From contig NZ_JH921518.1 in assembly GCF_000299035.1 (NCBI RefSeq), positions 1,187,840 to 1,251,839 of the forward strand: 64,000 nucleotides of DNA. The letters run 5' to 3'. This DNA comes from Bacillus bingmayongensis. Lineage in GTDB: Bacteria; Bacillota; Bacilli; Bacillales; Bacillaceae_G. Of the stretch, positions 1 through 64,000 are shown piece after piece. Both the position numbers and the translations under genes were made by a program. How positions within the stretch are numbered: the stretch's first letter is position 1; every line of letters starts with the position of its first letter. The notes below the pieces were generated by a model. The model was not told where the DNA came from. It was given only the letters and a program-made list of their open reading frames with translations, and searched no databases.

Positions 1-234
1 AAATGTTCTAATTTCCTCTGCTGCTGTATGTGCATCTTTCGCAAATGCAAGCAAATTTACTGTATGAATATTACTGAGAAATCTATCAAATGTTTGGACC
101 AAATACATCGCTTTTTGAATATCTTCTCTTTCATTTGGAGCTAAAGCATCTAAAATAAACTGGGCATGATCCCCAAGGATCTTCAACCAAAATTTATGCT
201 CAAACAAGGCACTTTCTTCATACGTACTATTCAT
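1..234 (-). CDS. DUF2935 family protein (5' part, cut by window edge)
   Basis: Reading the minus strand from an ATG at 234 gives an open frame to the window edge, beginning MNSTYEESALFEHKFWLKI and continuing with LGDHAQFILDALAPNE. This looks like the N-terminus of the DUF2935 family of Bacillus, predicted helical-bundle proteins of unknown function with conserved E/H residues reminiscent of metal-binding bundles. A GGGAG ribosome site lies just upstream of the ATG. Only about 78 codons are visible, so the C-terminal half cannot be judged. The family assignment rests on recalled similarity of the N-terminal motif. Confidence 0.7.
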   Translation of the reverse strand, partial: MNSTYEESALFEHKFWLKILGDHAQFILDALAPNEREDIQKAMYLVQTFDRFLSNIHTVNLLAFAKDAHTAAEEIRTF

Positions 235-268
235 ACTATCGCTCCCTCTTATAGTGAGTCTTTCATAC

Positions 269-643
269 TTATACAGTCCTCGACTCAATTAGAATTTTAT
301 ACTGGTCAGGATCATGCACAGCAATCCCCCGTTTCTCCGTTTTACAGCTCTCTAATTCTTCAAATGACACGCAATAGAATTCTAATTTTTTTCGTACTTT
401 TTCTATGTCGCATAGGGGCAAACTAAATTTTATAGAAGAAGGCATTTCCCTACTAAAATTCTCGCCCTTTTTCTTATTTAAAATGAAGCAAATTCTTGTT
501 GAATCAATATCATACCAAACACCAGGTACATGTAATTGTGGCCTGTGTCTACTCGGTTGAAGCCCCAAAATCCCTTCATAAAAGTATAATGTTTCCTTTA
601 AATTTCTTACTTCTAATACAATGCAATTTGTAATCGTCTCCAC
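269..643 (-). CDS. VOC (glyoxalase/bleomycin-resistance fold) family protein
   Basis: The 124-residue product has the beta-alpha-beta pattern of one VOC module: an opening strand (NCIVLEVRNLKETLYFYEGILGL) typical of glyoxalase-like proteins, a middle VWYDIDSTRICFIL strand pair and a closing AVHDPDQYKILIES segment. Such proteins bind a metal and act on small electrophiles or simply bind ligands. The substrate cannot be read from sequence, and the metal ligands are not the classical glyoxalase I set. It is transcribed toward the DUF2935 gene and could be co-transcribed with it (gap of 34 bases). Function beyond the fold is unknown. Confidence 0.7.
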   Translation of the reverse strand: METITNCIVLEVRNLKETLYFYEGILGLQPSRHRPQLHVPGVWYDIDSTRICFILNKKKGENFSREMPSSIKFSLPLCDIEKVRKKLEFYCVSFEELESCKTEKRGIAVHDPDQYKILIESRTV

Positions 644-682
644 TTACATTTCCCCCTTGACCCTACTAGTTTTTCTATATGA

Positions 683-713
683 GTCATAAATGACAATTAT
701 GTCTGAATACAAT
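683..713 (+). promoter_or_regulatory. candidate sigma-E promoter for cotJABC
   Basis: GTCATAAA (683-690), a 15-base spacer and AATACAAT (706-713) resemble the mother-cell sigma-E pattern. cotJ is known to be sigma-E controlled in B. subtilis. The match is imperfect, so this is a candidate only. Confidence 0.35.
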
Positions 714-754
714 ACATAGTGATGAATGTTTCACTTGTAAAGGAGGTTTATGTT

Positions 755-970
755 ATGGACAAATTTATGAAATCTTACACACCTTACCGTGGTCCAAACG
801 ATCCTTGTCCGCCGATTGGAAAGAGATATTATTCAACTCCTCCACATTTATATATGGGATTCCAACCACCAAACTTGCCTCAATTCCCACCTAACGAAGC
901 GTTAAGGAAGGGCACTTTATGGCCTGCTTTCTATGATTTTTATGAAAATCCCTATAAGAAAGGAAGGTGA
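755..970 (+). CDS. cotJA: spore coat-associated protein CotJA
   Basis: The product begins MDKFMKSYTPYRGPNDPCPP and is rich in proline and tyrosine, with YYSTPPHLYMGFQPPNLPQFPP matching the CotJA family. CotJA is a small inner-coat polypeptide made in the mother cell. The ATG at 755 is chosen because a perfect AGGAGG (741-746) sits 8 bases upstream; an in-frame ATG at 719 has no such site. It is the first gene of a three-gene operon and its stop nearly touches cotJB. It probably forms an assembly unit with CotJB and CotJC. Confidence 0.92.
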   Translation: MDKFMKSYTPYRGPNDPCPPIGKRYYSTPPHLYMGFQPPNLPQFPPNEALRKGTLWPAFYDFYENPYKKGR

Positions 971-978
971 GGGAATCC

Positions 979-1242
979 GTGGCTCAAACATTGCCAGATG
1001 AATATTATAAGTGGCTGGAAGAACTGCAAGAACTCGATTTTGTATTAGTCGAACTCACTCTTTATTTAGATACCCATCCAGACGATATCGCAGCTATTAA
1101 TCAATTTAATGATTTTTCCTATAAAAGAAGATTGCAAAAACAAAAAATTGAGGAAAAGTATGGTCCGCTTCAACAATTTGGAAATAGCTATTCTAATGCG
1201 CCGTGGGAATGGAGCAAAGGCCCTTGGCCATGGCAAATATAA
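979..1242 (+). CDS. cotJB: spore coat protein CotJB
   Basis: About 87 residues, with the core LPDEYYKWLEELQELDFVLVELTLYLDTHPDD, which is the strongly conserved CotJB signature; the C-terminus is rich in Trp and Pro. CotJB is needed for or associated with coat assembly of CotJA/CotJC. The start is uncertain: a GTG at 967 overlaps the cotJA stop by four bases, while a GTG at 979 (MAQTLPDEYY) has a GGAAGGTGAGG ribosome site at a better distance, so 979 is preferred. It lies in the middle of the cotJ operon. Confidence 0.9.
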   Translation: MAQTLPDEYYKWLEELQELDFVLVELTLYLDTHPDDIAAINQFNDFSYKRRLQKQKIEEKYGPLQQFGNSYSNAPWEWSKGPWPWQI

Positions 1243-1254
1243 AGGAGATAAAAT

Positions 1255-1824
1255 ATGTGGATATATGAAAAAAAATTGCAGTATCCTGTTAAAGTAAGTA
1301 CTTGTAATCCGGCCCTTGCAAAATTATTAATTGAGCAGTATGGTGGTGCGGACGGCGAATTAGCTGCTGCACTCCGCTATTTAAATCAACGCTACACCAT
1401 TCCTGATAAAGTAGTCGGTTTATTAACAGATATCGGTACAGAAGAATTTGCACATCTTGAAATGATTGCCACAATGGTGTACAAATTAACAAAAGATGCA
1501 ACACCTGAGCAAATGAAAGCAGCTGGCCTAGATGCTCATTACGCCAATCACGATAGTGCACTATTTTATCACAATGCAGGCGGCGTTCCATTTACAGCCA
1601 CATACATACAAGCAAAAGGAGATCCAATTGCAGACTTATATGAAGACATTGCTGCGGAAGAGAAAGCAAGAGCAACTTATCAGTGGCTAATCGATCTATC
1701 AGACGATCCAGATATAAATGATAGTTTACGCTTTTTACGCGAGCGTGAAATCGTTCATTCCCAGCGTTTCCGCGAAGCTGTTGAAATTTTAAAAGAAGAA
1801 CGCGATAGGAAAATATATTTTTAA
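1255..1824 (+). CDS. cotJC: CotJC, manganese-catalase-type spore coat protein
   Basis: 189 residues, opening MWIYEKKLQYPVKVSTCNP. It contains AEL-type helices with the di-metal ligand pattern of manganese catalases: E in GGADGELAAALRYLNQRY, then EEFAHLEMI, then a second AAEEKARATYQWL and REREIVHSQRF pair, giving the Glu/His ligands of a four-helix bundle. It is shorter than true Mn catalases, as is usual for CotJC. Likely role: inner-coat protein, possibly able to dispose of peroxide. Last gene of cotJABC, preceded by AAAGGAG and followed by a strong terminator. Confidence 0.93.
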   Translation: MWIYEKKLQYPVKVSTCNPALAKLLIEQYGGADGELAAALRYLNQRYTIPDKVVGLLTDIGTEEFAHLEMIATMVYKLTKDATPEQMKAAGLDAHYANHDSALFYHNAGGVPFTATYIQAKGDPIADLYEDIAAEEKARATYQWLIDLSDDPDINDSLRFLREREIVHSQRFREAVEILKEERDRKIYF

Positions 1825-1832
1825 CTATTTCA

Positions 1833-1867
1833 CAAGCACATATCGAAACGGTATGTGCTTGTTTTTT
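1833..1867 (+). terminator. rho-independent terminator of cotJABC
   Basis: CAAGCACATA and TATGTGCTTG form a 10-bp stem around a 9-base loop, followed by a T run (1862-1867). It sits 9 bases after the cotJC stop. Confidence 0.9.
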
Positions 1868-2123
1868 GCTATTAAAGACTCTCTCTTTCCTCTACTCCCC
1901 ATAACACACTTCTTTCAAACTGCTTTTCTCCTTCCTTAACTCCTTTTATAACCCAAATTTTTCATGAAATACAAAAGTATAATTATTCAACTTAACGCAT
2001 TATTTTTAAAATTATTTAAAATTTCCTGTTGCTTTCTAGTCATCAGACGATTAAAATTAAAACAGTTACTCGACAAATTATTTGAATTTTCGACAAAAAG
2101 ATATCTAGGAGGATTTTCTATAT
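1868..2123 (+). other. AT-rich leader of brnQ, no gene seen
   Basis: About 255 bases between the cotJ terminator and brnQ. No T-box signature or other riboswitch core is visible. The 15-mer at 2009-2023 (AAATTATTTAAAATT) matches the CodY consensus AATTTTCWGAAAATT at 11 of 15 positions. That is suggestive for a branched-chain amino acid carrier but weak in such AT-rich DNA. The short open frame here shows no family features and is treated as chance. Confidence 0.3.
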
Positions 2124-3443
2124 ATGCGTACAACTTTAAAGCCATCGCAAATTCTCTCGATTAGCTTATTGCTATTTGCAGTTTTTTTCGGCGCTGGTAA
2201 TATGATTTTTCCACCACTTCTCGGACTTTCTTCAGGAGAAAACATGTGGGTTTCCATTTCAGGGTTTATCATTACAGATGTAGGTTTATCATTATTAGCA
2301 ATCGTTGCTGTCGCCCTTGCAGGTGGTAGTTTTAAAAACTTAGCGAGCCGTGTTCATCCAAAATTCGCAGCAGTACTAGCTATCATTATCTACCTTTCAA
2401 TCGGCCCACTATTTGTTATTCCACGAACTGGATCGGTTTCTTATGAAATTGGAATCGCACCGCTTTTTCAAGATCAATGGTATTCCATGTTACTATTTAG
2501 CTTTATTTTCTTTACGGTTGTTTACTTCTTATCATTAAACCCATCCAAATTAGTTGATCATATTGGAAAAATATTAACACCAATCTTACTTGGAATTATT
2601 GCGATTATGGCAACAAAAGCAATTCTTTCTCCAACAGGTTCATTTGCGAATCCTGTCGGCGACTATAAAGAAATTCCATTTTTCAAAGGGTTTTTAGAAG
2701 GATTTTTAACATTAGATGCTATTGGCGCTCTTGTTTTGTCGACAATTGTCGTAAATGCTATTCGTCAAAACGGTGTAAAGGAAAAAGCTTCTATTGCAAA
2801 ATACACGATTATTTGCGGGAGCATTGCTGCTTTCTTTTTAACAGTTGTTTATTTCTTACTTGGATATATCGGAGCATCAAATGGAAACCTAGGACAATTT
2901 GAAAACGGCGGGCAGCTATTAGCAACTGTTATGTATCAATTATTTGGGAGAAGCGGTAATATTTTGCTAAGCATCGCAATTATATTTGCTTGCTTGACTA
3001 CAGCTATTGGCGTAGTTAGTGCATTTGCCAACTATTTCACAAATATATTAACAAATGTCTCGTATAAAAAACTTGTATTATATGTTTGTATCTTTAGCTT
3101 CATCATCTCAAACCTAGGATTAAGCTTATTAATTAAAATTACATTACCTGTGTTAATTATTCTTTATCCAATTACAATCATTTTAATCTTCGTATCATTC
3201 ATTGATAAATATACGAAGCGTAAACCATCTGTATATATCGGTGCTATGATTGCTGCATTCATTATTAGCTGCATTCACGCGCTTGATAATGTCGGAATGA
3301 TGCCAGCTGCTATCACATCTATTGTAAGCACAATTCCCTTTTACAAATTAGGGATTGGTTGGATTGTCCCAGCAATTATTGGAGGTATTGTAGGATACTT
3401 TATCCCGCAAACACAAACAGAAGGTGAAGTTTCTACGAAATAA
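2124..3443 (+). CDS. brnQ: branched-chain amino acid transport system II carrier protein
   Basis: 439 residues with about 12 membrane segments. The N-terminal motif FFGAGNMIFPPLLG is diagnostic for the LIVCS family of Na+ (or H+)/branched-chain amino acid symporters, taking up Leu, Ile and Val across the cytoplasmic membrane. Length equals the family norm. The ATG at 2124 is preceded by a perfect AGGAGG (2107-2112). It is monocistronic, ending in a strong terminator. B. cereus-group genomes carry several brnQ paralogues, so the individual copy number cannot be assigned. A weak CodY-like site lies upstream. Confidence 0.93.
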   Translation: MRTTLKPSQILSISLLLFAVFFGAGNMIFPPLLGLSSGENMWVSISGFIITDVGLSLLAIVAVALAGGSFKNLASRVHPKFAAVLAIIIYLSIGPLFVIPRTGSVSYEIGIAPLFQDQWYSMLLFSFIFFTVVYFLSLNPSKLVDHIGKILTPILLGIIAIMATKAILSPTGSFANPVGDYKEIPFFKGFLEGFLTLDAIGALVLSTIVVNAIRQNGVKEKASIAKYTIICGSIAAFFLTVVYFLLGYIGASNGNLGQFENGGQLLATVMYQLFGRSGNILLSIAIIFACLTTAIGVVSAFANYFTNILTNVSYKKLVLYVCIFSFIISNLGLSLLIKITLPVLIILYPITIILIFVSFIDKYTKRKPSVYIGAMIAAFIISCIHALDNVGMMPAAITSIVSTIPFYKLGIGWIVPAIIGGIVGYFIPQTQTEGEVSTK

Positions 3444-3448
3444 AAGAA

Positions 3449-3484
3449 GAAGCAAGCATTCTTAAAAAATGCTTGCTTCTTTTC
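3449..3484 (+). terminator. terminator of brnQ
   Basis: AGAAGCAAGCATT pairs with AATGCTTGCTTCT across a short A-rich loop and is followed by TTTT. It directly follows the brnQ stop. Confidence 0.9.
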
Positions 3485-3552
3485 ATTTTCTATCACTACA
3501 TACAATTTTTATATAAGAACGAACTGTTAACATATAAAAAAGAATCACTAGA

Positions 3553-4287
3553 TTATGATTCTAGTAATTCTTTTTGCATATGTTTTTCACTTCTAGCAAA
3601 TGGCACATACAATAGTAAACAGCCTATAAACACAGCGATTTCTAACGAAATAATATAGTATGGATGCGGACCTAACATATCAAGTAATGAAGCAGTTTCT
3701 GGTTTATGTGCCAAAAACATATAATTGCCGCCGGTTTTATAATTCACAAATGAAATGATTGGAATCAACAGGTTTAAAAAAATCATTGTACGCTTAATCG
3801 ATTGAAATGTCGGTCTATACCCTTCTACCCAAGTCATAAAGAGCGGTGCCCAAATAAGCAATACGTGTGCGATGAAATATTCTATGAAGCGAAAATGTGG
3901 AAAAGCATACTGTAAATTAGGTGTTAAAATTGCTTGTGATGCTCCGATAATTCCAGTAAAAAAGACGATCTCATAGATTTTATAACTTTTTGTTATAACC
4001 ATAATCGTTACTAGCACGAGACTAATCGTACATAACTCAAATGGCAGCGATGTACTTAATTGAAAAATCCCAGCTTTCATTTGCCACACATCAAGTCCAA
4101 TTTCACTTCCGATAAATAAAAAGACCATCGTATATCGAATAATCATATTCCATTGTTGTTGTCGAAGTAGGTCTTGAAAATGATAAAGAAAATAAGCTCC
4201 TATGCCGATAAGAAGAAGTATAATGACATGTTGTTTTGAGTACGGAACAAATTTCTCCACAGGAAATGCTCCAAAATATGTTTCCAT
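3553..4287 (-). CDS. YwaF/TIGR02206-like integral membrane protein
   Basis: 244 residues beginning METYFGAFPVEKFVPYS, with six to seven hydrophobic segments and the pattern LPFELCTISLVL plus GPHPYYIISLEI typical of the YwaF (TIGR02206) family of Bacillus membrane proteins. Function is not known. The ATG at 4287 is favoured over an upstream GTG because AAGGAG lies 8 bases before it. The gene is divergent from the exporter operon at 4477, and the roughly 190 bases between them must hold both promoters. Confidence 0.75.
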   Translation of the reverse strand: METYFGAFPVEKFVPYSKQHVIILLLIGIGAYFLYHFQDLLRQQQWNMIIRYTMVFLFIGSEIGLDVWQMKAGIFQLSTSLPFELCTISLVLVTIMVITKSYKIYEIVFFTGIIGASQAILTPNLQYAFPHFRFIEYFIAHVLLIWAPLFMTWVEGYRPTFQSIKRTMIFLNLLIPIISFVNYKTGGNYMFLAHKPETASLLDMLGPHPYYIISLEIAVFIGCLLLYVPFARSEKHMQKELLES

Positions 4288-4373
4288 ATTCCTCACTCCT
4301 TTCCTTCATACAATATTATTGTAAGAAAGAAAAGACGCGTCAAACAATCTGCTTGTCTCCCAATATGTAAACC

Positions 4374-4387
4374 TTACAAAACTGTAA
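4374..4387 (+). promoter_or_regulatory. TnACA-N4-TGTAA operator candidate
   Basis: TTACA-AAAC-TGTAA matches exactly the TnACA-N4-TGTAA box described for BceR-type response regulators that control antimicrobial-peptide transporters in Bacillus. It lies 22 bases upstream of a plausible promoter for the exporter operon. No cognate two-component pair is in the window, so the regulator is inferred. Confidence 0.45.
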
Positions 4388-4409
4388 TGTTATTGTAAGC
4401 TAAAACGAT

Positions 4410-4437
4410 TTGTCACATTTCCCTACTCTACTATACT
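4410..4437 (+). promoter_or_regulatory. candidate sigma-A promoter of exporter operon
   Basis: TTGTCA (4410-4415), a 16-base spacer, then TATACT (4432-4437), about 40 bases before the HlyD-type gene. Confidence 0.5.
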
Positions 4438-4476
4438 GAAAGCAGATACAAAAACGAGCGAAAAGGTGATAAATAA

Positions 4477-5580
4477 ATGAAAAAGAAAAATAAAGTGATA
4501 ATTACAAGTTTGATAACAATTGGGATTGCAGCAGGATCATATTTTACTTTTGCTGGTGGCGGTTCTGACGTAGTTATAGCATACAGCAGTTATAAAGTCA
4601 CAGAGAAGCAGATTGAAAATGCACAAAAATTTGGCGGCGAAGTCATTCCAAACGGAATTGAAACAATTGCATTTGATCCATCAAAAGGTACGTATGAACT
4701 GTCCGTTAAAAAAGGCGATGAAGTAAAAAAAGGACAGCTACTTTTTAAATACAATGATCCTTCTATGAAGTTAGGTGTAACAGAAGCAGAAATGCAAAAA
4801 AAACTTGCTAATAAAGAAGTAGAATTATTAAATAAACAACTAAATGCAGCAAAACAAAAATTACAAAAAGATAAAAATGCCGGTTCACCTGGGGAGATGT
4901 TAAAAGCATCTGAAACTGAAATCGCGCAACTCGAATCACAGCTTGAAATGAAAAAATTTGAAGTTGAAAAAGCCACTCAAATGATTCAAACAAGCAACGA
5001 AAAACTAAATACTCTTTCTGTAACAAGCCCAGTTGATGGCGTAATTGAAGATATTACAAAAAATGCGGATGAAAAAACAGGTATGAGCGGTATTACACTT
5101 CGCACTGCTGGTCCTCTAAAAGTAAAAGGGCAATTATCAGAATATGAACTAGCACATGTAAAAGTTGGGCAAGAAGTAACTGTTACATCAAAAACTGTAC
5201 CAGGAAAAACATGGACTGGAAAAGTCACAGAAATCGGTACAACCCCAGTAAAGAGCATGGATGAAAATAAGACAGTTTCTAACTATCAATTTATCGTTAC
5301 ATTAGATAATAATGAAGAATTACAAACTGGCTTCCATGTATACGTAACAAGCAAGTCTGGTGAAGCAACTGGTACAGTTGTTCCAAAAAGCAGCATTGTG
5401 AAAAAAGGCGATAACAATGTTGTATTCATCGTGAAAGACGGTAAAGCAAAAGAACAAGCAGTTACTGTTGAATTTGAAACAGATAGCGAGGCAAAAGTTT
5501 CTGGCGTGAAAAAAGGTGACCAAATCATCTCTAAACCAGAAAAAGACTTAAAGGATGGTATGGAGGTTAACGCCCAATGA
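4477..5580 (+). CDS. HlyD/MacA-type membrane-fusion (adaptor) protein of an ABC exporter
   Basis: 367 residues: one N-terminal membrane anchor (VIITSLITIGIAAGSYFTFAG), a barrel-sandwich half (SKGTYELSVKKGDEVKKGQLLFKY), a coiled-coil hairpin around residues 105-170 (LANKEVELLNKQLNAAKQKL), the second lipoyl half (VTSPVDGVIEDI) and beta-barrel domains. This is the RND/MacA adaptor layout found with YknXYZ- and YvrPON-type exporters. Start ATG has AAAGGTGATAA upstream. It overlaps the ATPase gene by four bases, showing translational coupling. Likely helps a MacB-like exporter shed peptides or toxins; the substrate is unknown. Confidence 0.9.
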   Translation: MKKKNKVIITSLITIGIAAGSYFTFAGGGSDVVIAYSSYKVTEKQIENAQKFGGEVIPNGIETIAFDPSKGTYELSVKKGDEVKKGQLLFKYNDPSMKLGVTEAEMQKKLANKEVELLNKQLNAAKQKLQKDKNAGSPGEMLKASETEIAQLESQLEMKKFEVEKATQMIQTSNEKLNTLSVTSPVDGVIEDITKNADEKTGMSGITLRTAGPLKVKGQLSEYELAHVKVGQEVTVTSKTVPGKTWTGKVTEIGTTPVKSMDENKTVSNYQFIVTLDNNEELQTGFHVYVTSKSGEATGTVVPKSSIVKKGDNNVVFIVKDGKAKEQAVTVEFETDSEAKVSGVKKGDQIISKPEKDLKDGMEVNAQ

Positions 5581-6251
5581 TTGATTTAAGAGGCATCACG
5601 AAATCCTTTCAAAACGGTGAAGAAACAGTTCAAATATTGCATGGTATTGATGTAACGCTTAATCAAGGCGAATTCACTTCTATCATGGGACCATCTGGTT
5701 CTGGCAAATCAACATTAATGAATATCATTGGTTGCTTAGATAAACCGACAAGCGGGACTTATTCGTTAGCTGGGCAAAATATTTCAAATATGTCTGAAAC
5801 GGAGCTAGCTCATATTCGTAATAAAGAAATCGGATTTGTATTCCAAAACTTTATGCTACTCCCTCGTCTCAATGCAATGCAAAATGTAGAATTACCTCTT
5901 ATTTATGCTGGTGTAGATAAAAAAGAACGACGTGAGCGTGCATTAGCTGCACTAACAAAAGTAGGTCTAGCAGATCGCGCAACACATTTACCAAACGAAT
6001 TATCTGGCGGGCAAAAACAGCGTGTTGCTGTCGCCCGTGCGATTGTAAACAATCCGAAATTCATTTTGGCCGATGAGCCAACCGGTGCACTCGATACGAA
6101 AACAAGTAAACAAATTATGGACCTCTTTTACGAATTAAACAAACAAGGCTCAACAATCATTATGATCACCCATGACAGAGAAATTGGGGAAGCGGCAGCA
6201 CGTCAAATTGTAATTCGTGACGGAAATATCGTCCAGGATTGGAGAGGTTAA
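5577..6251 (+). CDS. MacB-type ABC transporter ATP-binding protein
   Basis: 224 residues with all nucleotide-binding motifs: Walker A GPSGSGKST near residue 40, Q-loop FVFQNFMLLPRL, signature LSGGQKQRVAVARA, Walker B FILADEPTGALD and H-loop THD. The sequence is closest in style to the LolD/MacB subfamily that drives mechanotransmission exporters with FtsX-type permeases. Its ATG overlaps the adaptor stop (ATGA) and it is followed within three bases by the permease. It forms the cytoplasmic motor of the three-gene exporter. Confidence 0.95.
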   Translation: MIDLRGITKSFQNGEETVQILHGIDVTLNQGEFTSIMGPSGSGKSTLMNIIGCLDKPTSGTYSLAGQNISNMSETELAHIRNKEIGFVFQNFMLLPRLNAMQNVELPLIYAGVDKKERRERALAALTKVGLADRATHLPNELSGGQKQRVAVARAIVNNPKFILADEPTGALDTKTSKQIMDLFYELNKQGSTIIMITHDREIGEAAARQIVIRDGNIVQDWRG

Positions 6252-6253
6252 TT

Positions 6254-7435
6254 TTGAACACAAGTGAAAATATACGCATGGCCCTTTCCTCTATCTTCGC
6301 TCATAAAATGCGTTCTGTGTTAACGATGCTGGGAATTATTATTGGGGTTAGTGCCATTATTACAATCATCTCGATCGGGGATGGAACAAACGCCAAGTTC
6401 CGTGAACAGATTGGGAAAGAAAAGAAAGATCAATTTTCAGTAAGCTATACGACAGAAGATTATTCTGATATGGATGGCAAAATATCCGCAAGCATGTATG
6501 AAAGTGTCTCAAAAATTTCTGGTGTTCAAGATGTTTATCCAGATGTTAGAGGCAAAGAAAAAGCGTATGCAGGTAAAAAAGAATTAGATCTTGATATAAC
6601 TGGTGTAAAAGGCGATTACTTTGAAGATACATCTCACTTCAAACTTGAGCACGGCAGGTTGTTCACTGCCGCTGATTTAGATAAACCTGAACATACAATC
6701 GTGTTACACAAAGATGCATTTGATAAATTATTCTCTTCATGGGAACCAAACTTATATATTGATATAAAGGGGACTCCCTATAAAGTAGTCGGTGTATACT
6801 CTACAGAAGCAATGATGGGTGGCATGGAATCTAAAGAAGGTGCTATCTCTGCAGAAAACTGGCCTGTGCTATTTGGTAAAAACAACTATGATGGTTTAAC
6901 AGTAAAACTCGCTCCAGGTCAAGATAAGGACGCAGTACAAGATGCAGTTGTAAAATCATTAAATGATGCTAAAAAACCAGAGCATACAGGAAAATTCAAA
7001 GTACCAGATCCACAAGAAATGTTAAAAGAAGTCGATAGCTTCACAGGTATTCTAAAAAGTGTATTTGGTGGTATCGCCGCTATTTCACTACTTGTTGGTG
7101 GAATTGGTGTTATGAATATCATGCTTGTATCAGTAACAGAACGTACACGTGAAATTGGTATCCGTAAAGCACTTGGTGCAACACGCGGGAAAGTATTAAT
7201 GCAGTTTCTAATTGAATCTTGTATCTTAACAGCATTAGGCGGATTCATTGGATTTATGCTAGGTATCTTCTTCGCTTGGATCGTCGCAATATTTGCGGGA
7301 TGGCCGCTTGTTGTTTCAGTGAAACTTGGACTTATTTCAGTAGGACTCTCTATGCTAATCGGTATTCTATTCGGGTTACTACCAGCTAATAAAGCTGCGA
7401 AACTTGATCCGATTGAATGTTTACGATATGAATAA
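6254..7435 (+). CDS. MacB/FtsX-type ABC transporter permease
   Basis: About 393 residues: an N-terminal membrane segment (KMRSVLTMLGIIIGVSAIITIISIG), a large extracytoplasmic MacB core domain (about residues 45-270) and three C-terminal membrane segments, including GGIGVMNIMLVSVTERTREIGIRKALGA, the FtsX-family hallmark. The TTG at 6254 is chosen because GGAGAGG lies just upstream; the in-frame TTG at 6239 has none. Works with the adaptor and ATPase encoded just before it. A short terminator follows. Substrate probably a peptide, an inference from family only. Confidence 0.93.
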   Translation: MNTSENIRMALSSIFAHKMRSVLTMLGIIIGVSAIITIISIGDGTNAKFREQIGKEKKDQFSVSYTTEDYSDMDGKISASMYESVSKISGVQDVYPDVRGKEKAYAGKKELDLDITGVKGDYFEDTSHFKLEHGRLFTAADLDKPEHTIVLHKDAFDKLFSSWEPNLYIDIKGTPYKVVGVYSTEAMMGGMESKEGAISAENWPVLFGKNNYDGLTVKLAPGQDKDAVQDAVVKSLNDAKKPEHTGKFKVPDPQEMLKEVDSFTGILKSVFGGIAAISLLVGGIGVMNIMLVSVTERTREIGIRKALGATRGKVLMQFLIESCILTALGGFIGFMLGIFFAWIVAIFAGWPLVVSVKLGLISVGLSMLIGILFGLLPANKAAKLDPIECLRYE

Positions 7436-7441
7436 ACAAAG

Positions 7442-7466
7442 AAGCTACCTTTTGGTAGCTTTTTTG
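7442..7466 (+). terminator. terminator of exporter operon
   Basis: AAGCTACC and GGTAGCTT form an 8-bp stem with a 4-base loop followed by TTTTT. Confidence 0.85.
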
Positions 7467-7501
7467 TTTCATATGTATTCTTTCTTAAGTGAATCGTAAT
7501 T

Positions 7502-8443
7502 TTAATTCAAATCTTGGTACATCGTTAAAATCTCGTCAGCTTGTATACGCAAATTATCTATTAATTCCTTTGGTTCTAAAACTCGCGCATGCATTCCAAG
7601 TCTGTAAAATAGTGGCGTTATAAAACCAAGTTCACCTTTATCAATGATTGTATCAATATATTCAGTTCCATCTTCTTGCTCTACTACAAAGCCCTCAAAA
7701 GTAGGAACACTTTTACATTGACGTACGCCTTCCATTGTTAATTGCACATGCAATCGAATTGGTTTTTTCACTTCATGAGAGGTCAACCATTCCTCCAAAT
7801 TCATGAATTCACCTTCAGCTTTTTCGGTTGATAAGATTGAAAGAATGCGATCTACACGATGCAGTAATACTTTTTGCTTACGATAATCATAAGCAGGTAA
7901 ATACCATAATCCATCATGGGCATATACACCGATAGGATGAATATGTTTTGTTTTCATACCTGATTTAGATTCATATTGAATGTTTAAATTTCGACCATCA
8001 ATAGAAGCCTCTAAAACATCTTTTAAAAATGGTGCATCAATCGTTCTTTTCGGATTCCAAAAGGCAATATAAGAACGCATTTTATCCACCTTTATTTTAG
8101 CATCACTCGGAAGTGTACTATATAATTTATGTGTAACTGAGTTAATCTCAGTATCAAAAGGCAAACTACGATAATAATTTAGAGATTGAAAAGCAAAGAA
8201 GATTGAAACAGCTTCTTCTTCTGTAAATAAAATAGGCGGAAGAAGTCTATTTGTTAATACTGTATATCCCCCGTTCCGTCCTTGTTCAGCATAAATTGGT
8301 AATCCCATATCACATAGGTCTAATATGTATCTATGAACAGTGCGAATAGAGATTTGAAATTCATCCGCTATTTCTTGTGCTGTAAACTTTCTCTTCGCAT
8401 TCACAAACAGAAGAATATCTAACAACCGCTTTGCTTTTGACAT
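7502..8443 (-). CDS. HTH-WYL domain transcriptional regulator
   Basis: About 313 residues. The N-terminus (KRLLDILLFVNAKRKFTAQEIADEFQISIRTVHRYILDLCDMGLPIYAEQGRNGGY) is a DeoR/HTH_11 winged helix, followed by a WYL domain around residues 125-215 (LNIQYESKSGMKTKHIHPIGVYAHDGLWYLPAYD) and a C-terminal extension. WYL proteins sense nucleic-acid or small ligands. ATG 8443 is preferred over upstream starts because AAGGTGAGAG precedes it. It is divergent from the RibD-like reductase gene, which it probably controls. Confidence 0.88.
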   Translation of the reverse strand: MSKAKRLLDILLFVNAKRKFTAQEIADEFQISIRTVHRYILDLCDMGLPIYAEQGRNGGYTVLTNRLLPPILFTEEEAVSIFFAFQSLNYYRSLPFDTEINSVTHKLYSTLPSDAKIKVDKMRSYIAFWNPKRTIDAPFLKDVLEASIDGRNLNIQYESKSGMKTKHIHPIGVYAHDGLWYLPAYDYRKQKVLLHRVDRILSILSTEKAEGEFMNLEEWLTSHEVKKPIRLHVQLTMEGVRQCKSVPTFEGFVVEQEDGTEYIDTIIDKGELGFITPLFYRLGMHARVLEPKELIDNLRIQADEILTMYQDLN

Positions 8444-8559
8444 TTCTCTCACCTTTTCTTTTATCATGCCATTACTTGTCATGTTTTATCGTTATTATAG
8501 TGTGTACCTAATGATTTTATCAATAAGGGATATTCTATAAGAGAAAAGGAGATAAAAAT

Positions 8560-9084
8560 ATGGCACGTGAAGTTATTTTATATATTGGAACTAGTTTAGA
8601 TGGATTTATTGCGAAAGAAGATGATGACTTACAATGGTTATATGACACAGAGGGTGAAGGTGACAATGGATATACAGAAATGTATCAATCTATTGATACA
8701 ACGATTATGGGGAAAAAGACTTATGATTACGTAATGAAACACACAGAAACATTTCCGTATCCTGATAAAAAATGCTACGTCTTTACCACTTCTAAAAAAG
8801 GTTCAAGTGAGTATGTGAATTTTGTGAATGAAGATGTAGTAACGTTTACAAAAAAGTTAAAAGAACAAAAAGGCTCTAAAATATGGATGGTTGGTGGAGC
8901 AGGTATACTCGATGCATTTATAAAGGAAGATTTAATTGATGAATATATTATCACGGTTTCACCTCATATATTAGGTTCTGGTATTCCTTTATTTAAAGAA
9001 AAGAATCCACAAATAGATTTAATTTTAATTGATACAAAACGTTTTGGACAATTTGTACAACTACATTATAAGGTGAAGAGATAA
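8560..9084 (+). CDS. RibD C-terminal / dihydrofolate reductase-like oxidoreductase
   Basis: 174 residues of the RibD_C fold: VILYIGTSLDGFIAKEDDDLQWL at the N-terminus, MGKKTYDYV, and the NADPH-binding IWMVGGAGILDAFI segment near residue 110, similar to B. subtilis YyaP/YwjB. Probably an NADPH-dependent reductase of unknown substrate; it is not the housekeeping DHFR, lacking its usual length and motifs. RBS AAAGGAGAT precedes the ATG. Divergent partner of the WYL regulator; the 116-base gap holds both promoters. Confidence 0.85.
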   Translation: MAREVILYIGTSLDGFIAKEDDDLQWLYDTEGEGDNGYTEMYQSIDTTIMGKKTYDYVMKHTETFPYPDKKCYVFTTSKKGSSEYVNFVNEDVVTFTKKLKEQKGSKIWMVGGAGILDAFIKEDLIDEYIITVSPHILGSGIPLFKEKNPQIDLILIDTKRFGQFVQLHYKVKR

Positions 9085-9105
9085 CTTTAACTATTTTTGG
9101 TGTTG

Positions 9106-9147
9106 AGACAGAACACGCCCTTCATTTAATAGACATGTTCTGTCTTT
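9106..9147 (+). terminator. terminator after RibD-like gene
   Basis: AGACAGAACA pairs with TGTTCTGTCT (10 bp) around a 20-base loop, then TTTCC. A long loop and short T run make it moderate. Confidence 0.6.
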
Positions 9148-9179
9148 CCTTGTTCTTTCTTACTGTATTTATAAAATAA

Positions 9180-10268
9180 TTATTTCTTTAATGTAAATCC
9201 AAATTTATCCCACGCTTGTAAATAATCTAATAGGAAGATTTCCTCTTCTACCACACGACCTACTACGTTTGTCTTACCTGTATTCACCATATCTTTTAAG
9301 GCAATCTGTAATTCACCTTTATATTGACCGTATTGTTCATTATCAATAAGAAGATCACCACGTTTAATTGGTCTTGTATTATGTGGTTTAAACTCTTCTT
9401 TTTTATATTTCACACGGCTTTGTGTGGAACGAATCATATATTCAGATACATCCCCGCGGTAAAAATGTGGTTCTTCTAATACAATTTTTCTTTCTAAATC
9501 TGTTGTTGTTTCATAAATCTCTACGTCAAACGTTTGTTTTTCTTTGTTTACTTCTCCAAGCGCTTTTAATTCTTCTTCTGATGCATAAGCATTTGCAATG
9601 ATCACATCATCAATAGATTCTGTAGCAAATAAATGTTTCGCCTGCGTTGTCATTGGCAATTCACGATGTTGTTCGATTGTACATAATCCTTCAGTTACCG
9701 GCCATGGACCATATGTCGCATCAAATGATGTAATAAAAGCAGCAGTTCTCATACCGTAATCTTTAAATTGTTTTGAGCATTTTATAAAATGCTCATAAGA
9801 AAGACCGGAATAACGATGCGGATAAAAATTATGACAACCAATTAAATTTTCACGGTTCGGACGATGACTCATAATATTATCAACATATTTCGTACCGTTA
9901 CTCATATTAATCTCAATTTTTAATCCATATGGGTTATATGTCATAATAGATTCTTCTAATCCTGAGAAACCAACATCTAGACGAATACCATATGCACCTA
10001 ATTCATGGAAGAATGAAAGGTCGTTATAAGAAATACCAAGCTGTTCAAAAACGGCTGGACTAATATCAACAAGTACTTGGAAACCTAATTCATTTGCATG
10101 CGAAATCGTTTCCTTAAATTCTTTAACAATTTTCTCTTTTTCTCCGTCCACTGATAATAAACATGTAAATACACGTGTAAAACCATATTGATGTGCTAAT
10201 GTTAAATATTCCTTATCTTTCTCTACTGTAGAATGTTCTGGATAAATAGAAATACCTAATCGTCTCAT
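9180..10268 (-). CDS. mupG: MupG-like (DUF871) 6-phospho-N-acetylmuramidase
   Basis: 362 residues starting MRRLGISIYPEHSTVEKDKEYLTLAHQYGF, the TIM-barrel opening of the DUF871/MupG family; later IGCHNFYPHRYSGLSYEHF and TYGPWPVTEGLCTIEQHR carry conserved residues. In Staphylococcus aureus, MupG cleaves MurNAc-6P-GlcNAc inside the cell during peptidoglycan recycling. No murQ, murP or PTS gene adjoins it here, so a role in muropeptide salvage is by family only. A GAGGCG site lies upstream. It stands alone on this strand. The C-terminal cyclophilin-like domain is present, so the protein looks complete. Confidence 0.85.
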   Translation of the reverse strand: MRRLGISIYPEHSTVEKDKEYLTLAHQYGFTRVFTCLLSVDGEKEKIVKEFKETISHANELGFQVLVDISPAVFEQLGISYNDLSFFHELGAYGIRLDVGFSGLEESIMTYNPYGLKIEINMSNGTKYVDNIMSHRPNRENLIGCHNFYPHRYSGLSYEHFIKCSKQFKDYGMRTAAFITSFDATYGPWPVTEGLCTIEQHRELPMTTQAKHLFATESIDDVIIANAYASEEELKALGEVNKEKQTFDVEIYETTTDLERKIVLEEPHFYRGDVSEYMIRSTQSRVKYKKEEFKPHNTRPIKRGDLLIDNEQYGQYKGELQIALKDMVNTGKTNVVGRVVEEEIFLLDYLQAWDKFGFTLKK

Positions 10269-10588
10269 GCGTATACGCCTCTTTCTTCATCATCAATTTG
10301 TAAACCTTTTCAAACATATGTAGTAAAATAGTAGAAATCCTCTTCTACTTTACTATCCGTTTGAATCCGCTTTCTTTAAAAAAAAAACATCCCTATCAAT
10401 CATAACGACTAGCAGACTATACATCTATACTTTACCTTTTTTAAGAACATTTGTGTAGTATTTACACAAATTTGTAATTTTTTCACCAAAAAAATTGTTA
10501 CCTTCTTTTAGTTCACCTTTCTTGACTGTTACATTGGCCACTACATATACTCGAAAGAACAGAGAAAAAATATTGAGGGGATGAATAT
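10269..10588. other. intergenic region between mupG and MFS gene, with an inverted repeat
   Basis: 320 bases, divergent promoter region. It contains ATTTGTGTA-gtatt-TACACAAAT (10449-10471), a perfect 9-bp inverted repeat with a 5-base spacer, a good size for a TetR or MarR-type operator. A weaker GTAGAA/TTCTAC repeat lies at 10331-10348. The open frame across it shows no family features. Confidence 0.4.
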
Positions 10589-11791
10589 ATGGGAGAAGTA
10601 GCACTCGTAAAACGAGAACCATTATGGACAAAAGAATTTATCGCGCTCATCTTAGCAAACTTATGTATGTTTTTAGGATTTCAAATGTTAATTCCAACCT
10701 TACCTGTTTACGTTAAAGAAATTGGTGGCACGAGTTCAAGCATCGGATTTGTTGTTGGAATGTTTACTGTAGCAGCTTTAATTATTCGGCCGCTCACTGG
10801 AAATGCACTACAGAAATTTAGTAAAAAACTCATTTTAATGACTGGAACTGCCATTTGTCTACTGGCCATGGGTAGTTACCTGTTTGCCTCTACCGTTTTT
10901 CTTCTTCTTGCTGTTCGCATTTTGCACGGAGCTGGGTTCGGTATTACAACTACTACATATGGAACTGTAGTCTCCTACTTAATTCCAGCAGCCCGCCGTG
11001 GTGAAGGTATGGGGTATTTCGGCCTCTCTGGAACGATAGCTATGGCACTTGGCCCTCTTATCGGACTGTGGCTCATGCAAACTTATAACTTTACGATTCT
11101 TTTTTTATGTGCGCTATCTTGCACAGTGATTTCTTTAATATTAACAAAGCTACTCAAAATTCAAGCAACTGAAAAACCAATTCACCAGACACATGAATCA
11201 TTTTTAGATGGATTTATCGAAAAGAAAGCTTTACTTCCTTCATTATTAATATTGTGTATTACATTAATGTATGGGGGGATTGGTAGCTTTATCACTTTAT
11301 TTGCTACACAAGTTGGTATCGCTGATATTAGCCTTTTCTTCTTATTTAACGCTCTTGCCATCGCAGTAACACGTCCCTTCTCAGGAAGACTATACGATGT
11401 AAAAGGCCATACATTTGTTATTATTCCCGGTGTTATCTTAACATTTGCAGGAATTATCCTGTTATCGTATACAACAACAATACCAAGTTTAATTATTGCA
11501 GCAAGCTGTTACGGAAGTGGATTCGGTGCCATTCAACCTGCCTTACAAGCATGGATGATTGACCGTGTAGCCCCGCATCGCCGTGGCGTTGCTACCGCAA
11601 CATTCTTTTCTGCATTTGACCTTGGCATTGGAGCAGGAGCCATTATCTTCGGATTCATCGCACACTTTACAGACTATGCAACTGTATATCGGTACTCTTC
11701 GGTGTTACTTATCGCTTTTCTCTTTATTTACATTACAAATGTACGAAAGCAAAAACAGATGGATAAAAAGAATGAAAAAGCCGCTGGGTAA
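10589..11791 (+). CDS. MFS transporter (YwoG-like drug/multidrug efflux type)
   Basis: 400 residues with 12 predicted membrane segments. The N-terminal half carries LIPTLPVYVKEIGG and the A-loop region FVVGMFTVAALIIRPLTG; the motif-C-like stretch FGLSGTIAMALGPLIGLWL in segment 5 is typical of antiporters. Start ATG follows GAGGGGATG. It is probably a proton-driven exporter of unknown substrate. The perfect inverted repeat about 120 bases upstream may be its operator, although no local repressor gene is adjacent. Confidence 0.85.
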   Translation: MGEVALVKREPLWTKEFIALILANLCMFLGFQMLIPTLPVYVKEIGGTSSSIGFVVGMFTVAALIIRPLTGNALQKFSKKLILMTGTAICLLAMGSYLFASTVFLLLAVRILHGAGFGITTTTYGTVVSYLIPAARRGEGMGYFGLSGTIAMALGPLIGLWLMQTYNFTILFLCALSCTVISLILTKLLKIQATEKPIHQTHESFLDGFIEKKALLPSLLILCITLMYGGIGSFITLFATQVGIADISLFFLFNALAIAVTRPFSGRLYDVKGHTFVIIPGVILTFAGIILLSYTTTIPSLIIAASCYGSGFGAIQPALQAWMIDRVAPHRRGVATATFFSAFDLGIGAGAIIFGFIAHFTDYATVYRYSSVLLIAFLFIYITNVRKQKQMDKKNEKAAG

Positions 11792-11804
11792 ACCAGTAGC
11801 TTTT
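11777..11804 (+). terminator. hairpin overlapping the MFS stop codon
   Basis: AAAAGCCGCTGG and CCAGTAGCTTTT can pair with two central mismatches around the stop codon and end in TTTT. A second hairpin (CCATCTG/CAGATGG, 11853-11878) follows. Confidence 0.5.
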
Positions 11805-11924
11805 AATTTTATCTAGCACGATTTCTCCCTCCAAATTTATAAAGTGAAACTTCCATCTGTAAATATTGCAGATGGAGTTTTAGGAGAACAGGGAAAAGTT
11901 GCATTAAAACAAACACTATAATAC

Positions 11925-11958
11925 AAAAAGACGATCTTGATAAAAGATCGTCTTTTTA
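11925..11958. terminator. bidirectional-looking terminator
   Basis: AAAAAGACGATCT and AGATCGTCTTTTT form a perfect 13-bp stem around a 7-base loop, with A and T tracts on the outside. Confidence 0.75.
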
Positions 11959-12145
11959 TATAAATATAAATTGAAAAAACTGATATAAAATCTTTCTTTT
12001 TTGGGTAGGAGAGAGCGTCCGACCTTGCATAGAAACGGTCAGACCCTTTTTCTGCCCATACCAAGTGAAAACAAAGGGAGAAAACGAGTGGAGATCCCCT
12101 TTTATTCTCACAACCACAACTTATATGCCAGCAAATCAAAATAGA
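11956..12145 (+). repeat. dispersed repeat, copy A (bcr type)
   Basis: Starting at TATATAAATATAAATTG, this segment resembles, over about 150-180 bases, the stretches at 33950-34105 (opposite strand) and 52015-52190. Shared landmarks are a GAGAGAGC(G/A)TCCGACC block, TGCATAGAA, a GGTCAG or GGGCAG block and AAACAAAG(G)GAGAAAA. It has no protein-like content and internal pairing potential (CCGACC/GGTC). This fits the short non-autonomous bcr repeats of the B. cereus group; the exact bcr family was not assigned. The open frame within it is not a gene. Confidence 0.65.
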
Positions 12146-12159
12146 TATATACTAACTAC

Positions 12160-13200
12160 CTAATCTTGTAGTACATTTTTCATTGGATCTTCTGTACCTT
12201 GCGTTAATACGTTCACAATCGTTCTTCCCTTTAACTTCCCTTGCAATATAGGTTCAAATTTATCGTTTAATTCTTCTAATGTACATTCTGTCGTATAAGG
12301 TAATAAATTTAGATTCTTCCACTCATTTCCTAACATTGACCAAATCTTCTTTCTTAATGCCATTGGACATTGTACAGAATCGATTCCTAACAGATTGATA
12401 CCACGCAGAATAAATGGATATACAGAAGTTTTAAATTCATGTCCCGCAACGTTACCACAGGTCGTTACACTTCCCCCGTATTGAATAACCTTCAGAGCCG
12501 TTGCTAATGTATTTCCACCAACTGTGTCAATCACACCCGCATATATTCCTTTTAACATCGGTTTTCCCGATTGATCATTCATTTCATCACGGTGAATAAT
12601 CTCTTTCGCACCTAAATGAAGCATCATTTCTTTCTCTTCCGTTTTTCCAGTCGCAGCTACTACCTCATATCCTAATCGCGCTAAAATGCTAACTGCAACA
12701 CTTCCAACTCCTCCTGTTGCTCCTGTAACAAGAATTTTCCCCATGTCAGGTGTAATACCTGATGTAATTAACTTGTGTACAGACAAAGCAGCTGTAAACC
12801 CTGCTGTCCCATACATCATACTCTCTTTCAATGACAGCCCTTCTGGTAACGGAACGACCCATGATGCAGGGACACGAATATATTGACCAAATCCACCAGA
12901 TGTATTCATTCCTAAATCATATCCTGTTACAATTACTTGATTCCCTTTTTTAAAGGAAGGATCTTGACTGCTAATCACTTCTCCTGCTGCATCAATTCCT
13001 GGTGTATGTGGATATTTTCTTGTAACTCCCTTATTCCCAGTAGCTGAAAGAGCATCTTTATAATTTAATGAAGAATAATGAACACGTATTAGCACTTCTC
13101 CTTCAGGTAAATCATTTATCTCCCTCTCAACAAAGGTTCTTTCAAATTGAATTCCTTCCTTTTCATTTACAAGAATTGCTCGAAATGATGTATGATTCAT
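12160..13200 (-). CDS. YhdH/YhfP (AcuI)-family quinone oxidoreductase
   Basis: About 346 residues from ATG 13200 (MNHTSFRAILVNEKEGIQFE), with AAAGGAG at proper distance. Motifs: SSLNYKDALSATGN near the N-terminus, PHTPGIDAAGEV, and the Rossmann fingerprint VTGATGGVGSVAVSILARLGY around residue 150. Medium-chain dehydrogenase without the zinc ligands, as in acrylyl-CoA reductase AcuI and YhdH. Likely an NADPH-dependent reductase of acrylyl-CoA or other unsaturated carbonyls; the in vivo substrate is unknown. Monocistronic, with no obvious own terminator before the repeat downstream. Confidence 0.88.
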   Translation of the reverse strand: MNHTSFRAILVNEKEGIQFERTFVEREINDLPEGEVLIRVHYSSLNYKDALSATGNKGVTRKYPHTPGIDAAGEVISSQDPSFKKGNQVIVTGYDLGMNTSGGFGQYIRVPASWVVPLPEGLSLKESMMYGTAGFTAALSVHKLITSGITPDMGKILVTGATGGVGSVAVSILARLGYEVVAATGKTEEKEMMLHLGAKEIIHRDEMNDQSGKPMLKGIYAGVIDTVGGNTLATALKVIQYGGSVTTCGNVAGHEFKTSVYPFILRGINLLGIDSVQCPMALRKKIWSMLGNEWKNLNLLPYTTECTLEELNDKFEPILQGKLKGRTIVNVLTQGTEDPMKNVLQD

Positions 13201-13541
13201 TATGTCTATCTCCTTTACTCCTAACAAACTGTCTTTCTACTTCATTATATAAGGTCTATAGAATGTAATATAATCATCCTATTGAACATATTTCAACAAA
13301 TCTTACTTCTTTATTATTTTTTCATAATATGTATTTCTATTTCAAATAGAACAAACTATACTTGTTCTATTGCTCATTCTCCCAAAATTCCCTTTACAAG
13401 AAGTCGAAAAATCTGACTTTTCGTAAAATAAGTTGGATTTTTGCGAAATGTAAATGATTTGTAATGTTCTTTTTCGCCAAATTTCATTATAATTAGGTGA
13501 TATGAGTATCGTATTTCAATCCAAATGAAGGAGTATATGAA
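13201..13541. other. intergenic region upstream of quinone oxidoreductase and LCP genes
   Basis: 341 AT-rich bases that must contain two divergent promoters. TATAAT-like elements occur (TATAAG at 13247, ATTATAATTAGG near 13488). No RNA element or gene is seen; the open frame on the minus strand shows no family features. Confidence 0.4.
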
Positions 13542-15437
13542 ATGGATCAAAACCCATCTTTGCAAGAAAATATACGAAATAATAAGAAAACAGGAAAACG
13601 AAAAACAAAAATTATTATAAGTTTCCTTTTATTATTTTTAATAATAGGAGGCGGTTATACTTGGTTTCTAGTAAATAAAGCATCCTCTGCTGTTCGAAAT
13701 GCCGCTCATGATTTAGCACGCGGTGATAAATCAGATTTACGTGATAAAGCTGTTAAACCTATTTCTAATAATGTATCTGTATTGATAATGGGCGTTGACG
13801 AAAGTGATGTACGTGGTAAAGAATACGGTGGTGCCATAAGAACAGATGCACTGTTACTTGCAACGTTTAATAAAGATAGTAAAACTGTAAAACTTTTAAG
13901 CATTCCGCGAGACACATATACTTATATCCCAATAGAAAAGAAAATGGATAAAATTACACATGCACATGCATATGGTTCTGCTAAAAATGGAAAAGATGGT
14001 GGACCGCAAGCTAGTATTGATGCGGTAGAAAAATTACTTCATGTTCCTGTTGATTACTTTGTAAAATTCAACTTTAAATCATTTATGAAAATTGTGGATG
14101 ATTTAGGTGGTATTGAAGTAGATGTTCCTGTTGAATTTACTGAACAAGATAGCAACGATAATGCAGAAGCAATCCACTTGGAAAAAGGTGTTCAAAAATT
14201 AAACGGTGAAGAAGCGCTTGCTCTTGCTAGAACACGCCACATTGATAGTGATGCAATGCGCGGTCAACGTCAACAACTTGTTATCGAAGCCATTTTGAAA
14301 AAAGTAACAAGCGTTGACTCTGTAACAAAAATAGGAAATATTATCGATGATATTAATGGACAATTTGTTACGAATCTAACATTTGATGATATGTTATCAT
14401 TCTATAAATATGGTGCAGATTCTTCAATTGAAAAATTACAAATCAATGGTAAAGATTGTTATATGTCCGCTGGTGATAAAGAATGTGGCCGTGCGAGTGA
14501 CGGCGGTACGTATTACTATGCACCAGTAGAGGAAGATTTAGAAGATTTAACAGATCAACTTCGTACTCACCTTGGACTACCTAAATATAAAAAAGCTGAT
14601 TCTAATGATAAAGAGAGCAGCAAGAAAACAAATTCAGAGAAAACGAAAGAATCAAAATCTAATAGCAGTAACAAGGATGAATCAGATAACAAAGAAAATA
14701 ACAATAATGATGAAGATACAGAAACAACATCGAATGAAAAAATAAACGATACAAAACAAGATAACGATAATCAACAAAATTCTAACAACAACAAAAATAA
14801 CAGTAACGATGAAGATACAGAAACAACATCGAATGAAAAAATAAACAATACAAAACAAGATAACGATAATCAACAAAATTCTAACAACAACAAAAATAAC
14901 AGTAACGATGAAGATACAGAAACAACATCGAATGAAAAAATAAACAATACAAAACAAGATAACGATAATCAACAAAATTCTAACAACAACAAAAATAACA
15001 GTAACGATGAAGATACAGAAACAACATCGAATGAAAAAATAAACAATACAAAACAAGATAACGATAATCAACAAAATTCTAACAACAACAAAAATAACAG
15101 TAACGATGAAGATACAGAAACAACATCGAATGAAAAAATAAACAATACAAAACAAGATAACGATAATCAACAAAATTCTAACAACAACAAAAATAACAGT
15201 AACGATGAAGATACAGAAACAACATCGAATGAAAAAATAAACAATACAAAACAAGATAACGATAATCAACAAAATTCTAACAACAACAAAAATAACAGTA
15301 ACGATGAAGATACAGAAACAACATCGAATGAAAAAATAAACAATACAAAACAAGATAACGATAATCAACAAAATTCTAACAACAACAAAAATAACAGTAA
15401 CGATGAAGATACAGAAACAACATCGAATGAAAATTAA
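13542..15437 (+). CDS. LytR-CpsA-Psr (LCP) family cell-wall ligase with tandem-repeat tail
   Basis: 631 residues. Residues 1-22 are basic and cytoplasmic, 23-45 form a membrane anchor, and about 80-240 form the LCP catalytic domain: SVLIMGVDESD, IRTDALLLATF, LLSIPRDTYTYIP, HAHAYG and LARTRHIDSDAMRGQRQ with the lipid-phosphate binding Arg/Asp residues. LCP enzymes transfer wall polymers from undecaprenyl carriers to peptidoglycan, outside the membrane. From about residue 350 the tail is low-complexity, and residues 390-631 are seven 33-residue repeats plus a partial one, rich in Asn, Asp, Thr and Gln. Typical LCP proteins lack such a tail. RBS GAAGGAG. Terminator follows. Confidence 0.92.
   Translation: MDQNPSLQENIRNNKKTGKRKTKIIISFLLLFLIIGGGYTWFLVNKASSAVRNAAHDLARGDKSDLRDKAVKPISNNVSVLIMGVDESDVRGKEYGGAIRTDALLLATFNKDSKTVKLLSIPRDTYTYIPIEKKMDKITHAHAYGSAKNGKDGGPQASIDAVEKLLHVPVDYFVKFNFKSFMKIVDDLGGIEVDVPVEFTEQDSNDNAEAIHLEKGVQKLNGEEALALARTRHIDSDAMRGQRQQLVIEAILKKVTSVDSVTKIGNIIDDINGQFVTNLTFDDMLSFYKYGADSSIEKLQINGKDCYMSAGDKECGRASDGGTYYYAPVEEDLEDLTDQLRTHLGLPKYKKADSNDKESSKKTNSEKTKESKSNSSNKDESDNKENNNNDEDTETTSNEKINDTKQDNDNQQNSNNNKNNSNDEDTETTSNEKINNTKQDNDNQQNSNNNKNNSNDEDTETTSNEKINNTKQDNDNQQNSNNNKNNSNDEDTETTSNEKINNTKQDNDNQQNSNNNKNNSNDEDTETTSNEKINNTKQDNDNQQNSNNNKNNSNDEDTETTSNEKINNTKQDNDNQQNSNNNKNNSNDEDTETTSNEKINNTKQDNDNQQNSNNNKNNSNDEDTETTSNEN
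14709..15434 (+). repeat. tandem 99-bp coding repeat, 7 full copies plus partial
   Basis: Copies start at 14709, 14808, 14907, 15006, 15105, 15204 and 15303, with a partial eighth from 15402. Each encodes 33 residues starting DEDTETTSNEKINNTKQD. Copies 2-7 look identical at DNA level; copy 1 differs at least at one codon (Asn to Asp, 14749 region). Such identity implies recent expansion by slippage or unequal exchange. Confidence 0.97.
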
Positions 15438-15440
15438 TAA

Positions 15441-15473
15441 AACCCAGCTCTATGGAGGTAGAGCTGGGTTTTT
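15441..15473 (+). terminator. terminator of the LCP gene
   Basis: AACCCAGCTCTA and TAGAGCTGGGTT form a strong stem followed by TTT, 4 bases after the stop. Confidence 0.9.
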
Positions 15474-15637
15474 CTACCTTTTAAAGCTTCTGTCAGTGAA
15501 GGATTCTTTATTTATCCTATTGTTTGTTAATGCGCAATAAAAAATTAAAAATTCTAACTTTTTAACTATCAATTCCTATATCTTTAAATTATAATAAAGG
15601 GTAGATGTATATTCCAATTAACAGGAGGCACAAATAT

Positions 15638-16078
15638 ATGAAAGCCGCAGTTAAACATAACGTTTCAGACTTTAAAGGTTATCTAAAATCCAATGAAATA
15701 CATATGGAAGAACACATAGATGAGAATGATGGATCCGTATTTTTTTCAGTGAACTTAGAAACAGAGACAGGTGCAAAAGTTCGCCTTATCGCTGCCTTTC
15801 ATAACGACCATCCTACTGTCGATATATATTGCTTCAATGTCGCTCAAGTTCACGATTCAGCTAAGAAAAGTGAAGTATTGCATTTACTAAATGAACTAAA
15901 TACGGCATATAGATTCGCAAAATTCACGATTAGCAACAGGGATTCTATCGATATTTCGACTTCTCTTGTATTTACAGAACCATACTTTAATCCTGCCCTT
16001 GTATTTGAACATACTAAACTATTATATAAAGCTGCAAATGATGAATATGAAAGATTGATGAAACTTGTTTGGGCTTAA
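15638..16078 (+). CDS. YbjN-domain (sensory transduction regulator-like) protein
   Basis: 146 residues from ATG 15638 (MKAAVKHNVSDFKGYLK), with ACAGGAGG upstream. The fold pattern (VFFSVNLETETGAKVRLIAAFHNDHPTVDIYCF, then a helix LHLLNELNTAYRFAKFTI) resembles the YbjN/type III chaperone-like superfamily, small alpha-beta proteins that bind partner proteins. Function in Bacillus is unknown. It is monocistronic, ends with a hairpin, and carries no membrane segment or signal peptide. Confidence 0.6.
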   Translation: MKAAVKHNVSDFKGYLKSNEIHMEEHIDENDGSVFFSVNLETETGAKVRLIAAFHNDHPTVDIYCFNVAQVHDSAKKSEVLHLLNELNTAYRFAKFTISNRDSIDISTSLVFTEPYFNPALVFEHTKLLYKAANDEYERLMKLVWA

Positions 16079-16083
16079 TAATT

Positions 16084-16118
16084 GAACGCCACTGATTCTT
16101 CAGTGGCGTTCTTACATT
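16084..16118. terminator. terminator between YbjN-like and tauE genes
   Basis: GAACGCCACTG and CAGTGGCGTTC form an 11-bp stem with a 6-base loop; the T run after it is broken. Confidence 0.7.
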
Positions 16119-16189
16119 CTTTCTATACTAGCCTTCTTCTTAAGATATCTATACGGTAATATTTGGTAATAAACTTCAAAAAAATCATA

Positions 16190-16969
16190 TTACAACGCGA
16201 TATCCATCCAAATTTTAATAGATGTCGAAACAATCAATATCGCTAATATCCACTGCAATATTTTTTGATTTAACCTCTTCCCTACACTTGCTCCAAGGGG
16301 TGAAGCGATTAAACTTGCAATCGCGATGATTATAGACGGCAGTACTACTACTTGTCCTGTAGTTACTTTTCCAATCGTAATCCCAATAGATGAAATAAAA
16401 GTAATTGCTAATGAAGTCGCAATTGTCATATGTGTAGAGATTTTGAGAATGACAAGCATAATTGGTACAAGTAGAAATGCACCGCCTGCTCCAACAATAC
16501 CAGAAAAAGCACCTACGCTAAATGCTAAAATGCTAGCTAATCCTTTATTATACGTCAATGCTTCTAAAGGGAAATCACTCTGATTCCTTTTCGGAACAAA
16601 CATCATAATAGCTGCCACTGTAGCTAAAATAGCATATACAATATTAATTTGCCCTTCCTCTAACACTTTTGAACCTAGACTCCCGACAAAACTCCCCACT
16701 AAAATACTCGTCCCCATATATAACACCAATGTTTTATTTATATAACCGCTTTTCCGATAAGCCCATACACCCGCAAATGTTGCGAAAAATACTTGAATAG
16801 CTGTAATACCGCTCACTTCATGCGCCGTATAACTAGTAAACCCTAATAGCACCGGAATATATAAAATCATCGGATAATTAATAATGGCACCGCCAATACC
16901 AACCATCCCTGAAATAAATGAACCAACAAAGCCAATAAGAAAGATTACAATCATAAAACTGAAGCTCAT
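16190..16969 (-). CDS. TauE/SafE-family sulfite/organosulfur exporter
   Basis: 259 residues with 7-8 membrane segments and the duplicated motif [23 protein letters not shown] and [22 protein letters not shown] that defines TauE/SafE permeases. It is the last gene of a sulfur-handling cluster headed by a CstR-type regulator, so it probably exports sulfite or thiosulfate produced by persulfide oxidation, as TauE does in the S. aureus cst operon. RBS GGGAG precedes the ATG. The gene follows the DsrE-like gene after 49 bases. Confidence 0.88.
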
Positions 16970-17018
16970 CTTTATTTTTCTCCCTTCTAAAAAGAAGGCG
17001 TTCTTTAATTAATTACCT

Positions 17019-17498
17019 TTAAATAAATAGATTCACATTTCCCTCAGAAGCATCTGCTAAATAAGCTGCCACACCAGCGAACTCAACATCGTCCATAATT
17101 TCTTCCTCTTTTAGCCCTAATAAATCAACTGTCATTTGACATGCTACAAGCTTAACACCTTGCTCTTTTGCCATATCAATTAAATCTGGAAGTGGCATAG
17201 CGTTATGCTTTTTCATAACATGCTTAATCATTTTAGGGCCCATACCCGCAAAGTTCATTTTAGACAACCCCATCTTATTTGCACCGCGAGGCATCATCTT
17301 GCCAAACATTTTCTCTAAGAAGTTTTTCTTTACTATTACATGTTCATCTTTCCGAAGCGCATTTAACCCCCAAAATGTATGAAAAATCGTCACTTCTTGA
17401 TCATAGGCCGCTGCACCATTGGCAATAATATAAGCTGCCATCGCCTTATCGTAATCTCCACTAAATAATACGATCGTTGTTTTTTTCTTGTTCTCCAT
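17019..17498 (-). CDS. DsrE/DsrF/DrsH-like (DsrE2) sulfur-transfer protein
   Basis: 159 residues starting MENKKKTTIVLFSGDYDKAMAAYIIANGAAA, the DsrE2-type fold, with a candidate sulfur-carrying Cys120 in KLVACQMTVDLLGL and a GAAYDQEVTIFHTFWGLNAL segment. DsrE-like proteins carry persulfide sulfur between rhodaneses, TusA and oxidases. ATG 17498 has a strong AAGGAGGTGG site. A CstR-type operator (17518-17533) lies just upstream, suggesting this gene has its own controlled promoter in addition to read-through. Confidence 0.88.
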   Translation of the reverse strand: MENKKKTTIVLFSGDYDKAMAAYIIANGAAAYDQEVTIFHTFWGLNALRKDEHVIVKKNFLEKMFGKMMPRGANKMGLSKMNFAGMGPKMIKHVMKKHNAMPLPDLIDMAKEQGVKLVACQMTVDLLGLKEEEIMDDVEFAGVAAYLADASEGNVNLFI

Positions 17499-17517
17499 GT
17501 TAACTCCCCACCTCCTT

Positions 17518-17533
17518 ATACCCATATAGGTAT
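17518..17533. promoter_or_regulatory. CstR/CsoR-type operator 1
   Basis: ATACCCATATAGGTAT, a pseudopalindrome of the ATACCC-N4-GGGTAT class, 20 bases upstream of the dsrE-like start. One of five such sites in 4.5 kb. Confidence 0.75.
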
Positions 17534-17589
17534 CTTACGAAATATACGAAATCCTTTATTTATAAAAGAACTCTTCATCGTACACAGTA

Positions 17590-17886
17590 TTATTCAGTTT
17601 TACCTTCCCAATCTAACATGCCACCAGTCATATTTATAACCTGGAAACCATTGCTTTCTAAAAATTGAACAGCTCTTGAACTTCTTCCACCAGAACGACA
17701 TACCATAATATATTCTTTGTCTTTATCTAATTCATGCATGCGAAATTCCAATAAACCAAGTGGAATATGAAGAGCTCCTGGAATTTTCCCTTCCGCCACT
17801 TCTTCTACTTCACGAACATCAATAATGTTTAATCCTTCATGGTTCATTAATTTATTTTCTAATTCTTTGGCTGTCATTTCTTTCAT
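17590..17886 (-). CDS. single-domain rhodanese (thiosulfate/persulfide sulfurtransferase)
   Basis: 98 residues from ATG 17886 (MKEMTAKELENKL), with AAGGAGG 8 bases upstream. One rhodanese domain with the active-site loop MVCRSGGRSS (Cys63) and the CDC25-like IIDVREVEEVAEGKIPGALHIPL region. Soluble and cytoplasmic. It moves sulfane sulfur, likely between the persulfide dioxygenase, TusA and small thiols. Its start overlaps nothing but lies only 13 bases after the upstream rhodanese stop. Confidence 0.93.
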   Translation of the reverse strand: MKEMTAKELENKLMNHEGLNIIDVREVEEVAEGKIPGALHIPLGLLEFRMHELDKDKEYIMVCRSGGRSSRAVQFLESNGFQVINMTGGMLDWEGKTE

Positions 17887-17899
17887 TTTTAGTTCCTCC

Positions 17900-18268
17900 T
17901 TAATTCCAAGCATTCATACCACCTGAAACATTTGTGATATGTTGAAATCCTAATTTCTTTAACATTTTTGTTGCCTGCTTACTTCTCATCCCACTTTGAC
18001 AAATAACGATTACTTCTTTGTTTTTATCTAAATAACTCGCTTTTTGCACTAACTCATTTAAGGGAATATTACGAAAACCTTGAATATGATTCCCTCTAAA
18101 TTCACCTGGTGTGCGAACATCAATAAATTGTTTATTCTTCTGATTCATTTTAGCTTTTAGTTCTTTTCCATTTATATTTTTAACTCCCTTAATCGGTAAA
18201 AAGCGAAAAATAATAAACCAAGTAACAAGTACAATTAAAACGATATTTAATACTACATTTGCACTCAT
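17900..18268 (-). CDS. membrane-anchored rhodanese
   Basis: 122 residues: a single N-terminal membrane segment (VVLNIVLIVLVTWFIIFRFL, residues 5-24), then a rhodanese domain with FIDVRTPGEFRGNHIQGFRNIPL and active-site loop ICQSGMRSKQ (Cys90). The domain would face the cytoplasm or outside depending on topology; positive residues after the segment favour cytoplasm. It probably delivers sulfane sulfur near the TauE exporter. RBS GGAGGAGAT precedes the ATG. Part of the same minus-strand operon. Confidence 0.9.
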   Translation of the reverse strand: MSANVVLNIVLIVLVTWFIIFRFLPIKGVKNINGKELKAKMNQKNKQFIDVRTPGEFRGNHIQGFRNIPLNELVQKASYLDKNKEVIVICQSGMRSKQATKMLKKLGFQHITNVSGGMNAWN

Positions 18269-18307
18269 AGACCATCTCCTCCAATCTTTCTCTATACAAT
18301 TTATTTT

Positions 18308-18535
18308 TTACGCCTTTTTAATCCAGAATTTCAGTACACCGTTTTCTTCCGTATGCTGTAGTACTTCGTGTCCACCTGTTTTTGACCAAGCTGGAATATC
18401 CTTTATCGCACCTTTATCTGTTAAATGAACCTCTAGCACTTCTCCAGTTTGTAAAGCCTCCATTGCTTTTTTTGTTCTTACAATCGGCATTGGGCACGCT
18501 AATCCTTTTACATCTAATACTTGTTTTACATTCAT
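18308..18535 (-). CDS. tusA: TusA-family sulfurtransferase
   Basis: 75 residues with the TusA signature LDVKGLACPMPIVRTKKAM; Cys14 in CPMP is the sulfur-relay cysteine. TusA-like proteins accept persulfide from rhodaneses and pass it on. In the S. aureus cst locus, TusA is part of CstA; here it is a stand-alone protein. RBS GGAGG lies before the ATG. It sits between the persulfide dioxygenase gene and the rhodaneses, consistent with one relay. Confidence 0.93.
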   Translation of the reverse strand: MNVKQVLDVKGLACPMPIVRTKKAMEALQTGEVLEVHLTDKGAIKDIPAWSKTGGHEVLQHTEENGVLKFWIKKA

Positions 18536-18573
18536 GTTTCATACCTCCAAAATATTTTTTCTTTTATCCCGCA

Positions 18574-19704
18574 TTAACCATGAACCGCACAGCGGTTTGG
18601 ACCAATTTCCATCTCACTCTCTTCATCTACACTTGGATTGATTTTCCCCATATTTGTCTGGCGAATATCCTCATATGCATTCGGCTGAGGTGGCAAGTTT
18701 TCTGTAACTGTTTTACGAAACTCCGACTTATCCTCTATGTTTAATCCTGCATTTCGCTTAAATAGATCTTTCAGTGTTGCACGAACTACACCTTGCTCAT
18801 CCAGTTCACTCACTTTCGAATAATGCGCGGGTAAAACAATCAACTCTTGAGATAAATCCTTGTAACGTTTATATAAGGTGTTACGTAAATCGTTTACCCA
18901 ATCCTCCGCTTTACCCGCAAGGTCCGGACGCCCAATAGAATCTACAAATAAAATATCACCTGATAGAAGATAAGCATCGTCTACAATGAATGATGTACTT
19001 CCAATTGTATGTCCGGGCGAATAGATTGCCTCAATATCAATTTTCGTCTCTCCTACTGTAATTACTGTTCCTTCAACAAGAGGCTCATAAGAAAAGACAA
19101 CTTCCTCAGCATCTTTTGGTGGCAACCAATACGTACCTTTCACCTTCTGTGCTAACTTACGACCACCAGAAATATGATCGGCATGTAAATGCGTATCCAT
19201 AATATTTGTAATTACAGCACCTTGTTCTCTTGCAAATTCCTCATATATTTCAATTGTTCTCACAGGATCAATAACTGCGGCTTCACCGTTAGAAATAACC
19301 ATATAGGACAAACATCCTTTTCCAAGGCGGTTAAATTGATACATGCTGCCACCATCTTTTAGGTTTCCTACTTTAATCGGCTTCACATATTCACTCCAAG
19401 CTTTCATACCACCAGTTAAATAATAAACATTTGTCACACCGCTCTCCATGAGTTGCTCAGCAACAAATTTGGAAGAACCTTCTTTCGCACATACAACAAG
19501 AATATCTTTTTCCTTTGGCAACTCTTCCAAGATGCCCTCTACGCCTTCTAATAAATCAAAATATGGTTTATTAATAGAAGAAACTTGTTTCCCTTCAATT
19601 TTCCAATCCATATAATCCGCTTCATTACGAACATCTAAAATAAATAATTCTCCAAATAAAACCTTCTCAGCAACATCTTGCGCTTGTAATCCTATAACAC
19701 CCAC
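18574..19704 (-). CDS. rhodanese-persulfide dioxygenase fusion (CstB-like)
   Basis: 376 residues. Residues 1-105 are a rhodanese-like domain with [16 protein letters not shown] and [10 protein letters not shown] (Cys72). Residues 118-360 are a metallo-beta-lactamase fold of the ETHE1/persulfide dioxygenase type: [11 protein letters not shown] (H172, H174, D176, H177), SPGHT (H232), [16 protein letters not shown] (D250) and LPAHYS. It should oxidise glutathione- or bacillithiol-persulfide to sulfite. The order rhodanese first, dioxygenase second differs from the PRF enzymes with a C-terminal rhodanese. Start GTG at 19704 overlaps a CstR-type operator region. Confidence 0.9.
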
Positions 19705-19708
19705 TACC

Positions 19709-19724
19709 TTACCCCCTATGGTAT
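19709..19724. promoter_or_regulatory. CstR/CsoR-type operator 2
   Basis: TTACCCCCTATGGTAT, 5 bases upstream of the GTG start of the persulfide dioxygenase gene, overlapping its ribosome site; binding here would block the promoter-proximal region. Confidence 0.65.
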
Positions 19725-19793
19725 ATTTTATTTAAAAAATTTTAATGCTTTCCTAACACATTTTGTACATCCTTCCTACAGCACCAAACACAT

Positions 19794-19809
19794 ATACCTG
19801 TAGGGGTAT
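19794..19809. promoter_or_regulatory. CstR/CsoR-type operator 3
   Basis: ATACCTGTAGGGGTAT between cstR and the dioxygenase gene, 70 bases from operator 2. The pair suggests a controlled promoter for the downstream sulfur genes. Confidence 0.75.
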
Positions 19810-19853
19810 AGTAAAATGTTTTTTAAAATCTGTCAACACATTCGTTTGACAGA

Positions 19854-20117
19854 TTATCTACTTTTTACAAGTAGCTGTACAGCCTCTTTAATTAAATCTT
19901 CATTTGATGTATCGCCTTTTTCAAATTGCTCTCGCAAACATTGTTCCAAGTTTGTTCCTACAATTAATCCAATTGTGCGATCCATAGCAGAGCGTGATGC
20001 GGTTAGCTGTGTAATAACCTCTTTACAATCTTTTTCTTCTTCAATCATTCGAAGTACACCGCGAATTTGCCCTTCAATTCGCTTAAGTCGGTTTTTAATA
20101 TCTTGATTATATTCCAA
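19854..20117 (-). CDS. cstR: CstR-type persulfide-sensing repressor (CsoR/DUF156 family)
   Basis: 87 residues of the CsoR/RcnR all-helical family (IKNRLKRIEGQIRGVLRMIEEEKDCKEVITQLTASRSAMDRTIGLIV). It has Cys31 and Cys60, exactly the positions of the reactive pair in S. aureus CstR, and lacks the His that completes the Cu(I) site of CsoR (the matching position is Asn in GTNLEQC). So it should sense persulfides by Cys-Cys crosslinking rather than copper. Operators lie on both sides, implying autoregulation. The sulfur genes downstream and the CoA-disulfide reductase upstream form its likely regulon. Confidence 0.92.
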   Translation of the reverse strand: MEYNQDIKNRLKRIEGQIRGVLRMIEEEKDCKEVITQLTASRSAMDRTIGLIVGTNLEQCLREQFEKGDTSNEDLIKEAVQLLVKSR

Positions 20118-20219
20118 CGTATTATCACCTCAATACTTTAATAGACATGTTTTATCTAAAAAAATGTCTATTGCACCAAATTGTAGTAAAATTCTTATTT
20201 GAATTTACAACCTCATCAT

Positions 20220-20235
20220 ATACCCTTTAGGGTAT
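20220..20235. promoter_or_regulatory. CstR/CsoR-type operator 4
   Basis: ATACCCTTTAGGGTAT, a perfect palindrome 103 bases upstream of the cstR start and downstream of the CoA-disulfide reductase stop. Probable autoregulatory site. Confidence 0.8.
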
Positions 20236-20297
20236 TTTGTAAAGCCCTATTTTATATTTATTATAGGGAATAGGACTTTACTTTAGTAACTTCTACC

Positions 20298-21965
20298 TTA
20301 TTCACATACAATATGGTCTGGTAAAGCAGTTGCATACAATTTAAAACCGCCATCTACATTCTTCACCTTATATCCTTTTTCCATTAACATACGTGCAGCA
20401 ACATCCCCCCTCATACCGAGCTGGCATGTAAGATATATTTCTTCATTTACTGGAATTTCATCCAATCTTTCACGTAATTCATCTAATGGAATATTGATTG
20501 AACCCTTAATCATCCCTTGTTTCAACTCATTTGGTTCACGAACATCAATTAAATATCCACCGTTTTGGACAATATGATCAATCTCATACCACTGCACTGT
20601 ATCTACAAGTCCTTCAATTATATTACTTGCAGCATACCCCACCATGTTTACTGGGTCTTTTGCAGAAGAATACGGCGGTGCGTATGCTAATTCCAAATCT
20701 GGTAAATCCATTACTTTTAGCTTAGCTTTCATTGCCGTCGCAATGACATCAATTCGTTTGTCTACACCGTCACGCCCCACAGCTTGTGCACCATAGATTT
20801 CCCCTGATTCTTTATTAAAAATCAATTTTAATAAAACAGGATATGCGTTCGGATAATAACCTGCATGGGAATTTGCTTGTACATGTACTACCTCATAGGG
20901 TATATTTAAGCGCTGTAATACCTTTTCATTCACCCCCGTTGAAGCTACCGTTAATTCAAATACTTTTGCAATTGATGTTCCCATCGTCCCTTTGTATACA
21001 GATTCTGCACGTTCATGAATGATATCCGCTAATAGACGACCTTGTCGGTTTGCTGGCCATGCTAACGGAATCATTGTTTCTGTTTCCGTTACAAAATCTT
21101 TTACCTCAATCGCATCACCAATCGCATAAATAGCCGAATCCGAAGTTTGTAGTTTTTCATTTACTTTAATTGTTCCTCTTACTCCAAGTTCTAACCCTGC
21201 TTCTTTTGCTAAACGACTCTCTGGCTGGACACCGATTGAAAGAATAATCATATCTGTATTGATTTTTGAACCACTTTTTAAACGTACGACTGCTCCATCT
21301 TCTTCAAAAGCATCTACCCCGTCTTCCAAAATGAGCTGAACACCATGCTGTTTCATATGTTCATGTACATACGCTGCCATCTCATAATCAATTGGTGGCA
21401 TTACTTGATTATTCATCTCAACAAGCGTCACACCTATTCCTTTTTCTCTCAAATTTTCTGCCATTTCAACTCCAATAAATCCTCCACCGATGACAGTCGC
21501 ATGGCGTGGTTTCTTCTCATCAATATACCCTTTAATACGATCTGTATCTGGTACATTCCGTAATGTAAACAACGCCTTTGCTGTTTCAATTCCTGGAATA
21601 GGTGGCACAATTGGTTTCGCTCCTGGTGAAAGAATTAAAATATCATAAGACTCTTCGTACGTTTCATTTGTCATTACATTTTTAACAATAATTGTTTTTT
21701 CTTCTTTATTAATTTTTATCACTTCACTTAATACACGTATATCTAAATTAAAGCGCTTTGACATCTTTTCAACTGTTTGCACTAACAACTTCTGTCTCTC
21801 TTGAATCACACCGCCAATGTAATATGGTAACCCGCAGTTCGCAAATGAAATATATTCTCCTCGCTCAAACATAATAATTTCATCATCTTCACTTAAACGA
21901 CGAAGACGTGCTGCTACTGATGCTCCGCCTGCAACTCCACCGACTACAACGATTTTTTTGCTCAT
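20298..21965 (-). CDS. cdr: CoA-disulfide reductase-rhodanese fusion (CoADR-RHD)
   Basis: 555 residues. Residues 1-445 are a pyridine nucleotide-disulfide oxidoreductase: FAD motif VVVGGVAGGASVAARLRRL, single redox Cys44 in SFANCGLPYYIGG, second Rossmann motif TVIGGGFIGVEMAENL and YAIGDAIEV. Residues 460-550 form a rhodanese domain with active loop LTCQLGMRGDVA (Cys514). A B. anthracis CoADR-RHD of this design has been characterised structurally. It probably reduces CoA-disulfide or persulfides with NAD(P)H. Its own CstR-type operator lies upstream at 22040. Confidence 0.93.
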   Translation of the reverse strand: MSKKIVVVGGVAGGASVAARLRRLSEDDEIIMFERGEYISFANCGLPYYIGGVIQERQKLLVQTVEKMSKRFNLDIRVLSEVIKINKEEKTIIVKNVMTNETYEESYDILILSPGAKPIVPPIPGIETAKALFTLRNVPDTDRIKGYIDEKKPRHATVIGGGFIGVEMAENLREKGIGVTLVEMNNQVMPPIDYEMAAYVHEHMKQHGVQLILEDGVDAFEEDGAVVRLKSGSKINTDMIILSIGVQPESRLAKEAGLELGVRGTIKVNEKLQTSDSAIYAIGDAIEVKDFVTETETMIPLAWPANRQGRLLADIIHERAESVYKGTMGTSIAKVFELTVASTGVNEKVLQRLNIPYEVVHVQANSHAGYYPNAYPVLLKLIFNKESGEIYGAQAVGRDGVDKRIDVIATAMKAKLKVMDLPDLELAYAPPYSSAKDPVNMVGYAASNIIEGLVDTVQWYEIDHIVQNGGYLIDVREPNELKQGMIKGSINIPLDELRERLDEIPVNEEIYLTCQLGMRGDVAARMLMEKGYKVKNVDGGFKLYATALPDHIVCE

Positions 21966-22039
21966 CCTTCTCTAACCTCCACGATCCTTAATTTTCTTTT
22001 CGCTTACTAAATACGAATATACAGCGCCTCTAATTACAT

Positions 22040-22055
22040 ATACCCGTATAGGTAT
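22040..22055. promoter_or_regulatory. CstR/CsoR-type operator 5
   Basis: ATACCCGTATAGGTAT, 75 bases upstream of the CoADR-RHD start, nearly identical to operator 1. Confidence 0.75.
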
Positions 22056-22138
22056 ATAATAAACATAAAAAAATATAATGACAATATATAAACCTCAAAC
22101 TTTATACTTGTTCACAAAATTGAAACAAACTGATCATT

Positions 22139-22164
22139 AAAAAAACCGCTGATTCCAGCGGCTT
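22139..22164 (-). terminator. terminator of spoVR
   Basis: On the minus strand, CCGCTG-gaat-CAGCGG is followed by TTTTTT, right at the spoVR stop. Confidence 0.85.
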
Positions 22165-23582
22165 CACACATACTTCCGATGCACCATCTTTCCATCATAA
22201 GAAAAGACAACATTTTTATTCTCCACGACCGACTCCATATGCACCGTTCTTCCCCACAACTGATGAATGTAAGGCAATACTTTCTCTAAGTATTTTAAAT
22301 CAAGCTCAATTCCTTCATAACTATGCTTAATATACAGTTCACCGTTCTTTAAATAGTCTCCATCTTCCACTACTAAATACGGAAATCCACCATTTGTTCT
22401 CATATTGACGAGCTGATCACGAACATGTTCCCACTCTTTATCAATTACCTTATATTCTTTCCCTTGGCGCTGGAATAAGTACATATCTTCTCTCATCACG
22501 AGATCTTTATTTAAATAGTTTCTAAGGAATGATACGTCCCATTCAATTTCCCGAACTTCAAAGATTTTCTCCCGACCTGATCCCGGTTTTACACCGCGCA
22601 TTTTCATTTCTTCTGTTGGATTATTATAGCGTTCTTCAATATCCTCAAAGATTTTGATACCAAGATAGTACGGGTTAATGCTTGTTTTCGATGGCTGTAC
22701 AACCCCTGCATTTAATTTCGCAAATTCGATTGCTTCATCAGAGGTTAAATCCATTTCGCGAAGAATGCGCTGATGCCAGTAGGACGCCCAGCCTTCGTTC
22801 ATGATTTTTGTTTCTAGTTGTGGCCAGAAATACAACATTTCTTCTCGCATCATCGTTAAAATATCACGTTGCCATTCGTCTAGTTCTCTACTATATTCTT
22901 CAATAAAGAGAAGTAAATCTTTCTCTGGCTGTGGCGGGATTTTCTTTTTCTTCCGCATACTTGAACGTTCTCGTTTTTTATTTCTATCATCTAAATTCCA
23001 CAAATCATCATACTGTGAAACTCGTTTCTTTTCTACTTCTTCCTCTTCTAAGTCATCTATACTCCAAGCAAGCTTCGGCCGCATAAGCGATGGATCAATA
23101 TGTTCTTGAATGGCTAAAACAGCATCTAAAAACGTTTCTACCTCTTCCTTTCCATATTTATGTTCATACGCTTTAATTCGTTCTGCTGTCGCTGCCATGC
23201 TTTCAACCATATCGCGCTTCGTATTTGAGAAGCGAATATTATTTTTAAAGAAGTCACAGTGTGCTAAAACGTGCGCCACAATTAATTTATTTTGAATCAA
23301 TGCGTTTGTATCAAGTAAAAATGCATAACATGGATCAGAGTTGATGACAAGCTCATATATTTTACTAAGTCCCAAATCATAATGCAGCTTCATTTTAAAG
23401 AACTGTTTCCCAAAACTCCAATGTGAAAACCGCGTCGGCATTCCATATGCACCAAATGTATAAATAATTTCCGCTGGACATACTTCATAACGCATCGGAT
23501 AAAAATCCAGCCCAAATCCAGTTGCAATTTCAGTAATTTCGGCAATTGCATATTGCAGTGCTTTATCATCACTAGCTCTCAT
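22164..23582 (-). CDS. spoVR: stage V sporulation protein SpoVR
   Basis: 472 residues of the SpoVR family: N-terminal [41 protein letters not shown], then [18 protein letters not shown], a middle acidic-basic insert, and [27 protein letters not shown]. The His/Cys/Glu-rich conserved blocks suggest metal binding. In B. subtilis it is made under sigma-E and needed for spore cortex formation. RBS AAGGAGGG is present. Length matches the family. It is followed by a good terminator. Confidence 0.95.
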
Positions 23583-23613
23583 TATTTTCCCTCCTTACAC
23601 TTTCCCTTAAGAC

Positions 23614-23642
23614 AGTGTATGAGGGGAAACAAGCTTTCATGA
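23614..23642 (-). promoter_or_regulatory. candidate sigma-E promoter of spoVR
   Basis: Read on the minus strand: TCATGAA (23642-23636), a 14-base spacer and CATACACT (23621-23614), a close fit to the sigma-E -10 CATACANT, 31 bases before the start codon. Confidence 0.55.
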
Positions 23643-23790
23643 AGACTAAACACATCAAAACAAAAATACAATATAAAAAACATCTTTTAAGTTTACAAGG
23701 GATTTTATATTTCTATAGCGAATAATTAAAATATATGGTAATAACCTCTGAATTAAACGAAGTTATGGCCCCTTATAAGGAGGTAGCAAA

Positions 23791-24255
23791 ATGAAATGGA
23801 AGGTGCATCGAGATCGAGGTTTTCTATATATTGTTTTGGGATTGAGTCTATTACCAAATCTACTTTTAACACTCCCACTATGGCTAGATCCTACATTAAC
23901 CTCTGTTGATTTTATTATTTTTCTTTCCATTATTGCAGTTTTTAATTTCTTTTGGTTTTGGATAACCTTTGATATTCGATATGAATTTAGAGAAAAGACT
24001 TTCTACGCATGTTGTGGTCCGTTTCGCTGTAATATTCCTTATGAAGATATTACGAAAATCAATAAAACGAATGATATGCTTATGGGGTTTCGTTTATCTT
24101 CAGCTTTAGAAGGCGTTGAAATTCATTATCCTAAAGCACTTTTCGGTAGTGTAAAACTTTCTCCACAAGATCAAGATGCATTTATATCATTATTAAAAGA
24201 GAAATGTCCTAACCTACAAAATACTCCATCTAAAAAAGAAGTTAAAAATAGTTAG
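23791..24255 (+). CDS. membrane protein with bacterial PH-like domain
   Basis: 154 residues: two membrane segments (residues 9-30 and 38-60) followed by a soluble domain with YEFREKTFYACCGPFRCNIPYEDITKINKTNDM, which resembles the bacterial PH domain of YyaB-type proteins (bPH_4). Function unknown. The start ATG has AAGGAGG upstream. It is monocistronic and convergent with the nitroreductase gene. Confidence 0.7.
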   Translation: MKWKVHRDRGFLYIVLGLSLLPNLLLTLPLWLDPTLTSVDFIIFLSIIAVFNFFWFWITFDIRYEFREKTFYACCGPFRCNIPYEDITKINKTNDMLMGFRLSSALEGVEIHYPKALFGSVKLSPQDQDAFISLLKEKCPNLQNTPSKKEVKNS

Positions 24256-24282
24256 CTCAATTTCACGAAAACGAATTCCACA

Positions 24283-24315
24283 ATAAAAGGCATCCTTGTA
24301 CAAAACAAGAATGCC
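24283..24315 (-). terminator. terminator of nitroreductase gene
   Basis: GGCATTCTTG and CAAGGATGCC form a stem with a 7-base loop, followed on the minus strand by TTTTATT. Confidence 0.8.
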
Positions 24316-24322
24316 CCTCTTA

Positions 24323-24883
24323 TTATCCTTCAATAACTTCAAGCTTCTCCGTAATCGGTGTACGCGCTTTTCCTTCTGGCTTTTTATCGAAATAACCAAT
24401 ATGAAGAATCCCAACAATTCGTTGTCCTTTTGTTAGTCCAATTCCTTTTATAAATAAAGGATTATAGTTTAGCCCACCTGATTTCCAAACACAACCTAAA
24501 CCACGTTCCCATGCTAGTAACTGGAAGTTTTGCATAAATGCACATACTGCTGCGTAATCTTCATCTCGTTGCACTTGACGTGGATCTTCATCCATATAAA
24601 CAACAATTTGAGCCGGCGTACTTAAAAAACGATCTGATAAAATTTTACCTCGTTTTGCTCTTTCTTCTTCTGTAAAGGAATTTAATACAGCATCTACTAA
24701 TGTTTTACGACCTTCTCCAATAAATAATTTACATTTCCATGGCTCGCGATGCTGATGGTTTGGTGCCCACGTTGCATCATTTAATAATTCAATTAATAAT
24801 TCTTTTTCTACTGCTTTATCTGTAAATGTACGAATGGAACGTCTTTCCTTAATGATATTCGCAATGGAAGTATATGTAGTCAT
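24323..24883 (-). CDS. nitroreductase-family flavoprotein
   Basis: 186 residues from ATG 24883 (MTTYTSIANIIKERRSIRTF). The RRSIRTF phosphate/FMN-binding opening, NDATWAPNHQHREPWKCKLFIG and WERGLGCVWKSGG are typical of the NfsB/YdjA-type nitroreductases. Such enzymes use FMN and NAD(P)H to reduce nitroaromatics or quinones; some act in other redox steps. RBS GGGAGAG. Upstream DNA contains a GATATTGATATTGATTTTCAAT stretch that resembles a Fur box, so iron control is possible but not proven. Confidence 0.87.
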   Translation of the reverse strand: MTTYTSIANIIKERRSIRTFTDKAVEKELLIELLNDATWAPNHQHREPWKCKLFIGEGRKTLVDAVLNSFTEEERAKRGKILSDRFLSTPAQIVVYMDEDPRQVQRDEDYAAVCAFMQNFQLLAWERGLGCVWKSGGLNYNPLFIKGIGLTKGQRIVGILHIGYFDKKPEGKARTPITEKLEVIEG

Positions 24884-25132
24884 ATGTTTCTCTCCCTTAT
24901 TTTTATCTATATGTATACGTCTATTATTGATATTGATATTGATTTTCAATTTCGATTATAACGCAGTTTTCTATCATTAATCAATGTTTTATGTTGTAAA
25001 ACTAACAAAAAACTTTTTTGTTACATCGCGAAAAAAAACTTGAAATGTTCACAAGTTTTTCACAACTTCTCCACAACTTACGGACATGCTATGTGTAAAG
25101 TTTTCCATTTCATTCAATTAGGAGGAATTTGT

Positions 25133-25729
25133 ATGTACAAAAAAATGGTATTAAGTATGACTATGATAGCACTGCTATGTGGAGTATCTGTCTTCCCAGC
25201 TGCAGCTGCTACACAAAAAGAAGTTGTAATGCATCATCATAAGATAATCTCGGAAGAACAAATCCAGTCATTAGAAAAACAAGGTTACAAAAAGCATGAA
25301 ATTTGGAAAGCCGCACACATTGCAAAGATTAGCAAAAAAGATATTAAAGATGTTTTATCGTACTATAAACAAAATAAATCTTGGAAAGAAACAGCGAAAC
25401 ATTTTGGCGTGGATCCAAAGAAACTGCATAAACATCATATAAGTAAAGAAATGAAACAAGCACTATTGCAAAAAGTAGCCGAAATGCAAAACTCCACTCC
25501 AGAACAAATGAAAAAAACAATGCAAGATAACCATATTCGTTTACATCACCTAGCGGTTCTAACTATCATTGCACAAAAAAGTAATACACCATTCAATGAT
25601 GTATTACAAATGAAAAAAGATGGCATGCATGTCAAACAAATTGCAGAAAAATTAAATGTGCAGAAAGAAGATATAAGAGCCGAAATGATGAAATTAATAC
25701 AGTCTGTAAAGCAAAACAAGACAAACTAA
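25133..25729 (+). CDS. secreted protein of unknown function with repeated HTH-like helices
   Basis: 198 residues from ATG 25133. A clear signal peptide (MYKKMVLSMTMIALLCGVSVFPAAAA) predicts export. The mature part is basic, His-rich (MHHHK, HKHH, RLHHLA) and mostly helical. Two segments, SWKETAKHFGVDPKKL and HVKQIAEKLNVQKEDI, look alike and like helix-turn-helix units, which is odd for a secreted protein. Not recognised. RBS AGGAGG. A strong terminator follows about 180 bases later. Confidence 0.75.
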   Translation: MYKKMVLSMTMIALLCGVSVFPAAAATQKEVVMHHHKIISEEQIQSLEKQGYKKHEIWKAAHIAKISKKDIKDVLSYYKQNKSWKETAKHFGVDPKKLHKHHISKEMKQALLQKVAEMQNSTPEQMKKTMQDNHIRLHHLAVLTIIAQKSNTPFNDVLQMKKDGMHVKQIAEKLNVQKEDIRAEMMKLIQSVKQNKTN

Positions 25730-25904
25730 ATATAACAAAAGAAAGAAGCATTTGTTGCTCTTCCTTTTGTTATGAGCAAATTAGAATATATGAGAAATTT
25801 ACTAAGATGAACACCGTTAATATGTGTATTCCCCCATCTCATACTCACTTTGATTCTTTACTCCAACGTGCAATTCAAGATGTAAAAATAATTTATTAAA
25901 TTGA

Positions 25905-25957
25905 AAAAAGGCTGTTCAAAAGACAATCAATATCTAACTTTTGAACAGCCTTTTTTA
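25905..25957. terminator. strong bidirectional terminator
   Basis: AAAAAGGCTGTTCAAAAG and CTTTTGAACAGCCTTTTT pair perfectly over 18 bp with a 15-base loop; poly-A and poly-T flanks serve both strands. Confidence 0.9.
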
Positions 25958-26031
25958 TGTTTCCTGTATAAATTTCTGCCTTCCCCAAAAACTAACGAGA
26001 GCATTCCATATAAGGGAAAGAGGTGAAAAAT

Positions 26032-27972
26032 ATGTTTGGCTTACCACGAAAAAAATCTAAAGCCAAAAACAAAAAAACGAGCTGTACCATTCCAGAATTT
26101 ATTCATACGATGAAGGAATCTACTGATTTTGCTTCTTATAACATTACAGAAAACGAAACACTATGCCTTTTTTATTATAAATCTGTCGTAGAAGCACTCA
26201 TAATTAAACAATTTATTTTAACACCTATCAAAAAGCAATTAGAACAAATACAAGATATTGCCGACTTGACTAACATCGTCTCTATTGAAGACATTGTTAT
26301 CTCACCTTCCATTGACGATATCCGTGAAAAGTTATTGGGGGGATATGTGCTCGTTAAACTACAAAATATATCACAGGCTAAACAATATGCTCTGATTCGA
26401 GCAGAAAGTACCGTCCTTGGTAAGCGTTTATATAACGATACAGAAAATGAATATAGCGTAATTGGACCCAAAATTGGTTTTGTGGAAAACATTGATACGA
26501 ATCTACATTTATTACGCCGCTCTATTGTAACAGAGCAATTAATCTTTAAAGAAATTGTTGTTGGATCTATATCAAAGACAAAAGTTGTAGTGGCCTATAT
26601 AGACGGGATCACGAATGAGCAATATATTAACACCACAACGCAGCGTCTCGCGGACATTGATTTCGACGTTCCCTTTGATGCAACAATGATCGAACAATTT
26701 ATTAGTGATAATAGTAACTCTCCTTTTCCGTTACTTTTACCAACAGAGAGGATTGATCGAGCTGTATTTGCTTTAATTAATGGTGAAGTGTTAATTTTAA
26801 CAGACAATTCTCCCTATGCATTAGCTGGACCGACAACACTATTAGATTTTTTCATTTCACCAGAGGATTACTATTTGCCATGGATGATCGGCTCAGCTTT
26901 TAGATTGATTCGCTTTTTTGGGGCTATATTTTCTCTATTTTCCTCAGCAATCTATACAGCTGTATTAACATTTCATTACCAAATGATTCCATCAGATTTA
27001 TTAGGACCTATTATTTTTTCTCGAGCCAATGTACCCTTTCCACCAATCCTAGAAGCACTTTTTTTAGAAATTACAATTGAGTTACTCCGCGAAGCCGGCG
27101 CCCGCTTACCTACAAAAGTTGGGCAAACAATCGGTATTGTTGGTGGAATTGTAATTGGACAAGCTTCTGTTGAAGCAGCTTTAACAAGTACAATCCTATT
27201 AATCGCTGTGGCTTTATCTGCACTTGCTTCTTTCACAACACCAACTGTGAAAATGTCTACTACCATTCGTTTACTCCGATTCCCACTCATCCTTTTAGCG
27301 GGTGCCTTCGGAGGACTTGGTCTGATTATAGGATTTGTTGTGATATTGGCACATTTATTACATTTGAAATCACTTGGATCGCCTTACTTACTACCCTTAG
27401 CACTTGTAGATGGTTCAGTCGAAGAGCTTCTAAATCATGTCACATCAAACGGTTCATTGTATCTAGCTGACTTACTTGAACAAAATATAATGAATGAAAA
27501 TATTCCGCGGACAGCTTTGAATATTTTTTTATACAATTATTATTCGTTTGTATGCGATCCATTTCTTCCTTACATTCAAATCGCTGATAATCATGCGGTT
27601 TCTGTAAAAGGTCTTGCCTTTTTAAAAGAGGACAAAGTGGTGATGTATACCGATAAAAAAGACTCTTTTTTAGTAAAGTTGCTCCTTAATCCGACTAAAA
27701 ACGGTCGTTATAAAGCGCCAATAAAAAAAGACAATCATAAAGGTCTTATCGTAGCACAAAATTTATCTGGAAAAAGTGTCTATCAAGTTGATCAAACAGG
27801 TGATGTTCCTAAAGTGACCATCCGGTTAAAATTAAACGGATTAATAAAAAACTCCCCTAGTTGGCTTGATTTATCAAAAAAAGAAAATATAAACTCTGTA
27901 AAAAATCAAGTAGAGCAAAGTATTAAAAATCAGTCTCAAAAATTGATTCAGCAATTTCAGCAAAAAAAATAG
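26032..27972 (+). CDS. GerA-type germinant receptor A subunit fused to the second half of a GerC-type subunit
   Basis: 646 residues. Residues 1-450 are a GerA/SpoVAF-type protein: soluble N-terminal domain (ENETLCLFYYKSVVEALIIKQF, LRRSIVTEQLIFKEI), then membrane segments with ARLPTKVGQTIGIVGGIVIGQASVEAAL. GerA similarity stops after HLKSLGSPYLLP. From about residue 460 the sequence is Ger(x)C-like: YLADLLEQN, DPFLPYIQIADNHAVSVKGLAFLKEDK and a closing PSWLDLSKKENINSVKNQVEQ. Usual A subunits are about 480-500 residues, so the A tail and the C N-terminus with its lipobox appear deleted in frame (junction near 27390-27420). The C tail continues out of frame after the stop. RBS AGAGGTG. Function doubtful. 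Confidence 0.75.
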   Translation: MFGLPRKKSKAKNKKTSCTIPEFIHTMKESTDFASYNITENETLCLFYYKSVVEALIIKQFILTPIKKQLEQIQDIADLTNIVSIEDIVISPSIDDIREKLLGGYVLVKLQNISQAKQYALIRAESTVLGKRLYNDTENEYSVIGPKIGFVENIDTNLHLLRRSIVTEQLIFKEIVVGSISKTKVVVAYIDGITNEQYINTTTQRLADIDFDVPFDATMIEQFISDNSNSPFPLLLPTERIDRAVFALINGEVLILTDNSPYALAGPTTLLDFFISPEDYYLPWMIGSAFRLIRFFGAIFSLFSSAIYTAVLTFHYQMIPSDLLGPIIFSRANVPFPPILEALFLEITIELLREAGARLPTKVGQTIGIVGGIVIGQASVEAALTSTILLIAVALSALASFTTPTVKMSTTIRLLRFPLILLAGAFGGLGLIIGFVVILAHLLHLKSLGSPYLLPLALVDGSVEELLNHVTSNGSLYLADLLEQNIMNENIPRTALNIFLYNYYSFVCDPFLPYIQIADNHAVSVKGLAFLKEDKVVMYTDKKDSFLVKLLLNPTKNGRYKAPIKKDNHKGLIVAQNLSGKSVYQVDQTGDVPKVTIRLKLNGLIKNSPSWLDLSKKENINSVKNQVEQSIKNQSQKLIQQFQQKK

Positions 27973-28109
27973 ACCCTTTAGGAATACGTGACCAAATTAG
28001 AAGTCGATCAAGAAAATGGAGCATACAGCAAATTCAAGCAATGTATCCATCTATAAATATTAATATTAACGCTGATGTTAACGTTGTACAATCTGGTATC
28101 GGAGAATAG
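27962..28109 (+). pseudogene. out-of-frame C-terminal end of GerC-type subunit
   Basis: After the A8 tract at 27962-27969, the main frame stops at once (TAG, 27970-27972). One extra A would continue it as KKIDPLGIRDQIRSRSRKW and on to NADVNVVQSGIGE, ending at a TAG at 28107-28109. This is the typical end of Ger(x)C lipoproteins. The segment has no start of its own and an in-frame stop just upstream of the overlap, so it is either a frameshift relic or reached by slippage. The gerB-type gene starts 12 bases later. Confidence 0.75.
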
Positions 28110-28121
28110 TGAGGTGATAAG

Positions 28122-29222
28122 ATGGGTACAACCAGTAAAGAACTAACCGTTTCCCCTTACTTGGTATTTTTTTTGATTCACTCTCTTCAAGTTGGAATCG
28201 GAATTTTAGGTTATCAACGCATTATTATAAAAAGTGCCGGTTATGACGCTTGGATTTCCCTTATTCTTGCGGGAATTGCAACTCACTTTGTATTGTTTTG
28301 TATGTTAAAAATGTTAGAAAAAGATAACGATCTGATCAATATTCATACAACATGCTTTGGAAAATGGATTGGTTCCTTATTTTCTTTACTTGTTACGATT
28401 TATTTTTTATTATTTTGTCTCACTGTCCTTCGTACATATATCGAAGTAGTTCAAGTTTGGGTATTCCCGACCATTAAATTATGGAAACTCACTTTAATCT
28501 TTTTATTAGTCACTTACTATATTATAAAAGGTGGGTTCCGTTCTGTAACAGGAATTTGTTTTTGGGGAATTGTACTACCTATTTTCGTATTGTTCTTTTT
28601 AATTTTCCCAATGAAATACGCACATTTTCGCAATATTTTACCAATTTTCACTCATTCACCTTTAGATATTGCAAAATCAGCGAAAGACTCCGCTTTAGAA
28701 TTTTTAGGATTTGAAGCGCTCCTTTTCTTTTATCCACTTATTGAAAAAGGAAAATCTTTAAAAAGATGGGCACATGGCGGTGCTGCTTTTACAATCATTC
28801 TTTATGTAATTTTAGCGCTTATCTCTTTTATATACTATAGTGAAGGACTACTCAAGCATACAATTTGGCCTACGTTAACGATGTTAAAAATTATTAAAAT
28901 CCCTTTTATTCAGCGGTTTGAATATATTATTATTTTTGTATGGTTTCTTATCATTTTACCAAATCTTTGTTTAACAATATGGTACTCTTGTCAGTCTATG
29001 AAGCGTTCATTTCATATCCCATTTAATATCACACTACCCTTTTTTATTTTTATTGTATACATCGCTTCCTTATTTTTTACAAACCGAGAAAGTATCAACG
29101 CATTAAATACACTTTTATCCCAAACGGGTATGTACATTGTATATATCTATATCCCTCTCCTTTTTCTATGGCACTCCATTCGATGGCGCTTGAAAAATAA
29201 ACGCAATCAAACTTCACCGTAG
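28122..29222 (+). CDS. GerB-type spore germination protein (GRASP/APC-fold permease)
   Basis: 366 residues with about 10 membrane segments, opening ELTVSPYLVFFLIHSLQVGIGILGYQRIIIKSAGYDAWIS, and FLGFEALLFFYPLIEKGKS in the middle, both characteristic of germinant receptor B subunits of the APC superfamily. In a working receptor it binds nutrient germinant and sits with A and C subunits in the inner spore membrane. It looks intact. Gene order A-C-B matches several B. cereus receptor operons. RBS GAGGTGAT. If A and C are defective, it may be an orphan. Confidence 0.9.
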   Translation: MGTTSKELTVSPYLVFFLIHSLQVGIGILGYQRIIIKSAGYDAWISLILAGIATHFVLFCMLKMLEKDNDLINIHTTCFGKWIGSLFSLLVTIYFLLFCLTVLRTYIEVVQVWVFPTIKLWKLTLIFLLVTYYIIKGGFRSVTGICFWGIVLPIFVLFFLIFPMKYAHFRNILPIFTHSPLDIAKSAKDSALEFLGFEALLFFYPLIEKGKSLKRWAHGGAAFTIILYVILALISFIYYSEGLLKHTIWPTLTMLKIIKIPFIQRFEYIIIFVWFLIILPNLCLTIWYSCQSMKRSFHIPFNITLPFFIFIVYIASLFFTNRESINALNTLLSQTGMYIVYIYIPLLFLWHSIRWRLKNKRNQTSP

Positions 29223-29280
29223 GAAAGCAGTAGAGAGTTTGATACAATTTTACTAACACGAAAACAAAGGGGAAATGCAG

Positions 29281-29787
29281 ATGAAAAAATATCTATTCTC
29301 TCTACTTGTAATAAGCAGTCTTACGCTTTCTGGATGCAGCGTTGCAGATGAAAAACCATCTTCTGAACCTAAAGAAAAACACGAAGAACACACTTCTCAT
29401 ACTCAGCAAGGTGATATACAAGAAACAACAAAGGGCGTCGACACGCTTCCAACCTTTTTAGATAAGCTAGATCCGCAGCTAAAAGATATCTATGCAGTTG
29501 CAGGAAAAAATGCCGAATTATTAAACTGGATACCTTGTTACTGTGGGTGCGGAGAAAGTGTTGGACATAAAAACAATAAGAACTGTTTTATCCAAGAAAT
29601 TAAGCCAAGTGGAGAAGTAGTCTGGGATTCCCACGCAACAACATGTGTAAACTGCTTAGAAATTGCTGTCGAATCTGCATCTATGCAGCAAAAAGGCAAA
29701 TCCACCCTTGAAATTCGAAACTACATTGATAATAAATATAAAGAAGGCTATGCGAAACCAACGCCTACACCAATGCCAAAAGCGTAA
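29281..29787 (+). CDS. PCYCGC-motif lipoprotein
   Basis: 168 residues from ATG 29281; a lipoprotein signal (LLVISSLTLSGCS) is followed by an acidic, His-rich linker and a domain with IPCYCGCGESVGHKNNKNCF and HATTCVNCLEIA. The cysteine pattern suggests metal or heme binding; the family occurs in Bacillus and has no assigned function. It is located outside the membrane as a lipoprotein. RBS AAAGGGGA fits the second ATG better than the one at 29275. A terminator hairpin overlaps its end. Confidence 0.82.
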   Translation: MKKYLFSLLVISSLTLSGCSVADEKPSSEPKEKHEEHTSHTQQGDIQETTKGVDTLPTFLDKLDPQLKDIYAVAGKNAELLNWIPCYCGCGESVGHKNNKNCFIQEIKPSGEVVWDSHATTCVNCLEIAVESASMQQKGKSTLEIRNYIDNKYKEGYAKPTPTPMPKA

Positions 29788-29812
29788 AAACGAGGAATTT
29801 CCTCGTTTTTTT
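29786..29812. terminator. terminator of PCYCGC lipoprotein gene
   Basis: AAAAACGAGG-aattt-CCTCGTTTTT followed by TT. Confidence 0.88.
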
Positions 29813-29909
29813 ATTTTTCACTCAACATTTTCCTTAACAAATTCTTTCAAGTGTATTTCTTCTCTCTTGTCGTAAACTATTTGTAACTCCTCAGTAAGGA
29901 GGGTACACA

Positions 29910-30158
29910 ATGCACACATATAACGACTACGATAAGGCTCTCTATTACACATATTGTTGTAATTGGGACAAGTTGCTTGTATTAATGGTACAAACTGATG
30001 ATCAATTATTTTCTAAACGAATTGAACATTTTTTACATGCTTATAAATATAGTAAAGAACTGCCAGAAGTAGATAAACAACTTCAGCTTCTATTTCAATA
30101 CATTGACCATGCTTCACAAAAATCACATTTAGAAGAAATAGATCAAGTACAAATGTAA
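29910..30158 (+). CDS. small protein of unknown function
   Basis: 82 residues, beginning MHTYNDYDKALYYTYCCNWDKLLVLMVQ; acidic C-terminus, no membrane segment. It has a good AAGGAGG site (29896-29902) and its own terminator, so it is likely real. Not recognised. Confidence 0.65.
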   Translation: MHTYNDYDKALYYTYCCNWDKLLVLMVQTDDQLFSKRIEHFLHAYKYSKELPEVDKQLQLLFQYIDHASQKSHLEEIDQVQM

Positions 30159-30161
30159 ATG

Positions 30162-30196
30162 AAGCGCTATTCTTCCTTTGAGAATAGCGCTTTTTT
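30162..30196 (+). terminator. terminator of small unknown gene
   Basis: AAGCGCTATTCT and AGAATAGCGCTT form a 12-bp stem followed by TTTTT. Confidence 0.9.
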
Positions 30197-30256
30197 GAAT
30201 ATTTTTCCACAAAACTGTTCATAATACACATATCAATAGTGGATGGACGTGATCAT

Positions 30257-31138
30257 TTGCATAAATCCTTATCTGTATTTCTCTGCATGATTATATTGCT
30301 TATCGGTTGTGAAAAAGCGAATAATCCTCATTCGTTTCAAGGGGGAAAACAGGAAAAAGACATATGGAATATCTTAATTATCGGCAGCGATTCACGAGGC
30401 GAACGACAAGCTCGTGCTGATACAATTATGATTGCCCAGTACAATAAAAAAGAAAATACAGCAAAGCTTGCTTCGATTATGCGAGATAGTTATGTAGAAA
30501 TCCCTTCTTATGATAAAAAATATAATAAAATTAATGCTGCCTATTACTACGGCGGTCCTGAATTATTACGAAAGACGATTCAACATAATTTCGGAATCGA
30601 TGTTTCTCATTACGTTACGATTGATTTTGAAGCATTTGTTAAAATTGTGGATACAATCGCACCTGAAGGTATTGAAGTCAATCTTACACAAACAATAATC
30701 GATGATATGGGACTACATTTACAGCCGGGGATACAAGCTCTTCATGGGAAAGATTTATTAAAATATGCCCGTTTTCGTCATGATACTGAAAGTGATTTTG
30801 GTCGTGTGAAACGGCAACAAGAAGTACTCCGGGCATTGAAACAAACCCTTACTGATAAAGTTCACTCTATAGATGGAGTACTAAATTTACCAATAATGGC
30901 ACACGAACTCTCTCCATATATAAAAACAAATTTAGATATAGGGGCGCTATTTACACTTGGAAATAGCATTTTATTTCAACCCATTGATAAGATGGAAACA
31001 ATGCGAATTCCAATTGATAAAGAATATGAACCAGCTCTTACCGAACACGCTGGCTCCGTCTTAAAAATAAATCAAGAAATAAATAAAGAAGCTATTCAAA
31101 ACTTTTTCAATGCTACAAAAGCTGTAAATCGTCCCTAA
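30257..31138 (+). CDS. LCP family protein, lipoprotein-like N-terminus
   Basis: About 293 residues from a TTG at 30257 (GGACGTGAT lies 7 bases before it); an in-frame GTG at 30239 lacks a ribosome site. The N-terminus has a hydrophobic segment ending in ILLIGCEK, a likely lipobox, unusual because most LCP enzymes use a membrane helix. The LCP core is intact: NILIIGSDSRGERQARADTIMIAQY, ASIMRDSYVEIP, YARFRHDTESDFGRVKRQQE. Probable wall-polymer transferase. It is the second LCP gene of this window and lacks the repeat tail of the first. Terminator follows. Confidence 0.85.
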   Translation: MHKSLSVFLCMIILLIGCEKANNPHSFQGGKQEKDIWNILIIGSDSRGERQARADTIMIAQYNKKENTAKLASIMRDSYVEIPSYDKKYNKINAAYYYGGPELLRKTIQHNFGIDVSHYVTIDFEAFVKIVDTIAPEGIEVNLTQTIIDDMGLHLQPGIQALHGKDLLKYARFRHDTESDFGRVKRQQEVLRALKQTLTDKVHSIDGVLNLPIMAHELSPYIKTNLDIGALFTLGNSILFQPIDKMETMRIPIDKEYEPALTEHAGSVLKINQEINKEAIQNFFNATKAVNRP

Positions 31139-31140
31139 AA

Positions 31141-31169
31141 AACAAGGTTTGTGAACCTTGTTTTTTTTA
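31141..31169 (+). terminator. terminator of second LCP gene
   Basis: AACAAGGTT-tgtg-AACCTTGTT followed by TTTTTT. Confidence 0.9.
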
Positions 31170-31281
31170 TTTCCAAGTTTTCGTCTTATAAAACTTCCCT
31201 TGATAAAAATATTTTCTCTTTATTTTCTTGCCCTCTTCATACTATAATTTAGTATGTAACTATTATAAGAGAGGTAAAAAC

Positions 31282-31701
31282 ATGAAACGTGAAACAAAAC
31301 AAGAATATGCATTGTTTACTGCTTGGGGAGCTTCGTTTATCGCTACACTTGGAAGCTTATATTTTTCCGAGATCATGAAGTTTGAGCCTTGTGTACTTTG
31401 TTGGTATCAACGCATTTTTATGTATCCATTTGTTTTATGGCTTGGTATTGCAGTTGTAAAAAAAGACTATCGCATTGCTACATATTCTTTACCAATTGCA
31501 AGTATCGGTGCCTGTATTTCGCTATATCATTATGCAATTCAAAAGGTTTCTGCATTCTCAGAAGCAGGAGCAGTATGCGGACGTGTGCCTTGTACGGGAG
31601 AATATATTAACTGGTTTGGGTTTATTACCATCCCGTTTTTAGCACTTATCGGATTTATCACGATTGCTATTTGCAGTTTAATTGTAATCAAAAACAAATA
31701 A
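31282..31701 (+). CDS. bdbC: disulfide bond formation protein BdbC (DsbB-like)
   Basis: 139 residues with four membrane segments. The first catalytic pair is in FEPCVLCWYQRIFMYP and the second in AVCGRVPCTGEYINWFGF, as in DsbB/BdbC quinone-linked oxidases. It reoxidises an extracytoplasmic thiol-disulfide partner. ATG 31282 follows AGAGAGGT. Directly followed (12 bases) by a membrane-anchored thioredoxin-like gene, probably its redox partner. Together they would fold secreted Cys proteins. Confidence 0.93.
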   Translation: MKRETKQEYALFTAWGASFIATLGSLYFSEIMKFEPCVLCWYQRIFMYPFVLWLGIAVVKKDYRIATYSLPIASIGACISLYHYAIQKVSAFSEAGAVCGRVPCTGEYINWFGFITIPFLALIGFITIAICSLIVIKNK

Positions 31702-31713
31702 GGAGATGAAATA

Positions 31714-32121
31714 ATGAAAAAAATGCTTATCTTCGGCGGTATTATTATCGTTTTATTTGCAGCTATTTTAGCCGTAACAAATATGGAAACAAATAAGAAA
31801 GAAAGTTACTATACAAATAAAATTTCGGCCGATGAAATCCGTAAAAATAATGAAGAGAAAAAAGAACAAACAGTTTATTTTTATCAAACAGGTTGTGTAC
31901 ACTGTGAAAAAGTTTCACCTATCGTTGTTCCAATGGCAAAAGATATGAATATCGATATGAAAGTCATTGATATTTTAAACGACAACCCAACTTGGGATGA
32001 ATATAAAATTGAAGGTACACCAACAATTATTCATTTTAAAGATGGCAAAGAAGTAAGTCGTATTCATGGCGAAAAGCCAAAAGAAACTTTTGAAAAATGG
32101 TTTAAGGAAAACAAAAAGTAA
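31714..32121 (+). CDS. membrane-anchored thioredoxin-like protein
   Basis: 135 residues: N-terminal anchor (MLIFGGIIIVLFAAILAVTN), then a thioredoxin fold with active site YQTGCVHCEKVSP and cis-Pro segment EGTPTIIHFKDG. The extracytoplasmic CxxC domain is a likely partner of the BdbC encoded just upstream. RBS AAGGAGAT. Resembles B. subtilis BdbA/StoA in layout, but orthology is not certain. Confidence 0.88.
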   Translation: MKKMLIFGGIIIVLFAAILAVTNMETNKKESYYTNKISADEIRKNNEEKKEQTVYFYQTGCVHCEKVSPIVVPMAKDMNIDMKVIDILNDNPTWDEYKIEGTPTIIHFKDGKEVSRIHGEKPKETFEKWFKENKK

Positions 32122-32193
32122 CAAGAAAAGGAAACTTCCTCTATACATGAAACGTGTGTAAAATCCCACACTAATGTATAAGGAGGGGATCTG

Positions 32194-32409
32194 ATGCCAG
32201 AAGTACGATGTTCTGTTTCCAATTGTTCATTTTGGGGACAAGGGAACTTTTGTCAAGCAAATGCGATCTTTGTTCAGCCTGATGATCAAAACACAAATCA
32301 GCCAAATAATGACTCTTATACAAACGCGGCCTTAACAGGTGAAACACTTGAAAGTTCTGCGGCAACAAGCGTTGAAACATGCTGTCAGACCTTTAGATCG
32401 AAATATTAA
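32194..32409 (+). CDS. DUF1540 small cysteine-rich protein
   Basis: 71 residues with the pattern VRCSVSNCSFWGQGNFCQANAIFV and a final ETCCQTF, typical of DUF1540 proteins, short Cys-rich (possibly metal-binding) proteins of Bacilli and Clostridia, often sporulation-associated. Perfect AAGGAGG ribosome site upstream. Followed by its own terminator. Confidence 0.85.
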   Translation: MPEVRCSVSNCSFWGQGNFCQANAIFVQPDDQNTNQPNNDSYTNAALTGETLESSAATSVETCCQTFRSKY

Positions 32410-32415
32410 TACATG

Positions 32416-32448
32416 AATCCCCATTTCCTTTTGAAATGGGGATTTTTC
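32416..32448 (+). terminator. terminator of DUF1540 gene
   Basis: AATCCCCATTTC and GAAATGGGGATT form a 12-bp stem, followed by TTTC. Confidence 0.88.
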
Positions 32449-32489
32449 TTTCTTTTCTCCCTCATATCTTTCATAATATGTATAAAGTG

Positions 32490-32590
32490 AAGGCTTTTAC
32501 GGGCAGCTCCCACCACCTAACTTCTTTGCTTTCGCTGAATTTTGAGTTGGGGGTCTTACTGCCCGCAAATAGCGGGATAAACATAATATT
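32490..32590. repeat. short dispersed repeat, bcr1-like
   Basis: GGCTTTTACGGGCAGCTCCC and, about 50 bases on, GGGGGTCTTACTGCCCGC plus AAATAGCGGGATAAAC. The arms GGGCAG/CTGCCC and CCCGC/GCGGG can pair into a hairpin. It resembles, from memory, the structured bcr1 repeats of the B. cereus group. It lies 17 bases before the fructokinase start and inside its leader. Confidence 0.5.
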
Positions 32591-32606
32591 TGAGGGGCGA
32601 ACAAAA

Positions 32607-33548
32607 ATGAGACATGTTTTTTGTATCGGAGAATTACTAATCGACTTTGTATGCCGTGATATTCATTCACCATTAACAGATGGTAATCTTTTTGAAAAGA
32701 AAGCTGGCGGAGCTCCCGCAAATGTAGCAGCTGCTATTGCAAAACTTAGTGGTTACTCCTCCTTTATGGGACAAGTCGGCAATGATCCATTTGGTGATTT
32801 CCTTGAAAGAACATTACAAGATGCACATGTGAATACCTCTATGCTTATAAAAGAAAAGCAAACAACACTTGCTTTTGTATCAATTGATAAAGAAGGAGAA
32901 CGGGATTTTACCTTTATCAGAGGAGCTGACGGTGAATATACATTTGAAGATATTGATCTTGCTACCATCAAGAAAGGTGACATACTCCACTTTGGATCAG
33001 CAACTGCATTACTACCAGGAAATTTAAAAGAAACATATATCAAACTTTTACACCATGCCAAACAGCACAGCATGTTCATTTCCTTTGACCCAAATTATCG
33101 TGATGCATTAATCAAAGATATCCCGCAATTTCGAAAAGATTGCCTGATTTTCATTTCAAATGCACACTTTGTCAAAGTAAGCGATGAAGAAGCAATATTA
33201 TTAACTATGGAAACAGATATGTATCAAGCTGCACAATTATTATTGTCATATGGAGCAAAATGTGTTGCAATTACGCTTGGAAAAAACGGGACACTTCTTG
33301 CAACAAAAGAAAAACAACTCATTATCCCTTCTATTATCGTTCAGCAAATAGACACGACTGGTGCAGGTGATGCTTTTGTTGGAGCAATGTTATATCAATT
33401 TTCAAACGAAGAATATAAGCTCCTACCAAACTTTACAACTCTAAGTCATTTTGTGGCATTTGCAAATAAAGTAGGTGCCCTAACTTGTACAAATTATGGA
33501 GCAATTGCTGCTCTTCCAACACTTAAAGATATAGAAGCATACCGCTAA
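32607..33548 (+). CDS. PfkB-family fructokinase
   Basis: About 314 residues from ATG 32607 (MRHVFCIGELLIDFVCRDIHS), after TTGAGGGGC. PfkB motifs: GGAPANVAAAIAKLSG near residue 35 and the catalytic TTGAGDAFVGAMLYQF near 250, with DTTGAGD holding the catalytic Asp. Likely phosphorylates fructose (or a related sugar) with ATP in the cytoplasm. The longer open frame begins upstream inside the repeat element and is not the true start. Monocistronic; no sugar transporter adjacent, so substrate is by family only. Confidence 0.88.
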   Translation: MRHVFCIGELLIDFVCRDIHSPLTDGNLFEKKAGGAPANVAAAIAKLSGYSSFMGQVGNDPFGDFLERTLQDAHVNTSMLIKEKQTTLAFVSIDKEGERDFTFIRGADGEYTFEDIDLATIKKGDILHFGSATALLPGNLKETYIKLLHHAKQHSMFISFDPNYRDALIKDIPQFRKDCLIFISNAHFVKVSDEEAILLTMETDMYQAAQLLLSYGAKCVAITLGKNGTLLATKEKQLIIPSIIVQQIDTTGAGDAFVGAMLYQFSNEEYKLLPNFTTLSHFVAFANKVGALTCTNYGAIAALPTLKDIEAYR

Positions 33549-33558
33549 AGGTATGCTT

Positions 33559-33831
33559 CTACATCATAACAATCCCATATTTCCAGGCATCATGCATCAC
33601 CGTCATGTACACAATCAATATAAAAGCGGTTCCAAATAATGTTACCCTGCGATATATTCCATCTTCCCCTTCTCTCGCTTCAACAAAGGACCAAATAAAG
33701 CCAACTAAAAGCACTAAATCAATATAAGTAATGTAAAGATCAAACATAAATGATACATACAAATAAATAATGAATAAACAATTTGTTAACAAAAAGATTT
33801 TAAATGCAAATTGGCTATTCCCTTTTTTCAT
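33559..33831 (-). CDS. small integral membrane protein, unknown function
   Basis: About 90 residues from ATG 33831 (MKKGNSQFAFKIFLLTN), with three membrane segments and a short charged EAREGEDGIYRR loop. Not recognised. A G-rich stretch precedes the ATG but no clean ribosome site. Convergent with fructokinase; a hairpin (AAGCATACC/GGTATGCTT, 33534-33557) spans the fructokinase stop. Confidence 0.55.
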   Translation of the reverse strand: MKKGNSQFAFKIFLLTNCLFIIYLYVSFMFDLYITYIDLVLLVGFIWSFVEAREGEDGIYRRVTLFGTAFILIVYMTVMHDAWKYGIVMM

Positions 33832-33949
33832 AACGCGCCCGCCCCCAATCTGTACTGTATTATATTCACAAGAACAGAATAGTTGCGATTGGACCAACTA
33901 ATTTACACTTTTCTATATAAATTCATTTTGTTTTTTCAACATATAAGTC

Positions 33950-34105
33950 GCTGCTATGAAGAATAACAGGTGACCTGCACTCGTTTTCTCTCTTTATTCT
34001 AACTTTGCACGGAGCAAAAAAGCTCTGACCACTTCTATCCGCGGCTGGATCCTCTCTTCCCACCCAAAAGGAAAGGCTTTATGTCGTTTTTCAATTTGTA
34101 TTTAT
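33950..34105 (-). repeat. dispersed repeat, copy B (bcr type, minus orientation)
   Basis: Read on the minus strand it matches copy A from TATATAAATACAAATTGAAA through a TTTTGGGTGGGAAGAGAGG block to GAGAGAAAACGAGTG, with a GC-rich middle differing from copy A partly in compensatory fashion (CAGCC and GGTC arms). About 150 bases, no coding signal. It lies between the small membrane gene and the L,D-transpeptidase. Confidence 0.65.
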
Positions 34106-34140
34106 ATAATAAATAAGCTATCGTCTATTTACGATAGCTT
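34106..34140 (-). terminator. terminator of L,D-transpeptidase gene
   Basis: AAGCTATCGT-aaatag-ACGATAGCTT on the minus strand followed by ATTTATTAT; the T run is interrupted. Confidence 0.65.
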
Positions 34141-34902
34141 TTACGGTACATTATATTTCCGTTTATAAATATTACTTAAAGTAGAATAAGGCACTTGCTC
34201 ATAACGAATTTTTTCACCTGTTTCATCCATAATATACAAATTATTACCTATATAATAGCTTCCATTTTTTCCGCGAGAATAAACAGCATATTGTTCATTT
34301 GGCAATACCGTTTTTACTTTCGTAAATTGACCATTTGGTTCTTGCCAATATATATTCATACGATCTACAAGTGTTAATATTCCAATTTGTTCTTCTTCTA
34401 TTATACGTCCATTCCAACTTGTAACACGATATCCAAGCTTATGCGCTGCATATTCTGGAGATGTATAAAACTGAGAAATAATTACTTTGGTTTGTAACGA
34501 TACCCGGTCATATAACCATTGTATGTCTCGATCATGCATACGAATACAACCGTTTGATTCCCTTCTTCCAATCGATCCTTCTCGATTTGTACCATGAATT
34601 GCATATTCTTTTTCATTTAAACCAAGCCACCGTGTTCCAAGTGGGTTATTCGGTGCACCACCGGGAATTTTTTTTCGGTGATATTCTTTATTTTTATATT
34701 TGTTAATAATACAAAATGTTCCTTCAGGAGTTGGTGTGTTTTGTCTCCCTGTTGTTACCGGGAATGTCCTTATATAATTTCCATTTTCAAAAAAAGATAG
34801 CTGATTTGTCGTAAGATTAATCAGTATTAAATGGTCTGCACTAGCAAAAGTATTGATTGGTAGACAGAAAAAGAGTATTACAAATAAACATACTTTTTTC
34901 AT
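34141..34902 (-). CDS. secreted L,D-transpeptidase (YkuD)
   Basis: 253 residues with a signal peptide (MKKVCLFVILFFCLPINTFASA). The YkuD domain spans about 25-145, with the catalytic HGTNREGSIGRRESNGCIRM (His103, Cys119). Residues 160-253 form a C-terminal domain of unknown fold with repeats of YY/IYI motifs. It should form 3-3 peptidoglycan cross-links or act on wall peptides outside the membrane, possibly in the spore. Start ATG follows GGGGATATG. Confidence 0.93.
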   Translation of the reverse strand: MKKVCLFVILFFCLPINTFASADHLILINLTTNQLSFFENGNYIRTFPVTTGRQNTPTPEGTFCIINKYKNKEYHRKKIPGGAPNNPLGTRWLGLNEKEYAIHGTNREGSIGRRESNGCIRMHDRDIQWLYDRVSLQTKVIISQFYTSPEYAAHKLGYRVTSWNGRIIEEEQIGILTLVDRMNIYWQEPNGQFTKVKTVLPNEQYAVYSRGKNGSYYIGNNLYIMDETGEKIRYEQVPYSTLSNIYKRKYNVP

Positions 34903-35018
34903 TCATATCCCCCCGAGCATCCCCTTTAAAATTGACCATAACATATGATGGTACAGTTAGTTTTTACTACGAGCTCTATTCTTATGAATGAAAATACAAG
35001 GCCCCTTCCTGGTTATTT

Positions 35019-35885
35019 TTATCCGTTCACAATTACACCGCCATTCACATGAATAATCTGTCCGGAAACATACGTGGAATCTCCTGAAGCTAAATATACA
35101 TAAGCAGGTGCTAATTCATATGGCTGTCCTGGTCTTTTCATCGGTACATTGCTTCCAAATTCAGATACCTTCTTCTTATCGAAACTCGCTGGAATAAGCG
35201 GTGTCCAAATCGGTCCTGGTGCAACGCCATTTACACGGATTCCTTTTTGAACTAACGATTTTGCAAGTGAACGAGTAAAAGCAACAATCGCTCCTTTTGT
35301 TGCAGAATAATCAATGAGCTGCTCATTTCCTTCATACGCTACAATAGAAGCTGTATTTATGATTACATCTCCCTCTGTTAAATGTGCAAGAGCGGCTTTT
35401 GTAACGTGAAAATAAGAAAAAATATTAATGCGAAATGTTTTTTCAAGTTGCTGTGCTGTAATATATTCCAAACTTTGCTGTGGATATTGCTGTGCAACAT
35501 TATTTACAACAATATTTAAACCACCTAGCGTCGAAGCTGCTTCTTTTACAATATGCTGACAATGTTGTTCACTACTTAAATCTCCTGAAAGTAATATGCA
35601 CTTTACACCTTGTTTTTCCACAAGTCTTGTCGTCTCATTTGCATCTTCATGCTCATCTAAATAAGCAATAGCAATATGTGCCCCCTCTTTAGCAAAAGCA
35701 ATGGCTACCGCCCTTCCAATTCCACTATCTCCCCCTGTAATGAGTACATTTTTTCCTTTTAATTTTTCACTGCCACGATAATTAGGATCTTCATACTCTG
35801 GGAGAGGGTTCATAATTGATTCAATCCCTGGTTGTCTATTTTGATGCTGCGGTGGTAATGTTAAAAACTTCTTTTGTTCTGACAT
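35019..35885 (-). CDS. short-chain dehydrogenase/reductase (YhxC/YhxD type)
   Basis: 288 residues with a Bacillus-type N-terminal extension (PPQHQNRQPGIESIMNPLPEYEDPNYRGSEKLKGK) seen in the general stress SDRs YhxC/YhxD/YdaD. Cofactor motif ITGGDSGIGRAVA near residue 50, NNVA, Ser in NTASIVAYEG and YSATK catalytic Tyr-Lys. NAD(P)-dependent oxidoreductase of unknown substrate; relatives are in the sigma-B stress regulon. RBS AAAGGGGAA. Confidence 0.9.
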   Translation of the reverse strand: MSEQKKFLTLPPQHQNRQPGIESIMNPLPEYEDPNYRGSEKLKGKNVLITGGDSGIGRAVAIAFAKEGAHIAIAYLDEHEDANETTRLVEKQGVKCILLSGDLSSEQHCQHIVKEAASTLGGLNIVVNNVAQQYPQQSLEYITAQQLEKTFRINIFSYFHVTKAALAHLTEGDVIINTASIVAYEGNEQLIDYSATKGAIVAFTRSLAKSLVQKGIRVNGVAPGPIWTPLIPASFDKKKVSEFGSNVPMKRPGQPYELAPAYVYLASGDSTYVSGQIIHVNGGVIVNG

Positions 35886-36051
35886 CCACTATTCCCCTTT
35901 CATATTTCTCTCTTTTATGATGTACACAATTATGAAAAGTACTTATATAAAACCGAAATATAAGGGCATTTTTTTGATTAACATTCGAAATTAAGACATA
36001 AAATATGAATTGTTATAAATTTTTTTGTGCAAAACTCTTGCAATATGACTT

Positions 36052-36096
36052 AAAAACGAATATTATATATAACTGTTGTGAAAATTATTCGTAAAC
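36052..36096. promoter_or_regulatory. paired inverted PurBoxes (PurR operator)
   Basis: Box 1 (36052-36065) contains ACGAATATT, box 2 (36083-36096) contains ATTCGT in inverted orientation, each 14 bases, separated by exactly 17 bases. This matches the PurR operator geometry of B. subtilis. It precedes the purine permease. No purine riboswitch core is visible here. Confidence 0.6.
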
Positions 36097-36111
36097 AGAA
36101 AGGATGTTTAT

Positions 36112-37413
36112 ATGTTTAACCTTTCGAAACATAAAACTTCTATTAAAACTGAAATTATGGCAGGTATTATTACCTTCTTAACAATGGCATATATCATTGT
36201 CGTAAACCCTGTCATCCTCGGGGATGCAGGTGTTCCGTTTGAACAAGCATTTACAGCGACAATTATTGCAGCTGTTGTCGGAACATTATTTATGGCAATC
36301 TTTACAAATTTACCAATTGCAATTGCACCGGGTATGGGACTTAACGCTTATTTCTCTTACTCTGTTGTAAAAGCACATGAAGGAATGACATTTGCAATTG
36401 CATTCTCTGCTGTATTCGTAGCAGGTATGATTTTAATTTTGCTATCATTCACATCTTTCCGTACAAAATTAATGGAAGCAATTCCTGAAAACTTAAAACA
36501 CGCAATTACTGCTGGTATTGGCTTATTTATTGCTTTTATCGGTTTACGCATGACAGGGATTGTAGTAAAACATGAATCAAACTTAGTTGGGCTTGGAGAT
36601 CTTCATTCTGCTCCAGTATTACTAGCGTTAGCTGGACTTGGAATCACACTTATTCTTATGTCCTTAAATGTAAACGGCGCATTATTCTTCGGAATGTTAT
36701 TAACAGGAATTATCGCTTATTTCACAGGACAGTTAACATTCTCAAAAGGCATTACATCAATGCCTGGATTACCAGAAGGAATTATTGTTTCTAATCCAAT
36801 TACAGCTGTTTCTGATGTTATTAATTACGGGTTATACGGCGTAGTATTCTCTTTCTTCCTTGTTACACTATTCGATACAACAGGTACACTACTTGGTGTT
36901 GCTCAGCAAGGTGGATTTATGAAAGATGGCAAACTTCCAAAAGCTGGACGAGCTCTTCTATCTGATTCTTTCTCAGCAACGATTGGTTCTATGTTCGGAA
37001 CGACACCATCAACAGCATATATTGAATCATCTGCAGGTGTTGCAGCTGGCGGACGTACTGGTTTAACAACAATTACAGTTGCTGTACTATTTGCAGTTGC
37101 TGCATTCTTCGGCCCTCTAGTAGGTGCTGTTTCAGGTGTTTCAGCGATTACATCTCCATCGTTAATTATTGTTGGTAGCTTAATGATGGGATCTGTACGT
37201 CACATTGATTGGGATACATTCGACGAAGCATTCCCTGCATTCTTAGTAATCTTAAGCATGCCACTTACATCAAGCATCGCAACAGGTATTGCACTTGGAT
37301 TCATTTCATATCCACTTATGAAAATGGCAAAAGGACAATTCCGTGCTGTTCATCCACTTGTATACGTATTTGGTATTTTGTTTGCTTATCAATTGATTTT
37401 CTTACCGCATTAA
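36112..37413 (+). CDS. NCS2 (AzgA-type) purine permease
   Basis: 433 residues with 12-14 membrane segments. Motifs: AGIITFLTMAYIIVVNPVILGDAGVPFEQAFTATIIAA, IAPGMGLNAYF and GTTPSTAYIESSAGVAAGGRTGLT, typical of PbuG/PbuO (AzgA group) proton symporters for hypoxanthine, guanine or adenine. Start ATG after GAAAGGATG. PurBox pair upstream suggests repression by PurR when PRPP is low, as for B. subtilis pbuO and pbuG. Exact purine specificity is unknown. Confidence 0.92.
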   Translation: MFNLSKHKTSIKTEIMAGIITFLTMAYIIVVNPVILGDAGVPFEQAFTATIIAAVVGTLFMAIFTNLPIAIAPGMGLNAYFSYSVVKAHEGMTFAIAFSAVFVAGMILILLSFTSFRTKLMEAIPENLKHAITAGIGLFIAFIGLRMTGIVVKHESNLVGLGDLHSAPVLLALAGLGITLILMSLNVNGALFFGMLLTGIIAYFTGQLTFSKGITSMPGLPEGIIVSNPITAVSDVINYGLYGVVFSFFLVTLFDTTGTLLGVAQQGGFMKDGKLPKAGRALLSDSFSATIGSMFGTTPSTAYIESSAGVAAGGRTGLTTITVAVLFAVAAFFGPLVGAVSGVSAITSPSLIIVGSLMMGSVRHIDWDTFDEAFPAFLVILSMPLTSSIATGIALGFISYPLMKMAKGQFRAVHPLVYVFGILFAYQLIFLPH

Positions 37414-37414
37414 T

Positions 37415-37457
37415 AAAAAAGCCTTGGTTCGTAAATTTCATGAACCAAGGCTTTTTC
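37415..37457. terminator. bidirectional terminator
   Basis: AAAAAAGCCTTGGTTC and GAACCAAGGCTTTTT form a 15-bp stem with flanking A and T runs, shared by the purine permease and the small gene that converges on it. Confidence 0.92.
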
Positions 37458-37660
37458 TAATATTTCTCATTCATTTGCAATTCTTTACTATACTTTTGGA
37501 TTAAAAACGAAGAAATAAACATCACCAGTCCCGTGCTGAAACCAATTAGTTGATCTAATAAAAGTTCGTCATGAATCATAAAGCGTAATAAAAATACTCC
37601 ACCAAAAATGAGCATTGCCAAATATCCAATGTGTCGAATTCCTTTATATACATTTTCCAC
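37457..37660 (-). CDS. small membrane protein, unknown function
   Basis: 67 residues from a GTG at 37660 (GTG-GAA-AAT, MENVYKGIRHIGYLAML), chosen because AAGGA lies 7 bases before it. Two membrane segments (residues 11-29 and 37-53). Not recognised; longer upstream starts have no ribosome site. Confidence 0.6.
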   Translation of the reverse strand: MENVYKGIRHIGYLAMLIFGGVFLLRFMIHDELLLDQLIGFSTGLVMFISSFLIQKYSKELQMNEKY

Positions 37661-37744
37661 ATATATCATTCCTTCAAACATTATATCCATATTATACCAC
37701 ATATTGAACTAGAATAGATTTTATATTCAATCTATTCCCGAAAA

Positions 37745-37769
37745 CAAAAAACCTCTTAAAGAGGTTTTA
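37745..37769 (-). terminator. terminator of patatin gene
   Basis: AACCTCT-tta-AGAGGTT on the minus strand, followed by TTTTTG. Confidence 0.8.
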
Positions 37770-37775
37770 CATTCA

Positions 37776-38630
37776 TTAACTTTGTAAAAATGCCTGCAAA
37801 TCCGCAAATTGTCTTGCCGCATCTTTATATCCTTGCTCATATAAATTTTGCAGTTTTTGTGGGTCTTTTTCCATTCGGTCTACTTGCAATGGTACTTCTG
37901 GACGAATGACAAATAGATTACCAGCTAACTCTTCTTTTTCAATATAGTGAAGTGTCTCATTGTATACTTCATAACGAGAAAGCATCGTATTGACAAGATT
38001 AGGATATTTTTTATAAGCCTTCGCTGCAATCCATCCAAATTTTGATTTTTTCTTAACATATCCATGATTTCTCGTTAAAATAACAACTGATTTCTCATAG
38101 CCATCTTTCTGTGCTTTCCGAACTGGGATTGGATCCGAAATTCCACCATCCAATAATTGTTTACCATGGTAATTTACAACTGGTGCGATAAATGGCAATG
38201 AGCTAGAAGCTTGTAGTAATGTCAATGCATCTTCATTTGTTCCTTCTTTTTCAAAATACATTGGTTTACCTGTTTCACAATCTGTCGTCCCTACTAGAAA
38301 ACGCTCTGCGCTATTAAAATATGTGTCAAAATCAAATGGCACATGCTTTTCTGGAATTTCATGAAAAATAAAGTCCATATCAAATAGTTGCCGTTTTTTC
38401 CATAAATTTTTGTAAGATAAGTATCTCGGATGTGTTGCATAATCAATATTTACTGTTTTATTCCGATTTCTTTGTCTTGAAATATATGACGCCGCATGAC
38501 ACGCCCCTGCTGAAACACCAATAATATATGGAAAATATAAATCCTGTTCCATAAAGTATTCTAGTATTCCACCTGTATATACGCCGCGCATACCGCCGCC
38601 TTCTAATACTAAACTCGTATTTTCAAGCAT
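37776..38630 (-). CDS. patatin-like phospholipase family protein
   Basis: 284 residues: oxyanion loop LVLEGGGMRGVYTGGILEYF at the N-terminus, nucleophile elbow IGVSAGACH (Ser40) and DGGISDP with the catalytic Asp near residue 165. This is the patatin Ser-Asp dyad of bacterial lipid acyl hydrolases such as YqhO/YjjU. Cytoplasmic, no signal peptide. Natural substrate unknown. Single gene with its own terminator. Confidence 0.92.
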   Translation of the reverse strand: MLENTSLVLEGGGMRGVYTGGILEYFMEQDLYFPYIIGVSAGACHAASYISRQRNRNKTVNIDYATHPRYLSYKNLWKKRQLFDMDFIFHEIPEKHVPFDFDTYFNSAERFLVGTTDCETGKPMYFEKEGTNEDALTLLQASSSLPFIAPVVNYHGKQLLDGGISDPIPVRKAQKDGYEKSVVILTRNHGYVKKKSKFGWIAAKAYKKYPNLVNTMLSRYEVYNETLHYIEKEELAGNLFVIRPEVPLQVDRMEKDPQKLQNLYEQGYKDAARQFADLQAFLQS

Positions 38631-38759
38631 TGCTTTCTCTCCTCTTTATATATATAGACTCTTTAATTATTCATCTTGTTAAGTATCTCTTTCTATTATA
38701 TATGAGTCTTTACAAAAACCATATTCAGAAGGCTTAATGTGAGCAAAAAAATTCTTCCT

Positions 38760-39221
38760 CTACTTTTCTAAATGAGCTCCTACATCCTTTACAAACCTTT
38801 GAATAAATGATAATTCCTCTTCTGTATACTGATCTAAAAGTAACAACCACTTCTCTTCAGCTTGTTGATGCAGTTTCTCATGCGCCATATAAATTTCATT
38901 TCCGCTATCTGTTAAACGGAAAAATATTTCTTTTTGATTATCTAACATTTTCATCTTTTCAACGAATTGTTTATTAAACAATTTTGTACAAATTTTAGAA
39001 ATTGCTCCCTTTGTCATTCCCATCTCTTCCGTAATCGCTGTCACATTCATTAAGCCTTTTGTTCCTATGCATTGGATTACGTGTAGTTCTGATAGAGACA
39101 TACCACTTACACCTGTCTCACGAAGAAAAAGCTCATCATTTTCCTTCATATGCTCTTCTTTTTTATGAAAAAGTGTACGAATATCCGAAAGTATTTCTAT
39201 TTGCCTTAATGTGCGGTCCAA
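38760..39221 (-). CDS. MarR-family transcriptional regulator
   Basis: 153 residues from a TTG at 39221, selected because GGAGGGG sits 7 bases upstream on the minus strand; the longer frame to 39257 lacks a site. Winged-helix core: LSELHVIQCIGTKGLMNVTAITEEMGMTKGAISKICTKLFNKQFVEKMKMLDNQKEIFFRLTDSG. It is divergent from an MFS transporter gene, with a strong palindrome at the transporter promoter, the classic layout of a MarR repressor that controls a drug pump and itself. Confidence 0.9.
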   Translation of the reverse strand: MDRTLRQIEILSDIRTLFHKKEEHMKENDELFLRETGVSGMSLSELHVIQCIGTKGLMNVTAITEEMGMTKGAISKICTKLFNKQFVEKMKMLDNQKEIFFRLTDSGNEIYMAHEKLHQQAEEKWLLLLDQYTEEELSFIQRFVKDVGAHLEK

Positions 39222-39245
39222 GTCGGATCCCCTCCATGATACTTT

Positions 39246-39263
39246 ATAAGTTTCCACAGAAAC
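39246..39263. promoter_or_regulatory. second, weaker MarR-operator-like site
   Basis: AAGTTTCCACAGAAACAA shares the TTTCC..GAAAC core of the strong palindrome at 39331 and lies 25 bases upstream of the marR-type TTG start, fitting autoregulation. Confidence 0.45.
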
Positions 39264-39301
39264 AATTTATCTATATACCATTGTAAAATTATTTTTTTAT
39301 C

Positions 39302-39329
39302 TTTACAAGCAAGAAAATAATGTTACAAT
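39302..39329 (+). promoter_or_regulatory. promoter of the MFS transporter gene
   Basis: TTTACA (39302-39307), 16-base spacer, TACAAT (39324-39329). The operator palindrome begins two bases later, covering the start site. Confidence 0.55.
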
Positions 39330-39330
39330 T

Positions 39331-39356
39331 ATTTTAGTTTCCAAGGAAACTAAAAT
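39331..39356. promoter_or_regulatory. MarR-type operator palindrome
   Basis: ATTTTAGTTTCC, two bases, then GGAAACTAAAAT: a perfect 12-bp inverted repeat just before the AAGGAGG of the MFS gene. Confidence 0.75.
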
Positions 39357-39370
39357 AAGGAGGTTTTATT

Positions 39371-40579
39371 ATGAGACATTCATTATCTTCATCTAAATTA
39401 AAATCCATTCTATACATTGTTTGCATGAGTGCTCTATTAGGATCTTTCGCACAAAATATTTACACACCGGTCTTACCAATGATTCAAAATTCCTTTCACA
39501 CCTCTCTTTATCTTGTAAATTTAACTGTCTCTATTTTTACTTTTGTTCTTGCAATTATGCAGCTTGTTTACGGACCATTAATTGATGCAAAAGGACGAAA
39601 ATATATTCTTATTCGAAGTCTATTCATTGGTACTATCGGTTCCATTGTTTGTGCCTTTACAACAAACATTTATTTATTTCTTATTTTTAGAGCCGTTCAA
39701 GCGTTAGGAATAGCTGCCATTCCTGTTATAGCTGCTACTATTATTGGTGATTTATTCGAAGGAAAAGAACGTGGGAAAGCAATGAGTACATATCAAATGC
39801 TACTCGCCCTCGCCCCTGCAGTAGGCCCCCTAATAGGCGGCTATCTTGGAAACATAAATGGTCACGTATCTATTTTTCTATTCTTATCTACAATTGGCGT
39901 ATTCCTGTTAATTGCAAATATTACATTGCTTCCAGAAACAAAACCGGCTACGCCTAAAGCAGCTAGAAAAGCAGATCATTATCGGAGTATTTTAAGAAAT
40001 AACACTGGATTTTCTATCGCAATTATTGGCTTTATGCAGTTTTGTATTTATTTCTGTTTCCTCGTTTTTTTACCTAACATATTAACAAATTTATTTCATC
40101 TAAATGCAGGGGAGATTGGACTTACGTTCGTACCAATGTCCTTATGTATTATGCTAGGAAGTTATTGCTACAAGTTTTCACAAATATTACTCTCAACAAA
40201 ACAAGCTTTACTTCTTACTAGTTTTTTTAATATCGCATGCGTTATCCTATTCTCTTTCGTATATCATATAAATATCCCAATGCTTATTGTGGCTACATCC
40301 CTATACGGTTTTAGCATGGGATTATCCATGCCGACTCATACCACTTTATTGACAGAAGAATTTGTAGAAGAAAGAGCAACTGCCATTGGAACCTATAACT
40401 TCATTCGTTATATTGGAATGGGCACAGGACCAATTGTAAGTGGTTTTCTATTATTTAATCAAAATTACTTTTGGATTTTCTTTACAGGGGCGATTGTTTT
40501 TCTAATCGTGGTCTTATATGTGATGAAAAAACTAACTCGTTATCACACAAGAAAAAACGAGATTCAAAAAGCTAAATAA
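39371..40579 (+). CDS. MFS transporter (DHA1 drug-efflux type)
   Basis: 402 residues, 12 membrane segments. YTPVLPMIQNSFHTS at the N-terminus, loop motif LVYGPLIDAKGRKYILIRS between segments 2 and 3, and motif C LLALAPAVGPLIGGYLG in segment 5, characteristic of Bcr/CflA-type drug:proton antiporters. Start ATG with AAGGAGG. Controlled very probably by the divergent MarR-family repressor through the palindrome overlapping its transcription start. Substrate unknown. Confidence 0.9.
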   Translation: MRHSLSSSKLKSILYIVCMSALLGSFAQNIYTPVLPMIQNSFHTSLYLVNLTVSIFTFVLAIMQLVYGPLIDAKGRKYILIRSLFIGTIGSIVCAFTTNIYLFLIFRAVQALGIAAIPVIAATIIGDLFEGKERGKAMSTYQMLLALAPAVGPLIGGYLGNINGHVSIFLFLSTIGVFLLIANITLLPETKPATPKAARKADHYRSILRNNTGFSIAIIGFMQFCIYFCFLVFLPNILTNLFHLNAGEIGLTFVPMSLCIMLGSYCYKFSQILLSTKQALLLTSFFNIACVILFSFVYHINIPMLIVATSLYGFSMGLSMPTHTTLLTEEFVEERATAIGTYNFIRYIGMGTGPIVSGFLLFNQNYFWIFFTGAIVFLIVVLYVMKKLTRYHTRKNEIQKAK

Positions 40580-40586
40580 CAAGCAA

Positions 40587-40640
40587 AAAAGAGAATGTCC
40601 CAAAACAGCTCTTTTACTGCACTTAGACATTCTCGCTTTA
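40587..40640 (+). terminator. terminator of the MFS gene
   Basis: GAGAATGTC and GACATTCTC pair over 9 bp with a 26-base loop and a GCTTTA tail; weak T run. Confidence 0.45.
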
Positions 40641-41008
40641 TGTAGTTTAGGAATAAAGTTTGATTAAAAACACCCCAAAAACTTATATTTTAAAGTGTAT
40701 AAGAAGAATCTATTTTGAAAAAAGATTGATCAAAACAGATTCTTCTTCAGCAAATTTAAGTTTTTTTATAAAAAGTTTAATCGTTTTAAGATACGTTTTG
40801 TCGAGCATTAACACCTATTAGTTGAATACCCAATCATTAATCTAACTCTATATTTTTTATTCAAAAACAATACATTTTTGGATTTAATATTTCGGCTGAA
40901 TAGGCTTTGAATTCAGATATATACATACCAGCCTTTCCTTTTCATAATTCGCAACACTCTTTAGGTAATTTTATCCAGAATAATATTTTTCAATCGATGA
41001 ATTATTAA
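40641..41008. other. gene-less AT-rich stretch
   Basis: About 370 bases without a supported gene. A hairpin is visible: AGAAGAATCT (40701 region) with AGATTCTTCT (40738-40747). The rest shows no open frame with a ribosome site, no tRNA and no riboswitch core. It may be a decayed element but no transposase remnant can be recognised. Confidence 0.4.
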
Positions 41009-41569
41009 TTAGTAATAGCGGTTTTCTTCAGTAGACATGGCAATTGCTTTTGTTTCATGAACTGTACCATATGGATGCTCTGGCGGCGCATAGATAGCGT
41101 AAATTTTAAGTGGTATATTACCTATATTGGTTACATTATGCCATTTTCCAGCAGGTATCATAATCGCATAATCATCATAGGCCATTTCTTGAAAATCTAA
41201 TTTATCTTTACTATCACCCATTTGAACAAGTCCCTGCCCTTCTTCAATACGTATGAATTGATCAGTTGTCGGGTGGACCTCTAAACCTATGTCATCTCCA
41301 ACATTAATACTCATCAGAGTCACTTGTAAGTTTTCCCCTGTCCATAAAGCGGTGCGGTAAGTATTGTTTTGCTTAGTAGCTTGGTTAATATTCACTACAA
41401 ATGGTTTTGATCCATAATCTTTTAATCTGATGTTTCCATAATAAGGATTCCAGTTATTATTGTTCCTATCGTAATAATAAGGATTCCAATTATAAATCCA
41501 ATTGTTGTTATTCCAGTTGGTATGCATTGGATTTTGCCATTGATAGTGATGGCATGATTTACGGTACAT
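41009..41569 (-). CDS. cupin-domain protein with Asn/Tyr/Trp-rich N-terminus
   Basis: 186 residues from ATG 41569 (MYRKSCHHYQWQNP). Residues 1-50 are rich in Asn, Trp and Tyr, like some spore coat proteins. Residues 55-175 are a cupin: LEVHPTTDQFIRIEEGQGLVQMG and IMIPAGKWHNVTNIGNIPLKIYAIYAPPEHPYG, with His and Glu metal ligands. Possibly a coat-associated cupin; enzyme activity unknown. ATG 41569 is 7 bases after AGGAG, better than ATG 41575. Monocistronic. Confidence 0.8.
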   Translation of the reverse strand: MYRKSCHHYQWQNPMHTNWNNNNWIYNWNPYYYDRNNNNWNPYYGNIRLKDYGSKPFVVNINQATKQNNTYRTALWTGENLQVTLMSINVGDDIGLEVHPTTDQFIRIEEGQGLVQMGDSKDKLDFQEMAYDDYAIMIPAGKWHNVTNIGNIPLKIYAIYAPPEHPYGTVHETKAIAMSTEENRYY

Positions 41570-41858
41570 ATTCATGCTCCTCTCATGATTTCATTTACCT
41601 TTTATCCTATGCAGTTGCCTATTTATAGGGATACAACATGGGCAAAAATGGGCAGTAATAAAACAATGACAATACAAAATTATAAACAATTTATATTCAA
41701 TTTTCCCCTTAATGTTTTATAGTTATTGAAGATAAATGCCCCGTTAACTTAACAAGAAAAGAAATATTCTGTATGTTCACTACATGATTTTGATCAATCT
41801 TTTTTATAAACGATCAGACTGTATTATAAATTATCAAACTTTATTTCAAAGAAACACT

Positions 41859-43004
41859 TTATACTCTCTGATCAGCCACAATATGAATATCGATATGTTT
41901 TGTTTGTCTCATAATTTCATTTACAATTGATCCTTTTCGAATTTCTTCCCACCTTGTTCTTGCTGATTGACCAAGTAAGATTTGTGTAACCTGCAATCGT
42001 TTCGCAACTTCAATAATGACATCTGCTGGCTTTCTTCCTTTCGCTTCTTCCAATAAAAAAGTCGCATGAAATTGATTCGTCAATGCTTTCCACTCATCGA
42101 TTGTGTGCCTTTTGCCTGCCGATAATGATTCTATATTTTCTCTTTCTACATTTAACACATATAATTCAGCATTTAACCGGTTGGCCATACGCCATCCACG
42201 CCGTATTAATTTCTCCGCTGTTGAACTGTATTGCACACAGACAAGAATTTTCTCTTTTACACCTATTGGCTCCGTCACCGACTGACTAATTTTCTCATCC
42301 ATATCGTCTGCAACTTCGCGCAACGATAGCTCTCGCAAAGCTCCTAAGTTATTAACCGTAAAAAAATTTTGTAAGCTTTGCTGAATCTTTTCTTCTTTAT
42401 ATATCTTCCCATCTATTAATCGTTTCCTTAATACTTCCGGTGTTACATCAACGAGTTGAATCTCATTCGCTTTCTGTAAAATAAAATCAGGAATGCGCTC
42501 TCGTACTTTTACATTCGTTATCTGCTCCACAATATCATGAACACTCTCTAAGTGTTGAATATTAAACGCCGATAAAACTGATATTCCAGCGTCTAACAAT
42601 TCTTCTACATCCATGTAGCGTTTTTTATGTTTTGAGCCAGGTATATTACTATGTGCCAATTCATCCACAACAACAACCTTAGGTGCTCGCTTTATAATCC
42701 CCTCTATATCAAGCTCATAAAATACCTTTCCTTTATAATTCATTTCTTTTAAAGGAACTTTTTCTAAATCAGCAATTGCTTCTTCTGTCTCTTTTCTTCC
42801 ATGTGTTTCAATTAAACCTATTACAATATCAATGTTCTCTTTTTTCATTTCCTGCGCATCAAACAACATTTTGTAACTTTTCCCTACTCCTGGAGCAGCA
42901 CCTACATACAGCTTTAATTTCCCACGATTTTGCTGGCGTATATATTCTAAATATTCTTCTGGTGTTCGCCTTTGAAATGTTGGTTTATAGTCATCTGCAT
43001 ACAT
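41859..43004 (-). CDS. kdpD: KdpD N-terminal module without kinase (KdpD-USP protein)
   Basis: 381 residues. The KdpD domain has Walker A YVGAAPGVGKSYKM near residue 35 and KVVVVDELAHSNIPGSKHKKRY; residues 245-375 are a universal-stress-protein domain (KILVCVQYSSTAEKLIRRGWRMANRL). The four membrane segments, GAF and histidine-kinase parts of full KdpD are absent and no kdpE follows. In S. aureus, the KdpD USP domain binds c-di-AMP. So this is probably a sensor or modulator of the pump rather than a kinase. Last gene of the kdp operon, after an intercistronic hairpin. Confidence 0.9.
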   Translation of the reverse strand: MYADDYKPTFQRRTPEEYLEYIRQQNRGKLKLYVGAAPGVGKSYKMLFDAQEMKKENIDIVIGLIETHGRKETEEAIADLEKVPLKEMNYKGKVFYELDIEGIIKRAPKVVVVDELAHSNIPGSKHKKRYMDVEELLDAGISVLSAFNIQHLESVHDIVEQITNVKVRERIPDFILQKANEIQLVDVTPEVLRKRLIDGKIYKEEKIQQSLQNFFTVNNLGALRELSLREVADDMDEKISQSVTEPIGVKEKILVCVQYSSTAEKLIRRGWRMANRLNAELYVLNVERENIESLSAGKRHTIDEWKALTNQFHATFLLEEAKGRKPADVIIEVAKRLQVTQILLGQSARTRWEEIRKGSIVNEIMRQTKHIDIHIVADQRV

Positions 43005-43034
43005 TACACACACAACCTTTCCTAGTAAACAGCA

Positions 43035-43061
43035 CTACCTCAATCGATTGGATTGAGGTAG
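43035..43061 (-). promoter_or_regulatory. intercistronic hairpin between kdpC and kdpD
   Basis: CTACCTCAATC and GATTGAGGTAG form a perfect 11-bp stem with a 5-base loop and no T run, so more likely an mRNA processing or stabilising element than a full terminator. Confidence 0.6.
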
Positions 43062-43069
43062 CAACGGTA

Positions 43070-43651
43070 CTATTTCATTATTTTCTGTAATTCCAAATTT
43101 AATTTCAAGACATTAACACGATCTTCGCCAAATAACCCTAATGCTGCACCTTCTGTTTGAGACTTAATCAGCTGATTCAGCTTTTCTTTTGGAATATTCG
43201 TTAATTTCGAAATACGATCGACCTGTACGTAAGCTGCCTCTGGGCTAATATCAGGGTCTAATCCAGATCCTGAATTCGTCACTAAATCCATTGGTACTTC
43301 CGTAACTGGAACAGCCGGATTTTTATCCTTCCAATTCGCTACACTTTCTTCTACACGTTTTACTAAATCAGGATTAGATGGTGCATAGTTATTTGATCCC
43401 GATGCTTCTGCTTTATATTCTATACTAGAGACACGTCCATGAAAATAACGTGGATCTTTAAAATTTTGACCGATTAGTTTTGAACCAATCACTTCATTTT
43501 TTTCATTATATATAAGACTGCCGTCCGCATTATCCTTCATAACCGCTTGTGCAATTCCAGTTACAAGTAGTGGGTATAACAATCCACACAGGACAAGAAA
43601 TGTAAAGGTGACACGAATGACCGGTGAAAGTATATTTTGTTTTTTAGACAT
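43070..43651 (-). CDS. kdpC: potassium-transporting ATPase subunit C
   Basis: 193 residues with one N-terminal membrane segment ([26 protein letters not shown]) and the KdpC blocks [40 protein letters not shown] and [20 protein letters not shown]. It is the small stabilising subunit of the KdpFABC high-affinity K+ pump. It follows kdpB by 18 bases with a GAGGGGAAAA site. Confidence 0.95.
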
Positions 43652-43669
43652 TTTCTTTTCCCCTCTTCC

Positions 43670-45763
43670 TTAAATAAACAATCCCACAATCATATCAATT
43701 ACCTTAATTCCGATGAAAGGAACAATAACTCCTCCAAGTCCATAAATCAATAAGTTACGACCAAGTAATGCATTGGAACTCATCGGTTTATACGCAATCC
43801 CCTTCATTGCTAATGGAATGAGTAATGGGATAATAACTGCATTAAATATCAATGCTGATAAAATGGCTGACAGCGGTGAAGTTAACTTCATCACATTCAG
43901 TGCTTCCATTTGTGGAATTGCTAATGTAAACATCGCTGGAATAATCGCAAAGTATTTCGCTATATCATTTGCAATACTAAATGTTGTTAGCGCACCACGT
44001 GTCATTAATAGCTGCTTCCCAATACCTACAACCTCAATAATTTTTGTTGGGTTGGAATCTAGGTCAATCATATTGGCCGCCTCTTTTGCAGCTGTTGTTC
44101 CACTATTCATCGCTAATCCAACATCAGCTTGTGCTAATGCTGGTGCATCGTTTGTACCATCACCTGTCATCGCAACAAGTTTTCCTTTATCTTGTTCTGC
44201 TTTAATAACTGCAATTTTATCTTCTGGCTTACATTCCGCAACAAACTCATCTACCCCTGCTTCTTTCGCAATTGTTGCCGCTGTTAATGGGTTATCCCCT
44301 GTACACATCACCGTTTTAATTCCCATTTGGCGAAGCTGTTCAAAACGTTCGCGCATACCAGGTTTTACAGTATCCTTTAAATAGATTAAGCCATAAATGC
44401 GATCATCGACTGCCACTACAAGTGGTGTCCCACCTTCTTTGGAAATTAAATCCGCCTTTTGATTCACATCTTTTGGAATCGTACCACCTTGTGCTTGTAC
44501 CCACTCAATAACCGCACCAACTGCACCTTTTCTTACTTTTGTACCATCAAGTAGATCTACACCACTCATTCTTGTTTCTGCTTTAAACGGAACAAACTCA
44601 CCTTGCTCAGCAAGCTCACTGTTATATGATAGAGATTTTGATTTTACATATTCAATTACAGAGCGACCTTCTGGTGTTTCATCTAAAACCGATCCTAATG
44701 CAGCCCATTTTGCTAATTGCTCAATTGTTTCGTTTCCTACAGGAAGCAATGTATGTGCCATCCGATTCCCAAAAGTAATAGTACCTGTTTTATCTAAAAT
44801 AATTGTATTAATATCACCAGCAGCTTCTACAGCTTTACCTGACATCGCTAATACATTAAATTTCGTTACCCGATCCATTCCAGCAATCCCAATGGCTGAT
44901 AATAAACCACCAATTGTCGTTGGAATTAAACAAACAAGAAGTGCCACAAGTACAGCTGTATCAATCTTGAAACCTAAATAGTTTGTAAAGATAGGTAGTG
45001 TCACAACAACAATTAAGAAAATAAGAGTTAAACTTGTCAATACTGTGTTTAAAGCTATCTCATTCGGTGTTTTTTGACGAGCAGCTCCTTCTACTAAAGA
45101 GATCATTTTATCTATAAATGACTCACCTGGATTGCTTGTAATCGAAATTGTAATCTCATCACTGACAACCATTGTACCGCCTGTTACCGAGCAAAAGTCA
45201 CCACCAGCTTCCTTAATAACCGGTGCAGATTCTCCAGTAATAGCTGATTCATCAACAGATGCTAACCCTTTAATAACCTCTCCATCACTCGGAATCATTT
45301 CTCCTTGTTTCACGATTACAACGTCACCTTTTCTCAGTTCAGTTGCTGAAACTTGAACAATTTCACCATCTTCTTTTACGACATTCGCAAATACATCTTT
45401 CTTCGATTGTTTTAAAGAATCTGCTTGTGCTTTTCCTCGCCCTTCTGCTAATGCTTCTGCAAAGTTAGCAAACAAGACAGTAAATAATAGAATAAGAGAA
45501 ACTGTTATATTAAACCAACCTGGTATACTACTAGATTCATTCGGAAGAAAGGATAAAATCAAAGTGATTATAAATCCAATTTCCACAACGAACATAATAG
45601 GGTTTTTTACCATTACTTTCGGATTCAATTTCGCAACAGATTGCTTCATTGCATGGGTCACGATATCACGATCCATCGTTTTCGCTTGTCTAACCTCATC
45701 TTCTACAACATGTACCCGTGATTGATTCACTTGTTTTTCTTTTACCACTACAGGTCTCATCAT
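43670..45763 (-). CDS. kdpB: potassium-transporting P-type ATPase subunit B
   Basis: 697 residues. P-type ATPase motifs: [10 protein letters not shown] (actuator), [16 protein letters not shown] with the phosphorylated Asp near residue 322, KGAVGAV nucleotide domain, [10 protein letters not shown] and [26 protein letters not shown]. It powers K+ uptake through KdpA. Two ATGs in a row give the start; GGAGGG precedes them. Ten bases separate it from kdpA. Confidence 0.97.
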
Positions 45764-45773
45764 TTACCCTCCA

Positions 45774-47441
45774 TTACTTCAATGTAAGAAATTCTGCAAT
45801 TGGTCCTAATACTAACATTGGGAAGAACGTTAATGCACCAACGATTACAATCGTTCCAATGAAAATGCCCCCAAATAAACTATTATCTGTGCGGAATGTT
45901 CCTACTGTTTCTGGCACTACCGTCTTCTCTTTCAATGAATATGCAACAGCTAGCATTGTAATTAAGCTGAAATAACGTCCTAAAAACATAACTAAACCAG
46001 TTGTAATATTCCAAAACGGTGTATTATCTCCTAACCCTTCAAATCCAGATCCATTGTTAGCAGCAGAAGACGTGTATTCATATACAACTTGCGTTAACCC
46101 ATGAAATCCTGAATGAGAAATAGCATCCGTTCCTAAATGCGTTGAAAGAGCCAATGCTGAAAATCCTAAAATAAGCAATGGATGAAATAATATCGTTACC
46201 GCAATTAATTTCATTTCTTTTCCTTCAATTTTTTTACCTAAAAATTCTGGTGTCCGTCCAACCATTAATCCAGATATAAAGACTGCGATAATTGCGTACA
46301 TAATGATATTGACAAAGCCTGCACCAACCCCACCAAACACTGTATTTAACATCATGTTTACAAGTGGTACCGATCCGCCAATTGGTGTCAACGTGTCGTG
46401 CATCGTATTAACTGCACCTGTTTCGGCTGCCGTCGTTACTGTCGCATATAGCGAAGAAAATACCGTTCCAAATCGTACTTCTTTTCCTTCTGTACTGCCT
46501 TGCACGCTTTCCATTCCCATTTGATTTAATGCTGGGTTGCCATGCAATTCTGATGACACAATCGTTGTGAATCCCACTAAAAATACCATAAATAGTGAAA
46601 CGAAAAGGATACGTCCTTGTTTTTTATTCCCTACCATTCTTCCGTACGTAAACGGTAAAGCTGTTGGTAATAGCATCATAAGCATCATTTGCAAAATGTT
46701 ACTGATTTGTCCTGGGTTTTCAAATGGATGTGTGGAGTTTGCTCCGAAGAATCCACCACCATTATTACCTAGTTCCTTAATTGAAACGAATGAAGCTACA
46801 GGACCGCGTAAAATACTTTGTTTCACACCTTCAATCGTTTGTGCTGTAACCGCCCCATCTAAAGTTTGCGGTACACCAAGCGCAACAAATATCAGTGCTG
46901 TAACAAATGCAATCGGAAGAAAGACCCTTGTTAAAGCTCGTGTAAAATCAACGAAAAAGTTACCAAGTTCCTTGCCTGCTAATCCTCTTATAAAGGCCAT
47001 TACAAGGGCTAATGTTGTTGCCGGTGCAGCAAACATTAAAAATGTAATCCCTATTAATTGTGATAAATAAGATAATCCATTTTCACCGCTATAATGCTGT
47101 AAGTTTGTATCTGCCATAAAGCTGATTGCTGTATTAAAAGCAAGCGTTGGCTCCATACCTTCAATATGTGCCGGATTTAACGGCAATACGCCTTGTAACC
47201 TGAAAATGAAATATACGACAACAATCATAAAACCATTAAGTGCAACTAGTGATAATGCATACTGTTTCCATGTTTGATTGTATGACTTCACACCTGTAAT
47301 TTTGAAAATAAGCTTTTCAAAAGGTCCAAATACTTTATCTAGTTTTCTACTACCTTGAAAAGCCTTCTCTAAATAAATGCCCGTTGGCTTTGCCACAAGA
47401 ATAAACAATAGCATTGTGATAACAACTGCGACCCAAATCAT
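45774..47441 (-). CDS. kdpA: potassium-transporting ATPase potassium-binding subunit A
   Basis: 555 residues with about 10 membrane segments and the four selectivity-filter-like repeats, e.g. TNLQHYSGENGLSYLSQ, NNGGGFFGANSTHPFENP, TTAAETGAVNTMHD and SSAANNGSGFEGLGDNTPFWN. The K+ channel-like subunit of KdpFABC. A GGGGGAATC site precedes the ATG. It is cotranscribed with kdpF upstream and kdpBCD downstream. Confidence 0.97.
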   Translation of the reverse strand: MIWVAVVITMLLFILVAKPTGIYLEKAFQGSRKLDKVFGPFEKLIFKITGVKSYNQTWKQYALSLVALNGFMIVVVYFIFRLQGVLPLNPAHIEGMEPTLAFNTAISFMADTNLQHYSGENGLSYLSQLIGITFLMFAAPATTLALVMAFIRGLAGKELGNFFVDFTRALTRVFLPIAFVTALIFVALGVPQTLDGAVTAQTIEGVKQSILRGPVASFVSIKELGNNGGGFFGANSTHPFENPGQISNILQMMLMMLLPTALPFTYGRMVGNKKQGRILFVSLFMVFLVGFTTIVSSELHGNPALNQMGMESVQGSTEGKEVRFGTVFSSLYATVTTAAETGAVNTMHDTLTPIGGSVPLVNMMLNTVFGGVGAGFVNIIMYAIIAVFISGLMVGRTPEFLGKKIEGKEMKLIAVTILFHPLLILGFSALALSTHLGTDAISHSGFHGLTQVVYEYTSSAANNGSGFEGLGDNTPFWNITTGLVMFLGRYFSLITMLAVAYSLKEKTVVPETVGTFRTDNSLFGGIFIGTIVIVGALTFFPMLVLGPIAEFLTLK

Positions 47442-47460
47442 AATGAATGATTCCCCCTAA

Positions 47461-47541
47461 TTAAAACTTTTCCGGATTTAATAACGCATAAACTAAATAC
47501 ACAGTAATCACTGCGACAATAACTGATAAGGCAATCATCAT
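47461..47541 (-). CDS. kdpF: KdpF, small subunit of the potassium pump
   Basis: 26 residues, MMIALSVIVAVITVYLVYAL plus LNPEKF: one membrane helix ending in the YLVYALLNPEKF signature of KdpF. In E. coli KdpF stabilises the KdpABC complex. GAAGGGAAG lies before the ATG. Its start overlaps by four bases (ATGA) the stop of another short open frame, and kdpA begins 19 bases after its stop. Confidence 0.88.
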   Translation of the reverse strand: MMIALSVIVAVITVYLVYALLNPEKF

Positions 47542-47642
47542 GATTGCTTCCCTTCTTTCACAACTTTATCTGACCAGCTCGCAAGCCCTATCATAGATGC
47601 TACTAATACAACAAAGATTCCGATCATCACTATATCTAGCAT
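47538..47642 (-). CDS. 34-residue single-helix membrane peptide upstream of kdpF
   Basis: ATG at 47642 starts MLDIVMIGIFVVLVASMIGL, followed by ASWSDKVVKEGKQS and a TGA that overlaps the kdpF ATG. One membrane helix with a charged tail. A GGGGGATT site lies before it. The ATGA overlap implies translational coupling, so it is probably real and part of the pump operon. Small unnamed proteins of this shape occur ahead of kdpF in some Gram-positives; function unknown. Confidence 0.65.
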   Translation of the reverse strand: MLDIVMIGIFVVLVASMIGLASWSDKVVKEGKQS

Positions 47643-47687
47643 TCCAATCCCCCATCTCAAAAATGTTAAATTTTACCATCTACCTAT

Positions 47688-47721
47688 CAAAAAAAGAACA
47701 CTGAGGCTCTACTCAGTGTTC
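47688..47721 (-). terminator. riboswitch-linked terminator ahead of kdp
   Basis: On the minus strand, GAACACTGAGT-agagc-CTCAGTGTTC followed by TTTTTTTGA, between the c-di-AMP aptamer and the first kdp cistron. It is the probable off-state of the switch. Confidence 0.88.
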
Positions 47722-47756
47722 AAAAATGAACAACACAAAAGTAAACCTCCTCTCCA

Positions 47757-47885
47757 AACGCTTACGAGGTTAGCTGTCGGATTCGGGCCTAAAGAGTAGC
47801 CCTACTTTCGTAATGAAAGATTCACCCCAAGTGACAATGCACAAAATTGGTTCCCCCGCTCCAAATACTTGGACTCAGCGATATC
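47757..47885 (-). ncRNA. c-di-AMP riboswitch (ydaO/yuaA type) of the kdp operon
   Basis: The minus strand carries the class hallmarks in order: CGCTGAGTCCAAG, GGAGCGGGGGAACCA, TTGGGGTGAATC, GTAGGGCTACTC, CCGAATCCGACAGCTAACC and CGTAAGCG closing P1. ydaO-type RNAs bind c-di-AMP and usually turn expression off. Ahead of a high-affinity K+ importer this fits the known role of c-di-AMP as a signal of potassium excess. A terminator lies 36 bases downstream. Confidence 0.93.
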
Positions 47886-48090
47886 AGGTTGTTTTTGGAA
47901 ATATTATGAACAATTTATGAATGTAAATATACTCCTCTATATTTGAGTTGTAAAGAGGTATATTACTTAAAATAAGAAAGTTTTCACCTGTTTAACCGCT
48001 TACATTGATTGATATTAATATTTTACCGTCTGTTTTCTCGTTTTTTCTTTGCTTTTCATTAAAATTAACTTTTAATTTGAAATGATAATA

Positions 48091-48145
48091 AAAAAGAGCG
48101 AATAATTCCAGATACTATTTTAGTACCTAGAATCCGCTCTTTTCT
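48091..48145 (-). terminator. terminator of the small riboswitch-controlled operon
   Basis: Outer arms AAAAGAGCG/CGCTCTTTTT with an inner GGTACT/AGTATC stem; T run on the minus strand. Confidence 0.7.
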
Positions 48146-48192
48146 CATTCGTAAGCCTATTATCCACTATAATCAGAATCATTCATCATTTG

Positions 48193-48423
48193 TTAATAAC
48201 ATGATAAAAACGTTCGTAAACTCCGCCCACGAAAGCACACTTGCGTCAACTCCACATGTATTTTTTCATACGCAATCAGCTCAATCTCTAAATACAAACT
48301 ATCTCCTGATGGTAATATCATATATGGTTTTGGGAAAATAGAATCTTGCATTGCTAATTCTTCAACTCGCTCTACTGATACTGCCCAACGGTTCGCTATA
48401 TCCTCTCGTAATAACACCTTCAT
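48193..48423 (-). CDS. small HTH-like (AlpA/excisionase-type) protein
   Basis: 76 residues from ATG 48423 (MKVLLREDIANRWAVSVERV). The order LREDIANRWAVSVERVEELAMQD, FPKPYMILPSG, YLEIELIAYEK resembles the winged HTH of AlpA and excisionase proteins, where an N-terminal HTH is followed by a FP.P turn and a residue strand before the last helix. That is inference from pattern only. It follows the RCK-N-like gene by 16 bases and shares its riboswitch. Terminator downstream. Confidence 0.55.
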   Translation of the reverse strand: MKVLLREDIANRWAVSVERVEELAMQDSIFPKPYMILPSGDSLYLEIELIAYEKIHVELTQVCFRGRSLRTFLSCY

Positions 48424-48439
48424 CTTCACTTCCCCCACC

Positions 48440-48838
48440 CTATTCAAAAAATAAAAAAGAAATGTTATCACAGTTTGTAAACACTACAAATTTAGCTCCA
48501 ATTGTTTGATAGAGCCTTACTGGATATCTTTTATTTCTTGTGACAACTGTAATAGGCGCTTGAAAAGAAAAACGAATACGTTCGGTAAAAAAGCCAACTG
48601 TTGGAAGTTCATCTCCTAGAAGGATTACTTTTTTAATCCCATTGCAAATATCGGTTAATTTCTGTTCCCCATTGCAGCAATAGGTTGCTTCAAATCCACA
48701 TGCTCGCACTTCAGCTGCTACATGTTCATTTACTGTAAAAATAATCATATCTTGTTGAAAAGGTACTAATTCTCGTAAACTGTTTACTTTTTCCTCTTCC
48801 CCTACACAAATGAGCGTTACTTCTTTTTCCCCATCCAT
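48440..48838 (-). CDS. unknown Rossmann-like (RCK-N-like) protein under c-di-AMP riboswitch
   Basis: 132 residues from ATG 48838; AAGGAGG lies 9 bases upstream, whereas ATG 48844 is too close. Pattern VTLICVGEEEKVNSL, DMIIFTVN, KKVILLGDEL, APITVVTRNKRYPVRLYQTIGAKFVVF alternates strands and helices, and the last segment looks like the TrkA/RCK-N ending of K+ channel regulators. The classic GxGxxG is missing. Not firmly recognised. A second ydaO riboswitch lies upstream, so it is probably linked to K+ or c-di-AMP physiology. Confidence 0.55.
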   Translation of the reverse strand: MDGEKEVTLICVGEEEKVNSLRELVPFQQDMIIFTVNEHVAAEVRACGFEATYCCNGEQKLTDICNGIKKVILLGDELPTVGFFTERIRFSFQAPITVVTRNKRYPVRLYQTIGAKFVVFTNCDNISFLFFE

Positions 48839-48944
48839 GCACATCTTCCTCCTTAGCATAAAAGAATTCAAATATAGCTTGATATTCTCCTATACTAATC
48901 AGACCGATGAAGCGATGTATCCATCAATGCACCATCCTCTCCCA

Positions 48945-49074
48945 AGACGCTTACGAAGTTAGCTGTCGGATTCGGACTTTGAGAGTAGCCCTACTTTCAT
49001 CATGAAAGATTCACCCCTAGTGACCATGCACAATTTGGTTCCTCCGCTCCAAATTAATTGGACTCAGCGTTACA
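48945..49074 (-). ncRNA. second c-di-AMP riboswitch (ydaO/yuaA type)
   Basis: Same class as at 47757: on the minus strand GCTGAGTCCAATTAATTTGG, GGAGCGGAGGAACCA, TAGGGGTGAATC, GTAGGGCTACTC, TCCGAATCCGACAGCTAAC, CGTAAGCGTC. It lies 107 bases upstream of the unknown operon at 48838. No clear terminator follows, so control may be translational or by another structure. Confidence 0.92.
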
Positions 49075-49174
49075 AAAAAACAGATTCTGGCTGATATAAT
49101 ACTCCTAAATATGGAAAAAGTAAACAATAAAAAAGCCAATTATAAAACTGGCTTCTTCATCAAATCCTGAATAT

Positions 49175-49987
49175 TTATACATGACTTCCTTGACGTTTAT
49201 ATGCAAAATGATTCGTTGGTCCATGACCACTCCCAATATTTAATTGCTCTTCAATCGCTATACTAATAAACTTCTTCGCTTCTTGAACTGCTTCTTCGAT
49301 TGGGTACCCTTTTGCAAGTCCCGCCGTTACAGCAGATGCAAATGTACAACCACTACCATGCGTTTGTTTGGAATCAATTCGTTCACTTCTATATTCAATA
49401 AACTGCTCACCATCAAATAAGAAATCAATTACTTCATTTCCTTGATACGCTGCATGTCCACCTTTCATAAGGACGTATTTAGCTCCTAATCTATGCAATT
49501 CTTTCGCAGCTTCTTTACTATCTTGGATGTTATGAATCTCCATCCCTGTTAATACTTCTGCTTCTGGTACATTCGGCGTCACAACTGTTGCAATTGGTAA
49601 TAAATACTCCTTTAACGCTTGCACTGCTTCTTGTTGTAACAATGACGCTCCACCTTTTGCAATCATTACAGGATCTAGTACAATATTATTCCAGCCAAAC
49701 TTTTTAATATTCTCTGCAACACCCTTAATAATTTCACTACTAAACAACATGCCAAGCTTCACAGCATCCGGTGTTAAATCAGTACCAATTGAATTTAATT
49801 GTTCCTGAATCCCTTGGGGCGTAACTGGATATACCCCTTGAACACCAAGTGTATTTTGGGCTGTAATAGCTGTAATGGCTGTCATTCCGTATACACCCAG
49901 CTCTTGAAATGTTTTTAAATCTGCTTGAATACCAGCACCACCGCCGCTATCAGATCCAGCAATTGTTAAAGCTTTATTCACTTTCAT
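49175..49987 (-). CDS. thiD: hydroxymethylpyrimidine kinase / HMP-phosphate kinase
   Basis: 270 residues from ATG 49987 (MKVNKALTIAGSDSGGGAGIQADLKTF), AAGGA 8 bases before. Ribokinase-fold motifs TIAGSDSGGGAGIQADLK, DPVMIAKGGASLL and THGSGCTFASAVTAGLAKG with the catalytic DSKQTHGSGC region. It phosphorylates HMP to HMP-PP for thiamin. Last gene of the operon. ThiE and ThiC are not in this window. Confidence 0.93.
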   Translation of the reverse strand: MKVNKALTIAGSDSGGGAGIQADLKTFQELGVYGMTAITAITAQNTLGVQGVYPVTPQGIQEQLNSIGTDLTPDAVKLGMLFSSEIIKGVAENIKKFGWNNIVLDPVMIAKGGASLLQQEAVQALKEYLLPIATVVTPNVPEAEVLTGMEIHNIQDSKEAAKELHRLGAKYVLMKGGHAAYQGNEVIDFLFDGEQFIEYRSERIDSKQTHGSGCTFASAVTAGLAKGYPIEEAVQEAKKFISIAIEEQLNIGSGHGPTNHFAYKRQGSHV

Positions 49988-50001
49988 TTCACTCATCCTT
50001 T

Positions 50002-51021
50002 TCATCCAAAATAACGATGATAAATTGTTTTTGCTTCTACTATATCTTTCGTTCCATGCACGAGAACCCGGCCATCTTGAAATGCAACTAATCTCTTATC
50101 TTCAACTGAAAACGATAGTAAATATGGATTCACCATTAAATCCGCTACATGGTCACGCAACAGTTCTTTATATCGTTCAAAATCTAATCGTTCTTTATGC
50201 GGAGGTCTAATTTGGACTGTATTTCTTCCACATAAAACTGCTGTTTTTGAAGTATTATCCTTATTTAAATATGGATACACTGCTTCCTCACCACATGATG
50301 GACAATTATGTTTGCGAAGCTTTTGCACATTCATACATGAATATTCATTTTTCCATACATCAAACGATACAAGTCCATCTCGAAGTGCTTCATAATCCTC
50401 TACTAAAATTTTGAGAGTTTCCGTTACTTGATGAGAAACAACAAGAGATACAGCAGGTGAAATTATACCTGCTGTATCACATGTTGCTCCTCCAAGCGGG
50501 ATAGATTGTAGTAAACAAGATAGACATGGTGTTTTTCCTGGTAAAATTGTATAAGAAAGACCATAGCTACCTACACATGCTCCATAAATCCATGGAATTG
50601 AATATTTTTGTGATATATCATTAGCGATAAAACGTGTTTCAAAATTATCAGTTGCATCAATTATCACATCCACATTTGTAACAAGCTGTTCTACCTCCTC
50701 TGCTGTTACATCTTGAACAAAAGCTTCTACGATTACATTGCTGTTAATTGCTTGCAGACGTCTCTGTGCGGCTACGGCCTTCGGAAAATTATTTTCTACA
50801 TCTTCCTCACAATATAGCTGCTGACGTTGTAAATTACTCCAATCAATATAATCACGATCCACAATTGTCACTTTTCCAACACCAGCACGCACAAGCATCT
50901 CGGCGTTCGCACTACCAAGTGCCCCAGCGCCAATGATTAGTACATGTTTTTCTCCTATCTTTTGCTGTCCTTTTTCACCAATTGGCGAAAATAACTCTTG
51001 GCGAGAATAACGATTATTCAA
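50002..51021 (-). CDS. thiF: ThiS adenylyltransferase
   Basis: 339 residues of the E1/MoeB/ThiF family: [19 protein letters not shown], nucleotide-binding [41 protein letters not shown], and the zinc cysteines CLSC and CPSC. It activates the C-terminal Gly-Gly of ThiS as acyl-adenylate for sulfur transfer in thiazole synthesis. A C-terminal rhodanese-like extension is present ([24 protein letters not shown]). Its start overlaps the thiG end by 8 bases. Confidence 0.93.
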
Positions 51022-51784
51022 CTACACTCATTCCTTCTAACGGGCTACTTGCTGTCGCACAGCGTTTACGTAGAATACGTCCTGCTTCAAATCCTAAACG
51101 TCCCGCGTGAATACCTAGTTTCATTGCTTCTGCCATTTTAATAGGGTCTTTCGCACCTGATACAGCTGTATTTAATAACACACCGTCTGCTCCTAATTCC
51201 ATAGCAAACGCAGCATCAGCAGGACTACCAACACCAGCATCGACAATGACTGGTACAGTTGCTTGTTCAATAATAAAGCTTAAATTTAATGGATTCACAA
51301 TTCCAAGCCCTGAACCAATTGGTGAGGCACCAGGCATAATCGCATGCACACCAAGCTCCTGCAACTTACGAGCTAATACAACATCATCAGATGTATATGG
51401 AAGAACGATAAACCCTTCCTCAAGCAACATTTCAGATGCTTTTAAAGTCTCCACTGGATCTGGTAATAACGTTCTATCATCACCAATAACCTCTACTTTT
51501 ACCATGTCACAAAGCCCTGAAGCTTTTGCTAATTTTGCAATACGAACTGCTGCCTCAGCATTTCTTGCTCCTGCTGTATTTGGCAATAATGTATATTTTT
51601 TCACATCAATTTTTTCTAATAAATTCGGTTGGCCTGCATCAAATATATCCATACGACGTACTGCAAATGTTAAAATTTCAGCCTCTGATACTTCAATTGC
51701 TTTTCTCTGCACATCAAAATCTGAAAATTTCCCTGTTCCTAATAAAAGTCTAGATTTGAATGTAAATGGTCCAATGTTTAACAT
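51014..51784 (-). CDS. thiG: thiazole synthase
   Basis: 256 residues from ATG 51784 ([20 protein letters not shown]), AGGAGG 9 bases before. TIM barrel with [27 protein letters not shown] (Schiff-base Lys region), PLNLSFII and [31 protein letters not shown]. It makes the thiazole phosphate from DXP, dehydroglycine and ThiS-thiocarboxylate. Directly follows thiS. Confidence 0.95.
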
Positions 51785-51786
51785 AA

Positions 51787-51990
51787 TCAACCGCCTCCTA
51801 CGAAAGTTACAATCTCAATTTGGTCTCCATCAAAAACAGATGTATCTTGATGATCTTCTTTTTGTAAAATATCTTGGTTACGTTCTACCACAACAATCTT
51901 TGTATCTAATCCTAAATGTGTAAGCAATTCTGCTACTGTTTTAATGCTCACCGGTACCTCTACTTGCTTACCATTAATTTTTAAGTTCAA
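51787..51990 (-). CDS. thiS: sulfur carrier protein ThiS
   Basis: 67 residues, ubiquitin-like beta-grasp, [19 protein letters not shown] and ending [10 protein letters not shown]; the terminal Gly-Gly is adenylated by ThiF and thiocarboxylated. It starts after a gap of about 250 bases containing a dispersed repeat, but its stop nearly overlaps thiG. GGGGATGG lies before its ATG. Confidence 0.93.
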
Positions 51991-52014
51991 ACTTCCATCC
52001 CCTTTCTATATAAA

Positions 52015-52190
52015 CCTTTTCTTTTTAGATGTGAGAGAGCATCCGACCATGCATAGAAGCGGGCAGATCTTCTTCCTGCCCCATGCCAAGTAAAAACAAA
52101 GAGAAAAAAACCAATGTAGTTCAGCTTTTATTCTTTGTAACATTGACTTACATGTTAAAAAATCAAAATGTGTTTATATAAAGTGAAACT
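52015..52190 (+). repeat. dispersed repeat, copy C (bcr type), inside the thi operon
   Basis: CTATATAAACCTTTTCTTTTT, GTGAGAGAGCATCCGACCATGCATAGAAGCGGGCAG (split here by position 52042-52075), then AAAAACAAAGAGAAAAA: same order of landmarks as copies A and B. It fills the space between thiO and thiS. The sequence has no coding signal. Confidence 0.65.
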
Positions 52191-52243
52191 TTAATCAATA
52201 TTTGTTCTCTTTATTCCCCATCAATCAGTCGTTTACTACCAGT

Positions 52244-53362
52244 TCATACAGGATAAATCGATTTAGAAAGCAATGAATCTAATAAATGATTCCCTTGCTT
52301 TCCTTCTATTAAATCGGCCATATATTGACCAGAAACGGGGCTTAATAAAATGCCGTTTCGGTAATGGCCAGTGCAAGCATATAATCCTTTTATTTCCTCA
52401 TGTTCCCCCATATAAGGGACTTCATGATTAGATTGGGGGCGTAATCCCGCCCAAGTATTTTCCCATTCCGCTTCTTTTAAAGCTGGTAAAATTGTATACG
52501 CACGCTCTAATATCGATGTAATACTCTCTGGTTGTACAGACTTATTAAACGTATGTGGCTTCATCGTTGCTCCAATTACATAGCGTCCACCACGTTTTGG
52601 CGTGATATAAAACCGCTCTTGGAAAATCGGGGATTGCAATAGTGGTTTACGGCTCTTTACAGCAACAACTTCTCCTTTCACAGGGTATGTACCCCACTCT
52701 TTATCAAAATGATGAAGGAGTTTTGTGCTCCATGAACCACCGGCAATTACTACCTTTTCACATGGAATCATACCTTCATTTGTAATCATTCCTACTACTC
52801 GATTGTTTTCTATTTTGATATCAAATACTTCTGTTTGTTCATATATATCAGCACCAGAAATGGCCGCAGAATGCGCAAATGCCTTTGTCAGTTCCGGTGC
52901 AATAACATGACCATCTTTCGGATAATATACAGCGCCGGTAATAGACGAAGAGAGAAATGGCTCTTTTTCACGAAGCTCATCTCCTGTCATAAAATATGAT
53001 TCTTCACCTGTTTTTTGTTGCCAATCCATAATATCTAGTATTCTTGTCTTCTCAGCTTCATTTTGGGCAATCCGATATATGCCTTTCTCTTCATATCCAA
53101 TATCAATACCCGTTTTTTCGCGTAAAGCTCTTGCAAGTTGCGGAAATATTGCACGGCTTTCTCTAGCAAGCTCAAATAGTGGATCATACGCATCCCATTC
53201 TGCCTGTACACCAAGTAAACCTGCCGCTGCTTTAGAAGCTTCAGATGCAATCCTTTTCTTCTCAACAATCGCAACTTGGTATCCTCTTTCCGCTAGAAAA
53301 TGTGCAACTGAACTACCAATTACACCACCGCCAATAATGGTTACATCATATATCTTACTCAT
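52244..53362 (-). CDS. thiO: glycine oxidase ThiO
   Basis: 372 residues. FAD-binding dinucleotide motif VTIIGGGVIGSSVAHFLAERGYQVAIVEK, VVIAGGSWSTKLL, and C-terminal WAGLRPQSNHEVPYMGEH plus GHYRNGILLSPVSG, as in B. subtilis ThiO. It oxidises glycine to dehydroglycine for thiazole formation. Its start overlaps the tenI stop by 8 bases. Confidence 0.94.
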   Translation of the reverse strand: MSKIYDVTIIGGGVIGSSVAHFLAERGYQVAIVEKKRIASEASKAAAGLLGVQAEWDAYDPLFELARESRAIFPQLARALREKTGIDIGYEEKGIYRIAQNEAEKTRILDIMDWQQKTGEESYFMTGDELREKEPFLSSSITGAVYYPKDGHVIAPELTKAFAHSAAISGADIYEQTEVFDIKIENNRVVGMITNEGMIPCEKVVIAGGSWSTKLLHHFDKEWGTYPVKGEVVAVKSRKPLLQSPIFQERFYITPKRGGRYVIGATMKPHTFNKSVQPESITSILERAYTILPALKEAEWENTWAGLRPQSNHEVPYMGEHEEIKGLYACTGHYRNGILLSPVSGQYMADLIEGKQGNHLLDSLLSKSIYPV

Positions 53363-53975
53363 GATTTTCCGCCCACTTTCTTATTGTTTCCTTATACATT
53401 CTTGCTTTCTCGTATGGATTACTATCACTTACAATTCCAGACATAACAGCAATACCACTCACACCAGAGCTAAGAACCGCTGCTGTATTTTGAGGTGTTA
53501 TCCCACCAATAGCTGTAATCGGTATCGTTAATCGCCTTGCCATATCTGCAATTTCTTCTAACCCTCTTGCTGGAACACCCTGCTTACAATTCGTTGGAAA
53601 TACATGACCATAAACAAGGGAATCTGCCCCGTTTTTGAAAGCTGTTATTGCTTCTTCCAAAGAATGCACAGAATACCCAACATGCAAATAAGAAAACTTT
53701 TCCTTTACAGATCTAACATCAGCACTTCGATACCCCAATTGTACGCGAGGGATATTTAATAAGATCGCTATATCAATTCGATCATTCATTACAAGCTTAG
53801 ATGCTGGAAAGCCCCTCTTCAGGAGGCCCTCTACACCTTCATATAATTCTTTCGTGCTTTTCTCCCGCTCACGAATATGCAAATAATCAATCTCACTCTC
53901 AATCTGCATTGCTACATTCGCTAACTCTTTGAATGTCATCTGGCCATTTGAGATAACATGGAGCTCGTCTTTCAT
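53355..53975 (-). CDS. tenI: thiazole tautomerase TenI
   Basis: 206 residues from ATG 53975, TIM-barrel related to ThiE: LHVISNGQMTF, IDYLHIREREKSTKEL, VVM..RIDIAILLNIPRVQLGYRS, HVGYSVHSLEEAITAFKNGADSLVYGHVFPTNCKQG and PITAIGGI. It isomerises the ThiG product to the aromatic thiazole. The start is unsure between ATG 53981 and 53975; AGG spacing favours 53975. Confidence 0.9.
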   Translation of the reverse strand: MKDELHVISNGQMTFKELANVAMQIESEIDYLHIREREKSTKELYEGVEGLLKRGFPASKLVMNDRIDIAILLNIPRVQLGYRSADVRSVKEKFSYLHVGYSVHSLEEAITAFKNGADSLVYGHVFPTNCKQGVPARGLEEIADMARRLTIPITAIGGITPQNTAAVLSSGVSGIAVMSGIVSDSNPYEKARMYKETIRKWAENHE

Positions 53976-53985
53976 ATTCATTCGC

Positions 53986-54987
53986 CTACTTTAAAATGTT
54001 TTCGAATAATTCATTAGCAGGAACGCTCTCTTTTGTCATTCCTTTTTCTTTCAACCATTTATTTTGTTTTTCCCATGACTCTTTTGAATCTGATAAAAAT
54101 GGCTCATCTTTCGTTTCCATTTTCTCTAATAAAATTTTCATACTTTCTTTTTCAACTTCTGGAACAAGCGGGAAGTTTTCTTTTTCTTGATGATCTAATA
54201 AAATACCCAGTGCCTCATCGGGATTCTTCTTCATAAATTCGTATCCTTTTTTCGCACCGCGTAAAAAGGATTGCAACGCTTCTTTATCTTTTTTCAATGT
54301 TTTATCACCTGTTACAAAAACAAGTTCATGATAATTTGGTACACCATAGTCAGCTGGGTTAAAGTATGCAGGTTCATGGCCTTGATGACGCATAACAGGA
54401 ACTTCATGGTTAATATAAGCACCTGTGACAGCATCTACCTTTTTCGTAATTAACGCTGGTACTAAATCAAACCCAACATCTACTACTTTTACGTTATCTG
54501 GATTACCACCAGCTTCTTTTACCATCGTTTTTAAATATGCCTCACTTAAAGGCGTTCCAGAATAACCTACTGTCTTTCCTTCTAAATCTTTTGGTGAATG
54601 AATTCCAGCCGATTTTAACGATACCACATGGTTTAATGGTGAACGTACAACCGCCCCAATTGATTTTACCGGGATTTGTTCATTTGCTTTTGCAATGACA
54701 ACATCTGGCTGGTAATATAAACCGACTGTTACTTTCCCTGCTGCCGCTAACGTTAATGGGTCCGTCGGATTAGAAGGAAATTTAATATTCACTTTCACTC
54801 CTTCTTCTTTAAAATATCCTTTTTCAATTGCCGCATAGATAAAACTATGGACCGCATTTGGATACCAATCGAGCATCACTGTAATTTCTTTTTCTTTCTT
54901 TTTCTTATCTGATGCCGAATTACTAGAACATCCTGCAATCATTGCAACTAATAATGTAAACACAAAGATGCGTTTGAATAATTTCAT
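53986..54987 (-). CDS. thiY: HMP/formylaminopyrimidine ABC transporter substrate-binding lipoprotein
   Basis: 333 residues; lipoprotein signal (FVFTLLVAMIAGCSSNS) and a THI5/NMT1-like periplasmic domain: ITVMLDWYPNAVHSFIYAAIEKGYFKEEGVKVNIKFPSNPTDPLTLAAAGKVTVGLYYQPD. Binds pyrimidine precursors outside the membrane; in Bacillus the salvage of formylaminopyrimidine by TenA depends on ThiXYZ. GGAGG before ATG 54987; ATGA overlap with thiX. Confidence 0.93.
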   Translation of the reverse strand: MKLFKRIFVFTLLVAMIAGCSSNSASDKKKKEKEITVMLDWYPNAVHSFIYAAIEKGYFKEEGVKVNIKFPSNPTDPLTLAAAGKVTVGLYYQPDVVIAKANEQIPVKSIGAVVRSPLNHVVSLKSAGIHSPKDLEGKTVGYSGTPLSEAYLKTMVKEAGGNPDNVKVVDVGFDLVPALITKKVDAVTGAYINHEVPVMRHQGHEPAYFNPADYGVPNYHELVFVTGDKTLKKDKEALQSFLRGAKKGYEFMKKNPDEALGILLDHQEKENFPLVPEVEKESMKILLEKMETKDEPFLSDSKESWEKQNKWLKEKGMTKESVPANELFENILK

Positions 54988-55736
54988 GAATGTTTCCTCC
55001 AACTAATCAATTTCTTTTCTAATATAGAAACCAGTAATACAAAGAAGATGGCTAATAATGATAAGAGTACAATAGGTGCAAATACGCCTGCTCCATCTAA
55101 TTGTGTCATCATTCGTTTACTAAAGTACCCTAGACCCGCTTGAGCGCCAAGCCACTCACCAATTGCTGCTCCAATGACACTAAGAGGAACTGCAATTTTT
55201 AAAGCAGAGAAAAAGTAAGGAAGTGCAGATGGCAACTTTAACTTTAGAAAAATGTCTTTTTTCGTTGCACCGTATGTTACTAAAAGTTCCTCCCATTCCT
55301 TTTTTGTACTGCGTAATCCGTCATACGTATTTACTGCAATCGGGAAAAATGTAATCAAAACTGTCACAACTACCTTGCTCCAAATTGAATATCCAAACCA
55401 TAAAACAAATAATGGCGCTAGAGCTGTAATTGGAATCGTTTGTGATGCAACTAACAGTGGATAAAATGCTCTTTCCATCCATGAACTAGCATTCATTAAC
55501 ATCGCGAGTCCCACACCGAGCACGATGGAAATAACAACTCCTATTAAAACTACGTATAATGTCGCCGGTAGATGAACTGTAAGCAATATATCTCGCAACG
55601 CCCACATTTTAGCTAGAATTGCAGTCGGGGATGGTAAGATGTACATCTCGTCTACAATTCTAGCTCCCACTTCCCAGCTCACAAGTAAAATGCTACTTAA
55701 AATCAATGCAGGTAATAATTCTGTCATACGTTTCAT
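54984..55736 (-). CDS. thiX: HMP-precursor ABC transporter permease
   Basis: 250 residues with six membrane segments of the SsuC/TauC-type permease family: EAA loop EWEELLVTYGATKKDIFLKLKLPSALPYFFSALKIAV and IGAAIGEWLGAQAGLGYF. Transports thiamin pyrimidine precursors with ThiY and ThiZ. Overlaps thiZ and thiY by four bases each. Confidence 0.93.
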   Translation of the reverse strand: MKRMTELLPALILSSILLVSWEVGARIVDEMYILPSPTAILAKMWALRDILLTVHLPATLYVVLIGVVISIVLGVGLAMLMNASSWMERAFYPLLVASQTIPITALAPLFVLWFGYSIWSKVVVTVLITFFPIAVNTYDGLRSTKKEWEELLVTYGATKKDIFLKLKLPSALPYFFSALKIAVPLSVIGAAIGEWLGAQAGLGYFSKRMMTQLDGAGVFAPIVLLSLLAIFFVLLVSILEKKLISWRKHS

Positions 55737-56482
55737 ACGAGCACCTGTCTTTGCAACATACCAAGTAGCTCATCTTTTAGCGCGAGTATCTCAGGCTTAT
55801 ACAAATCTTTTCTTGAACGATCAGTTCCAAGGGGAACGATACGCTCCGTCAAAGTTGTTATGGGCTGCTCCTTCACAACTAAAATTCGATTAGAAAGAAA
55901 AAGAGCTTCCTCCACATCGTGCGTAATAAATAAAATTGTTTTTTGCCATTGTTTCCATTGTTCAAACAACCATTCTTGCAAAGTTGATTTCGTTAATGCA
56001 TCTAGTGCACTGAACGGTTCATCTAACAGTAAAATATTCCCACCTGTTAATAAGGTTCGAATAAAGGATACCCGTTGCCGCATTCCACCAGATAAATCTT
56101 TCGGATATTTATCCTCGTATCCTTGCAAACCAAATTGTTCTAAGAGTTCCTTTGCCTTTACATGCGCTTCTTTTTTCTTTACACCCTGACATTCTAAAGG
56201 TAATGCCGCATTTTCAATAATCGTTCTCCACGGCAGGAGCATATCTTTTTGTGGCATATATCCTACAGGATGACTCGTTGTTTCTGTCAGTTGGATAGTT
56301 CCAGCCGTCGGTTCTTCTAATCCTGTAATTAAACGAAACAATGTACTTTTGCCACAGCCACTCGGTCCAATGATGCTAACAAACTCCTTTTCTTGCACGA
56401 AAGCATCTAGGCCGTTTATGATTGGCTTTTCATCATAATGAAAAGAAACATTATGAAATTGTAGTATGCTCTTGTTCCTCAA
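55733..56482 (-). CDS. thiZ: HMP-precursor ABC transporter ATP-binding protein
   Basis: About 249 residues from a TTG at 56482 (MRNKSILQFHNVSFHYDEKP), inside the end of tenA, with AAGGAG 10 bases before. Walker A GPSGCGKST, DLSGGMRQRVSFIRTLL signature, LLLDEPFSALDALTK Walker B. Motor of the ThiXYZ uptake system. Longer upstream frames reach farther into tenA and lack a site. The 32-base overlap with tenA suggests coupling. Confidence 0.92.
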   Translation of the reverse strand: MRNKSILQFHNVSFHYDEKPIINGLDAFVQEKEFVSIIGPSGCGKSTLFRLITGLEEPTAGTIQLTETTSHPVGYMPQKDMLLPWRTIIENAALPLECQGVKKKEAHVKAKELLEQFGLQGYEDKYPKDLSGGMRQRVSFIRTLLTGGNILLLDEPFSALDALTKSTLQEWLFEQWKQWQKTILFITHDVEEALFLSNRILVVKEQPITTLTERIVPLGTDRSRKDLYKPEILALKDELLGMLQRQVLV

Positions 56483-57146
56483 AACCCCACATCTCCTTAC
56501 GATACGCCATATCCCAGAATAAGTACTCAAATCGGCTGGAATATAAGAAAATCTCTTCTAATTTGGCTAACTCTTGTTCAGATCTCCCAATAGCTAGTTC
56601 ATTTAATAAATCCATTAACCAAATGCAAAGATCTCCATATTCTTCTGAGCTATATCCTTGAATCCACTCCCCAAAGAACTCATGATCCCTTGCTCCCGGA
56701 ATATCATTTAAACGTTTTCCAATTTCCCAGTAGCTCCACATACATGGAAGAAGAGCCGCAATTAACTCTGCAAGCGTACCATTTTGAGATACTGACATCA
56801 TATAGTTTGTATACGCTAAATTTTTAGCAGATGGTTTTGCCTCTTCCATCTCCTTTACAGAAATACCAAGGCGTTTTGCATACTGTTTATGGATTGTCAT
56901 TTCTCCATTTAAAATGCCATCTATTTGTTCTGCAAATTTTGCCATAACTTGCGGATTAGTCGCTTTCACAACTCCAATTGCATATAGTTTTGCATAATCT
57001 AGTAAATATAAATAATCTTGTATGATGTAATATTGGAATTTATCTTTGTCTAACGTACCGTCCCCCATCCCCGTTACAAACGGGTGATTATGACTTTTTT
57101 CCCAAACAGGCTGCACAGTCTCAAATAATCTCTCACAAAATTTCAT
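56451..57146 (-). CDS. tenA: TenA aminopyrimidine aminohydrolase
   Basis: 231 residues, all-helical TenA family: MKFCERLFETVQPVWEKSHNHPFVTGMGDGTLDKDKFQYYIIQDYLYLLDYAKLYA, with catalytic Cys in ALLPCMWSYWEIGKRL and Glu in the last conserved block. It hydrolyses thiamin breakdown products to HMP. First gene of the ten-gene operon. RBS GAAGGGGAAAT. Preceded by two TPP riboswitches, each with a terminator. Confidence 0.95.
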   Translation of the reverse strand: MKFCERLFETVQPVWEKSHNHPFVTGMGDGTLDKDKFQYYIIQDYLYLLDYAKLYAIGVVKATNPQVMAKFAEQIDGILNGEMTIHKQYAKRLGISVKEMEEAKPSAKNLAYTNYMMSVSQNGTLAELIAALLPCMWSYWEIGKRLNDIPGARDHEFFGEWIQGYSSEEYGDLCIWLMDLLNELAIGRSEQELAKLEEIFLYSSRFEYLFWDMAYRKEMWGFEEQEHTTIS

Positions 57147-57181
57147 TTATATTTCCCCTTCCTTCATATCTGTTTATCTAA

Positions 57182-57216
57182 ATAAAAAAGCCACTCCTAT
57201 ATATAAGAAGTGGCTA
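57182..57216 (-). terminator. terminator of the tenA-proximal TPP riboswitch
   Basis: AGCCACT and AGTGGCT stem with TTTTTTA on the minus strand, 30 bases downstream of the second aptamer. Confidence 0.85.
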
Positions 57217-57246
57217 CAGCAAATAAAAACACATTTATTCGTTGTT

Positions 57247-57332
57247 CCACTTCCCTTCGCTAGTATTACCTAGATCAGGTCCGTAAGGGTTAAGGATTAT
57301 TCCTCTCTCAGCATGCAAAGCACCCCTAGTGG
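57247..57332 (-). ncRNA. TPP riboswitch (THI element), tenA-proximal
   Basis: Minus strand: ACTAGGGGTGC, GCATGCTGAGAGAGG, ACCCTTACGGACCTGATCTAGG and TACTAGCGAAGGGAAGT, the complete THI-box core. It should bind TPP and stop transcription at the terminator at 57182-57216. Confidence 0.95.
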
Positions 57333-57353
57333 TTGTTACTATGAATTTGTCCA

Positions 57354-57391
57354 ATAAAAAAGCCCTGTTTCTTTACGCAAAGAAACAGGGA
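57354..57391 (-). terminator. terminator between the two TPP aptamers
   Basis: CCCTGTTTCTTT and AAAGAAACAGGG form a 12-bp stem with a 4-base loop followed by TTTTTTATTGG on the minus strand. Confidence 0.92.
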
Positions 57392-57410
57392 CTGACTGTT
57401 CATGTCCGAA

Positions 57411-57505
57411 TTGCTTCCCTACGCTAGCATAATCTAGATCAGGTAATAAAAAGGATCAAAGACTCTCGGTCTTACTCTCAGCTGGCAACACCAGCTCTCC
57501 TAGCA
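57411..57505 (-). ncRNA. TPP riboswitch (THI element), distal copy
   Basis: Minus strand: CTAGGAGAGCTGGTG, CCAGCTGAGAGTAAG, then a variable arm, TACCTGATCTAGATTATGC and TAGCGTAGGGAAGC. Core elements are kept, though the CTAGGAG arm departs from AGGGGTGC. Forms a tandem riboswitch pair with the one at 57247, as reported upstream of tenA in B. anthracis. Confidence 0.9.
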
Positions 57506-57941
57506 CAATATGAAATTACCATAGTCAGTATAACACTGTCGTGGGTCATCAGCAACTGTTTTAACTTATTGTAATCCCATTTATCCTAATTGATAAGGAT
57601 TAATAACCAGTTGGCTTACAGATTATAAAACGAGAATTATTTACATCTAAGTTCCACTATATAAAATATGAAAAATAAACATTCATATAGGCATGGCTAC
57701 TTGTTCTCCTACTAATAAGTACAAAAGCAACTTTTCACTGTCTATTCAGAAAATATCGATTATCCTTTATTCATATTATAATGATTATTTATCTGTTATT
57801 CTTGTCATATATTTCGATTCCATTAAAAAATTGTTATTTTTTCTCATTTCATATTACAGTTATGTGAACAATGCACAAAGTATTATATCTTTATACTATA
57901 ATAAAAAATATATTAATACATCTATGGGGGGCTAATATTAG
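57506..57941. other. gene-less region ahead of the M23 peptidase gene
   Basis: About 436 AT-rich bases carrying the promoter of the thi operon on the minus strand and that of the peptidase on the plus strand. TACTATAATA at 57894-57903 could be a -10 region. The open frame across it shows no family features and is rejected. Confidence 0.4.
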
Positions 57942-59015
57942 ATGAAACAGAAAGCTACAGCTTTAACGGCAACTACTGTCGCAGTCGCCTCTCTACTTCC
58001 ATCCATAAATCAAGTAGATACGCGCACTGTAGCAGCTCAGCAATTGCCTACTCAAAACACTCAAACTATAAAATCAGACACAAAAATATTATATTTGAAT
58101 AATGCAATAAACACAAGAAATAAAACTAACTCCTTAAAAAAAACAGATATTGCGTTTACTACATCTACTAAACTTAAAAATAGTTATATCGTAAATGCCA
58201 ATATTTTAAACGTTCGCTCTGAGCCAAATATCAAATCCTCTATTATTGATAGATTACCAAACGGCAAATTCATCTCTGTACAAGAAACAAAAGGGGAGTG
58301 GTATAAAATCTCACATAATGGGCAAGTAGGATATGTAAAAAAAGAATTTGTATCGCATACATCAGAGCCATTAGTAAAAGGAATTACGACACAAAATCAA
58401 TCTTCCTTTTATGTTGGTGCACCTGTATTAAAAGTCCGCAGTGGGGCCGGAACAAATACCTCCGTGATTGGATCTTTACAAAACGGAACACAAGTAGAAG
58501 TTATAGAAACAGTCGGTACTTGGTATAAAATCCGTTTTGGAACAGCTTATGGATTTGTAGCACAACATTATATCATTCAAAAGCAACCACAACCTAAACA
58601 AGCCGCTCCTTCTATTCCTGCTGTTTTTAAATTTCCTACTCAAGGAACGATTAGTTCTACATTTGATATGCGCTGGGAACAAATGCATTATGGTGTAGAT
58701 ATTACCGCACCAGGTAATGTTTCAATTCATGCAGCTGCTGCAGGAAAAGTTATAAAGTCTTATTACTCCGCTAGCTATGGAAATGTCGTATTTGTGGCAC
58801 ATTATATTCAAGGTAAACGATATACAACAGTTTACGCTCATATGAAAGACCGTTCAGTAGAAGTTGGTGATCAAGTTCAAACCGGGCAATTATTAGGACA
58901 TATGAGAAATACAGGTCATTCATTTGGACAACATCTCCATTTTGAATTACATAATGGTGAATGGAATTTTGAAAAAACAAACGCAGTAAATCCACTGCCT
59001 TATTTGGTTCGGTAA
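57942..59015 (+). CDS. secreted M23 peptidase with two SH3b domains
   Basis: 357 residues: signal-like N-terminus (residues 1-33), a linker, SH3b domains at about 83-139 (NANILNVRSEPNIKSSII) and 160-214 (APVLKVRSGAGTNTSVIG), and a C-terminal LytM/M23 domain at 240-350 with zinc ligands His249 and Asp253 in MHYGVDITAPG and HLHFE (His331, His333). It should cut peptide cross-links in peptidoglycan outside the cell. RBS GGGGGGC is atypical. The small membrane gene starts 6 bases after its stop. Confidence 0.92.
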   Translation: MKQKATALTATTVAVASLLPSINQVDTRTVAAQQLPTQNTQTIKSDTKILYLNNAINTRNKTNSLKKTDIAFTTSTKLKNSYIVNANILNVRSEPNIKSSIIDRLPNGKFISVQETKGEWYKISHNGQVGYVKKEFVSHTSEPLVKGITTQNQSSFYVGAPVLKVRSGAGTNTSVIGSLQNGTQVEVIETVGTWYKIRFGTAYGFVAQHYIIQKQPQPKQAAPSIPAVFKFPTQGTISSTFDMRWEQMHYGVDITAPGNVSIHAAAAGKVIKSYYSASYGNVVFVAHYIQGKRYTTVYAHMKDRSVEVGDQVQTGQLLGHMRNTGHSFGQHLHFELHNGEWNFEKTNAVNPLPYLVR

Positions 59016-59021
59016 TATTGT

Positions 59022-59354
59022 ATGCCACGTAATATTCCCTTAATAATTGAGTATTTAGCTTTTCTCGGTTTAATCTGTTGCTTAGTAATTTACAATACTA
59101 ACCTTGTCTTTTTAGCTATCATCATCTCATTTGTTGCAATTGAATCTTTGATGGAAGTATTCAAAATCCGTCTAAAGAAACAAATTTCTCATATATATGC
59201 TGCATTTGTTATTATCGGCGGTTTAATAACAAATATTATTTATAGTGGGTTTCATGTTGCTGCTATATTCCCTGTATTTTTTATAGGGGTATTAGTAATT
59301 ATTTCCCAATATATCTATATTCCTGAGCACCGTAAGAAGCAGCAAGAAGCTTAG
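59022..59354 (+). CDS. small integral membrane protein, unknown function
   Basis: 110 residues with three to four membrane segments (EYLAFLGLICCLVIYNTNLVFLAIIISFV and AAFVIIGGLITNIIYSGFHVAAIFPVFFIGVLVII). It starts 6 bases after the peptidase stop with no clear ribosome site, which suggests coupling to the peptidase. Not recognised. Terminator follows. Confidence 0.7.
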   Translation: MPRNIPLIIEYLAFLGLICCLVIYNTNLVFLAIIISFVAIESLMEVFKIRLKKQISHIYAAFVIIGGLITNIIYSGFHVAAIFPVFFIGVLVIISQYIYIPEHRKKQQEA

Positions 59355-59379
59355 AACAATCTTCTACATTTACGACTAC

Positions 59380-59415
59380 AAAAGGGATCCCACCTGAAGG
59401 TGAGATCCCTTTTTC
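59380..59415. terminator. terminator of the M23 peptidase operon
   Basis: AAAAGGGATCCCACC and GGTGAGATCCCTTTTT form a long stem with one bulge; A and T runs on both flanks. Confidence 0.88.
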
Positions 59416-59461
59416 TATATACACTATATTACTTGAACAAAGAAAAACGAAGGGCTTCTCT

Positions 59462-60613
59462 TTATCCGCACGCATATCGTTCATAAATAAAACTTAAATT
59501 ATACTTCTTTTCTAAGCCCATTCGTTGTTCATCATCACACCAGTAAAATAAAATATCATGAATCGTTGCATAGCGCTTATTCTTTAGAAATTGCTTAATA
59601 AATGACGGTAAACAATCATGTAATTGTATAAATATATAATTCCGCAAGATTTCTTCTTTATGTTCAATTCCTTTACAAACATACATCAACTCTTCACAAT
59701 AATATGCATGTTGCGGAACTTGAATCATTTCAAAAAATGGTACATATGATAATAGTTTTCCAATGAAGTGCTCGTATCGATTCATAAACTCAAACGACAT
59801 GTGCTCCATCATTTCCTTCATTACATAAAGATAATCATCCACATGCGTAGTTTTTAACGGATTAAGGCGGTCAGAAATTTGAGCAATTACAGCCCTTTGA
59901 CATGCAACAACAGAACGACTCGGTCCATAATATGTTAAAAAATCTGTACACTTACGATATTTTTTTAATAAGTCATATATGTATATGTCATAAACGTATG
60001 TATTACAGTATATTGCTAAATGCATCATCTCTTGATCCAATTCTTCTTTGGACAATAATTTTGCCTGTTTGCAAATATAAAAGAATGTAAGTTCCATTAC
60101 TTCCTTATGAGATAATAGGTTTTCACATTTTTCAATACATTTTTCATTAAATTTAATTCTTTCCCATATGATTATATCTTTATTTTCTAATTCACCGACT
60201 CGATATTTTACGATTAAGTAGTTCCAAGCCACAACTTGAGTTAAAATATCCCATGTTTCATATTCCATAGATGTATGCACAAATTCATCTAACCTTTGAT
60301 TCACCATAAATGTATAAGCTTCTTTATACCAACCAATTTCCTGGCATAAACGAACAATACGAACTAAAGTTGGTATTTCATCTTTATGAAACTGTGGCAA
60401 GCTCTGTACTTTATTCATTGCATATAAGATAAACGGAGCCAAGTTTTCTTGTTTATAAAATTCTTTTTCTTTCCAAGCTAAAATTGTCCGTTCTTTTCCT
60501 TCGCCTTTTGGACGATTTGGTACAAGTAAAGAAAATAAATCCGCAAAATTATTTGGTTCCACATAGACATCTGTAACCAAATTCCAATTGGGGTTACTCT
60601 GTACATCCCTCAT
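59462..60613 (-). CDS. helical-repeat protein of unknown function
   Basis: 383 residues, MRDVQSNPNWNLVTDVYVE onward, mostly helical with many aromatic residues and Cys but no clear motif or membrane segment. The spacing of helices (e.g. RIVRLCQEIGWYKEAYTFM and FIKQFLKNKRYATIHDILFYW) is reminiscent of TPR-like regulators, but this is only pattern. Not recognised. RBS GGAGGGGA. Monocistronic. Codon use looks normal for the region. Confidence 0.7.
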   Translation of the reverse strand: MRDVQSNPNWNLVTDVYVEPNNFADLFSLLVPNRPKGEGKERTILAWKEKEFYKQENLAPFILYAMNKVQSLPQFHKDEIPTLVRIVRLCQEIGWYKEAYTFMVNQRLDEFVHTSMEYETWDILTQVVAWNYLIVKYRVGELENKDIIIWERIKFNEKCIEKCENLLSHKEVMELTFFYICKQAKLLSKEELDQEMMHLAIYCNTYVYDIYIYDLLKKYRKCTDFLTYYGPSRSVVACQRAVIAQISDRLNPLKTTHVDDYLYVMKEMMEHMSFEFMNRYEHFIGKLLSYVPFFEMIQVPQHAYYCEELMYVCKGIEHKEEILRNYIFIQLHDCLPSFIKQFLKNKRYATIHDILFYWCDDEQRMGLEKKYNLSFIYERYACG

Positions 60614-60990
60614 ATCATTTCCCCTCCGTTTCTATTTATATATGAAATCCTTGATAGCGTAGTAGATAATCATAGCATTATCGATATTAATATATTCAAA
60701 ATCCCTTATGAAACTTATATTTATTATTATATCATTTTTTAACATAACAAAAATTAGTAATAAAAATTATTAACCAAAATTTCAAATAAGCTTAACATAC
60801 GTCATTCTCCAGATATACTTAATAAAGCATCTTTACATCTTCTATACATCTATTCCTAATATTTTGGATACGTTTTAATCACAATATAGTTTTACTTGCA
60901 TTATTAATAAAACGTATCCAATCTTACTTATTTTCTAACATCTAAACACACTGTATTTTCTAGACTAAAAAATACTCTGTATATACTCCT
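60614..60990. other. gene-less region with a 14-bp inverted repeat
   Basis: 377 AT-rich bases. TTGGATACGTTTTA (60864-60877) and TAAAACGTATCCAA (60908-60921) are perfect inverted copies separated by 30 bases, 70 bases past the CBS gene stop. No T run follows, so it may be a processing hairpin or a binding site pair. Confidence 0.5.
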
Positions 60991-61410
60991 TTATTCTGTA
61001 TGCTCGGAAATCTCACTTAAAGCAAATCCTGCTTGATCATCAGCTTTCTCTGTTGTTGCTAAATCACCTAGCGCTAACATCCCAACAAGCTCGCCATTTT
61101 CAACTACAGGTAGTCTTCTGATTTGGTGCTGTGCCATTAACTCCGTAGCCTTTTCAATAGAGTCATCAGGAGATACGGAAACAATTCCTGTTGTCATGAC
61201 ATTTGTAATTTTATTAGACCCAGGATGTTTCTCAGCAATTCCACGAACAACTAAATCACGATCTGTGACAAGACCAACCACTTGATTGTTCTCTACAACT
61301 GGAATCATTCCAATGTCCTCTTCTTTCATTTTCACAGCAGCTTCATATACATTATCTAGCGGTGTACATTGTACGATATCGGTACTCATAAATTCTCTAA
61401 CTGTTGTCAT
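60991..61410 (-). CDS. CBS-domain pair protein (YhcV-like)
   Basis: 139 residues with two CBS domains: MTTVREFMSTDIVQCTPLDNVYEAAVKMKEEDIGMIPVVENNQVVGLVTDRDLVVRGIAEKHPG, then VMTTGIVSVSPDDSIEKATELMAQHQIRRLPVVENGELVGMLALGDLA. Tandem CBS domains bind adenine nucleotides and regulate partners; B. subtilis YhcV is of this size. Followed by an acidic tail. RBS GGAGGGA. Lies downstream of the tRNA array. Confidence 0.9.
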   Translation of the reverse strand: MTTVREFMSTDIVQCTPLDNVYEAAVKMKEEDIGMIPVVENNQVVGLVTDRDLVVRGIAEKHPGSNKITNVMTTGIVSVSPDDSIEKATELMAQHQIRRLPVVENGELVGMLALGDLATTEKADDQAGFALSEISEHTE

Positions 61411-61455
61411 GTAGCTCTATTCCCTCCTTTTTATACATACTATAGTTTTTCCAAA

Positions 61456-61492
61456 TTCCCTTTATTTATTATGAAATAAAGGGAATTTTAGA
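61456..61492. terminator. hairpin between tRNA array and CBS gene
   Basis: AAATTCCCTTTATTT and AAATAAAGGGAATTT form a long perfect stem with a short loop. It may stop read-through from the tRNA operon on the minus strand or act as a CBS leader hairpin; T run is poor. Confidence 0.45.
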
Positions 61493-61546
61493 TTGATCCT
61501 ATCTTGTATTAGAAAAGGAAAGAACTTTCACATTATATTTTCACAC

Positions 61547-61577
61547 AAAAAAGAGCCAGCTAATTGCTGACTCTTTT
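61547..61577 (-). terminator. terminator of the rrn-tRNA operon
   Basis: AAAGAGTCAGC-aatta-GCTGGCTCTTTTTT on the minus strand, 4 bases after tRNA-Glu. Confidence 0.88.
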
Positions 61578-61580
61578 ATA

Positions 61581-61652
61581 TGACCCGTACGGGATTCGAA
61601 CCCGTGTTACCGCCGTGAAAGGGCGGTGTCTTAACCACTTGACCAACGGGCC
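61581..61652 (-). tRNA. tRNA-Glu (TTC)
   Basis: 72-nt cloverleaf; anticodon loop CTTTCAC; acceptor GGCCCGT pairs with ACGGGTC; no CCA encoded. Last tRNA of the array. Confidence 0.97.
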
Positions 61653-61653
61653 A

Positions 61654-61728
61654 TGGCTCCGCAGGTAGGACTCGAACCTACGACCGATCGGTTAACAGCC
61701 GATAGCTCTACCACTGAGCTACTGCGGA
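61654..61728 (-). tRNA. tRNA-Asn (GTT)
   Basis: Anticodon loop CTGTTAA; acceptor TCCGCAG/CTGCGGA; CCA encoded. Confidence 0.97.
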
Positions 61729-61731
61729 ATA

Positions 61732-61808
<77 letters not shown>

Positions 61809-61818
61809 TTATTTTCTA

Positions 61819-61889
61819 CAGGGGCAGTAGGAATCGAACCCACACCGGAGGTTTTGGAGACCTCTGTTCTACCTTTAAACTATGCCCCT
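61819..61889 (-). tRNA. tRNA-Trp (CCA)
   Basis: Anticodon CCA in loop TCTCCAAA; acceptor AGGGGCA/TGCCCCT; discriminator G; no CCA end encoded. Confidence 0.96.
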
Positions 61890-61892
61890 AAG

Positions 61893-61968
<76 letters not shown>

Positions 61969-61983
61969 TTGTCAAAAAAAAGA

Positions 61984-62056
<73 letters not shown>

Positions 62057-62066
62057 TTTATGTAAA

Positions 62067-62142
62067 TGGCGGTCCCGACCGGGGTCGAACCGGCGATCTC
62101 CTGCGTGACAGGCAGGCATGTTAACCACTACACCACGGGACC
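62067..62142 (-). tRNA. tRNA-Asp (GTC)
   Basis: Anticodon loop CTGTCAC; acceptor GGTCCCG/CGGGACC; discriminator G; CCA encoded. Confidence 0.97.
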
Positions 62143-62144
62143 AT

Positions 62145-62221
<77 letters not shown>

Positions 62222-62244
62222 ACGATATAATATTATTTTAAAAA

Positions 62245-62337
62245 TGGAGGAGGTAGAGGGATTCGAACCCCCGCGCGACTCTCGCCGCCTGTCGGTTTTC
62301 AAGACCGATCCCTTCAGCCGGACTTGGGTATACCTCC
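62245..62337 (-). tRNA. tRNA-Ser (TGA), copy 1
   Basis: 93 nt including CCA; anticodon loop CTTGAAA; long variable arm; acceptor GGAGGTA/TACCTCC. Discriminator is T, unusual for serine tRNAs (normally G). Differs from the other three copies by one base in the D-loop (62320: C in the tRNA versus T). Confidence 0.95.
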
Positions 62338-62430
62338 ATGAAGTAAATATTAATTATATCTTTTAGTTATCTTTATACATCTAATAGTTTTTATTAACTA
62401 TCCTATCATTCCATTTTAATTATTATAAAA

Positions 62431-62523
62431 TGGAGGAGGTAGAGGGATTCGAACCCCCGCGCGACTCTCGCCGCCTGTCGGTTTTCAAGACCGATCCCTT
62501 CAGCCAGACTTGGGTATACCTCC
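62431..62523 (-). tRNA. tRNA-Ser (TGA), copy 2
   Basis: Same gene as copy 1 except the D-loop base at 62506. Unit of 186 bp with its 93-bp spacer. Confidence 0.95.
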
Positions 62524-62616
62524 ATGAAGTAAATATTAATTATATCTTTTAGTTATCTTTATACATCTAATAGTTTTTATTAACTATCCTATCATTCCAT
62601 TTTAATTATTATAAAA

Positions 62617-62709
62617 TGGAGGAGGTAGAGGGATTCGAACCCCCGCGCGACTCTCGCCGCCTGTCGGTTTTCAAGACCGATCCCTTCAGCCAGACTTGGG
62701 TATACCTCC
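62617..62709 (-). tRNA. tRNA-Ser (TGA), copy 3
   Basis: Identical to copy 2, exactly 186 bases away. Confidence 0.95.
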
Positions 62710-62802
62710 ATGAAGTAAATATTAATTATATCTTTTAGTTATCTTTATACATCTAATAGTTTTTATTAACTATCCTATCATTCCATTTTAATTATTATAA
62801 AA

Positions 62803-62895
62803 TGGAGGAGGTAGAGGGATTCGAACCCCCGCGCGACTCTCGCCGCCTGTCGGTTTTCAAGACCGATCCCTTCAGCCAGACTTGGGTATACCTCC
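62803..62895 (-). tRNA. tRNA-Ser (TGA), copy 4
   Basis: Identical to copies 2 and 3; the first of the four to be transcribed. Confidence 0.95.
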
Positions 62896-62907
62896 ATAAA
62901 ACTAAAG

Positions 62908-62980
62908 TGGAGCCTAGCGGGATCGAACCGCTGACCTCCTGCGTGCAAGGCAGGCGCTCTCCCAGCTGAGCTAAGGCCCC
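62908..62980 (-). tRNA. tRNA-Ala (TGC)
   Basis: Anticodon loop CTTGCAC; acceptor GGGGCCT/AGGCTCC with a G-T pair; no CCA encoded. Confidence 0.96.
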
Positions 62981-62992
62981 ATGTTTTAAATA

Positions 62993-63066
62993 TCGGGAAG
63001 ACAGGATTTGAACCTGCGACCCCCTGGTCCCAAACCAGGTGCTCTACCAAGCTGAGCCACTTCCCG
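62993..63066 (-). tRNA. tRNA-Pro (TGG)
   Basis: Anticodon loop TTTGGGA; acceptor CGGGAAG/CTTCCCG; no CCA encoded. Confidence 0.97.
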
Positions 63067-63075
63067 TTAATAAAG

Positions 63076-63149
63076 CGCGCCCGAGAGGACTCGAACCCCT
63101 AACCTTTTGATCCGTAGTCAAACGCTCTATCCAATTGAGCTACGGGCGC
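63076..63149 (-). tRNA. tRNA-Arg (ACG)
   Basis: Anticodon loop CTACGGA; acceptor GCGCCCG/CGGGCGC; no CCA encoded. Confidence 0.97.
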
Positions 63150-63152
63150 ATA

Positions 63153-63241
63153 TGGTGCCGAGGGCGGGGGTCGAACCCGCACGGTGGTCACCCACCGCAG
63201 GATTTTAAGTCCTGTGCGTCTGCCTGTTCCGCCACCCCGGC
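63153..63241 (-). tRNA. tRNA-Leu (TAA)
   Basis: Anticodon loop CTTAAAA; long variable arm; acceptor GCCGGGG; CCA encoded. Confidence 0.96.
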
Positions 63242-63257
63242 ATGTCATATTGAAAAT

Positions 63258-63332
63258 TGGAGCGGAAGACGGGATTCGAACCCGCGACCCCAACCTTGGC
63301 AAGGTTGTATTCTACCACTGAACTACTTCCGC
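63258..63332 (-). tRNA. tRNA-Gly (GCC)
   Basis: Anticodon loop TTGCCAA; acceptor GCGGAAG/CTTCCGC; CCA encoded. Confidence 0.96.
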
Positions 63333-63361
63333 ATGACATGTATGAGATATTTTATTAAAAG

Positions 63362-63442
63362 TGCGGGTGAAGGGAGTCGAACCCCCACGCCAAAGGCGCC
63401 AGATCCTAAGTCTGGTGCGTCTGCCAATTCCGCCACACCCGC
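63362..63442 (-). tRNA. tRNA-Leu (TAG)
   Basis: Anticodon loop CTTAGGA; variable arm CGCCTTTGGCG; acceptor GCGGGTG/CACCCGC; no CCA encoded. Confidence 0.96.
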
Positions 63443-63456
63443 ATATTTTTTTAAAA

Positions 63457-63532
63457 TGGTGAGCCATGAAGGACTCGAACCTTCGACCCTCTGATTAAAA
63501 GTCAGATGCTCTACCAACTGAGCTAATGGCTC
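63457..63532 (-). tRNA. tRNA-Lys (TTT)
   Basis: Anticodon loop CTTTTAA; acceptor GAGCCAT/ATGGCTC; CCA encoded. Confidence 0.97.
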
Positions 63533-63536
63533 TTAA

Positions 63537-63611
63537 TGGCTGGGCTAGCTGGATTCGAACCAGCGCATGACGGAGTCAAAGTCCGTTGCCTTACCGCTTG
63601 GCTATAGCCCA
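63537..63611 (-). tRNA. tRNA-Gln (TTG)
   Basis: Anticodon loop CTTTGAC; acceptor TGGGCTA/TAGCCCA; CCA encoded. Confidence 0.97.
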
Positions 63612-63623
63612 TTAATTAAGAAA

Positions 63624-63707
63624 TGGTGGAGGGGGGCAGATTCGAACTGCCGAACCCGAAGGAGCGGATTTACAGTCCGCCGCGTTTAGCCACTTCGCTA
63701 CCCCTCC
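63624..63707 (-). tRNA. tRNA-Tyr (GTA)
   Basis: Anticodon loop CTGTAAA; long variable arm; acceptor GGAGGGG; CCA encoded. Confidence 0.96.
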
Positions 63708-63716
63708 GACATTATA

Positions 63717-63792
63717 TGGTGGAGGATGACGGGATCGAACCGCCGACCCCCTGCTTGTAAGGCAGGTGCTCTCCCAGCTGAGCTAATCCTCC
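63717..63792 (-). tRNA. tRNA-Val (TAC)
   Basis: Anticodon loop CTTACAA; acceptor GGAGGAT/ATCCTCC; CCA encoded. First tRNA after the 5S gene. Confidence 0.97.
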
Positions 63793-63797
63793 ATTTT

Positions 63798-63913
63798 GCC
63801 TGGCAACGTCCTACTCTCACAGGGGCAAGGCCCCAACTACCATCGGCGCTAGAGAGCTTAACTTCCGTGTTCGGTATGGGAACGAGTGTGACCTCTCTGC
63901 CATCATTACCAGA
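63798..63913 (-). rRNA. 5S ribosomal RNA
   Basis: 116 nt; ends TCTGG and CCAGGC pair; conserved interior blocks CCATACCGAACACGGAAG and GTGAGAGTAGGACG match Bacillus 5S. It leads the tRNA array on the minus strand, as in Bacillus rrn operons. Confidence 0.97.
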
Positions 63914-64000
63914 CTATATTCATTTGAGACAAACATTATTATACTTAATTGATTAAAAAATTCAACAAGTTTTTTATGTTCTCTCAAAACTAGATAACAC
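63914..64000 (-). other. spacer between 23S and 5S rRNA genes (partial)
   Basis: 87 AT-rich bases including TCTCTCAAAACTAGATAAC, the motif that flanks rRNA genes in the B. cereus group. The 23S gene lies beyond the window edge. Confidence 0.75.

What the first reader, a model, noticed from the sequence alone, without database searches (positions are those of the whole stretch)
26032..27972. Germinant receptor A subunit fused in frame to the second half of a C subunit
Up to about residue 450 the protein is a GerA-type subunit. It then lacks the usual cytoplasmic tail and continues as the C-terminal half of a Ger(x)C lipoprotein (DPFLPYI, GLAFLKEDK, LDLSKKENINSV). A deletion of the 3' end of gerA and the 5' half of gerC, including its lipobox, in an A-C-B operon would give exactly this. 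Either the receptor is a pseudogene or a chimeric A-C chain is displayed in the inner spore membrane, which would be a new receptor architecture.
Basis: partly seen in the sequence, partly recalled or inferred. Interest (0 to 1): 0.75.

Follow-up and report, generated by a model that had tools for sequence, protein, structure and literature searches.

The report
Broken, fused spore germinant-receptor gene
A gene for a spore's nutrient sensor has apparently lost about half a kilobase, which fused two of its three subunits into one reading frame, and it is broken a second time near its end, so it is most likely a dead receptor gene and not a new kind of sensor.

Summary
The 646-aa frame 26032-27972 is a GerA-type A subunit up to about residue 455, then the second half of a Ger(x)C lipoprotein. 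That stretch holds the A tail and the start of C with its lipobox.

The C half stops at 27972, right after eight A. Its conserved last 46 residues lie in another frame at 27969-28106; in 21 of 21 distinct loci with a C match they end one continuous C frame. gerB (28122-29222) looks intact.

Two lesions in one gene, no lipobox, and a C part that would lie on the wrong side of the membrane make a pseudogenised A-C-B operon much the likeliest (0.85). Conserved residues are otherwise mostly kept, so decay is probably recent.

Nothing close to the window was found, so sister loci, the species and a sequencing error in the A run could not be checked. No listed row elsewhere shows an A-C fusion (lists cut).

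The parts
26032..27399 (+). A-subunit part of the fused frame (GerA, PF03323), without the usual A tail
   Evidence: PF03323 residues 26-459, profile 6-443 of 466; tblastn of relatives' A ends at 27399; tail motif of relatives absent
27391..27399 (+). A/C junction, point of the inferred deletion
   Evidence: A matches end at 27399, C matches of L001 and L029 begin at 27391; 518-546 extra bases here in 14 of 14 relatives measured
27391..27972 (+). C-subunit part: second half of a Ger(x)C protein, no signal peptide or lipobox, stopped early
   Evidence: PF25198 111-176/176 and PF05504 2-120/167; TIGR02887 128-322/371
27962..27972 (+). Run of eight A followed directly by the stop codon; place of the change of frame
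   Evidence: Sequence; tblastn frame switch
27969..28109 (+). Severed C-terminal 46 residues of gerC plus stop, in another frame
   Evidence: Translation; matches at the end of C in 14 distinct loci and 7 more
28122..29222 (+). gerB, spore permease subunit, 366 aa, looks intact
   Evidence: PF03845 profile 1-319 of 321, E 2.3e-84; keeps 29 of 30 invariant columns

Best explanation
This is a pseudogenised A-C-B germinant-receptor operon. Shown by comparison with relatives: about half a kilobase is missing, comprising the A tail, the A/C boundary and the first third of gerC with its signal peptide and lipobox, and the remaining C half is in frame with A. Also shown: a separate change of frame at or near a run of eight A cuts off the last 46 residues of C. 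Inferred: the missing stretch was lost by a deletion in this lineage, in frame by chance; without a lipoprotein C subunit and the A tail the operon makes no working receptor. If the chimera is made, its C part would follow the last membrane segment of A and lie on the core side, whereas C subunits are modelled on the outer face of the inner spore membrane. The spore would then rely on other receptors (not examined here, as the genome is not held). Conserved residues are mostly kept elsewhere, so the lesions are probably recent.
For: Domain order and truncated profiles. Separate A and C with 518-546 more bases in 14 of 14 relatives measured, and separate frames in 7 of 7 more. Frame change and severed tail, with the tail ending one continuous C frame in 14 of 14 distinct loci with a C match and 7 of 7 more. 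Cysteine lipobox-like N termini seen in the relatives' C subunits, absent here. Topology: passages of PMC13170314 and PMC8617281; no hydrophobic segment after residue 451.
Against: The frame is open for 646 codons across the junction, and conserved residues are largely kept: 133 of 143 in A, 8 of 8 in C, 6 of 7 in the severed tail, 29 of 30 in B, so there is no broad decay. Relatives are at most about 62% identical in A, and several (L011-L017) are near each other, so they are not independent. The A run could hold a sequencing error. Expression and selection were not tested.
Confidence: 0.85

Rival explanations
1. A functional chimeric receptor: the fused A-C chain assembles with GerB in the spore membrane and senses or modulates germination without a lipid-anchored C subunit.
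For: The fusion is in frame; B looks complete; conserved residues of A and of the retained C part are mostly kept.
Against: C lacks its first third, its lipobox and its last 46 residues; its place after the last A membrane segment puts it on the core side. No listed row in 397 genomes covers both halves of a query across the junction (list cut). A one-in-three chance would put a random deletion in frame.
Confidence: 0.05
2. Artefact: the deletion, the frame change or both are errors of sequencing or assembly over an intact operon.
For: Homopolymer runs are error-prone (established knowledge); only one sequence of this locus is available here, and no genome or reads are held.
Against: An in-frame loss of half a kilobase with ordinary flanking genes is not a usual assembly error (inference); not tested against reads.
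Confidence: 0.05
3. Partly working operon: the A part and GerB still form a receptor that borrows a C subunit from another operon.
For: A and B are otherwise well kept.
Against: The A tail, present in the 15 relatives' A subunits aligned, is lost, and the attached C fragment sits in its place. Other receptors of this genome could not be examined.
Confidence: 0.05

Closest known systems
Ger-type germinant receptor operons in A-C-B order, for example L001 (Gottfriedia solisilvae) and L002-L006 (Paenibacillus)
   Same: Homologous A, C and B genes in the same order; A 50-61% identical, B about 37-44%
   Different: There A and C are separate full-length frames with a lipobox on C; here they are fused, both truncated, and the C tail is out of frame
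Degraded germinant-receptor genes reported elsewhere: gerLA of a B. cereus strain (PMC8624511, passage) and CBO1973A of Clostridium botulinum (PMC4161481, passage)
   Same: Receptor genes described as pseudogenes
   Different: The passages seen do not describe an in-frame A-C fusion
gerA operon of Bacillus anthracis
   Same: Recalled, from no call: reported as probably non-functional. Its existence is named in a passage of PMC3765415
   Different: Not tested: the species of the window is not established, and the two key papers are not held

Membership tests
GerA A subunit (PF03323) | Score over Pfam's gathering cut-off | tested here: met
   457 bits against 27
GerA A subunit (PF03323) | Cytoplasmic C-terminal tail as in relatives | tested here: not met
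   Tail of the 15 aligned relatives is absent; C sequence follows
Ger(x)C C subunit | TIGR02887 curated cut-off for the whole protein | tested here: not met
   134.2 bits against 163.25; model positions 128-322 of 371 only
Ger(x)C C subunit | Signal peptide and lipobox cysteine | tested here: not met
   The N-terminal third is missing
Ger(x)C C subunit | Complete C-terminal domain PF05504 | tested here: not met
   Profile 2-120 of 167; last 46 residues in another frame
Tricistronic germinant-receptor operon | Three separate intact subunit genes | tested here: not met
   A and C fused and truncated, B intact
Pseudogene | Gene-disrupting lesions relative to homologues | tested here: met
   Missing stretch and change of frame
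Pseudogene | Loss of selection, or no product | not testable with these tools
   No close relative of the window found; no expression data

The most novel reading that the evidence does not exclude
The chimeric A-C chain is made, assembles with the intact GerB and forms a two-gene receptor or modulator whose C domain sits on the core side of the membrane without a lipid anchor; expression across the A run might even yield a minor share of chains that carry the C tail.
Probability: 0.05. Interest if true: 0.65.

Novelty: new member of a known kind. Interest (0 to 1): 0.25.

Why it matters
It records one way in which a spore former loses a nutrient receptor, and it warns annotators that a long open frame with good matches to two families can be a deletion scar and not a new architecture. 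If the chimera did work, it would show that a C subunit can act without a lipid anchor and on the other side of the membrane, against current models of the receptor.

Tried and rejected
Own genome: none is held, so other receptors and a gerC elsewhere in the genome could not be sought. Relatives' A, C and B queries gave no other credible match in the window (the two stray hits have E 0.67 and 0.71).

Close relatives: the genome-contig scan by six short peptide patterns gave 7 loci, best 61%; viral contigs gave none; plasmids gave no near match for 25000-31000, and by protein 95 records, each best place under 60%. The 19 genomes of the family of G001 gave A at 62% or less (348 matches, list cut) and SpoVR at 85% or less. 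In 397 genomes of the order, drawn from a larger group and with at most two candidates scored in each, 343 matched; the best-scoring row was 70% over 866 bases, and the highest identity listed 80% over 158 bases (list cut). So no sister-locus comparison and no dN/dS.

Fused relatives: a 187-aa query across the junction matched 382 of 397 genomes (at most 8 candidates scored in each, list cut). Listed A rows end by query 84. The six listed C rows begin at query 43-70, that is 8-35 residues before the junction (about 78-80); all six were fetched (L062-L067) and have separate A and C frames. In 19 genomes, 262 C matches, the listed frames are 279-465 aa (list cut). The three longest listed A frames (616, 605, 603 aa): L060 and L061 end in ordinary A tails; L019 matches from its residue 121, with 55 residues left after the match, which were not read.

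Structure: AlphaFold on an alignment of 13 gave mean pLDDT 53.2 and pTM 0.29, too poor to use; no fold search was made. PDB by sequence: two GerA-type N-terminal domains for the A part; nothing for the C part; for the L001 C subunit two weak lysozyme matches (E 0.14 and 0.95), taken as chance. Promoter scan: 8 sites against 15.5 in shuffles; two terminator-like sites against 2.2.

Papers: nine searches; the listings show no paper on an A-C fusion. Only listings and passages were seen, no paper in full. Passages: PMC11860322, PMC2712684, PMC13170314, PMC3765415, PMC8624511, PMC4161481, PMC3485630, PMC8617281. Fisher and Hanna 2005 and Carr 2010 are not held.

Rows dropped: of 38 A hits only 15, in 14 distinct loci (L001 and L010 are one), had a C match at E 1e-3. 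L018 has A, but its contig ends where C would lie; it was used in the A alignment only. L065 and L066 gave no B match within the stretch fetched. L011-L017 were cut too short to show B. L040-L059 were not used.

Full report
Observation. The frame 26032-27972 is 646 residues from ATG. Pfam finds GerA at 26-459, Spore_GerAC_N at 455-517 (only profile 111-176 of 176) and Spore_GerAC at 527-645 (profile 2-120 of 167); searching the two halves apart gives the same families. NCBIfam's Ger(x)C model matches residues 456-646 at positions 128-322 of 371, with 134.2 bits against a curated cut-off of 163.25.

Relatives. BLAST of the A part against the open frames of the first 39 loci gave 38 hits, the best 61% identical; the C part gave 15 hits in 14 distinct loci. 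In those 14, A is 490-516 aa and C 354-389 aa, as separate frames with a gap of up to 17 bases or an overlap of up to 26. Measured between residues that flank the junction, they hold 518-546 bases more than the window. The A subunits aligned share a tail, and the C subunits have hydrophobic N termini with a lipobox-like cysteine; both are missing here. Seven further loci, picked from the listed rows, show A of 503-517 aa and C of 361-404 aa as separate frames. B follows C in L001-L006 and in five of those seven; in L065 and L066 no B match was found in the stretch held.

Second lesion. The C half stops at 27970-27972, directly after eight A. The stretch 27969-28106, read alone in another frame, gives 46 residues. 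They match the C-terminal end of relatives' C in 14 of 14 distinct loci (24-48% identity, E from 2.5e-13 to 0.001) and 7 of 7 further loci (30-43%). In all 21 the tail lies within four residues of the end of one continuous C frame. tblastn with whole C subunits shows the change of frame at this place. The gene is thus broken at two separate points.

State of the rest. GerB at 28122-29222 is complete by Pfam (profile 1-319 of 321). Of columns invariant among the relatives, the window keeps 133 of 143 in A, 8 of 8 in C, 6 of 7 in the severed tail and 29 of 30 in B. Each relative held out in turn keeps between 143 of 154 and 143 of 143 in A, so the window is at the low end but not outside. There is no broad decay and the lesions are probably recent; this does not by itself show or exclude selection.

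Mechanism. In current models the C subunits form a ring on the outer surface of the inner spore membrane, while the A N-terminal domain and small tail are on the inner surface (PMC13170314, passage). Another paper gives evidence that the GerAA N-terminal domain is in the core and calls GerAC a lipoprotein (PMC8617281, passages; it also notes that earlier topology studies disagreed). By hydropathy the last hydrophobic stretch of the fusion ends at residue 451 and none follows, so the C part would lie on the core side without a lipid anchor. It lacks the first third and the last 46 residues of a C subunit. A working receptor is therefore unlikely. This step is inference; the AlphaFold model was too poor to help.

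How rare. In 397 genomes of the order, a 187-aa query across the junction matched in 382; no listed row covers both halves, and the six listed C rows that begin a little before the junction come from loci with separate A and C. In 19 genomes of the family of G001, the listed C frames are 279-465 aa. Both lists were cut, so rarer cases further down were not seen.

Limits. A match with the gerA operon of B. anthracis is recalled only. A sequencing error in the A run cannot be excluded; even then the missing half kilobase would still take away the A tail and the C lipobox.

Verdict. A real in-frame A-C fusion, by an inferred deletion in an A-C-B operon, most likely a pseudogene with a second lesion (0.85). 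A functional chimera is not excluded but unlikely (0.05). Receptor pseudogenes are known in other spore formers (passages), so the kind is not new; the in-frame fusion is an uncommon form of it among the rows seen here.

Noticed in passing
window 62232-62897: Four copies of tRNA-Ser(TGA) in tandem, period 186 bases, 99% matches, inside a 22-gene tRNA cluster next to a 5S rRNA.
   Followed up: no
window 14688-15433: A 99-base unit repeated 7.5 times at 99% matches, at the C-terminal end of a LytR_cpsA_psr-family gene (13542-15437).
   Followed up: partly
window 57235-57337 and 57399-57511 (- strand): Two TPP riboswitch aptamers one behind the other.
   Followed up: no
window 47745-47890 and 48932-49079 (- strand): Two c-di-AMP riboswitch aptamers about 1.2 kb apart; a P-type ATPase gene (43670-45763) lies downstream on the same strand.
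   Followed up: no
related genomes, for example G007, G008, G011: Several extra partial SpoVR-like copies per genome, some with stops inside, beside a full-length gene.
   Followed up: no
window 59462-60613 (- strand): A gene made of two domains of unknown function, DUF3960 and DUF3965.
   Followed up: no
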